Positions 1 through 30,723 of a stretch of 30,723 nt of DNA are shown here, one piece after another. Source of the DNA: a virus; the IMG/VR virus record IMGVR_UViG_3300050821_002516, positions 1 to 30,723 of that record; one strand, given 5' to 3'. The translations under genes were made by a program, and so were the position numbers. Every line of letters begins with the position of its first letter. Within the stretch, counting starts at the first letter, position 1. The notes beneath the pieces are model-generated. The model made no database searches. It had not been told where the DNA came from and was given only the letters and a program-made list of their open reading frames with translations.

Positions 1-1995
1 GTACTCGGCACTAACTTCGTGACATGGAACGCGGTCGCGAACGCGGTCAGCTACAACGTCTACAAGGCCGTGCCATCGTATTCATCCGTGGTTGGCGTTG
101 GTGCGATGTTCGGTTTCATTGGCAACGTCACCGGAACCAACTTTGCGGACTCGAATATCGATCCGGACTTCTCTCAGCCAGCGCCAGTAGCACAGCTTCC
201 ATTCGCCGGGACCGGCGTAGCCACGTTGAATCTTACCGCCACTGGCTCCGGCGTCTATTTGCAATTCCCTTCGGTGACGATTGGCGCACCGCCTGCTGGC
301 GGCACTAATGCCACTGCGCAGTTGCAGATGATTAACACCAACGTGACGTTAGTCTCCGGAGGTTTCGATTACGAAATCGGAGACCAAGTTACGATTCAAG
401 GTGGGTCGATTCTAGTGGTAACCGGAGTGGTCGGTGGCGTTCTTGGTGCGATTACCTCGTTCACCATTGGCACCTTTGGCATTGCCAACTTCGGTCCGTT
501 GCCATCAGGCAATGTCGGACAAGTGTCTTCGACTGGAATTGGCTTTAACGCAACGTTCTCACTTGGCTGGTCGGTGCGAACGATCACGCTGATAAATCCC
601 GGGACCGGGTACCTAGTCGCACCCGCGGTGGTTTTCAACCCGGCTGGCGCCACGGCCACGGCCACGCTTGGCGCACCGTCGGTGGGTAACCCTACGGTCC
701 CGGGGTTGTTCCAACAACGCTCTGTGTTCGGTGGGCCGGTCGGCTCCCCAGCGCAGTTCAACATGTCGCAGCCCGGTGCGCCGTTTAATTTCAATACCAC
801 GAACCCTGTGCAACCGGACAATGCGATCACCGGGACGCTAGTCTCGGGGCAGTTAAACACGATCCAAGCATTCGTTCCAATGCAGGCAGGGTTGATAACC
901 CTCACGGACAAGGGCGCATGGTTGCTGAACGGCGGTAGCCCTGGCTCTGGCGTCAGCGCGACCTCGATTGTCGCGAATCCGCAAGCGTATAACGGCTCGT
1001 CGATCCTTCCGCCGATCGTGGCAACGTATGATATCCTCTACGTGCAGAGCAAAGGCTCGATCGTTCGAGACCTCACGTATAACTTCTATACGAATATCTT
1101 CACTGGCACGGACATCTCTGTCCTTTCCTCGCATCTGTTCTACGGTTTCACGCTTACGCAATGGGCATTCGCGGAAGAACCCTTTAAGGTAATCTGGGCC
1201 GATCGTAACGACGGCACATTGCTGTCGCTGACGTTCCAGAAAGAACAGGAAATGATCGCGTGGGCGCATAGCATCACGCAAGGGAGCTTTGTCTCAGTCG
1301 CGACGATCACGGAAACGACGCCGACTATCGGTGCGGTTGACGCTGTGTACCACATTGTGCAACGCACGATTAACGGTCAGACTGTACAGTACGTCGAGAG
1401 ATTCGTGGAGCTTGTCTACCCTGCGGATTATATCTCGTCTTGGCAAGTAGACGCGGGGATTGGATACAATGCGGTGGCCGCGACCACGTTCTCCGGGGCG
1501 CAACATCTTGCTGGCGCTGTGGTTACCGGCGTCGCTGATGGTGCTGTTATTAATTTCACGATGCCCATTTCTGGTACATTCGTATTTGGCCCTGGAGGAA
1601 CTGCGGGTCTCACTAATATCGCGAGTGCTTCTGTGGTTACTGTTGGGCTGAGCTTCTTGCCGATCATCACCACGCTGCCGTTAGACCTCGGTGAGCCCAC
1701 AGTGCAAGGCAAGCGAAAGAAAGTCTCAGGGCTTACGCTGCGCGTGGCTAACGCCCTTGGGCTGTCCGCTGGACGTACCATCGCGACGGCTGTACCGCTT
1801 GCGGATACTGAACTCGGCAACGTCGGAACGATGTCGAACACGGTCGTGACCGGCCTTGTCACTTCCGACGTGCGTCTGATCGTCGATCCGCAATGGGATG
1901 TATTCGGACAGTATTCCATCGTGCAGCCGAATCCGTACCCGGCCACGATCCTCGGCGTGATCCCCGAGATAACCGTGGGAGACGATTCGAAATGA
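1..1995 (+). CDS. Nozzle / tail tubular protein B-like (T7 gp12 type), 5' truncated
   Basis: The reading frame is open from base 1, so the start lies outside the window; 664 residues are visible. The first part (VTWNAVANAVSYNVYK) reads like a fibronectin type III strand pair. The middle and C-terminal parts resemble podophage nozzle proteins: FQQR followed by a VFGG-type turn, a QPDNAI segment, ITLTDKGAWLL, ILYVQSKGSIVRDL, HLFYGF, then WADRNDGTLLSLTFQKEQEM and a YVERF segment. In the family this protein forms the distal tube of the short tail below the adaptor and helps close the DNA channel. The next gene starts inside its stop codon (ATGA overlap), and four ejection-type genes follow, as in T7. 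The family assignment comes from remembered motif order and not from a search. Confidence 0.8.
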   Translation, partial: VLGTNFVTWNAVANAVSYNVYKAVPSYSSVVGVGAMFGFIGNVTGTNFADSNIDPDFSQPAPVAQLPFAGTGVATLNLTATGSGVYLQFPSVTIGAPPAGGTNATAQLQMINTNVTLVSGGFDYEIGDQVTIQGGSILVVTGVVGGVLGAITSFTIGTFGIANFGPLPSGNVGQVSSTGIGFNATFSLGWSVRTITLINPGTGYLVAPAVVFNPAGATATATLGAPSVGNPTVPGLFQQRSVFGGPVGSPAQFNMSQPGAPFNFNTTNPVQPDNAITGTLVSGQLNTIQAFVPMQAGLITLTDKGAWLLNGGSPGSGVSATSIVANPQAYNGSSILPPIVATYDILYVQSKGSIVRDLTYNFYTNIFTGTDISVLSSHLFYGFTLTQWAFAEEPFKVIWADRNDGTLLSLTFQKEQEMIAWAHSITQGSFVSVATITETTPTIGAVDAVYHIVQRTINGQTVQYVERFVELVYPADYISSWQVDAGIGYNAVAATTFSGAQHLAGAVVTGVADGAVINFTMPISGTFVFGPGGTAGLTNIASASVVTVGLSFLPIITTLPLDLGEPTVQGKRKKVSGLTLRVANALGLSAGRTIATAVPLADTELGNVGTMSNTVVTGLVTSDVRLIVDPQWDVFGQYSIVQPNPYPATILGVIPEITVGDDSK

Positions 1996-2420
1996 AGATA
2001 TCCGTGGAACGTGTTGTAGACGGTTCGATTACCTCGTTGATTTCCTTTGCGACTGGCGCGATGCTTACAGACAGATATGCGGATATGATGCAGCTGTGTC
2101 AGAAGCTCTCCGGCGAAGTCTGGTCCGGATATATCGATGATAAGCTTGTCTGTTGCTGGGGACTGATCCCACCTAGCGTGTTCTCGGACACCGCGTACCT
2201 TTGGATGTATAACACCGAGGCGCTAGCCGAGCATCAGTTCGTGTTCATTCGGCGAAGCCAGATTGAGGTTCAGCGGATGCTGACGCAGTATAACCGAATC
2301 GTTGGCCACTGCGTTGTAGGGAACGAGAAAGCGCAGCGCTGGCTCCGTTGGCTCGGTGCAGAATTCGATGCGCCGCAAGCGGGCGCGAGAGCGTTTACGA
2401 TCCGGAGGAAGAATGGCTGA
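1992..2420 (+). CDS. DUF2833-like internal virion protein (T7 gp13 type, GNAT-like)
   Basis: 142 aa. It starts at the ATG that overlaps the nozzle stop (ATGA); an upstream extension would lie wholly inside the nozzle gene. The segment from about residue 60 (PPSVFSDTAYLWMYNTE) to the C-terminus (IVGHCVVGNEKAQRWLRWLGAEF) has the look of the small GNAT-fold phage proteins grouped as DUF2833, to which T7 gp13 belongs. gp13 is needed for virion assembly and DNA entry; no acetyltransferase activity is established for it. Position between nozzle and gp14-like genes matches T7 order. Function is inferred from family resemblance and synteny. Confidence 0.7.
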   Translation: MKISVERVVDGSITSLISFATGAMLTDRYADMMQLCQKLSGEVWSGYIDDKLVCCWGLIPPSVFSDTAYLWMYNTEALAEHQFVFIRRSQIEVQRMLTQYNRIVGHCVVGNEKAQRWLRWLGAEFDAPQAGARAFTIRRKNG

Positions 2421-3024
2421 TCCGGTAACCTTAAGTCTTATTGCCGCGGGTGGTGCTGCGGCTGGAGGCATCCTCGGAGCGGCTGGTGCTGCAAGCAGCG
2501 GTGCTGCAAGCTCATCGATGTATATGTACAAAGCTGGCGTGGCGCAGATCAATCAACAAGTTGAGACGCAAAATGCGTCATGGGCTGTGCAATCCGGCGG
2601 CGTAGCCAGCGAAGAGGAAGGTCTGAAAGACGCACAGCAGATCGGTGCGACTAAAGTTGCGCAAGCCGCAGGGGACCTTGATGTGAACAGCGGAAGTCCT
2701 GCCGCTACGCGCACTGCGCAGGTGGACGCGGGGCAGTTTAACCAACAGACGATTCAATGGAATGCGCAGAAGCAAGCCTACGGCTACGCGGTAAAGGGTG
2801 CGGAAGCCGGTGCGGAAGCCCAGATGGATACGCAAGCGGCGAGCCAATCGCGGACCGCGGGTACTCTAGGCGCGATCACCTCGGTTATCGGTGGCGTGAC
2901 CTCAGTCGCTAGCAAATGGCTGCAAGGGTCGAAGACCGGGCAGTTTGGCGCAAGTGGTAGCAATGCAAGCACTGCTGGCGCTGGTGGCGGTGGTGCCTTT
3001 GACATAACGGGGAGCTTGTACTAA
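2413..3024 (+). CDS. Internal virion / ejection protein (T7 gp14 type)
   Basis: 203 aa. The chosen ATG at 2413 has a GGAGGA ribosome site 4-9 nt upstream and overlaps the previous gene by 8 nt; longer versions have no such site. The N-terminus is a Gly/Ala-rich hydrophobic stretch (residues 5-30) that could insert in a membrane. Then come an AGVAQINQQ helix, QQIGATKVAQAAGDLDVNSGS, and an AYGYAVKGAEAGAEAQ helix. This motif order is typical of gp14-like proteins of podophages, which leave the head and form the outer-membrane part of the ejection channel. The Gly/Ser-rich tail (from about 180) looks disordered. Confidence 0.72.
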   Translation: MADPVTLSLIAAGGAAAGGILGAAGAASSGAASSSMYMYKAGVAQINQQVETQNASWAVQSGGVASEEEGLKDAQQIGATKVAQAAGDLDVNSGSPAATRTAQVDAGQFNQQTIQWNAQKQAYGYAVKGAEAGAEAQMDTQAASQSRTAGTLGAITSVIGGVTSVASKWLQGSKTGQFGASGSNASTAGAGGGGAFDITGSLY

Positions 3025-4730
3025 TGCCCACCGTTCCCGGCCTCACCCCCGACCAAGTCCCTTCACCGCAGGGCACGCCCGAAGTCTCGGTTTCCACTCC
3101 GATCGAAGCGTTTGGCGGAGCCGTGGCCCATGCCATCTCCGGCCTCGGCGGCGCTGTGGAGCAAAGCTCTGATAAAATCTGGCAACGCGCGACTGAATTT
3201 CAAGATTTGCAAAATCGTGCGGAGGTAGACAAGGCTGACGCGGCGTATATGGAGAAGGCCGGTTTGCTGCACGCGCAGTTCTCTGCGAGGCAGGGGCAAG
3301 ATGCAGTCCAAGCGTTTCCGAAGTATATCCAAGACCTAAAGGATGAACGCGAGCGTATCGGCGGAACGCTAACGAATCAGATGACGCAGAAGATGTACGA
3401 CTCCCAGACGTTATCTACAATGGGTCGGACCATCTTCAACGGTGCGGGGCACGCGGGCCAACAGGCGAAAATCGCCGCGCTCGATGCGATCACGCAGAGG
3501 CAGACGGTAGCCGCAGGCATGGCAGCGAATACGGATGACCCCGTGCTGCGTGAGCAAATGCGTGCGAAAGTGTTTGCACTGGAGACCGAAAAGGCTCGTC
3601 AGACCGGCACGATGGATTCGCTGCCGGAGAAGCAATTCATTATCAATTCTGCACTGTTCGCGAACCAGATCGCGCATCAGGCACAGAAGGACCCCGTTAG
3701 CGCCGCTGATGAACTCGACGCGAAGCGGATGTCGATGACGGAGGAAGATTACAATCGTACTGAAGCGAAGGTGCGAACGTACCGCAACGCGATCGGCAGC
3801 GCCAATCTTGCGGATGATATCTACAAGTCCGGATTGAAAGAGGGCGAGCAAACGCTGTCGCTGAAAGACATGCAGGATATGGCGCGGACCCGCGCGCAGA
3901 AGGAATTCCCTGACGACGCGGAATACGAACGCCACGCGGTGGACGCGGTAGACCACGCGTACCGACAGGGCGTCTCTGCGGAGAACAACACGCGCTGGAC
4001 GAATAAGCAAATCATCGCCGGGGCGCAGCTAGCCGGTGCGGATACTCCGCAGAAGCTGCTCGCTGATCCGCAGGTCGCGAAAGCGTACAGCGACCTTCCT
4101 GCAAAGGATCAGAAGGCGATCACGTACCAGATGAACAACCAAGCGAACGATGCGAACTTCACCCGGCTTTGGGGCATGGCCAAGGCCACGGATGACGCTA
4201 CGCGGACCGCGTTCATGGATATGGATTTGAATAAGGAACCGCTCTCCGAGAGCGCACGTCGTAGACTGATTACGGAACGCGATCGGATTCTTAAGCAGCC
4301 TAACGAGGACCCTAGGGTCTGGCGTGCCATGTCATGGCTCCGCGGTGCGAATGGCGCACAGCTAGAAGCTCTTGGCGTTTACCGCCGCAATCCGAAATCG
4401 TCGGAAGACTTTGACAGCTTTGTCGGGACCTTGGACCAAGCGCTGGAAGATTGGCAAAGCCAGCACGGGAAACCCGCCACGCAGGAAGATGTCACGAAGA
4501 AAATCGCACCGCTGATTATGCAATCGCAGACGAATAAGACTTGGTTCGGGCTTGGCCCTGCGGCCGAAGAGACGAAGCTGGTGGAGCCCACCCCAGCGTT
4601 CCGCAAAGCAGCGATCGCGGACCGCGTCCAGCGTGGGGAACCCGAGCCGACCGATATGCAAATCCGCAGGGACTATGTCCGCATGACGCTGAAAGAGAAG
4701 TATGGACGAGCCGCTAAACCTTCAGAATGA
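3024..4730 (+). CDS. Internal virion / ejection protein (T7 gp15 type)
   Basis: 568 aa, start overlapping the previous stop (TAATG). It is mostly predicted helix, rich in Ala, Gln, Lys and Asp, with no membrane segment. The Pro-rich start (VPGLTPDQVPSPQG) followed by long amphipathic helices fits the middle ejection protein that forms the periplasmic tunnel in T7-like phages. T7 gp15 is larger (about 750 aa), so this is a compact version. The assignment rests chiefly on position between gp14- and gp16-like genes and on composition. The last 29 nt overlap the start of the next gene, which suggests translational coupling. Confidence 0.62.
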   Translation: MPTVPGLTPDQVPSPQGTPEVSVSTPIEAFGGAVAHAISGLGGAVEQSSDKIWQRATEFQDLQNRAEVDKADAAYMEKAGLLHAQFSARQGQDAVQAFPKYIQDLKDERERIGGTLTNQMTQKMYDSQTLSTMGRTIFNGAGHAGQQAKIAALDAITQRQTVAAGMAANTDDPVLREQMRAKVFALETEKARQTGTMDSLPEKQFIINSALFANQIAHQAQKDPVSAADELDAKRMSMTEEDYNRTEAKVRTYRNAIGSANLADDIYKSGLKEGEQTLSLKDMQDMARTRAQKEFPDDAEYERHAVDAVDHAYRQGVSAENNTRWTNKQIIAGAQLAGADTPQKLLADPQVAKAYSDLPAKDQKAITYQMNNQANDANFTRLWGMAKATDDATRTAFMDMDLNKEPLSESARRRLITERDRILKQPNEDPRVWRAMSWLRGANGAQLEALGVYRRNPKSSEDFDSFVGTLDQALEDWQSQHGKPATQEDVTKKIAPLIMQSQTNKTWFGLGPAAEETKLVEPTPAFRKAAIADRVQRGEPEPTDMQIRRDYVRMTLKEKYGRAAKPSE

Positions 4731-7700
4731 TCCAGCGGACTTCTTCGAGTGGCAGCGGCGCCAAGCGAGGAACAACGTTGCGGGGGTTACCCCCGAGGAC
4801 TCGCCGGATGACGCAGCGCGTGCGCTTGAGCTTGGGTCTGCAACGGGCGTCCCGCCCGAGACGATCTATCCGGATGTGAAGAGCTTCGAGTTCCAGCATA
4901 AAGCGCTGTTGAACAGCGACCTTGTCGCAAGCAATCGCTTCTTGCAGAATTATTTCCTGAACAACGCGATGTCCGCGAAGCTTTCGCATGACGATGTCGC
5001 GTCGCTGGATCAGGCTAGCGAAAGCTTTAGCAAGTTCATGTATCCCGGTGCGGTCTCCGCTGCGAGTAAGTACCTAACCACAGGGTTCTCCGAAGCAGCG
5101 CAGGGCGTGAAGGAAGGATTCGGTGAGGAACCTCTAAGCTCATGGATGGGGGATTATCCCGCTAAGTATCCGATGTCCGCGGCGGTGCTTGGGGCTACGA
5201 CGATGATCCCGGAGGCCGGGCTCCGTGCGGTTAGCGGCGCGATACGCGGTGTGGCCGAGCTAGTGCGTGCGCGGACGAAGGCCGGTGCGGATGCGTTAGG
5301 CCTTAACGGCGATTCGCTGTCGCGAGACCTTGCAGGCATGATCGAGGCCGAAGGCATGGGCCTGTCGGGGCGGCACGGGATGCCGTCGCCAGAGCAAGCT
5401 TCGCTGATCAAAGGAGCGGTCAATGCGGCAAAGCCTTATTTGGAACGCGGTGAAATGCCACCGACTGGTGTCCATCCATGGCTTGACTCGATCTACAAGG
5501 CAGCAGCTAAAGATGATATCTCCAAGCTCGACGCGGTCGTCAAAGACAGCGCGGCTACCGCGACCCGAGAACGCGCACCCGATTTCTACGCAGAGCACTT
5601 CGCAGACGATCATGTCGGCGAAGCCAAGATAAGGATAGACGCAAATGCAATCGCGAGACTCTATGGCGAAAGCCGTCCGGAAGTGGATGACAACGTCCTT
5701 GGATGGGTACCTAATCTTTCTGATCGACTTGACGCTACCGCTGGTTCTGGTGGGTATATTGATGTTCCTCTAAGAGACTACGCGGCGAAGGTGGACCCGG
5801 AGGTTCATAAGGAACTTCGGGATGATATCTTGGTCAGGGACCATGGGTTCACGCTGCGCGAGGCGGAGGCCGTTGCCGAAGGCAAGCCCAAGGAAGAGGC
5901 TGCGCCGGAAGAGCCACAGATCGAGAAGCCGCAAGGCGGCTACACGCTGGAAGCACCGACACAAGTCGTGCGAGGCTCCGCAGGACTGGAGCCAATGTTC
6001 TCGGTCGGGGACCGTAAGATGTCCCTTGAGAAGCGTACACCTGATGAAGCTCGCAAGATTGCTGAGGGCAAGGATCAATTTCGGATACTAGACGAGAACG
6101 GCAAAAGCATTGGGTACCTTGAAGCATCACCGAGTTCGGATGGCAAGCAGCTTTACATTGCGAACATCGGCGGCTTTGAACATCTTGGCTTTGGTCCTAA
6201 TGCCTTTGGGCCAGCGCTGACGCGGAGTCTGATCCGTCAACTCAAGGAAGCTTATCCAAATCTCGAAGAGATCGGCGGATTCCGCATCAGCGGTGCGCGT
6301 GAACGTGCAGGGGCCACAGGCCCTACAACGATCAAGGTCCGCCCTGAGGACCTCATGGACCCGCGTCAGCATGAATACTTCAAGAGCTTGCTCACGCAGA
6401 ACTGGGAAGAACTCGGACAAGGCGCACGTGCGCTGTTCCATGAGGAAGGCAAAGGCCTTGCGGCAGATTCGCCAATGGGTCAGATGGTGCTTTCCGAACT
6501 TCGCCGGATTGTTCCGGATGCTATCTCCGATGTAGCGCATAGGGTCACCTCTGCTGGCGGGGATGTCGAAGGCGGTTATTTACCGAACATGCGTTCGATC
6601 ATCGTCTCCTTACGGAGCCCTGATCCTATCGGCACTGCTCGACATGAGTCCATCCACGCTTTGCGGAACCTTGGACTGTTCACAGACAAGGAATGGGCTA
6701 CGCTGGAAAAGGCATCGCAAGATCAACGCTGGATGGAAAAGTACGACGTTGCGGATCGCTGGAAGAATTTCCCAAAAGCGAACCTCAGTGAGGAATCGAT
6801 CGCGGAAGCTTTCATGGATTGGCATGGCGGATCGGCTATGCCAAAGGAGGTTCATGGAATCTTTGAGAAGGTCAAAGAGTTCTTCGAAGGCCTGCGGCAG
6901 CGGATTGGAGAACTCTTCGGGCATGATTTATCATGGGAGAAGATTTTCGAGAAGGTCGATTCGGGCGAGATTGGCAATAGGGAGCCGGGAGAGCGGCCAT
7001 CTGGTAAGGAGCTAGCGGCAAAGCCCGAGGAAGATATAGGTCCTGATAAGATTACGATCCGTCCGCCGTTTATGGAAGGCAAGGCGATTGGCATCCGGCA
7101 GGACATCTACAAGCGGTATATGAAACTCATTGAGCAACGCCATGAGGCCGACCTCAAAGCGGACTTCGAATCCGCATACGACCGCGAGCGGCGAACGCAG
7201 ACGAAGGAATGGAAAGAGAACGAGAAGGCGGTTCGCGAACAGGTTGACACCGAGATGGACGAGAAGCCCAACGTCCTTGTGGACCGCTTCATGTCGCAAC
7301 GCGGAGGGGACCTCAAGATCGATCCGATGTCGCTGAGCGAGCGGAATCGGGAGTTGCTTCCGAAGGAATACATGCGTCGCACCAATGCGGTCTCCGCGGA
7401 TTACCTCGCGAGTTACTTCGGGTACCCGTCAGGCGACGCCCTCGTGGAGCACCTCGCAGAGGTGGCTGCGCCCCGCAAGGAACTTGGGCTAACGCATACG
7501 GAGTACATGAAGCAACTGACAGAGTCCGAAGTTCAGCGCCGAATGGAGGCGCAGTTCGGTTTCCTCCAGAAGAACATCCTCGAAGATGCGAAGGACCGCG
7601 CGCTGTCGCAAAATCAGATTGATATCCTGCATGAGGAAACGGTCGCGCTCGCCGAGCAAGCTGGGATTACCATGCCGATCGAGCGCAGCGCGCTGGTGCG

Positions 7701-10356
7701 AGAGCTACGCAATGCGTTCCTGAACACCCCGACAGAGTCAATCGAGAGCAAGCTTTGGCTGAAAGCCGCTGGCAAAGCCGGGGATGAGACGCAGGAAGCA
7801 CTGCTCAAGGGCGATTTCCAAGAGGCCTTTAAGGCCAAGCAGCGCCAGCATAACGCGACGCTGCAAGCAAAGTGGGCGAACACCTACGAGAAGGAGCAGC
7901 GCGCGTTAGACAAGGTCGCGAAGCGCTATTCGAAGAAGGACCCGCCGAAGACGGTGGAACCGGAGTTCGTGAACCATATCCAAGATCAGCTGCGCCGCGT
8001 TGGCTACGGCGGCTCGCGTAGCTGGGATAATATCAAAGAGAACCTCCGCGGGCAGACTATCGCGCAATTCGCAGAGGAACACCTCGCGGGCAGCTATGGG
8101 CTCCGCGACCTGCCGGTGGCAGAAGCCGCGCTTGATCCGAACTTTGGCAAGCCGATTGGCAAGCTGACATATGAAGAGTTCAAGCAGTTCAAAGGAATGA
8201 TCGATTCGCTCGTGGCGAACGGCCGAGACATTCGCCAGTATGGCAAGGAAGGTGAGAAGGTCGAGATAGAAGCTGCGCTGGATCAGGCCGTGAGCCAGTT
8301 GGAAACCTTCGATGGGAAGCCGGTAGAATACGGCGAGCAGCCCGGGCTTGCACGTAGCTTCATTGCACGCAGTACGGCTATGCCTACGGTGTTGAACCGG
8401 TTCGATCGCGGGAACCGTCGTGGGTTCTTCAATCAGATGATGTACCGATTCTCGCAGGGCGACAACGAGCAGGCCGCGTGGGAGCGGAAGATCGTGTCCG
8501 CGTGGAAGGAGGTCGGTGACTATGGGGACCTCTCGAAAAGGCTAACGCCTCCGCCGATGTTGGAAGGATGGAAGTATCCCGGGTTCACCAGAGAGAACCT
8601 GCTCGGCATGATCCAGAACATGGGGAACAAGAGCAACTTCATCAAGATGGCTAAAGGTTGGGGCGCGGCCGAGCCGAGTGAACTCTGGGATTGGGTCGTT
8701 GCAAACTCGTCGCGGGACGACTGGGCGAGAGCCCAAGCGATGGGGGATAAGATATTCAACGAGATCGTGAAGGAAACTGACAGGGTCGAAGAACGCGTGA
8801 ATGGGTATACACTTGATAAGCTCCCGCTAACGCCGTTTGAGATCGAGTTCCCGGACGGCGAAGCGCCGCTGAGCCTGAAAGGCTGGTACCATCCGTTGAT
8901 CCCGGATCAGGTCTGGTACGGTGAGCACCAGAAGGTTCGTGGCGGAGCCTACAACGACACGAACTTCGGGCATATCATGACCAGCAATGGTTACACGAAG
9001 TCTCGGACTGGCGCGGTGTATCCGGTCGATCTTGGGTTCGGGTCCCTGCCAGGACGGCTGTCGCAGATGATTCATGATATCACGCATCGCGAGATTGTGC
9101 TGGATGCTCAGAAGGTGCTGAAGAATCCGCGGTTTCTCAACGCGGTCACGGAGCATTACGGGAAGGAGTACTCGGATTTGATGGTGCCATTCCTGCGGGA
9201 CATGGCCGGGCAAGCTGCAATGCCTTCAGCGAACTGGGCGCGGATGGAGCAGTGGTCCGAGTACCTGCGCGGGAACGCGATGAGTACCTATATCGGGTTC
9301 AACCCGAGCACCCCGATGAAGCATGCGCCGACAGCGTTCTTCATGTCGCTGCGTGCTGGCGGGACCGATTTCCTAAACGCGTATAAACAGCAATGGCTTG
9401 GCGAACGCGCTGCGGATGGCAACCCTTGGGGCGAGTTCGCGTTGAAGAACTCGGAGGAACTCCAACGCCGTGAGCGTCATTGGCAGGAGACCTTCGGCGG
9501 GAACGATCTGCGATTGAATAACGATCTCTCGATCCGCGAGAAGATGATCCAAGCGGGTCAGTGGATGGTGGCGAAGTCGGATATGTTTTCTGCGAAAGCC
9601 TTATGGATCGGTAGCTTCCAGAAGGCGCTGCGCGAGGACCCGAACATTCGCGATGCGATTGATATCGCGAATGCGGACGTGCGCCGTCAGCACGGCTCGA
9701 CTGCATGGAGCAATAAACCCGAGATCGTACGGCAGAGCGGCAGCCTTCACGGCTGGATGACTTCCGTCTACGGCTTCATGGGCGAACGCTTTCAGCGCAT
9801 GGTAGAGACCATGCATAAGGTCAATGACACATACGATCTCGTCAAAGACGGTGAGCTTCGCAAGGCGTCTGACAAGGTCCCGGGGATCATGGCGGATTAC
9901 CTCACGTATATGGTGTCCGTAGGACTCTGGGAAGAGGCCGCGACGTACGCGCTCACGGAGGATCATAAGTCCGGAGGCGCACGGCTCTTCGAGCTTATGT
10001 TCGGCAACATCGCTTCGTCGCTGGTTTACATCCGCGATATGTACCACGCGATGCAAACCGGGCAGAGCCCAAGTATCGGCATGTTGCCTTCGGCGATTGC
10101 CGATCTGCAAGGCCCGGTTAAGGACATCATGAAAGGGCGCGATGCGATCAATCGACAGAACGCCGGGAAGACAGTTAAGGACTTCATGACCGCGGTTGGG
10201 ATCATGACCGGCGCGGTACCGAAGCAGTTGGGTAACGTAGTACAGTTCGGGATGGATTACGCAAACCGGCAGGCTCACCCGAAGAGCGTGCAGAATGTAT
10301 TCCGTGGGCTGGCGCGAGGCCGTGCCCCGGAGGATAGACCAGAAAGGAGCAAGTGA
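4702..10356 (+). CDS. Giant internal virion protein (T7 gp16 position) with HExxH metallopeptidase-like motif
   Basis: 1884 aa, the largest gene in the window. It starts at the ATG at 4702, 29 nt inside the previous gene, with a purine-rich GAAAGAGAAG site just ahead. Visible parts: an N-terminal helical region; a segment at about residues 454-540 that reads like a small alpha/beta (possibly GNAT-like) domain; an HESIH motif at 648-652 followed 46 residues later by EESIAEAF (E698, E702), the layout of gluzincin-like zinc peptidases found in large polyvalent phage proteins; a charged coiled region (about 780-1150); and a long helical C-terminus with short hydrophobic stretches near 1730-1790. 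T7 gp16 instead carries an N-terminal transglycosylase, which I do not see here. Inferred role: last ejection protein, delivered with the DNA, with a possible peptidase acting in the envelope or cytoplasm. Confidence 0.7.
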   Translation: MDEPLNLQNDPADFFEWQRRQARNNVAGVTPEDSPDDAARALELGSATGVPPETIYPDVKSFEFQHKALLNSDLVASNRFLQNYFLNNAMSAKLSHDDVASLDQASESFSKFMYPGAVSAASKYLTTGFSEAAQGVKEGFGEEPLSSWMGDYPAKYPMSAAVLGATTMIPEAGLRAVSGAIRGVAELVRARTKAGADALGLNGDSLSRDLAGMIEAEGMGLSGRHGMPSPEQASLIKGAVNAAKPYLERGEMPPTGVHPWLDSIYKAAAKDDISKLDAVVKDSAATATRERAPDFYAEHFADDHVGEAKIRIDANAIARLYGESRPEVDDNVLGWVPNLSDRLDATAGSGGYIDVPLRDYAAKVDPEVHKELRDDILVRDHGFTLREAEAVAEGKPKEEAAPEEPQIEKPQGGYTLEAPTQVVRGSAGLEPMFSVGDRKMSLEKRTPDEARKIAEGKDQFRILDENGKSIGYLEASPSSDGKQLYIANIGGFEHLGFGPNAFGPALTRSLIRQLKEAYPNLEEIGGFRISGARERAGATGPTTIKVRPEDLMDPRQHEYFKSLLTQNWEELGQGARALFHEEGKGLAADSPMGQMVLSELRRIVPDAISDVAHRVTSAGGDVEGGYLPNMRSIIVSLRSPDPIGTARHESIHALRNLGLFTDKEWATLEKASQDQRWMEKYDVADRWKNFPKANLSEESIAEAFMDWHGGSAMPKEVHGIFEKVKEFFEGLRQRIGELFGHDLSWEKIFEKVDSGEIGNREPGERPSGKELAAKPEEDIGPDKITIRPPFMEGKAIGIRQDIYKRYMKLIEQRHEADLKADFESAYDRERRTQTKEWKENEKAVREQVDTEMDEKPNVLVDRFMSQRGGDLKIDPMSLSERNRELLPKEYMRRTNAVSADYLASYFGYPSGDALVEHLAEVAAPRKELGLTHTEYMKQLTESEVQRRMEAQFGFLQKNILEDAKDRALSQNQIDILHEETVALAEQAGITMPIERSALVRELRNAFLNTPTESIESKLWLKAAGKAGDETQEALLKGDFQEAFKAKQRQHNATLQAKWANTYEKEQRALDKVAKRYSKKDPPKTVEPEFVNHIQDQLRRVGYGGSRSWDNIKENLRGQTIAQFAEEHLAGSYGLRDLPVAEAALDPNFGKPIGKLTYEEFKQFKGMIDSLVANGRDIRQYGKEGEKVEIEAALDQAVSQLETFDGKPVEYGEQPGLARSFIARSTAMPTVLNRFDRGNRRGFFNQMMYRFSQGDNEQAAWERKIVSAWKEVGDYGDLSKRLTPPPMLEGWKYPGFTRENLLGMIQNMGNKSNFIKMAKGWGAAEPSELWDWVVANSSRDDWARAQAMGDKIFNEIVKETDRVEERVNGYTLDKLPLTPFEIEFPDGEAPLSLKGWYHPLIPDQVWYGEHQKVRGGAYNDTNFGHIMTSNGYTKSRTGAVYPVDLGFGSLPGRLSQMIHDITHREIVLDAQKVLKNPRFLNAVTEHYGKEYSDLMVPFLRDMAGQAAMPSANWARMEQWSEYLRGNAMSTYIGFNPSTPMKHAPTAFFMSLRAGGTDFLNAYKQQWLGERAADGNPWGEFALKNSEELQRRERHWQETFGGNDLRLNNDLSIREKMIQAGQWMVAKSDMFSAKALWIGSFQKALREDPNIRDAIDIANADVRRQHGSTAWSNKPEIVRQSGSLHGWMTSVYGFMGERFQRMVETMHKVNDTYDLVKDGELRKASDKVPGIMADYLTYMVSVGLWEEAATYALTEDHKSGGARLFELMFGNIASSLVYIRDMYHAMQTGQSPSIGMLPSAIADLQGPVKDIMKGRDAINRQNAGKTVKDFMTAVGIMTGAVPKQLGNVVQFGMDYANRQAHPKSVQNVFRGLARGRAPEDRPERSK

Positions 10357-10904
10357 TGCAGACCAGTCCAGCGTTTGAAGCGTGCTTACCGTTCGTGCTA
10401 CGCGAAGAGGGTGGGTATTCCAACACTCCCGGTGACCATGGCGGAGCCACTAACTTTGGGATTATTCAATCCGAGTATAACGTATACCGGCACAGCAAAG
10501 GGCTTCCGTTGCAGTCGGTGCGATTGATCACCTCCGATGAATATCGAGAAATCTATTGGACCAGCTACTGGCTTCCACATTGCGCAGTGCTGCCGCCGGG
10601 GTTGAACCTGTCCGTGTTCAACATCAACGTGAACGGCGGACCTGGTCGTGGTACTCGATTGCTTCAGCAATGCTTAAGCATTCCCGTAGACGGTGTCTGG
10701 GGACCACAGACGGACAAGGCAGTCGCAGACATCATCGACCTTATCTCGATCATCGAATTGTTCCACGACAACGAGCGTAGGTTCTATCAAGCGATTATCA
10801 ATCACGATCCGAGCCAGAAGAAGTTCCAGTCGGACTGGTTCGGTCGCAACGACCGATGCGAGATTGCATCTTTAGGCATGGTGAAAAAGGAGCCGATGGT
10901 ATGA
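10356..10904 (+). CDS. Endolysin, GH108 family N-acetylmuramidase
   Basis: 182 aa from the ATG at 10356, with AAAGGAG 6 nt upstream; a GTG three bases earlier is possible but worse placed. The N-terminus carries the GH108 signature REEGGYSNTPGD (residues 16-27) followed by GGATNFGI; the EGGY glutamate is the catalytic acid in this family. The C-terminal half (RGTRLLQQCLSIPVDGVWGPQT) matches the short peptidoglycan-binding domain usually fused to GH108. Length is normal for the family. There is no signal peptide, so export through a holin is expected. It is the first gene of the lysis group and overlaps the next gene (ATGA). Confidence 0.92.
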   Translation: MQTSPAFEACLPFVLREEGGYSNTPGDHGGATNFGIIQSEYNVYRHSKGLPLQSVRLITSDEYREIYWTSYWLPHCAVLPPGLNLSVFNINVNGGPGRGTRLLQQCLSIPVDGVWGPQTDKAVADIIDLISIIELFHDNERRFYQAIINHDPSQKKFQSDWFGRNDRCEIASLGMVKKEPMV

Positions 10905-11260
10905 TGAGCGCAGAACAGCCGACCTCAGTTGCGTCTATGACTAACAGCGTAACCAACAAGACGCAGTTGCAAACTACAGCAGCGACGTTGGTCGGTATTG
11001 GTGCAGGGTACCTTGCAGGCAAGGGATACCTTGGGCTGTCACTGACCGATTGGACTACGATCCTCACGGGCGTTGTCACAGTAGGTACAGTGTTATGGCC
11101 AGTGCTGGTAACCCGAGCACAGTCTCTTAAAGACACCGTCGGGCATTTGAAGAACACGACTGTTGTCACCGATGCGGAGTCTGCGAAGGCTTTGCCGAAT
11201 AACCCCGACGTGATTGCGGCCACGCCGAAGATCGTCGCAGCGATTAAGGAAACGCAGTAA
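10901..11260 (+). CDS. Putative holin (Pam3-gp28-like), two membrane segments
   Basis: 119 aa. The ATG at 10901 overlaps the endolysin stop and has AAGGAG 8 nt upstream; a second ATG at 10904 is the alternative. Two hydrophobic segments (about residues 25-45 and 50-71) are joined by a short KGYLGLS turn and followed by a polar tail ending ATPKIVAAIKETQ. This helical hairpin with a small cytoplasmic tail, directly after a signal-less endolysin, is what a class II-type holin looks like. The wording of the segments (LVGIGAGYLAGKGYLG...TVLWPV) resembles the Pam3-gp28 holin family. Neighbouring small membrane proteins are competing candidates. Confidence 0.55.
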   Translation: MMSAEQPTSVASMTNSVTNKTQLQTTAATLVGIGAGYLAGKGYLGLSLTDWTTILTGVVTVGTVLWPVLVTRAQSLKDTVGHLKNTTVVTDAESAKALPNNPDVIAATPKIVAAIKETQ

Positions 11261-11514
11261 TGGATATGCCTTGGATCATCGCGACGCTAGTCGCTATCTT
11301 AGTCTTCGCCGTGCTGGAAGGCTATGCGTTCAAGCATCCGGAGCGTGAGAACACGCTATCGCACTTCGTGTACACCATCGGTTCGCAATGGCCGCTGAGC
11401 ATATGGCTCATGGGCATGTTCGCTGGCGGCCTTGCGGTACACTTCTTCTGGCACTGGTGCCCACCGGGCTCGGTATCCACCGGGTTCCTAATCAACGGTA
11501 TCCTTGGAGGTTAA
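11260..11514 (+). CDS. Small membrane protein, lysis region
   Basis: 84 aa, start overlapping the previous stop (TAATG). A first membrane segment covers about residues 4-24, then a polar loop with HPERENTLSHFVY, then a second segment at about 48-68 (IWLMGMFAGGLAVHFFW) and a Gly-rich end. Similar two-segment proteins with a HPE..NTLS motif and AGGLAVHFFW occur next to phage lysis genes. It may be a second holin, an antiholin or an accessory protein; the sequence does not decide. Confidence 0.6.
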   Translation: MDMPWIIATLVAILVFAVLEGYAFKHPERENTLSHFVYTIGSQWPLSIWLMGMFAGGLAVHFFWHWCPPGSVSTGFLINGILGG

Positions 11515-11515
11515 C

Positions 11516-11677
11516 ATGACACTCACAGATGAACAAATGAAACAGGCGATAGCCGCAGCGCGAGCGATCGTGGTGGCTCATTCAACTGGGTTTATCAACT
11601 ACAGCAACATGGTCAGTGATGCGCAGATCGCTGCGGCGCTGACGGAAGTGCTGGCCGCAGTGGAGGACACGAAGTGA
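11516..11677 (+). CDS. Small hypothetical protein (53 aa)
   Basis: Reads MTLTDEQMKQAIAAARAI and ends VLAAVEDTK. The ATG lies 1 nt after the previous stop and is preceded by GGAGG (11507-11511), a good ribosome site. It overlaps the next gene's GTG start by 4 nt. The middle contains AHSTGFINYSNMVSDAQIAAAL, an Ala-rich helical pattern with no membrane segment. Its tight fit in the operon, not its sequence, supports it as a gene. No function recognised. Confidence 0.6.
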   Translation: MTLTDEQMKQAIAAARAIVVAHSTGFINYSNMVSDAQIAAALTEVLAAVEDTK

Positions 11678-12180
11678 GGAAGCTTATCATTGCGATGCTA
11701 GCGCTGGTGCTTAGCACATCGGCTTATGGCCAGACGAAGAGGCCCGATCCGCTGACGCAGTTTAACAACAAGCTGAAGCAAGACTTCACGAAACAGACTG
11801 GCGTGCCTGCCACTGGCGATCTGCCATTCGATCTCTTGCAGGCGCTCGATGCGAAGCTTTTGCCTGACTTGGAATACGCGCTGGCGCTGGCCAAGGCCAC
11901 AGGGTCTAACGTAACAGCGCCGTGCTACCAAGCATGGATTGATATCATCACCACGCAGCAGACTGCTGTTGGTGGTACTTCCCCGATTGCGCTCCCATCG
12001 ATCCATCTAGTCACGGACTTCGAACGGCTTGTGGAAATCCGCAATGCGTTGCAGCCATCCGCACCCTTCATGACGGCGTGTTCGCCAGTCGCGAACATGG
12101 TGAAGATGGACGTGGTGCAGTTCATGGGAGTTGTTATCTCCGGCGGTGCCGGACTTGCTACGATGTTGCCTGGGCTTTAG
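11674..12180 (+). CDS. Exported hypothetical protein with signal peptide, lysis region
   Basis: 168 aa from a GTG start that overlaps the previous stop (GTGA). The N-terminus is a clear Sec signal peptide: RK, then hydrophobic LIIAMLALVLS, then TSAYG-Q with cleavage expected after residue 19. No lipobox cysteine is present, so it is not an Rz1-type lipoprotein. The mature part is helical with two cysteines (about residues 89 and 146) that could pair in the periplasm. The position among lysis genes suggests a role at the envelope late in infection. Function unknown. Confidence 0.65.
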   Translation: MRKLIIAMLALVLSTSAYGQTKRPDPLTQFNNKLKQDFTKQTGVPATGDLPFDLLQALDAKLLPDLEYALALAKATGSNVTAPCYQAWIDIITTQQTAVGGTSPIALPSIHLVTDFERLVEIRNALQPSAPFMTACSPVANMVKMDVVQFMGVVISGGAGLATMLPGL

Positions 12181-12200
12181 CGGGGGAATGGGGTAGTGTC

Positions 12201-12488
12201 ATGATTGATTGGAACATCCGCTTCGGGGATATCCTAGTCGTAGCTTCTCTGATTGGCACAGTATTGGTATTCGCCTTTAAAACCGGCGCATTTACCGAAA
12301 GTGTGAACGCCATGAAAAAGGAAATAGAAGGCCTGAGAACTATAGCGGAAAGCATCAGCGAGGTTCTTGGCATTATCTCAGTGCAGAAGAAAGAGATTGA
12401 GTTTCTCTGGAAGACGATTGATGAACTCAAGCGTGGGCGTGGATGGATACAAGGTGATCGCGGTGTGAATGGAGAGTATCCAAAATGA
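12201..12488 (+). CDS. Membrane-anchored coiled-coil protein (possible i-spanin-like)
   Basis: 95 aa from the ATG at 12201, 20 nt after the previous stop; the leader is G-rich (GGGGGAATGGGG). One membrane segment (about residues 10-28, ILVVASLIGTVLVFAFKTG) is followed by a coiled coil (about 35-80, MKKEIEGLRTIAESISEVL...KKEIEFLWKTIDELK). This anchor plus periplasmic coil is the shape of inner-membrane spanins and of some phage holin accessory proteins. No outer-membrane lipoprotein partner was found nearby, so the spanin idea is weak. ATGA overlap with the next gene. Confidence 0.6.
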   Translation: MIDWNIRFGDILVVASLIGTVLVFAFKTGAFTESVNAMKKEIEGLRTIAESISEVLGIISVQKKEIEFLWKTIDELKRGRGWIQGDRGVNGEYPK

Positions 12489-12730
12489 CAGCGAATGATG
12501 CGGGTGAACTTATCCTAGGCCTTGGGATTTTGTTCAACGGGATCGCGGCGTTGATTGCAGCAGTGCAATCGTTCCGCAATGGGCGTGCGTTGAGTGATAT
12601 CCACAAGGCGACGAATAGCATGAAAGACGCGCTGGTCGCGTCGACTGACAAGGAGGCGTTCGCCCGTGGGATTAAGGCTGGTGAAGCATCAACGATGAGT
12701 ATCAACCATCGAGGGGAAGCTCCCCAGTAG
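12485..12730 (+). CDS. Small membrane protein ending the rightward block
   Basis: 81 aa, start in the previous stop (ATGA). The N-terminus (ELILGLGILFNGIAALIAAVQSFRNG) is a hydrophobic segment at about residues 8-30; the rest is polar and ends in DKEAFARGIKAGEAST. It may act with the preceding coiled-coil gene. Its last 29 nt overlap the end of the convergent primase/helicase gene on the other strand, so the two transcription blocks meet with no spacer. Confidence 0.6.
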   Translation: MTANDAGELILGLGILFNGIAALIAAVQSFRNGRALSDIHKATNSMKDALVASTDKEAFARGIKAGEASTMSINHRGEAPQ

Positions 12731-14006
12731 GGTCGATCCCGGTGCCGAGTACGCCAGGAGCGTAGAGGATCATGTTCTTGTTCCGCGGATCAAGTCCGGC
12801 TTGGCAAATCAAGCCGGACTTTTCCATGACTGTGATAACGCGCTCGACAGAGTGGAGGGGAATCCGTGCCTTGGCAAAGTTGACGATGCGTTGCGAGGAT
12901 ATCTTGCGACCGCCGACGCAGGAGGTTATCACGTAGTGATGGATTTCGTCGATGGCCTTCTGGTCCGCGTTGCTAGCGCCAGCAAGGAAGATGTCCGCCA
13001 TGCTGGCTTCGGCTTCTATGAGCCAGGCAAGAGCACGATTGAAGTCATCGCGGGTGAGGAGTAGCACGTCACTCCTGTCGACTGCGCTGACCATGCTGAG
13101 CTTGTAGATGTGAACGCGACGGCGTGTGCTGTAGTGGAGAAGCTTTGGATGGGTGACGGCTGGAAGCTCACCTCCAGCTCGCCATTCGTTGACGGCGTCT
13201 TGGTATCCGGAGGTAACTTTGAATTCCCCGATAGCTGAAGATATACAACGAAGATCATGGACGAGATCGCTATTGAGCGAAGTGTCAACCTTAGCAAAGT
13301 CATCTCCGATTTTCCTTTCGTCTGAGAATACCATCACGACACGGGAAGTGAACCCCTGCTCCCATGCGTTCTCTGGCATAAGCTTCATAAGATTCGATGG
13401 GGTCGTGCCGCAGAGCACGTTCAGCTGTGGGTTCTTAATCTTGATCTTGATATCGTTCCCGCGCCGCTCGTGTCCGTACTCCCGTGGGTCGTAGAACGCG
13501 GACATGTTGCCGATGACTTCGTCGTCGTATTTATGCATGAACGCGGTGATTTCATCCGCGGTGATGAACATGGAATTGTAGTCTAACGGGGCGAGCCCAG
13601 CAGGGTCCCTCGGGTCCTTAGCTGTGGGGATGAAACGCTTTGCTTTCGCAAGTGCGTCGATCATGCTGGCGCCGGTCATCGACGTTGGAGCCTTATGCGG
13701 CTCGGGGATTTGCATATAATACCGTTCGCTCTCGGAGATCGTGATCGTCTTGCCGACGCCGGGGTGCGCCACGAGGAAGCAGTACACGTTGGGAACCAAC
13801 ACTCCGCGGTTGGTAACCATCCAGACCCGTTGTTCCAGCGCTGCTGCGATTGTCGTGATTGCTGACCAGCGTCGGAAGACCTCCGGGCTGTCAAGCCGAG
13901 CGGTGCTTTGCACGAATGACTCGATCCAAGAGGCGCACTTGCGGCGTGCGTCGCCGTTTGTCTTCCCCGATGTAGTCTTTAAGGCCATCGGGATTCGTTG
14001 ATGCAT
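12702..14006 (-). CDS. DUF3987-like replicative ATPase (primase/helicase-type)
   Basis: 434 aa. An ORF runs up to 14156, but that part lies in the polymerase gene; the ATG at 14006 has AAAGG 10 nt upstream and a plausible N-terminus, so I chose it. A Walker A motif (HPGVGKT, about residues 81-87) follows a FLVA strand, and ITADEIT (about 149-154) looks like Walker B. LNVLCGTTPSNLMKL and QGFTSRVVMVFSDER are typical of DUF3987 proteins, ATPases often found next to primase domains in phages and plasmids. Inferred role: replicative helicase or helicase loader for the adjacent polymerase. It overlaps the polymerase gene by 116 nt. Confidence 0.72.
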   Translation of the reverse strand: MHQRIPMALKTTSGKTNGDARRKCASWIESFVQSTARLDSPEVFRRWSAITTIAAALEQRVWMVTNRGVLVPNVYCFLVAHPGVGKTITISESERYYMQIPEPHKAPTSMTGASMIDALAKAKRFIPTAKDPRDPAGLAPLDYNSMFITADEITAFMHKYDDEVIGNMSAFYDPREYGHERRGNDIKIKIKNPQLNVLCGTTPSNLMKLMPENAWEQGFTSRVVMVFSDERKIGDDFAKVDTSLNSDLVHDLRCISSAIGEFKVTSGYQDAVNEWRAGGELPAVTHPKLLHYSTRRRVHIYKLSMVSAVDRSDVLLLTRDDFNRALAWLIEAEASMADIFLAGASNADQKAIDEIHHYVITSCVGGRKISSQRIVNFAKARIPLHSVERVITVMEKSGLICQAGLDPRNKNMILYAPGVLGTGIDPTGELPLDG

Positions 14007-15399
14007 GGAAGTCGCCTTTGTTCCAACCTGTTTTGCAGTCATAGGGGATGCGCAATGTCCTGCCGTGGGAAAGAGGAATGTCTTCGAGAAGGGCTTCGGA
14101 TAGAATAGGCACGACTTCGGCTTCGCGGTCCTCCGGGTACATGAAGGTGAGGGCATCGTGATCGTGCATCATTTGGATTGCGATTCCGCGGAGCCAGATG
14201 CGGAGCATGGCGCGGTTGACGATGTCGGCTAGAGAGCCTTGAGGGTCATATGCAATAGCTTCCCGTAGGGTAGCCGGATCACTGCGTCTACCAAGGAACC
14301 ACCTCTTTCTTCCAGTAAGCGTGATAAGATATCCTCGTTTGCGAAGCTCAATTCCAACCCATTCATGCCATGATAGGTGGGAAGGAAAAGCAGTGAAGTA
14401 CACTGGCTGGAATCGCTGGACGATCGGCTCGGGGAGCTTGGTTTGTCCTGCGAGGGTGGTGGGTTCACCACCATAGTTGGAACCGTGTCCGAGCTTTTTG
14501 CACATGAAACGGTAAGTGTAGTGTCTATAGTATGGTCGCTCTGCGATATCTTTATCTCGCCTAATATCATGCGTCCAAGGGAGGTTAGGCCAACAGATTC
14601 TAGCAACTGCCGTATGGATGTCTCCAGATTCAACAGCATCTAAGTATCTCCCATCTTTGAATAGGTTCCATTCTGTTGCTCCGACGCAGTAGGATTCCCC
14701 TGACTTCGCGTCGAACTTGGCGAATTTAAATCCGGGATCGCTGATGAAGATGCTTCGGAGGCTTTCCTCAACGTTCTGGAGGTTTCCACCCGTACCGAAT
14801 TCGCTAAAGCTACTAGAGAACCGACCAGTGTTAGTGCCAGCAATATTATAAGAGCTTCGCATACGCCCATCGGGATCAATCTCCGTGCGTAAGACGCTGA
14901 TCTTCTTTCCTATATCTCGCATTGCGAGGATGTGTAGTACGATTTGTCTGGCGATCAAGTAGGCTTCCAGCTTCTCTAACGCTTTGCGATCGACGGTCAC
15001 ACGGCCTTTGCTTCGCACCTCGGGCAGGCCCAGCTTATTGTAGAACAACATCTTCAGATCGTCTGGGCTGCGCCAGTTGAACCGAGTCATCCCGACGCCG
15101 TCGAGGACGATACGTTCTAGCTGGGCTTCGAGCCGCTCTAGCGTCTCCGAGAACTCATCGATGACTTCAGCTTTTCGACTCTGATCCACAAGCACGCCCC
15201 GCAGTCGCATTTCAAGTGCAGGACCTTGTAGTGCCCGAGAGAAATTATACGTCTGTCTGGTGTGATCGTCCAACTGCGGTAGTAGGACTTCGAGGACTTC
15301 GTAGGTAACAGCACAATCGAGCCCGTTATAAATCCATTCGCGTTCCATTCCGGAGATTTCATCATTGGGTGATCGTTCATGTGTGCGGATTATCCTCAC
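13891..15399 (-). CDS. DNA polymerase, family A polymerase domain (with Exo III motif only)
   Basis: 502 aa from a GTG that overlaps the stop of the upstream UDG-exonuclease gene; AGAGGG lies a few nt before it. Residues 24-28 (YNGLD) are the Exo III motif of a 3'-5' exonuclease whose Exo I and II motifs are in the preceding gene. The polymerase domain follows: NTGRFSSS (190-197), motif A FDAKSGE (D230, E235), motif B R297-x3-K301-x7-Y309-G310, a LTGRKRWF turn (361-368) and motif C MHDHD (411-415), where the usual HDE is HDH. Key catalytic aspartates D230 and D413 are present, so an active polymerase is expected. It would work with the upstream product, either as two subunits or as a rarely joined chain. 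Confidence 0.88.
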   Translation of the reverse strand: MRIIRTHERSPNDEISGMEREWIYNGLDCAVTYEVLEVLLPQLDDHTRQTYNFSRALQGPALEMRLRGVLVDQSRKAEVIDEFSETLERLEAQLERIVLDGVGMTRFNWRSPDDLKMLFYNKLGLPEVRSKGRVTVDRKALEKLEAYLIARQIVLHILAMRDIGKKISVLRTEIDPDGRMRSSYNIAGTNTGRFSSSFSEFGTGGNLQNVEESLRSIFISDPGFKFAKFDAKSGESYCVGATEWNLFKDGRYLDAVESGDIHTAVARICWPNLPWTHDIRRDKDIAERPYYRHYTYRFMCKKLGHGSNYGGEPTTLAGQTKLPEPIVQRFQPVYFTAFPSHLSWHEWVGIELRKRGYLITLTGRKRWFLGRRSDPATLREAIAYDPQGSLADIVNRAMLRIWLRGIAIQMMHDHDALTFMYPEDREAEVVPILSEALLEDIPLSHGRTLRIPYDCKTGWNKGDFHASTNPDGLKDYIGEDKRRRTPQVRLLDRVIRAKHRSA

Positions 15400-16508
15400 T
15401 CATCCCTCTTGATCGTTTCTGTTGATTTGCGTTCGGACTTCCACGGTCCGTGATCGGTGTACATGCTCCCGAGGTAACCCAGTCCCTTCAGGGCTTCCGG
15501 CTGCAAGGCGTGGTGAAGCAGCATGGTGTCATGCTGGGCCCCGAAGGTTCGGATTCCATAGCTGCGCAGTAGGAACGCGATGTCGTAGAGCCCGTTCTGG
15601 AACACCTTTCCGATTCCGCGATCCTCAAGAACCGTACGTATAAGCTCCCAACAGCGTCGTTCAGAATCCGCAGTCGGCCAATAGCTTTTGCCCGGCTTTC
15701 TGGCGTCATCGAACGGTATAACAATCGCAAGGTCCCGTCGGGGAGCGAAGCCCATGCATGTAATACGCGTGCCTGAGGTTTCAATGTCGCAAGAAATGAG
15801 CGTGCCTGTTTGGCAATACGTATGGAAGAATGATTCGATGTCGTCGAGGTCTGGCTCGATCCAGATTTCGCATGGGGGACGGCGTACATCGGGGAACTCC
15901 CGTTGGAGGACAGCTTTGCTGAGGTCCGCGACCGTGGTCGGGCGAAGCTCCCACTGGCGGATCACCGCAGCGGGATGATATGCACAAAGAAGTTTGTATC
16001 CAGCAACTGTATGAGTGCTGATGCAAGTCGTACCGCGAAGCTTAGCAATACCGGTGCGGCCACATAGAGCCCATAGAGCAGAGTTGCCCAAAGCAACAAT
16101 GAGATTAGGATCAAGGGAAATAATTTCATCGCCAAGGCGGTCCAACTCGGATACATACCTGCGGTGAACGTATTTGGAAGGGAGCAGCGCAGGGAATCCA
16201 GGTATGCCTTCGGCCTTGCTGCCGCAGAAGTGTTCGAGTTTGTTTCCGGGTGGGTGTTCTGAGAACACGTTGGTCCGTCGGACTTCGTCGGCATGAAGCC
16301 TCCAGATGTTGTCGATATGGCGGGAGTCACCCGAAGAGTAATATCGTCGGATGTATTCCGTGTCGGAGTGGGTGAATTCAATCACGCCGCTCTCGTTGAG
16401 CATACGAAGAAGCTCGATACCGCTAGGACCAACAAAGTCGACGCCCAGCTTCGCTTCGGCTTCGCCTTTTGCTTCGCCCACAAAAAGTATGGGTTTTGAA
16501 GGATACAT
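15396..16508 (-). CDS. Uracil-DNA glycosylase-like domain fused to 3'-5' exonuclease domain (polymerase N-terminal half)
   Basis: 370 aa. The N-terminal 200 residues match family 4-type uracil-DNA glycosylase: VGEAKGEAEA (10-19), DFVGPSGIELL, TNVFSEHPPGNK (79-90), LIVALGNSALWAL (136-148), LRG, and YHPAAV (177-182). Residues 235-345 are a DnaQ-like exonuclease: ISCDIET (Exo I, D241 and E243), FQNGLYDIAFL (Exo II, D309) and HDTMLLHHAL. The domain stops before Exo III, which begins the next gene. The CxxC normally at the family 4 N-terminus and the Cys before RPPG are absent, so no Fe-S cluster is expected. SPO1-like phages have a one-piece UDG-polymerase; here it is split. The ribosome site is weak, so coupling to upstream translation is likely. 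Confidence 0.82.
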   Translation of the reverse strand: MYPSKPILFVGEAKGEAEAKLGVDFVGPSGIELLRMLNESGVIEFTHSDTEYIRRYYSSGDSRHIDNIWRLHADEVRRTNVFSEHPPGNKLEHFCGSKAEGIPGFPALLPSKYVHRRYVSELDRLGDEIISLDPNLIVALGNSALWALCGRTGIAKLRGTTCISTHTVAGYKLLCAYHPAAVIRQWELRPTTVADLSKAVLQREFPDVRRPPCEIWIEPDLDDIESFFHTYCQTGTLISCDIETSGTRITCMGFAPRRDLAIVIPFDDARKPGKSYWPTADSERRCWELIRTVLEDRGIGKVFQNGLYDIAFLLRSYGIRTFGAQHDTMLLHHALQPEALKGLGYLGSMYTDHGPWKSERKSTETIKRDE

Positions 16509-16524
16509 CAGCTACGCCCAGGAT

Positions 16525-16572
16525 TTATAGCCGTGATCGAGAAGCCAACTGTGCGAATTCTTCGTTGGTCAT
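16525..16572 (-). CDS. Possible 15-aa leader ORF or gene remnant
   Basis: An ATG overlaps the stop of the DUF6378-like gene (TGATG) and opens a 15-codon frame, MTNEEFAQLASRSRL. One frame over, the same DNA reads WLLDHGYKSWA before a stop just ahead of the UDG start. It may carry ribosomes toward the weak UDG start or be the rest of a frameshifted small gene. Evidence is only the overlap. Confidence 0.22.
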   Translation of the reverse strand: MTNEEFAQLASRSRL

Positions 16573-16901
16573 CAGAAGCACTTCTCTTCGATTAGCTTTG
16601 CGTAGCCGACGATGTCTTCCCAATGCTGCTTTTGCATAGACTTTCCGGACAGAATCCGCGAGAACTTACACGCGATCATGTCCATTGCTTCGCGCTCGAT
16701 CTCGGTGAGCTTGCTCCATTTAGGCGTGGAGCGGAACGCTGACTTCAGCGATTGGGAAATGATCGCGTTGTCTTCGAAAGAACCGTGCGTGTGCTCACGC
16801 TCTTCAAGCAGCGGTAGGCGGGGCTGCGTGGTGGCTTGCACTTCACGTTCGATTTCATTGATCATGTTGTCTGGTAGCCTAAATGCGGATGGGCGTTGCA
16901 T
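16572..16901 (-). CDS. DUF6378-like phage protein
   Basis: 109 aa. The second half reads HGSFEDNAIISQSLK, then LTEIEREAMDMIACKFSRILSG, then HWEDIVGYAKLIEE. That order (HG..., an ER.A..MIA.K..RIL.G helix, and W.DI.GYA.L) is what I know from the small phage proteins grouped as DUF6378. Their function is not established; they often sit among nucleotide-metabolism and replication genes. The start codon follows a GAGG site that lies directly after the U-tract of an intrinsic terminator. It is the first gene of the polymerase module. Confidence 0.65.
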   Translation of the reverse strand: MQRPSAFRLPDNMINEIEREVQATTQPRLPLLEEREHTHGSFEDNAIISQSLKSAFRSTPKWSKLTEIEREAMDMIACKFSRILSGKSMQKQHWEDIVGYAKLIEEKCF

Positions 16902-16909
16902 TGGGGACC

Positions 16910-16942
16910 TCGAAAAAGATGGCCGGGCATTTGCGCCCGGCC
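16910..16942 (-). terminator. Intrinsic terminator after the Acb2-like gene
   Basis: On the minus strand a perfect 8-bp stem (GGCCGGGC / GCCCGGCC, 16921-16942, 6-nt loop) is followed at once by ATCTTTTTCG. It lies 15 nt past the stop of the gene at 16958-17173. The plus strand has no T-tract after the hairpin, so it works leftward. The next ribosome site (GAGG) starts right after the T-tract, leaving no room for a promoter, so polymerase-module expression must pass it. Confidence 0.8.
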
Positions 16943-16957
16943 AGTTTGGGGAGAAGG

Positions 16958-17173
16958 CTAGCTACGCGGTGTGCCGTCGGGCAACCGAGTGATTGCGACG
17001 TTGGCCCACATGGCGTTGCTGCGGTGAGCGCGAATCACAAAGGTCTTGTCAGGACCGTCAGGAAGGAGCGCTTCAAGAGCTTCACCATAGGCTTTGGCTG
17101 CTGAACGCATCTTGGTCATGGTCTCGATCTGCGCGTCGGTTGGCTTGAAGTATTCGTATGTTGACTCGTGCAT
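16958..17173 (-). CDS. Acb2/Tad1-hairpin-like small protein (candidate anti-CBASS/anti-Thoeris sponge)
   Basis: 71 aa, ATG with AGGAG 6 nt upstream. Two predicted helices: residues 12-37 (TDAQIETMTKMRSAAKAYGEAL) and about 44-63 (TFVIRAHRSNAMWANVAITR), joined by LLPDGPDK, with the tail LPDGTPRS. A helical hairpin ending in a MWAN.AI.R pattern is what I associate with Acb2/Tad1-hairpin phage proteins, which assemble into hexamers and bind cyclic nucleotides from CBASS or Thoeris signalling. The match is by memory of the pattern, and short helical proteins can mislead. It is the last gene before a strong terminator, between replication genes. If it is not Acb2, it is an unknown small helical protein. 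Confidence 0.55.
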   Translation of the reverse strand: MHESTYEYFKPTDAQIETMTKMRSAAKAYGEALEALLPDGPDKTFVIRAHRSNAMWANVAITRLPDGTPRS

Positions 17174-17176
17174 GTT

Positions 17177-17635
17177 CTACTCCTGGGAAACCGGTGCAGT
17201 CTTCGCGACCACGGCTCGGAAGCCATCGCGTCCGCGAAGCGGCTCATGCTTCATGAACACGACGACTTCCGCATTCGGGACTTCGTCGATCATGCCCATG
17301 ACGGACTTGCCCTCCGGGTCGATGCCGCAATGTTCGAGGAATTCGCGAAGCATTGCGACGGTCGTTTCCTGCTTGCCGGCGTCTTGGGAAATCCACATGG
17401 TGTGCGGAATCGTCTTGCCTTCGAGCCCGCCGAGCTTTTCGAGTTCGTCGGCGTCGACGTCTTCGAGAATCGCGATCGGCTTCAGGGTGAACTTGAAGCC
17501 GGGCGTCTTCTTCTCGGACGATTCGATCTGCTCGGGTAGACCCGCGACCACACAGTGGTAACCGCCGACGGGGAGTGGCGGAGGGAAGTTGAAATCGGTC
17601 GCGGGTTTGTTGAGGATGTCTGCGAGATTTGACAT
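17177..17635 (-). CDS. DUF669-like putative single-stranded DNA-binding protein
   Basis: 152 aa. The frame extends up to 17749, but the ATG at 17635 has AAGGA 9 nt upstream and begins the typical MSNLADILNKPATDF...PPPLPVGGYHCVVAG start, so the extension is non-coding. The rest is beta-rich (GFKFTLKPIAIL), with an acidic helix VDADELEKLGGLEGK, a TMWISQDA strand, a FLEHCGIDPEGKS segment, and a basic C-terminal strand with KHEPLRGRDGFRAVV. Phage proteins of this kind (DUF669 and relatives) are taken to bind ssDNA beside a Sak4- or Erf-type recombinase. The RecA-like ATPase lies one gene upstream, which fits. Four short repeats lie in its leader. Confidence 0.6.
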   Translation of the reverse strand: MSNLADILNKPATDFNFPPPLPVGGYHCVVAGLPEQIESSEKKTPGFKFTLKPIAILEDVDADELEKLGGLEGKTIPHTMWISQDAGKQETTVAMLREFLEHCGIDPEGKSVMGMIDEVPNAEVVVFMKHEPLRGRDGFRAVVAKTAPVSQE

Positions 17636-17659
17636 TGAGGATTCCTTGAAAAGGGAAAG

Positions 17660-17716
17660 TTGTGGGTTTACGAGTTTATGGGTTTTCTGCTTTCTGGGTT
17701 TTCTCCTTATGGGTTT
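17660..17716. repeat. Four iteron-like 10-bp direct repeats (TTNTGGGTTT)
   Basis: Copies at 17660-17669, 17676-17685, 17692-17701 and 17707-17716, each TTNTGGGTTT on the plus strand (AAACCCANAA in the leftward mRNA). Start-to-start spacing is 16, 16 and 15 bp, about one and a half helical turns. They fill the 110-nt gap ahead of the putative ssDNA-binding gene. They could be origin iterons, operators, or sites in the leader RNA bound by the encoded protein. Confidence 0.8.
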
Positions 17717-17745
17717 GGGTGGGAACCAGTCCTTGCCGCGGCGGC

Positions 17746-18000
17746 TCAATCGAAGACGTTGAGTGTGCCTGAGCAGTGATCGAGTGATTTCTCAAGGGCC
17801 TGTAAAGCGTCGGCGAGAGTGGTGATGACAGGCGACGGGGCTATGTTAGTATCAAGTTTGCTGTTCTGGAAGTAGCCTAGCGTCTGTGCATGGCGCATGA
17901 TATTTGCAGTGATCGCATCAACGATTTCTATATGACGCTTGAGGATGGAGATGTCGTTGTCGATACGAGACATAGCTTGGGTTGCGGTTTGCGGTTGCAT
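17746..18000 (-). CDS. Small helical hypothetical protein (84 aa)
   Basis: It starts at the ATG overlapping the upstream ATPase stop (TAATG) and has a strong AAGGAG site inside that gene. Reads MQPQTATQAMSRIDNDISILKRHIEIVDAITANIMRH at the start and ADALQALEKSLDHC near the end: two amphipathic helices around a Pro/Thr-rich linker (about residues 50-62). No membrane segment. It lies between the RecA-like ATPase and the putative ssDNA-binding gene, so a role in the same complex is possible. Family not recognised. Confidence 0.65.
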   Translation of the reverse strand: MQPQTATQAMSRIDNDISILKRHIEIVDAITANIMRHAQTLGYFQNSKLDTNIAPSPVITTLADALQALEKSLDHCSGTLNVFD

Positions 18001-18830
18001 TATGCTCTCCTTAAGGTGAGGGATTTCGGCTTCGCCGGTGCCCCGCGTAGCGCTGCGAACAGCTTTGCGAGACCGTCGTCGGTGGACAGGTCTTTCGACA
18101 CTGCGTCCAGCTTCGGGAAAGCAAGGTCGATCAGGGCGCTGCTCTCAAGCTGAAAGCTCCGCTTCCCGGCCTTGTTTACAACCCGGACGTAGACCGGGAA
18201 GTATTGCGGAATTTTCGGAGAGAGCTTCTGCCCTACGCCCTGCGGGAAGATTTTCTTCCCGTCGGGGAGTTCCATGTACTGGCCGTGGCAGATCACGATG
18301 ACGTTCGTTTTGAAGTTCGACGAAGTCAGGTGTGCGAGGGTGCTTTCGACGGCGTCTTGGGCGTCACCATAGGTGGCTCTGCCGTCCTTTTCGCCGGTCT
18401 TACCGACAGGAGTGAGAGTATCCCGGAAGTCGTACGCAGCATCGCAGAATCTGGATAGCGAGTCGAGGACGAGAATACAGTCAGGCCCCCAGGAGTCAGG
18501 TCGACCAAGATCGATATCATCGTATTTCCATTGATCCATCATTTTGCAAGCGGTTACAAATGCCTTCGGGTTGCCGTCTATGACGGGACCTTGGGCACCA
18601 GCCTTGCGCTTGTCGCGGAGGGTGACGTATTCGACGTTGTCGATCTTGTCAGGACAGTGCGCGAGAATCTGTTCCTTTAGCGGATCAAGCAGGTTGTCGA
18701 GGTCGAGAATGCGGAGCTTGTAGCCTGCGGCGACGAGTGAAACGAGTGAGGAAGTCTTCCCGGACTTCGCGTCGCCGAGAAGCAAAAGCTTCGTGAAGTC
18801 GTTAGACTGGTGGTTGGCGAGGGATGGCAT
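18000..18830 (-). CDS. RecA-like ATPase, Sak4/AAA_24 type recombinase
   Basis: 276 aa, start overlapping the upstream stop (TGATG). Walker A is GDAKSGKT (residues 19-26); RILDLDNL (about 40-47) is the next strand; Walker B is CILVLDSLS (about 118-126, D123); VIVICHGQY follows as a later strand. This is the single-domain RecA fold of Sak4-like phage proteins, which anneal or pair ssDNA with the help of a phage SSB, and of the AAA_24 family. The C-terminus (KPKSLTLRRA) is basic. A PD-(D/E)XK nuclease two genes further upstream and the DUF669-like gene downstream make a recombination module: nuclease, annealer, ssDNA binder. Exact biochemical class is inferred. Confidence 0.75.
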   Translation of the reverse strand: MPSLANHQSNDFTKLLLLGDAKSGKTSSLVSLVAAGYKLRILDLDNLLDPLKEQILAHCPDKIDNVEYVTLRDKRKAGAQGPVIDGNPKAFVTACKMMDQWKYDDIDLGRPDSWGPDCILVLDSLSRFCDAAYDFRDTLTPVGKTGEKDGRATYGDAQDAVESTLAHLTSSNFKTNVIVICHGQYMELPDGKKIFPQGVGQKLSPKIPQYFPVYVRVVNKAGKRSFQLESSALIDLAFPKLDAVSKDLSTDDGLAKLFAALRGAPAKPKSLTLRRA

Positions 18831-19063
18831 CAGGATTCTCTCTCAGGGTTCGGCTTTGGTTGAAGCTCTTCAATTTTCTTGCGTAAACGCCAAACTATGT
18901 CTTCTGATACCATACCACCTTGTCGAGGGCTTAGTCCTCGTGCGATAATACTTACTATCTCGTAAGCATCGGCCCGTGGTGTTAGGAGGTTTATCTGCTG
19001 ACGTTGCATTTCAATCTCATGTAAGCAACGTTGCATCATTTCAATAGTTTCTTTGTCAGTCAT
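18830..19063 (-). CDS. Small hypothetical protein (77 aa)
   Basis: ATG overlaps the upstream stop (TAATG) and follows an AGGAAATGG site. Charged helices: MTDKETIEMMQRCLHEIEMQRQQINLL, then DAYEIVSIIARGLSP, a GGMVSEDIVWRLRKKIEEL helix, and a Pro-rich end. It precedes the RecA-like ATPase with a stop/start overlap, so their translation is coupled. No family recognised; base use is lower in GC than its neighbours. Confidence 0.6.
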   Translation of the reverse strand: MTDKETIEMMQRCLHEIEMQRQQINLLTPRADAYEIVSIIARGLSPRQGGMVSEDIVWRLRKKIEELQPKPNPERES

Positions 19064-19278
19064 TATCCATTTCCTTTTGCTGATTTTAGCAAAACTTCCG
19101 TGTAAAGTGTGACGAGGTCACCATCGTGCAGGTCGAAGACCCGCGTGTCGGTTACGATCTTGATCGTGGTCGGGGACCCGTGGTCGAAGCCGAAGGTGAT
19201 GATGAAACCACCTTCGGTGATCGCGGTTACGCGAGCTTTCAGCAGCGGCAGAATTGCGCGTGAGGTTTTTTCAAGCAT
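19063..19278 (-). CDS. Small beta-rich hypothetical protein (71 aa)
   Basis: Reads MLEKTSRAILPLLKARV and continues as alternating strands (AITEGGFIITFGFDHGSPTTIKIVTDTRVFDLHDGDLVTLYTEVLL in pieces), a small barrel-like pattern. It starts 3 nt after the nuclease stop, with no strong ribosome site. It lies between the nuclease and the RecA-like ATPase. No function recognised; an OB-like accessory fold is conceivable but unproven. Confidence 0.6.
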   Translation of the reverse strand: MLEKTSRAILPLLKARVTAITEGGFIITFGFDHGSPTTIKIVTDTRVFDLHDGDLVTLYTEVLLKSAKGNG

Positions 19279-19281
19279 GCA

Positions 19282-20289
19282 TCACCGTGGCTTGAGAGGG
19301 TTCCAACGCTCTTCGAGTGGGAGCTTGACGAACTCCCCTTTCAACCAAGTCTCGCGGACCTGTGGGCTCTTCGAGCAGATGCCGCGGAAGCGACAGCCGC
19401 CGAATTTATCGCACGCGGTATCGTTCATGGGCCAGTGGCCTGCGACTGCGTAGCTTTCAGCTTGGCTGAGCCAATATTCGAGGTGGTACACCCATTCGTC
19501 GAGTTGGTCTTGCGTTCGGAACGACGTGCCTCGTTCGAACTTATTCGGCTTTTCAAGCAGGATTTGGGCAGCTTCGACGATCACGCCTTTGACGGGAGTC
19601 TTGTAGACGACCTGCGACGCGAGGGTATAGAGCGTCATCTGGTTGTTGGGGTTAAAGCCGTCGAAGTAGTACGAGGACGGGGTTGTGGTCGTGGTCTTGT
19701 GGTCGAGAACGAAGAGGCTGCCGCCGTAGTCGACGACGCGGTCGAGATGGCCGCAGAGGACATACGGTTGTGAAAACTCAATAATGCCTTGCGGATCATT
19801 TGGATTCTTGATATATTGTTTGCTTCGATCACCTGCGGTGACGCCGGGCCCCCAGCTAAGCTCGAACTTGAAGCTCAGCTCCACTGCGGGTTTGCCGTTC
19901 CCGAGAATATACGTTGTAGCAGGGTCATTCTTGTACTCATCGAAGTAGTCAATGACCAGTTGCACAAGTGTACGTGGATTCTTATATTGACCCGCTCTTG
20001 TTGTGACATCTGCGTCCCAATCGCGTATGCGTAGCAATAGCCGTTGAACAGACTCACGTACAGCGTCCGCGAAGCTTCGTCCCTCTGCTCGTAGCTTGTC
20101 ATAATCTTCGATCGCGGCATGATACTCCTGACCAAAGCGGAGATGTACCGATTCATCTTTGGGGCTCCATCCTTCGATCATGGTGAGTTCGTACAGCCGC
20201 GGGCAGGTTTTCAGATACCCGAGCGAGGTGGAATCCCACGCGTATTGGATTTGCGTTCCGAGAAGGAACGGTGAGGCTTGCGCGTCCAT
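19282..20289 (-). CDS. PD-(D/E)XK nuclease with Fe-S cysteines (Cas4/AddB-RecB type)
   Basis: 335 aa, ATG with AGAGGA 7 nt upstream, 1 nt after the previous stop. The N-terminus SLGYLKTCPRLYEL (C29) is the usual first motif; FGQEYHAAIE (about 52-61) contains the conserved His; GHLDRVV (D183) and LDHKTT (D196-x-K198) form the PD-(D/E)XK core; QMTLYTLA is the next helix. Cysteines at 293, 299 and 305, with C29, are placed as in 4Fe-4S nucleases such as Cas4 and AddB. Expected activity: an exonuclease that makes 3' single strands for the recombinase encoded downstream. The link to recombination is inferred from context. Confidence 0.82.
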   Translation of the reverse strand: MDAQASPFLLGTQIQYAWDSTSLGYLKTCPRLYELTMIEGWSPKDESVHLRFGQEYHAAIEDYDKLRAEGRSFADAVRESVQRLLLRIRDWDADVTTRAGQYKNPRTLVQLVIDYFDEYKNDPATTYILGNGKPAVELSFKFELSWGPGVTAGDRSKQYIKNPNDPQGIIEFSQPYVLCGHLDRVVDYGGSLFVLDHKTTTTTPSSYYFDGFNPNNQMTLYTLASQVVYKTPVKGVIVEAAQILLEKPNKFERGTSFRTQDQLDEWVYHLEYWLSQAESYAVAGHWPMNDTACDKFGGCRFRGICSKSPQVRETWLKGEFVKLPLEERWNPLKPR

Positions 20290-20290
20290 T

Positions 20291-20536
20291 TTACAATCCT
20301 CTGCGGGATAGCCCCGACACGGTCGGCTTCTTTGCTTTCAACAGTGCGGCGACACCGCCGGGGGCAGCAGCGGTGGAAACCTTCTTCGTGCGAGCACCGC
20401 TGGCGCGGTCGGCGCGGATATTCCGGTGGTATTGGATCAGCATGTCAAGGTCCTGCGTGGTGAGTTCCACCGGGTCCATGGACATGAGGAAGTCGAGGGT
20501 GTAGGGTTCGGGGGAGAGATCAGCGGGCTCGCTCAT
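20291..20536 (-). CDS. Small hypothetical protein upstream of the nuclease (81 aa)
   Basis: ATG with AGGAG 7 nt upstream, in ATGA overlap with the previous gene. The N-terminal half is acidic (SEPADLSPEPYTLDFLMSMDPVELTTQDLDMLIQYHRNIRA). The C-terminal half is basic and Ala-rich (GARTKKVSTAAAPGGVAALLKAKKP). The acidic-then-basic layout suggests a short adaptor or DNA-contacting protein. I recall similar short proteins beside phage Cas4-like nucleases, but no function is known. Confidence 0.6.
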   Translation of the reverse strand: MSEPADLSPEPYTLDFLMSMDPVELTTQDLDMLIQYHRNIRADRASGARTKKVSTAAAPGGVAALLKAKKPTVSGLSRRGL

Positions 20537-20727
20537 TCAAGGTCTCCTAGCTTCAGCTTTTGGTAAACAGGAGGGTCTACTCTTGGCTTGCGCACGCTCT
20601 CGTGGATCGTTTCGCGGACGCGTCCGGTCCACCCGTAACCGTGCTCGCGCTCTAGCGCGACGCAGTCCTCTTCGTAGAGGTTCAGGGTCACCCGCCGCAG
20701 TGGTCGGCTACTACCGGGGTTTGGCAT
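20533..20727 (-). CDS. Ribbon-helix-helix-like small DNA-binding protein (64 aa)
   Basis: Reads LRRVTLNLYEEDCVALEREHGYGWTGRVRETIHESVRK: a beta-strand with alternating residues (RVTLNLY) followed by two helices, with a GYGWTGRVRETI turn, as in ribbon-helix-helix regulators of the Arc/CopG kind. The family normally acts as a dimer that inserts the strand into the major groove. The start overlaps the 49-aa gene before it by 17 nt. It could regulate an early promoter; the fold is inferred by eye. Confidence 0.55.
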   Translation of the reverse strand: MPNPGSSRPLRRVTLNLYEEDCVALEREHGYGWTGRVRETIHESVRKPRVDPPVYQKLKLGDLE

Positions 20728-20860
20728 GGCTTCGCCAGAGTTCCGTCACGACGGTGTATGCAACCATGAATAGGCTTCCGCAGACGAAGATGGTGTCGCG
20801 GGATGGGATGGTCACGCCATAGTCCCCGGACGAGAAGCGTTTGATTTCGATGAGGTTCAT
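20711..20860 (-). CDS. Small hypothetical protein (49 aa)
   Basis: Reads MNLIEIKRFSSGDYGVTIP and ends LWRSHAKPR. The ATG overlaps the stop of the upstream gene (ATGA), and its end overlaps the next start. A middle segment (TIFVCGSLFMVAYTVVTEL, about 22-40) is hydrophobic enough for a weak membrane helix. It fills a stretch that would otherwise be an unexplained gap in a tightly packed operon. Function unknown. Confidence 0.6.
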   Translation of the reverse strand: MNLIEIKRFSSGDYGVTIPSRDTIFVCGSLFMVAYTVVTELWRSHAKPR

Positions 20861-21078
20861 TCGGATAACTCCGTGCTTCGCTTTGCGATAAAGACAACGT
20901 CGGCTTCCGGTTGGAAGATCATAAGCTCGTCGAGGGCTTCGTCACCGCATTTCTGTCGCGCTTCGTAAAGCGTGTTCACAAGCTTGATGCGATCGTCGGT
21001 GCGGATGTATAACCCGATTTCCTCTTCGAGGGCGTTGTAGAGCAGGGGAAGGAAGGATTCCGCGTAGCTACGGGGCAT
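20857..21078 (-). CDS. Small hypothetical protein (73 aa)
   Basis: I chose the ATG at 21078 because GGAGGG lies just upstream and the longer version (from 21108) would lie deeper in the previous gene. Reads MPRSYAESFLPLLYNALEEEIGLYIRTDDR, then KLVNTLYEARQKCGDEALDELMIF and a strand DVVFIAKRS. The pattern LYEARQK..D..LD.L is helical and acidic. No family recognised. Overlaps both neighbours, so translation is coupled. Confidence 0.6.
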   Translation of the reverse strand: MPRSYAESFLPLLYNALEEEIGLYIRTDDRIKLVNTLYEARQKCGDEALDELMIFQPEADVVFIAKRSTELSE

Positions 21079-21412
21079 CGGTGCCCTCCACTTCTGAGAG
21101 AAGCTCAATCTCGGCTTCGTTCACTTGGTACTTTCGTGCGAACACCCACCATTCGCCGGAGGCGTCAGGGCCTTCGATGGAAATCCGGAGCGGATCGAAC
21201 TCGCTACGCCCGTGTAGCGGGTGCTCGCGGTCGAGATGAATCTTCTTGTTGTCCTGTCGGCACAGCGTGCGATAGTAGTGTAGACGCACTTGGTACTGAT
21301 GCGCCTTGCTGCGGGATGGAAACGGAAGCCGTGCCCCAACGGTGTCTTCCAGCGCGGTTGACAGGAAGTGTTCACAGTCCGGGTAGGACAGGCGGGATGT
21401 TGAGGTTGGCAT
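21068..21412 (-). CDS. Conserved-looking hypothetical protein (114 aa)
   Basis: ATG with AAGGA 7-8 nt upstream, within the 3' end of the winged-helix gene. The middle (SKAHQYQVRLHYYRTLCRQDNKKIHLDREHPLHGRSEFDPLRI, in pieces) is rich in Tyr, His and Arg. It looks like a small nucleic-acid-facing domain, followed by a strand pair EWWVFARKY and an acidic end. I do not recognise the family. The 41-nt overlap with the upstream gene is larger than others in this operon. Confidence 0.6.
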   Translation of the reverse strand: MPTSTSRLSYPDCEHFLSTALEDTVGARLPFPSRSKAHQYQVRLHYYRTLCRQDNKKIHLDREHPLHGRSEFDPLRISIEGPDASGEWWVFARKYQVNEAEIELLSEVEGTDAP

Positions 21413-21776
21413 TAGAAGTTCCTTCGGTCTTGACTAGACGGTAGTGCGAATCAGCGCCTGCGTAGTGACAGATGATTCGCTGATTTCGCAGCCGCTTGTT
21501 GGCTGTGCAGATTAGCGTGGCGACGGTTCCGGGGGCATCTCTTGGGCCACCATTAGGATCGTCAGCGTAGACGTTGTTGACTATCTGCTCCATGGTGCAA
21601 CGAGGATTGCGCGCTATGAAGAGGTAGATTTTCCGCTGTGTCGGAGACAGATTGGCGCCTGCCAAGTTCGGGATCACCGCTCCGCAGCATTCGCAGATTC
21701 GAATCTCGTTCCTTCTTTCGAGCTTTATAAGCGCTTCGCTTATGTGCTCTACGAGCGCGTCTTCGAGCCGAGCCAT
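21372..21776 (-). CDS. Winged-helix-like DNA-binding protein with CxCC motif
   Basis: 134 aa. A basic helix (ISEALIKLERRNEIR) leads into CECCGAVIPN (cysteines at about 28, 30 and 31), which may bind metal. Then comes LSPTQRKIYLFIARNPRCTMEQIVNNVYADDPNGGP, TVATLICTANKRLRNQ and RIICHYAGADSHYRLV: the helix-turn-helix plus wing layout of OmpR/PhoB-type effector domains. Expected role: transcription regulator of phage genes, or a DNA-binding partner of the helicase encoded just before it. The ATG follows GGGAAAG at 7 nt. Fold call is by motif order only. Confidence 0.62.
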   Translation of the reverse strand: MARLEDALVEHISEALIKLERRNEIRICECCGAVIPNLAGANLSPTQRKIYLFIARNPRCTMEQIVNNVYADDPNGGPRDAPGTVATLICTANKRLRNQRIICHYAGADSHYRLVKTEGTSNANLNIPPVLPGL

Positions 21777-21791
21777 TTTTGAACTTTCCCA

Positions 21792-23222
21792 TTAAAAGGT
21801 AATGCCTTCGGAATCGATTTCGATCAAACGGTTCTTCGAACGGGTGGAGATGACGTATTCAAGGTTCTTCGACTGGGAGGTCGGCTTACGCCGGCACAGC
21901 CAAGGGTCCAGATGGACGACCGTGTCCCATTCGAGGCCTTTGGCCTTGTGACCCGTGGAGAACAGGATTTTGCCTTGCTGTGCGAATAGATGCTCGGCAT
22001 AGCGGATGGCTTGGCCGAGATCGGCGGAGCGCTCTGCGAATACGCGCATGCAGGCGGCTAGATCGGGGGCGGATTTGGATTCGGCGGATAGCTTCGCTTG
22101 CAACCATTCGTCGATTGCGCCAAGGAGCTTGGCTCCGTTGAGGGATTCATCCCCAAGCTTGCGCATTACGGCTATAAGCCGAGCGCCAATGTCAGTGCCA
22201 GCAAGGTTGACACTACGACCGTGAGTGATAAACTTAACCGCCATGGCAAGGAGCGGGGCGTTGTTACGGCACAGAATGACGCTATCGTCGGTAACATCAC
22301 TAGCAGGAAGGTTTGCAGGTTGCTCAACTCGACCTCCTTCAGTGAACCAGCGAAAGCTGGGCACGTGCCAATGGACGTTCTTCACGATTTCCGACGGACA
22401 GCGAAAGCTGACGCTGAGCGGTAGCCGCGTCATCGCGTAGCGTTCCACGGCTTCTTCCATTCCACCAGCTTTTGCTCCACGAAATCCGTAGATGTTCTGA
22501 TAAGGGTCTCCCACGCCGATAAGTCGGCTTCGCACCAGTTTTGCGAGCAGGGCGTGGTTGGTTGGGGACAGATCTTGGTATTCGTCAACGAGAACCACGG
22601 GATACTTTGGACATGTCGCTTTGAACATCGCGGGCATGTATACTTGATCGTTAAAATCAACGGTGCCGCTGAAGGCGACGCGGATGCTTCGCGAGAGGAC
22701 TTCGTCGATAAGGTCAGCGACAAGATCGTCCGGGTCCTCGTCAAGGAAATCGTGGAACGCGCCACGCTTGATAAGGGAGGTTGCTTGTGGGTAGGAGATG
22801 GGGACATACCCGAGGGCTTTGGCGAGATCGACGCCGGAACGAACTTGATCATAACAAGCCCAGAGAGTCGAGCGTTCGCGCGAGCTAGCAGCGTCTGTAA
22901 TCTCTTTGAAGATGTCATAGGTCTTCGACTTTGGCATAGCCAAACGGGGCTTGTAGATGGTGTCCGACCAACAGCGGTAGCCGATGGAGTTCAGAGTGCG
23001 GACTTCGACGTTGTAGGGCATCTTGGCCTTCGCCTCGTCGGCGTTCTTTTTGTTGAAGACGAGGTACAGGCAGGGGCTGCGACCGAGGTGGGGCACAAGG
23101 TGTTCGAGAGTGTGGGTTTTGCCGGTTCCGGCAAGCGCCTCGATCATCAGGTTAGCGGTGTTCGCACCTTGCGCGTAGATCGCGGATTGTTCTTCGGTAG
23201 GTGGCTTGGCGATGGTGTCCAT
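21792..23222 (-). CDS. SF1A DNA helicase, UvrD/Rep-like
   Basis: 476 aa. All main motifs are visible: Q motif region PTEEQSAI (8-15), motif I EALAGTGKT (28-36), motif II LVDEYQD (211-217), motif III GVGDPYQNIYGFRGA (236-250), motif IV SFRCP (272-276), motif V FSTGHKAKGLEWD (421-433) and motif VI YVISTRSKNR (456-465). It is shorter than bacterial UvrD (about 720 aa) because subdomains are reduced, as usual in phage forms. It unwinds duplex DNA 3' to 5' in replication or recombination. The start has no Shine-Dalgarno sequence and lies 9 nt after a good -10 box, so its mRNA from that promoter may be leaderless. Confidence 0.9.
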   Translation of the reverse strand: MDTIAKPPTEEQSAIYAQGANTANLMIEALAGTGKTHTLEHLVPHLGRSPCLYLVFNKKNADEAKAKMPYNVEVRTLNSIGYRCWSDTIYKPRLAMPKSKTYDIFKEITDAASSRERSTLWACYDQVRSGVDLAKALGYVPISYPQATSLIKRGAFHDFLDEDPDDLVADLIDEVLSRSIRVAFSGTVDFNDQVYMPAMFKATCPKYPVVLVDEYQDLSPTNHALLAKLVRSRLIGVGDPYQNIYGFRGAKAGGMEEAVERYAMTRLPLSVSFRCPSEIVKNVHWHVPSFRWFTEGGRVEQPANLPASDVTDDSVILCRNNAPLLAMAVKFITHGRSVNLAGTDIGARLIAVMRKLGDESLNGAKLLGAIDEWLQAKLSAESKSAPDLAACMRVFAERSADLGQAIRYAEHLFAQQGKILFSTGHKAKGLEWDTVVHLDPWLCRRKPTSQSKNLEYVISTRSKNRLIEIDSEGITF

Positions 23223-23231
23223 TGTAAGCTC

Positions 23232-23260
23232 ATTATCTCATAGAGGGCGGGGGAAATCAA
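23232..23260 (-). promoter_or_regulatory. Candidate promoter for the helicase
   Basis: On the minus strand: TTGATT (23255-23260), 17-nt spacer, GATAAT (23232-23237; five of six consensus bases). Transcription would begin near 23225, two or three bases before the helicase ATG at 23222. The same -35 hexamer occurs at the 26.2- and 28.9-kb promoters. Confidence 0.6.
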
Positions 23261-23263
23261 GGG

Positions 23264-23491
23264 TTAATTCATCTTCCCTTGAGCCATCTTCGTTATTACG
23301 AATTGCATTCTGCGAAGCTGCTCGGCGATCATCAACCAGCCGTTGGCGAGGGCCTTGTCTGCGACAGTGCCTTCGAGGCCAACGAGGTGGCCGATTAGGA
23401 TCGCGCCTTCTTGGGCTTCGCGGAGGTTTTCAAGGAGCTTCGCGTAAGCGAGGCCTTGGGTGGGGCGGCCAGCAGAGGTTTCGTAGTGCAT
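23264..23491 (-). CDS. Small helical hypothetical protein (75 aa)
   Basis: ATG at 23491 with GGAGA 6 nt upstream; a GTG one codon earlier is the alternative. Reads MHYETSAGRPTQGLAYAKLLENLREAQEGAILIGHL, then ADKALANGWLMIAEQLRRMQFVITKMAQGKMN. Two helices, the second amphipathic, with no strong membrane segment. Last gene of the coupled small-gene chain before the helicase promoter. I have the impression of a common phage pattern (LREAQEGA..IGHL), but no function is known. Confidence 0.65.
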   Translation of the reverse strand: MHYETSAGRPTQGLAYAKLLENLREAQEGAILIGHLVGLEGTVADKALANGWLMIAEQLRRMQFVITKMAQGKMN

Positions 23492-23847
23492 CACTTGTCT
23501 CCAAGAAGGTTCGGGGCGTAGGTTTTGATAAGCTCAGGGCGGAGCAGATCGTTGATACGATCGCTTTCAGCACGTTTGCGGACTGTCATGCCTTCTTGAA
23601 GCTGAACGAAGTTTGGACGCATTTGGTCCCAGCTGGTGCATTGGGACATCTTGAAGATTTGCTCGTCCATCTCGCGGATGGTTCGGACGAGGTATTCGAC
23701 TTGGTTTTGTAAAGCGCGCCGTTCGGCTTCTTGCTTGCCTGCAATAGCTTGCAGATTTTCGATATGGCGCAGTGCATCTTGATCACGTTCACGGATTTCA
23801 TTGTTTAAGCGCCCGCTAAGATGTTTTATCATGCTAAAGGGCCACAT
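23491..23847 (-). CDS. Coiled-coil hypothetical protein (118 aa)
   Basis: The open frame extends upstream to 23979, but the ATG at 23847 overlaps the previous stop (TAATG) and gives the natural start MWPFSMIKHLSGRLNNEI. Residues about 10-70 form a long charged coiled coil (RDQDALRHIENLQAIAGKQEAERRALQNQVEYLVRTIREMDEQI in pieces), then a QCTSWDQMRPNFVQLQEGM segment and a basic C-terminus. The hydrophobic MWPFSMIKHL start could touch a membrane. Function unknown. Confidence 0.6.
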   Translation of the reverse strand: MWPFSMIKHLSGRLNNEIRERDQDALRHIENLQAIAGKQEAERRALQNQVEYLVRTIREMDEQIFKMSQCTSWDQMRPNFVQLQEGMTVRKRAESDRINDLLRPELIKTYAPNLLGDK

Positions 23848-24158
23848 TATAATCCACGTCTTTCTACCAACTGCGCTGGCTTTCGCAGCAGGTTCTTGAG
23901 GAACTCGGGGCGGGCTGCCTTCGGCGGAGCGTGCGCTGCGGCATATTTGATAGCTTCTTCGTGCAAGTGTTCGATCCAACCTTCAGGGATTTGCAACTCA
24001 TCGAGTGAAAGATCGTATAAATCCATATTCCAGAATGGCCATACGCGATGATGCTCGTTCGTATACCATTCATCGCCGTCGCGGTAGGCAACCTCGAATT
24101 CAATGCGAGGCTCATCGCTGGCGCTCACGACGTGAGCGATTAAATATCCGAAGCTCAC
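23847..24158 (-). CDS. Hypothetical protein (103 aa)
   Basis: GTG start in a GTGA overlap, with GGAG 8 nt upstream. The N-terminal half is beta-rich (FGYLIAHVVSASDEPRIEFEVAYRDGDEWYTNEHHRVWPFWNMDLYDLSLDELQ in pieces). Then come a PEGWIEHLHEEAIKYAAAHAP helix and a basic tail. The acidic, aromatic content (W, Y, D, E) resembles small phage proteins that bind host enzymes, but this is only an impression. Function unknown. Confidence 0.62.
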   Translation of the reverse strand: MSFGYLIAHVVSASDEPRIEFEVAYRDGDEWYTNEHHRVWPFWNMDLYDLSLDELQIPEGWIEHLHEEAIKYAAAHAPPKAARPEFLKNLLRKPAQLVERRGL

Positions 24159-24460
24159 GGCTTCGCTCCGAGTATCCCCTTGCGGCGCAACATCTCACGG
24201 ACTACGTCGCGGGAGTTTGGCGAAATCGCCACGCTGGGTTTAAACGGCGGAGCAGGTTGGGTGTACACAGCGCCAGCGCCTTCCACAGCGTGGCGGGACT
24301 TGAGCAAGTCTAGCGCTTTGCTCAGGCCGCCGCTATCGCGGGGGAATGACACCACGCAAGGTCCGTTCTGTGCAGGGAATTGCACGTAGATGGTGCGGAG
24401 ATCGCACCAGAGTAGGACTGCGTATGCCGGGGCGGCAGTGGCTGCGGCGGTGGCTGTCAT
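24155..24460 (-). CDS. Hypothetical protein (101 aa)
   Basis: ATG in ATGA overlap, GGAG 8 nt upstream. An Ala/Thr-rich start (MTATAAATAAPAY) precedes strands AVLLWCDLRTIYVQFPAQNGPCVVSFPRD, a helix GGLSKALDLLKSRH, a Pro-rich linker and a helix SRDVVREMLRRKGILG. A one-domain alpha/beta protein of unknown family, in the coupled small-gene chain. Confidence 0.6.
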   Translation of the reverse strand: MTATAAATAAPAYAVLLWCDLRTIYVQFPAQNGPCVVSFPRDSGGLSKALDLLKSRHAVEGAGAVYTQPAPPFKPSVAISPNSRDVVREMLRRKGILGAKP

Positions 24461-24705
24461 CGGAGCGACTCCATAATTAAGGCGTCATTCATTGGATCAG
24501 ATTCAACACGAATAGGTACTCCACGTATTCTATGATAATAAATTGGTGCACGTTCTCGTTTGATTTCGTATTTGTAAAGGAAGTCCTTAAGATCAGATTC
24601 TTCCTCAGGCGAGATCGCAATGCGAATACGTTTCCAGAAATCGTTGCGTTGATCTAAAGATCGAAGCATACGATCAATCTCAAGAATTATCTTATGGGCT
24701 TTCAT
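24457..24705 (-). CDS. Hypothetical protein (82 aa)
   Basis: ATG with AAAAGG about 9 nt upstream, overlapping the previous gene by 14 nt. Reads MKAHKIILEIDRMLRSLDQRNDFWKRIRIAISPEEESDLKDFLYKYEIKRE (in pieces), then YYHRIRGVPIRVESDPMNDALIMESL. Low-GC, Ile/Lys/Arg-rich composition stands out from neighbours and suggests recent acquisition. The IRGVPIRV...AL end pattern looks like a short strand pair. No family recognised. Confidence 0.6.
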   Translation of the reverse strand: MKAHKIILEIDRMLRSLDQRNDFWKRIRIAISPEEESDLKDFLYKYEIKRERAPIYYHRIRGVPIRVESDPMNDALIMESLR

Positions 24706-24874
24706 GGCGTTGCCTTTTCATTTCGCGTTGCATTGCTGTGCTAGCAGCGGACACGCTCCCGGCGTTGCGCGCTAGCAGCGTATCCGCAAGCGCGAGTTCG
24801 CGATCGGTGGCGATCTCGGGGAGTATCCCCGCTGCGAGCAGGATTTTAATCAGGTCCGGATCGACGGTGCTCAT
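24692..24874 (-). CDS. Small hypothetical protein (60 aa)
   Basis: ATG in ATGA overlap with the SWIM-like gene, GGAGG 8 nt upstream. Reads MSTVDPDLIKILLAAGILPEIATDRELALADTLLARNAGSVSAAST with a basic end. Mostly helical with an acidic start; no membrane segment. Supported by its place in the overlap chain. Unknown function. Confidence 0.5.
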   Translation of the reverse strand: MSTVDPDLIKILLAAGILPEIATDRELALADTLLARNAGSVSAASTAMQREMKRQRHESP

Positions 24875-25215
24875 AACCCTCGCCTCCAGGCAGTCGCCGG
24901 GACCTCCCGGGATAGATCAACGACAGGTTCGCTCCCGGTGACCTCCCGGGACTGCTCACCGAGCGAAGCAGGTTCTCCGAACGCCATCTGCACCCACCCA
25001 CCGCGGTCATAATCGAACATCCAATCGGTATCTACCGCGTCGCGTTGAAGGAACTTCGGAAGCATCTTGCGGTGCCGACAGGTGGGTTGCACCCCTGCGG
25101 GGCATTCGCACTCGGCGACGGTGCAGAGGTATGAGGATTCGACTTCGAGATCGGAGGTGAATTTCGTGATGCGGTATTGATCGCCAGAGTGGCGACAGGA
25201 ATAGAGATGGGTCAT
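24871..25215 (-). CDS. SWIM-type zinc-finger-like protein (114 aa)
   Basis: ATG in ATGA overlap, GGAG 8-11 nt upstream. Residues 36-48 give C-E-C-(7)-C-R-H, the CxCxnCxH spacing of SWIM zinc fingers, after two strands (YRITKF, SYLCTVAE), which is the standard SWIM setting. SWIM domains bind DNA or proteins in transposases, helicases and ubiquitin ligases. Here it stands nearly alone, followed by an acidic C-terminus with a VQMAFGEPASLGEQSREVTGSE-type linker. Inferred role: metal-bound recognition module. Target unknown. Confidence 0.55.
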   Translation of the reverse strand: MTHLYSCRHSGDQYRITKFTSDLEVESSYLCTVAECECPAGVQPTCRHRKMLPKFLQRDAVDTDWMFDYDRGGWVQMAFGEPASLGEQSREVTGSEPVVDLSREVPATAWRRGL

Positions 25216-25943
25216 TTGGATTCTCCGGAGGGCTGGCCGATCAGGGCGCGGATGGCTTTGGCGCTTACTTTGTGCAACTCAGCTTCAAACACATCTGGTG
25301 TATCGTGAGCGCGGGTGTCGTGCCATTTCGCACACCGTTCCACCGTGACCGGGTCCAGCGCGGCGGGGGAAGGGGCGGCCTCGCTTGCATATCTCTCGTC
25401 AACCAGCGCCTGAAGTCGTGCGGCTTCTTCCTTGTTTCGGTGATGGCTGGTCCGGACCTTTGGTACTCGCGCCTCCACCGCGCCATTGCTGGGCGCTAGG
25501 GCGGCGATAACAGCATTGGCGGCCTTCTTTGAATCCGCTGGGGAAAGGTAGAGCCCAGGTGTAGAATAAATTGCATCGGCAATGCGATGTGCAGAATGGC
25601 TCCCAGAGTCATTGCCCGGCGCCGGGCTCGTCTGGGGAATGTGGCGCCCATGTTCCGATCGAGGACGTTGACCAAGGCGCTCCTCGGCGAGGATATCCCA
25701 ATCGATATGATCTGTTTCGTCCGCCTCCACCGCGCCATTGCTGGGCGCTAGGGCGGCGGCGGGTTCGCGAGCAAGGCCGACGTAGGACGCCAAGGCTGAT
25801 CTAGCGACATTGGCCGCTTCCCGACAGTTATTGCAGCATGTATTCTTGGCGATGCTTTTGAGAGCATCGGATAGCACACCAATTCTTGCTTCGTGGTCGG
25901 GAAGGCCGCGTCTTTGGGCAAGACGGGGTGTGTCGTCGGTCAT
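25212..25943 (-). CDS. Hypothetical protein with internal in-frame repeat (243 aa)
   Basis: A longer frame reaches 26114, but the ATG at 25943 overlaps the previous small gene (ATGA) and starts MTDDTPRLAQRRGLPDHEARIGVL, so I take it. Around residues 28-50 a CCNNCREAANVARSAL helix carries a CCxxC group. The peptide LAPSNGAVEA occurs twice, 84 residues apart, from a perfect 37-bp DNA repeat. Between the copies is a linker with IDWDILAEERLGQRP and a helix HSAHRIADAIYSTPGLYLSPADSKKAANAVIAA (in pieces). This modular build suits a protein that grows or shrinks by recombination. No function recognised. Confidence 0.6.
   Translation of the reverse strand: MTDDTPRLAQRRGLPDHEARIGVLSDALKSIAKNTCCNNCREAANVARSALASYVGLAREPAAALAPSNGAVEADETDHIDWDILAEERLGQRPRSEHGRHIPQTSPAPGNDSGSHSAHRIADAIYSTPGLYLSPADSKKAANAVIAALAPSNGAVEARVPKVRTSHHRNKEEAARLQALVDERYASEAAPSPAALDPVTVERCAKWHDTRAHDTPDVFEAELHKVSAKAIRALIGQPSGESK
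25470..25758 (-). repeat. Perfect 37-bp direct repeat, copies 25470-25506 and 25722-25758
   Basis: The two copies are identical over 37 bp and 252 bp apart (a multiple of 3), so the repeat encodes LAPSNGAVEA twice in the same frame. Recombination between copies would delete or add 84 codons without shifting the frame. Confidence 0.9.
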
Positions 25944-26053
25944 CGTTTCACCATGATTAGCACACATGCAATCAGCGCCAGCGCGAATGCAGCTAGCGCG
26001 GTGATTTCCAGCCAGAAGAGTTCGGAGAACACTGGCAAAGCCGCGCCGTTCAT
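25940..26053 (-). CDS. Small membrane protein (37 aa)
   Basis: Reads MNGAALPVFSELFWLEITALAAFALALIACVLIMVKR: a single hydrophobic helix with a short positive end, N-out by the positive-inside rule. Both ends overlap neighbours by 4 nt (ATGA), which is strong support for a gene of this size. It could be a small membrane effector, for example in superinfection exclusion, but nothing in the sequence proves that. Confidence 0.6.
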   Translation of the reverse strand: MNGAALPVFSELFWLEITALAAFALALIACVLIMVKR

Positions 26054-26220
26054 TTGGTCCAGCCTTCACGACGTTCCGTCTCGCGGTCGAAGTCGAAGTC
26101 GGAGACGAACTCAACCACGCGCGGCTGTGCGCACCAACGCTGCCATGCTTCGCGTGTTATCGGACATTCGTACCCGTAGTGGTCGCGCCACCATTCGCGG
26201 TAGATTGTGAAAGCATCCAT
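26050..26220 (-). CDS. Small hypothetical protein, first gene of the coupled chain (56 aa)
   Basis: Reads MDAFTIYREWWRDHYGYECPITREAWQRWCAQPRVVEF and ends RREGWTK. ATG with AAAGGGG 6 nt upstream and a promoter just before, so it is the first gene of this transcript. Rich in Trp, Arg and Glu, with two cysteines. ATGA overlap with the small membrane gene. Unknown function; early phage genes in this position often act on the host. Confidence 0.6.
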   Translation of the reverse strand: MDAFTIYREWWRDHYGYECPITREAWQRWCAQPRVVEFVSDFDFDRETERREGWTK

Positions 26221-26248
26221 GAGAGCCCCTTTCGTATTTTATCTTATG

Positions 26249-26277
26249 ATCTTAGCACAGAAACGGGATAAAATCAA
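26249..26277 (-). promoter_or_regulatory. Leftward promoter for the small-gene chain
   Basis: Minus strand: TTGATT (26272-26277), 17-nt spacer, TAAGAT (26249-26254). A second TTGATT lies 12 bp further upstream. It stands between the terminator at 26280-26320 and the first gene at 26220, exactly where a promoter is needed. Confidence 0.6.
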
Positions 26278-26279
26278 GT

Positions 26280-26320
26280 GATTAATCAAAAGAATAAGGG
26301 GAGAGCGTGAGCCCTCCCCT
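26280..26320 (-). terminator. Intrinsic terminator after the coiled-coil gene
   Basis: AGGGGAG (26297-26303) pairs with CTCCCCT (26314-26320), with two more inner G-C pairs and a 4-nt loop. On the minus strand it is followed by TTATTCTTTTGATT. It lies 9 nt past the stop of the gene ending at 26330 and just before a promoter, so it separates two leftward transcripts. Confidence 0.7.
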
Positions 26321-26329
26321 GAAGTGGTG

Positions 26330-27040
26330 TTATGCAGTGCGGCGGCCGAAGTAGAGTTCTTGCGTACCGCCACCTTCGATCCATTCGGGAAGGGAAATGT
26401 AACCCGGCACGTCGAAGTAGCAGAGGCCGTGGTAGGGACCGTGGGGCTTAACGGGCGAGCTTTCCGTGATAGTTGTACCAGCATCCGAGTGTGTGACAGG
26501 ACTCTGCCCAGCACTCTCTTGGATTGCGCCAGTAGGAGCATCCATTATAGGGTCCGCGGCACTCTCACCCAACGTGGTCTGTGAGTCGATGTTCGGGGTG
26601 CCGGAGATGATGGGCTCACCACCTTCCGGAGTTGGCTCGCTCGATCCAGTAGGCGCCGCTTCGACCGGCGACGGGACAGACGATTCTAAAGGGCGCTCTG
26701 TGACCATCGCCTCAGGCGGCTGCAATGCCTTTAGCGCCTCGCCGACGTTGGAGAACAACGTCCGAAGAGTTCCGACCGCAGAAGCAGCTTGGTCTTGCGC
26801 CACCAACTCGCGAAAGCTGGCGTCGTCCCGCTCTACCTCCAGAGAGCGAATGCGCGCTTGGAGAGTTTCCATCTCATTGTGGCGATCTATGAGACGCTTT
26901 TCCAAACGAGCGATACGCTCACCGTCGGCGATGCTTTGCGCTTCCAGCGCACGAATGCGCTCTTCGCGTTGCGGGAGAATCTCCAGCGCTTGATAGGCTT
27001 CCGCGATCTCACGGATGAAATTCGATCCTTCTTTAGTCAT
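26330..27040 (-). CDS. Coiled-coil protein with disordered linker (236 aa)
   Basis: ATG with GGAG 8 nt upstream. Residues about 20-85 form a long coiled coil (REERIRALEAQSIADGERIARLEKRLIDRHNEMETLQARIRSLEVERDD in pieces). Residues about 108-205 are low-complexity Pro/Ser/Thr/Glu/Gly (for example VPSPVEAAPTGSSEPTPEGG), probably disordered. A compact C-terminus (HGPYHGLCYFDVPGYISLPEWIEGGG, in pieces, then ELYFGRR) looks like a small folded unit. Expressed on its own transcript, ended by a terminator. Not recognised; the layout suits a scaffold or tether. Confidence 0.62.
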   Translation of the reverse strand: MTKEGSNFIREIAEAYQALEILPQREERIRALEAQSIADGERIARLEKRLIDRHNEMETLQARIRSLEVERDDASFRELVAQDQAASAVGTLRTLFSNVGEALKALQPPEAMVTERPLESSVPSPVEAAPTGSSEPTPEGGEPIISGTPNIDSQTTLGESAADPIMDAPTGAIQESAGQSPVTHSDAGTTITESSPVKPHGPYHGLCYFDVPGYISLPEWIEGGGTQELYFGRRTA

Positions 27041-27091
27041 GAGCTTGCTCCGTTATGCCGGGCAGGGCCGACATCTGTTAGAGTTGAAAAC

Positions 27092-27152
27092 CGTGAGTGA
27101 TCCTAGGCTGTGCATCGACGGGCTTGCCCGAAGTTCCTATTACTCACTCACG
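27092..27152. repeat. Structured gap: inverted repeat with inner hairpin
   Basis: CGTGAGTGA (27092-27100) and TCACTCACG (27144-27152) are perfect inverted copies. Between them CGGGC/GCCCG (27119-27130) forms a 2-nt-loop hairpin, and CCTAGG is palindromic. The 153-nt gap 27041-27193 holds no supportable gene. No T-tract follows, so it is more likely an operator or a structured leader than a terminator. Confidence 0.5.
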
Positions 27153-27193
27153 TTAGTTAGACCGGCGCCGTGTTGCTCCCGGCGCAGATCACG

Positions 27194-27841
27194 TTAGTGC
27201 GCAGTATGCGCAGCAGGCTTGGGCTTCTGGCGCGGTGCGGGCATTGCTGCCTGCTTTGCGCTGAGCGGCTTGTCCTTCTTGGCTTGCGCCTTCTTCTCTT
27301 CGGCCTTCTTCACGAGCTTCTCCGAAGGCTTAAGCTGCGCCAAGCTGATCTTGATCGGGGTGGCCTTGCGCCGCTCAAGCTCTTCCTTCGCCATGTCGTA
27401 GTAAGCAGCGTCTGCTTCCAGAAGCTCCTTGGCCCACTTCGTGATGTCGGATTTCGCATAGTGCGACACTTTGCCACCGTCGGCCTTGATCTGATCGGTG
27501 ATCGCGGCTTTCGCAAGGCGTAGTGCTTCCGTCTTGATCTCGGTCGGGACCTTTGAAGCCTTCTTGCTTCGCGAGCCCTTGGCCTTGATCTCGCCAGCGA
27601 GCAGAGCTTTGAGATTCTCTTCCGCTTTGGCGAACGCGGCTTGCTGCGCCTTTTCGAGTTCCTCGCCTTCGAGGTCTTTCATGGTGATCTTTGACATGCC
27701 GGAGTTGAGGATGTCAGAGAGGCCACGATAGATGCACTCGGCGAACATCTCGTCCGAGAGAAGTTTCGTGTTCACGGCAATCTGCCGCTTAGCTTTGGTG
27801 ATCTGGACGTCCACACCACCGGAGGTGTCTACTTCTGCCAT
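27194..27841 (-). CDS. Lys/Ala-rich hypothetical protein (215 aa)
   Basis: Starts at an ATG after TGAAAG (8 nt). The N-terminal half has short strands (VDVQITKAKRQIAVNTKLLS) and a helix with MFAECIYRGLSDILNSGMSKI. Next comes a charged helix LEGEELEKAQQAAFAKAEENLKALLAGEIKAKG. The C-terminal third (from about 165) is a Lys/Ala/Pro tail with KKAEEKKAQAKKDKPLSAKQAA, as in histone-like or nucleic-acid-coating proteins. Isolated by structured gaps on both sides, each with an 18-nt repeat. Function unknown; DNA or RNA binding is inferred from charge only. Confidence 0.65.
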   Translation of the reverse strand: MAEVDTSGGVDVQITKAKRQIAVNTKLLSDEMFAECIYRGLSDILNSGMSKITMKDLEGEELEKAQQAAFAKAEENLKALLAGEIKAKGSRSKKASKVPTEIKTEALRLAKAAITDQIKADGGKVSHYAKSDITKWAKELLEADAAYYDMAKEELERRKATPIKISLAQLKPSEKLVKKAEEKKAQAKKDKPLSAKQAAMPAPRQKPKPAAHTAH

Positions 27842-27932
27842 GTTGCAATCTTTCAGAAGTCTTGAGCTACGCTCGACGTAAACGCGGTGGCTATCACAGA
27901 GCGTCTAGCACTCTAAGCCGTTGCGTTAGTTT

Positions 27933-27959
27933 ACCCCAGTGGTAGCTCGTGACTGGGGT
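27933..27959. repeat. Perfect hairpin in the 27842-27998 gap
   Basis: ACCCCAGT (27933-27940) and ACTGGGGT (27952-27959) are inverted copies with an 11-nt loop. No T-tract on either side. The 157-nt gap holds no gene I can support. It may be an operator or leader structure for the gene at 27841. Confidence 0.5.
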
Positions 27960-27998
27960 TAACCAAGAGATGCGGGAACGCTATGCTCCCGGCGAAGA

Positions 27999-28217
27999 TC
28001 AAGTGATCCGCTGCATCAATGCTTCCAGCAGCGCATTGCGCGAAGGCGCTAAGCGCCTGTAGCGATAGCCCTTGGTTGCGTGCAACGTGTATTCATTATT
28101 CGGACGAATGAACACCGCTGCGATAATCCGCCTTCCGGGCATTCCCTTGCGATTAGTCGCAGTGCGACCCATGCGATAAGCGCGGTAGCGTGCGGGGTGA
28201 CGATTAACCTTCGGCAT
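27999..28217 (-). CDS. Arg-rich small protein (72 aa)
   Basis: The ATG at 28217 has AAGGGGAG about 7 nt upstream; a longer frame to 28280 lies inside the previous gene. Reads MPKVNRHPARYRAYRMGRTATNRKGMPGRRIIAAVFIRPNNEY, then YRYRRLAPSRNALLEALMQRIT. Strongly basic, with two strand-like segments and a C-terminal helix: a likely nucleic-acid binder. The stop codon is part of one of the 18-nt repeats. Family not recognised. Confidence 0.6.
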   Translation of the reverse strand: MPKVNRHPARYRAYRMGRTATNRKGMPGRRIIAAVFIRPNNEYTLHATKGYRYRRLAPSRNALLEALMQRIT

Positions 28218-28416
28218 GATCGCTCTCCCCTTGCTCCCGGCGCAGATCAACTGCGTCCAACGCGATGATATGCAAGCCATTACCTACATTGTGGCACCAA
28301 CCGTGTGGTAGCCCCCACAGGCGATACATCGCGTGATGACGAGCAGTCGCTTCGTCAGGCTCGGAGACCGTGACCTCACGAAAGCTTGCAGAGCGAAATG
28401 TGAATGATTGGGTCAT
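28204..28416 (-). CDS. Small hypothetical protein (70 aa)
   Basis: ATG in ATGA overlap with AGGAGG 5 nt upstream. Reads MTQSFTFRSASFREVTVSEPDEATARHHAMYRLWGLPHGWCHN, then LHIIALDAVDLRREQGESDH. A short strand pair followed by an EATARHHAMYRLWG helix, a pattern common in tiny phage proteins that modify or sense host factors. Function unknown. An 18-nt repeat lies in its last codons. Confidence 0.6.
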   Translation of the reverse strand: MTQSFTFRSASFREVTVSEPDEATARHHAMYRLWGLPHGWCHNVGNGLHIIALDAVDLRREQGESDHAEG

Positions 28417-28616
28417 TGTGCCTCCTGTTCCTTAATCATGTTGACCCACTCAATGAACAGTTCAGGCTTATCATGCCTGACATCGTAATCATCGCTCAAA
28501 CTGTATTCGCGCCAAGCATGAGCAATGTCCGCATCGTTGTGCTCTTTAAGAGCATCACCATACTGTAGGCGTAAATTGCTCACGATTTGATGATCTGAGT
28601 GTGTCATATGGTACAT
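28413..28616 (-). CDS. Small acidic hypothetical protein (67 aa)
   Basis: ATG with GGAGG 8 nt upstream and a promoter about 35 nt upstream. Reads MYHMTHSDHQIVSNLRLQYGDALKEHNDADIAHAWREYSLSDDYDVRHDKPELFIEW in order. Helical, His/Asp-rich. First gene of its transcript and coupled to the next (ATGA). Not recognised. Confidence 0.6.
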   Translation of the reverse strand: MYHMTHSDHQIVSNLRLQYGDALKEHNDADIAHAWREYSLSDDYDVRHDKPELFIEWVNMIKEQEAQ

Positions 28617-28651
28617 CGCGTCAGCCTCCGCTTGGGTTAATTCCCGCGTCT

Positions 28652-28680
28652 ACGATACCGCGCCCCGCGCTCGGCGTCAA
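28652..28680 (-). promoter_or_regulatory. Leftward promoter ahead of the gene at 28616
   Basis: Minus strand: TTGACG (28675-28680, five of six consensus), 17-nt spacer, TATCGT (28652-28657). It is in the short non-coding stretch 28617-28736 between two genes on the same strand, with the ATG about 35 nt downstream. Confidence 0.55.
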
Positions 28681-28736
28681 ATCACAATCGCGTGAATGCA
28701 TTCGCATGTTGCGGTGCGGGACATTAGCACGGTAGC

Positions 28737-28823
28737 TCAATAGCGTTCCCATACTAAGAACGCAAATGCACAAATGCCAACAATCGCACCGAATAGGTTA
28801 AACCAATCCATGACTGTGTGCAT
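28737..28823 (-). CDS. Small membrane protein (28 aa)
   Basis: Reads MHTVMDWFNLFGAIVGICAFAFLVWERY. GGGAGGG lies 5 nt before the ATG, one of the best ribosome sites in the window, and a strong promoter lies 30 nt upstream. One hydrophobic helix (about residues 8-24) with an aromatic/charged end. As the first product of the leftward early block, it may act at the membrane during takeover. Its size is at the limit of what can be supported. Confidence 0.5.
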   Translation of the reverse strand: MHTVMDWFNLFGAIVGICAFAFLVWERY

Positions 28824-28852
28824 TCGCACCCTCCCTCTCGACTGTCTATAAC

Positions 28853-28880
28853 AGTATACCACAATCCGCAGGATAATCAA
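28853..28880 (-). promoter_or_regulatory. Leftward early promoter at the divergent gap
   Basis: Minus strand: TTGATT (28875-28880), 16-nt spacer, TATACT (28853-28858, five of six consensus). It lies at the left edge of the large inverted repeat and points into the early block, with its first gene 22 nt downstream of the expected start. Confidence 0.68.
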
Positions 28881-28911
28881 TAGGCGCCAGCAGATTATTT
28901 CGCCTTTGCTG

Positions 28912-29221
28912 CCTCATTCACCCGCCAATCACTCCCCAACCCATCCCCAATCACCTCCCAATGCGCCATTTACAGTTGGGGTTCACCTGTGGCCTTACCC
29001 CGGTTCGGGGCCTATTCTCGGTCCGACCCGCTCTGCCCCCGGTCCTATGCTGTCTTTCTTGAGAGAGAGATTTTTGAGAGGACAGCCCAGAACGCGGAAA
29101 CGAACGAACGAACGAAAAGCCGGTAGGACCGCGGGTCGGGCACAGGTGAACCCCTTCATGGAATGGCGCATTGGGGACTGAATCTCGGGGGATTGGGAGC
29201 TGCTTGGGGAATGAATGAGGC
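28912..29221. repeat. 310-bp nested imperfect inverted repeat between divergent blocks
   Basis: Matching arms from outside in: 28912-28920 with 29212-29220 (extends by one base each side); 28957-28970 with 29162-29175 (14 bp perfect); 28978-28991 with 29141-29154 (14 bp perfect); 29023-29030 with 29132-29139; 29040-29047 with 29124-29131; 29049-29054 with 29081-29086. The right side carries an extra stretch with four AACG units (29098-29114). The gap 28824-29314 holds no supportable gene; frames in it are read across the repeat. Candidate origin of replication, transcription control region or packaging-related site. Confidence 0.8.
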
Positions 29222-29314
29222 CTTGTAACAATTCGTGATTGGACGGGCGAGCTGGGCCGTGCGATATTGATCGGGCGATGCAATGTTGCACGCTCAACTC
29301 CAAGGAGTTATCAC

Positions 29315-29617
29315 ATGGCTAAGACCGAAACCAAGGCGAATTGGCAGACGATCGATACCGCAACCTTGCCCGCGCCGATCGCCAAGCAATACGCCAACTA
29401 CAAGGCGGCTTACGCCGAGATGAAAGCCGAACGCAAGGCGCTTGAGGACGCTTTGCTTACACACTTCAAGCGTGCTCCCGTTGCCCATGACTTGCACGTT
29501 CCTGCTGGCAAGCGCCTTGCCTATGGCTATAACTTTGGCAAGCTCTCCGCTGCTGTGGTCGCTGATGATGAGAAGCCCGCTGCTCGCTCATCCTCTGGCG
29601 TATCTGCTTCTTGGTAG
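29315..29617 (+). CDS. Small conserved-looking phage protein (100 aa)
   Basis: ATG with AAGGAG 7 nt upstream; an upstream extension to 29267 is not needed. Reads MAKTETKANWQTIDTATLPAPIAKQYANYKAAYAEMKAERKALEDALL (in order), then HDLHVPAGKRLAYGYNFGKLSAAVV and a Ser/Ala-rich tail. A long charged helix followed by a strand pair. I recall similar short proteins in phages, without known role. It is the only gene of its transcript, ended by a terminator. No convincing promoter; a TTGGAC-18-GATATT pair near 29238-29267 is weak. Confidence 0.68.
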   Translation: MAKTETKANWQTIDTATLPAPIAKQYANYKAAYAEMKAERKALEDALLTHFKRAPVAHDLHVPAGKRLAYGYNFGKLSAAVVADDEKPAARSSSGVSASW

Positions 29618-29636
29618 CATCCCGCACCGCACCATC

Positions 29637-29674
29637 GGCCTCCCACTCGAACCGGGTGGGGGGCCAAAATTTTG
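29637..29674 (+). terminator. Intrinsic terminator after the 100-aa gene
   Basis: GGCCTCCCAC (29637-29646) pairs with GTGGGGGGCC (29656-29665) over 10 bp (one G-T pair), 9-nt loop, followed by AAAATTTTGT. It lies 20 nt past the stop at 29617. Confidence 0.75.
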
Positions 29675-29756
29675 TCTGTGCGCGCGGCCCAGAGGTGTCC
29701 TCAGCCCGATTTCATTTTTTCGATAGTGATGTATGCTTGCTGGCGCGAGCGCGCGC

Positions 29757-29785
29757 TTGACTTTTGCGGACGCGACGTATAGGAT
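29757..29785 (+). promoter_or_regulatory. Rightward promoter for the GIY-YIG / terminase transcript
   Basis: TTGACT (29757-29762, five of six consensus), 17-nt spacer, TAGGAT (29780-29785), within TATAGGAT. The leader to the ATG at 29807 would be about 15 nt. The stretch 29618-29806 otherwise holds the terminator and a T-rich run. Confidence 0.6.
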
Positions 29786-29806
29786 CATGGGGAGAATGGA
29801 AAAGCA

Positions 29807-30202
29807 ATGCTCGACGGGTTCGAAGATGTCTCGGTGATGCTGCGGTGCGGAGTGTACCTGCTCTGCCATCGCGGGACCGTGGTCTATGTCGGGAAGAGCA
29901 AGGTGATACTCGGGCGGGTATACACGCACCGCGTCGCATGGGGGCGCAAGTCGCGGAAGCCGCAGACCGCGGCGATCCCCGCCCGCGGGATTCTCTTCGA
30001 CCAGATTCTCGTTCGCGCGTGCGCCTCGCACGAAGTCGACGATCTCGAAGCGAAGCTCATCGCGGAGCTTTCCCCGCGCTACAACACGCAGTTGAAAACC
30101 TCGATCCCGCCTGAACTCTCGGACCTCGTCGCGCGTATCACCGCTTCGCGTGGATCGCTGCCCCGGCCCCCTGAGTCGGCGCTAGACCGTAGGGGCTTCT
30201 AA
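29807..30202 (+). CDS. GIY-YIG nuclease (131 aa)
   Basis: GVY at residues 15-17, YVG at 27-29, a conserved Arg in ILGRVYTHR (R37), the metal-binding Glu in LEAKLI (E81) and Asn in YNT (N93) give all GIY-YIG core positions. The start ATG has only a weak ribosome site. Single-domain GIY-YIG proteins act as homing or repair nucleases; this one has no DNA-recognition extension apart from a short C-terminal tail (from about 100). It directly precedes the small-terminase-like gene with a TAATG overlap, so a packaging-linked role or a free-standing homing enzyme are both possible. Confidence 0.82.
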   Translation: MLDGFEDVSVMLRCGVYLLCHRGTVVYVGKSKVILGRVYTHRVAWGRKSRKPQTAAIPARGILFDQILVRACASHEVDDLEAKLIAELSPRYNTQLKTSIPPELSDLVARITASRGSLPRPPESALDRRGF

Positions 30203-30723
30203 TGGCTTTGCCGAAGAGCACCCGTCAGATCGGCAAGCCCCCGAAGATTCTCGAAGCTCGTCCGCTCACGCGTGAGGACCTCGCGGCGGTAACGAAAAAG
30301 CACGACTATAAGCCCGGTCGTGTGACAGAGTTCCGCGATTCGCACCATCTCGTCGCGCGACTGGTCGCCTCCGGCCTTCGCAACGATGAGATCATGGATC
30401 GTAGCGGATTCAGCTACCAAAGCCTCTGGCGATTCAATCAAGACCCTGCCTTCCAAGAACTCGTCGCGCAGTATCGCAAGGACGAAGTCGAGCGTTACGA
30501 TCGCAACCGCGATGAATACGCCGCGCTGATCTTCCGCAATCAGCTGAAAGCTGAGCGCAAGCTCTCGGACAAGCTCGACGACGAAGACGCCGACCTCTCC
30601 ACGCGGGACCTGATCACGATCGCCCGCGATGCAGCGGATCGCACCGGCTACGGCAAACGCAACACTACCGTGAACGTAAACGTCGGCATGGCCACTGCGC
30701 TAGAGCGCGCACAAGCGGCTTCT
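30202..30723 (+). CDS. Terminase small subunit-like protein, 3' end outside window
   Basis: 174 codons are visible, and the frame is still open at the last base. It starts at the ATG that overlaps the GIY-YIG stop (TAATG). Reads MALPKSTRQIGKPPKIL, then RDSHHLVARLVASGLRNDEIMDRSGFSYQSLWRFNQDPAFQELV (in pieces), a helix-turn-helix of the kind that recognises packaging sites. Then come a charged helix and RDLITIARDAADRTGYGKRNTTVNVNVGMATALERAQ. The AAD.TGYG...VNVNV segment is what I know from small terminase subunits of podophages. It should bind the pac/cos site and recruit the large subunit, expected next outside the window. Confidence 0.72.
   Translation, partial: MALPKSTRQIGKPPKILEARPLTREDLAAVTKKHDYKPGRVTEFRDSHHLVARLVASGLRNDEIMDRSGFSYQSLWRFNQDPAFQELVAQYRKDEVERYDRNRDEYAALIFRNQLKAERKLSDKLDDEDADLSTRDLITIARDAADRTGYGKRNTTVNVNVGMATALERAQAAS

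Follow-up and report, generated by a model that had tools for sequence, protein, structure and literature searches.

Family A DNA polymerases generally carry their exonuclease and polymerase on one chain. The original prediction for the locus described here had likewise called them usually one chain, which is true, though split ones have been published: the OM43 phages MEP401 and MEP402 possess a split PolA of family A (PMC10580990). Their PolA is encoded by two genes that flank a small third one, and most related metagenomic genomes also have it split (PMC10580990). In MEP401 the cut lies just before polymerase motif A, with gp13 ending in NLQNFDGEIKTLFLSRYGE and gp15 starting with MILNADAKALEW. 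No UDG domain is described for MEP401 and MEP402 (PMC10580990) and their cut lies outside the exonuclease site, unlike that of the locus studied here. A replicative polymerase made as two polypeptides is also found in the Aeromonas phages 25 and 44RR, which have the T4-like split polymerase gp43A/gp43B. In phage 25 the two chains were found to co-purify and to be active, and a Seg endonuclease or an untranslated spacer lies at the join; these polymerases differ from ours in belonging to family B, in being split in few phages and in being cut at another site (PMC2988022). A further parallel is NrdA of phage Aeh1, an essential enzyme split by the insertion of the homing endonuclease mobE, active as two chains and termed 'genes in pieces' (Friedrich et al., 2007, via PMC2988022). 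That enzyme differs in being a ribonucleotide reductase, in that the insert is still there and in being found in one phage, not in a large clade (PMC2988022). With Aeh1 NrdA, T4-like 43A/43B and MEP401 PolA, split phage enzymes are already known. What is new in the present case is that the cut runs through the proofreading site and is fixed across a large clade, that inserted genes turn over fast, and that the family is split at two other sites as well. The open-licence papers that we searched describe neither a split within the exonuclease domain nor this clade.

The same split between Exo II and Exo III is present in the cultured Caulobacter podovirus Kuura (OQ067476), where two small genes lie between the halves Kuura_029 and Kuura_026, but these proteins are only about 34-37% identical to ours. 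The Kuura paper mentions a DNA polymerase only, and no split (PMC9959647). Fused UDG-exonuclease-PolA proteins (Mel-JY34, ctMlz233, phrog_17 and the phiLo polymerase of PDB entry 9qhs) have the same domains in the same order. However, they consist of one chain, and the loop between Exo II and Exo III is shorter in Mel-JY34 and ctMlz233.

The window, i.e. the whole stretch of 30,723 nucleotides analyzed here (IMG/VR record IMGVR_UViG_3300050821_002516), encodes the two polymerase subunits on its minus strand. The gene for subunit 1 (370 aa, 15396..16508) specifies a UDG-superfamily domain and the N-terminal exonuclease part with Exo I and Exo II, and that for subunit 2 (502 aa, 13891..15399) the C-terminal exonuclease part with Exo III followed by the family A polymerase. 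The two genes meet in a GTGA stop/start overlap (15396..15399, minus strand), in which the stop TGA occupies 15398-15396 and the start GTG 15399-15397; the minus-strand letters read ...AAG AGG GAT GAG TGA, overlapped by GTG AGG ATA. Four nucleotides before the GTG lies AGAGGG (15404..15409, minus strand), the probable ribosome binding site of subunit 2, which doubles as coding sequence for part of the K-R-D tail of subunit 1, the C-terminus of this protein being the conserved tail TIKRDE. Translational coupling of the two subunits through the GTGA overlap would be the best reading of this arrangement. The original prediction had Exo I and Exo II closing the first gene and Exo III (YNGLD) opening the second, with a stop/GTG overlap preceded by AGAGGG, and this matches the open reading frames and motif positions. 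Every checkable particular of that description stood; what it had overlooked is the UDG domain that opens the first gene.

This domain spans residues 4-189 of subunit 1 (15942..16499, minus strand) and matches Pfam UDG (PF03167) at 4.7e-10. Membership in the UDG superfamily is supported by this profile and by Foldseek matches to UdgX and family-4 UDG. Family 4 (Fe-S) enzymes have four conserved cluster cysteines, and we rejected this assignment for subunit 1, where C95 is the sole cysteine of the UDG region conserved at at least 97%. The rest of subunit 1 matches the profile of PolA-type 3'-5' exonucleases (PF01612, 1.4e-5). The set of a DEDDy (DnaQ-like) exonuclease, D-x-E, N-x3-D and Y-x3-D, is complete across the two chains and predicts such an activity. 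Residue invariance was counted in a combined alignment of the two halves of the relatives. Exo I (DIET with D241 and E243, 15777..15788, minus strand) is retained at each residue in 142/142 sequences and Exo II (NGLYD with N305 and D309, 15582..15596, minus strand) keeps its aspartate in 145/145. Both belong to subunit 1, while Exo III (YNGLD with Y24 and D28, 15316..15330, minus strand; each residue 146/146) belongs to subunit 2 and aligns to the Klenow Y-x3-D motif in an HMM alignment. Thus five exonuclease residues, divided between two proteins, show no variation. The residues just ahead of Exo III are mostly variable, unlike its invariant tyrosine and aspartate. The DNA_pol_A domain covers residues 79-457 of subunit 2 (14029..15165, minus strand; PF00476, 1.1e-30). 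Within it lie motif A (D230...E235, 14695..14712), the motif B or O-helix region (R297...K301...Y309, 14473..14511) and motif C (H414-D415, 14155..14160), all on the minus strand, with D230, R297 and K301 kept in 140/140 sequences and D415 in 134/134. Subunit 2 can be assigned to family A on the basis of PF00476, the aspartates of motifs A and C, the arginine and lysine of motif B, a Klenow HMM match at 2.7e-52 and its predicted fold. Against the 1445 positions of phrog_17, annotated 'DNA polymerase' in PHROG, the two subunits match consecutive stretches, 555-788 and 808-1232.

In one relative, L016, a single TAG is all that separates the halves, which otherwise share one frame, and its DNA thus reads through as one chain. 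An AlphaFold2 model of this read-through chain, built with 79 alignment rows, reached a pLDDT of 89.5 and a pTM of 0.86, and pLDDT dropped below 50 only at the join (residues 346-371) and in the last five residues; some alignment rows are misaligned across 345-372, which may contribute to the low confidence there. Residues 210-846 of the model superpose on Klenow (1kfd) with Z 29.7 and an rmsd of 3.0 over 510 residues and on phage G20c Pol I (7r0k) with Z 31.6 (VIA-align). By HMM alignment, the join falls in the Klenow loop that connects Exo II to Exo III. With a model of subunit 1, Foldseek returned the phiLo phage polymerase 9qhs as first match, in addition to UdgX and family-4 UDGs and the Klenow exonuclease. 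As modeled, the two halves fit one polymerase fold; they were modeled as one chain, which does not show that free chains bind each other.

IMG/VR was scanned with the polymerase half and the exonuclease half, which yielded about 85 loci of 43-79% identity. In each of the 77 distinct loci that had both halves, the break fell at one common point: the first reading frame ended on a sequence resembling TIKRD(E/A), and the second began with M(A)(R/K)IIxT...YNGLDC. A second IMG/VR scan, for which an alignment of divergent upstream halves served as query, returned at least 547 relatives, and the identical point was split in 68/68 of the kept loci with both halves. The break is also identical in Kuura, in its relative L120 and in two MAG contigs. 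These two short contigs were the only matches of a scan of genome contigs, and a scan with Kuura's polymerase added one further relative. Pooled, 145 of 145 relatives in which both halves are readable share the join and none is fused; some of these pairs are near-copies, so that they do not amount to 145 independent observations. The split is not due to chance, because the break recurs in every relative tested.

In only 37 of the 145 junctions are the halves tightly joined (18 at -4, 11 at -1, others at 0 to +9 and one at +35). The remaining 108 contain at least 40 nt and up to 2793 nt of extra sequence, usually other genes. Many lone inserted reading frames overlap the preceding stop and the following start by a few bases. 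Matches to Shine-Dalgarno-like sequences at the downstream starts were longer than the background (mean 3.9 at tight junctions and 3.7 at those with inserts vs 3.05). Inserted reading frames of at least 60 aa fell into 106 clusters. They include HNH_3, Endonuclease_7 and LAGLIDADG_3 endonucleases, which occupy the break of several relatives, along with nucleotide-metabolism genes, a ligase-like gene and many unknowns; most of the insert genes are not endonucleases. On a tree of 44 rows, the insert state switches at least 15 times, and well-supported branches force 12 of these changes. The join is a place where other genes get inserted, and since all relatives are split while the insert state changes often, the split is stable and the inserts turn over.

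Taken together, it is likely that the enzyme is one exonuclease-polymerase assembled from two separately translated subunits, and that its gene was cut a single time in the ancestor of the clade. This is the reading that the original prediction had favored, two subunits forming one exonuclease site, and it is the best supported by the sequences: 0/145 relatives are fused, 108/145 have an insert and the catalytic residues are invariant. The pair also has the sequence hallmarks of genes in pieces, namely two genes with a start and a stop of their own that are both under selection. Subunit 1 would contribute the UDG domain, Exo I and Exo II to the assembly, and subunit 2 Exo III and the whole polymerase. 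Neither chain has a complete exonuclease site, for which reason proofreading should need both, and the subunits very probably must join for it. We infer both the assembly of the two chains and the exonuclease activity.

An alternative is that the halves act separately, subunit 2 as a polymerase devoid of exonuclease and subunit 1 as a free UDG/nuclease, with the split exonuclease site a relic. Subunit 1 alone is indeed predicted to be well folded, with a UDG and a DnaQ-like domain (pLDDT 89.7). However, a relic site would drift, and the invariance of Exo I and Exo II in subunit 1 and of the Exo III tyrosine and aspartate in subunit 2 across about 145 pairs makes this explanation improbable. 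Judged by substitution rates, both halves are under purifying selection: dN is far below dS in both genes (0.052/0.50 and 0.017/0.51 for L019/L021, for example), comparisons that involve the window sequence being near synonymous saturation. The halves also co-diverge (identity matrices, r = 0.92, 128 pairs), which linkage alone could produce.

Alternatively, programmed frameshifting or stop readthrough might yield some full-length polymerase. The observation that 32 of the 37 tight junctions share one frame relation could be taken in this direction; such a relation is the usual operon overlap. The original prediction had noted a TGA directly before the GTG in the downstream frame and the lack of a slippery heptamer. 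This TGA is present, leaving only 4 nt common to both frames, and no X XXY YYZ occurs in the last 90 nt. A slippery heptamer is absent from the frame that the two genes share, both in the window and in all 37 tight junctions, and a programmed -1 frameshift gene was rejected on these grounds. With gaps of at least 40 nt in 108/145, slipping could not make one chain where genes separate the halves. Gap lengths modulo 3 are near uniform (57/45/43 for the 145 junctions), which argues against a conserved recoding frame. Recoding is therefore very improbable.

We consider it equally far-fetched that the halves are rejoined by a group I or group II intron or by a split intein acting in trans, even though introns and split inteins have been published for phage polymerases (PMC6892783; references in PMC10580990). 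An Rfam search at gathering thresholds of 14 sources, including insert-bearing loci, gave no match to an intron. Subunit 1 ends 13 residues past a conserved WK and only 23 residues precede Exo III in subunit 2; flanks this short leave no room for intein halves, and none was found in a Pfam search of the window products. Furthermore, each side of the break has its own stop and start. An error of sequencing or assembly that breaks one true frame, as might be suspected of a metagenome contig whose halves overlap by just 4 nt, has a negligible chance of being the cause, as independent contigs from many metagenomes and the sequenced isolate Kuura are split at one place and the whole genes between the halves of most relatives refute it. 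Both such an error and relatives with a fused protein had been named in the original prediction as findings that would count against it, and neither was encountered.

With regard to its origin, all rows split between Exo II and Exo III form one side of a single branch with a support of 100, also when the divergent set was added. As one chain is the general state in family A, this suggests that the split is derived, and it was probably a single event. Relatives of Microcystis phage Mel-JY34 mostly have the same domains on a single chain, and this fused side has two further, different cuts. In L111/L117, an HNH gene cuts between UDG and exonuclease, and the nearest relative of L111, L096, is fused; these two were compared at the protein level, the DNA alignment having scattered the insert over several gaps with no exact insertion point. 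VS-ABTNL-3, L113/L114 and L119 are interrupted immediately ahead of polymerase motif A, close to the cut of MEP401, and the gap holds other genes. To judge from these sequences, the UDG-exonuclease-polymerase family is repeatedly found in pieces. Endonuclease insertion is a documented route to split genes (PMC2988022). By analogy with L111 and the published cases, the likeliest candidate for the cause of the original cut would be the insertion of a homing endonuclease or a similar gene that was later lost in the line of the window. A search for a fused close relative of the window's clade found none, the one fused/split pair being L096/L111 for another cut.

We propose that in the ancestor of this large phage clade the UDG-exonuclease-polymerase gene would have been cut once, at a surface loop that separates Exo II from Exo III in the proofreading domain. 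The halves would since have been translated separately, those of the window coupled by the GTGA overlap, and the join may have become a neutral landing site where endonuclease genes and further small ones come and go. It is also conceivable, if rather unlikely, that the proofreading subunit can come off by design, that the polymerase runs either alone or together with the UDG-exonuclease subunit to switch fidelity or lesion handling, and that phages swap subunits by recombination at the join. If true, this would account for the retention of the split throughout the sampled members of the clade and for the lack of re-fused copies among them.

If the subunits assemble as proposed, they would form a natural, stable proofreading site of two polypeptides in a family of one-chain enzymes, and one that is widespread and not a one-off. 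They would then provide a system for the study of split-site assembly, of proofreading that is detachable in vivo and of the insertion that turns one essential gene into two. The corresponding half of the Kuura polymerase is annotated as 'hypothetical protein'. This annotation can be corrected to the UDG-exonuclease half of the polymerase.

Comparison of two pairs of relatives that share the split between Exo II and Exo III suggests, from sequence divergence, that the two polymerase subunits have been exchanged by recombination at the join between their genes, since the polymerase halves are nearly identical while the exonuclease halves have diverged. Between loci L011 and L016, dS was 0.006 in the polymerase halves versus 0.41 in the exonuclease halves, and the corresponding values for L068 and L070 were 0.03 and 0.25. 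Endonucleases are not the only genes inserted at the join (members of alignment A5, e.g. L135:5371-5832): a DNA-ligase-like gene and genes of nucleotide metabolism also occur there.

In the sister family, the polymerase is cut at a second site, the boundary between UDG and exonuclease (L111:718-3377 and L117:3001-5660), and an HNH endonuclease gene occupies the cut in both loci. Their closest relative, L096:3001-5367, has an uncut polymerase gene, so that it comes close to forming a before/after pair with them. A third cut site lies immediately upstream of polymerase motif A in L093:4956-8090 (Vibrio phage VS-ABTNL-3), L113, L114 and L119, where it holds one or two inserted genes. The cut in the published split PolA of OM43 phage MEP401 (L123:6111-8221) nearly coincides with this third site.

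The next gene after the window's polymerase is listed as a DUF3987 ORF (12702-14156, minus strand) that shares 266 nt with the polymerase gene. However, the corresponding overlap in Caulobacter phage Kuura is only 17 nt, and by this analogy the true start is probably further inside the listed ORF.

Elsewhere in the window, a weak GIY-YIG nuclease match (29807-30202, plus strand; Pfam 8.7e-4, PHROGs endonuclease 5.8e-5), directly followed by an unassigned ORF (from 30202), is perhaps a further homing endonuclease. An imperfect inverted repeat of 94 nt (28911-29004/29128-29221, 70% complementary) sits in a stretch without clear genes, flanked by a minus-strand gene block on one side and a plus-strand block on the other.
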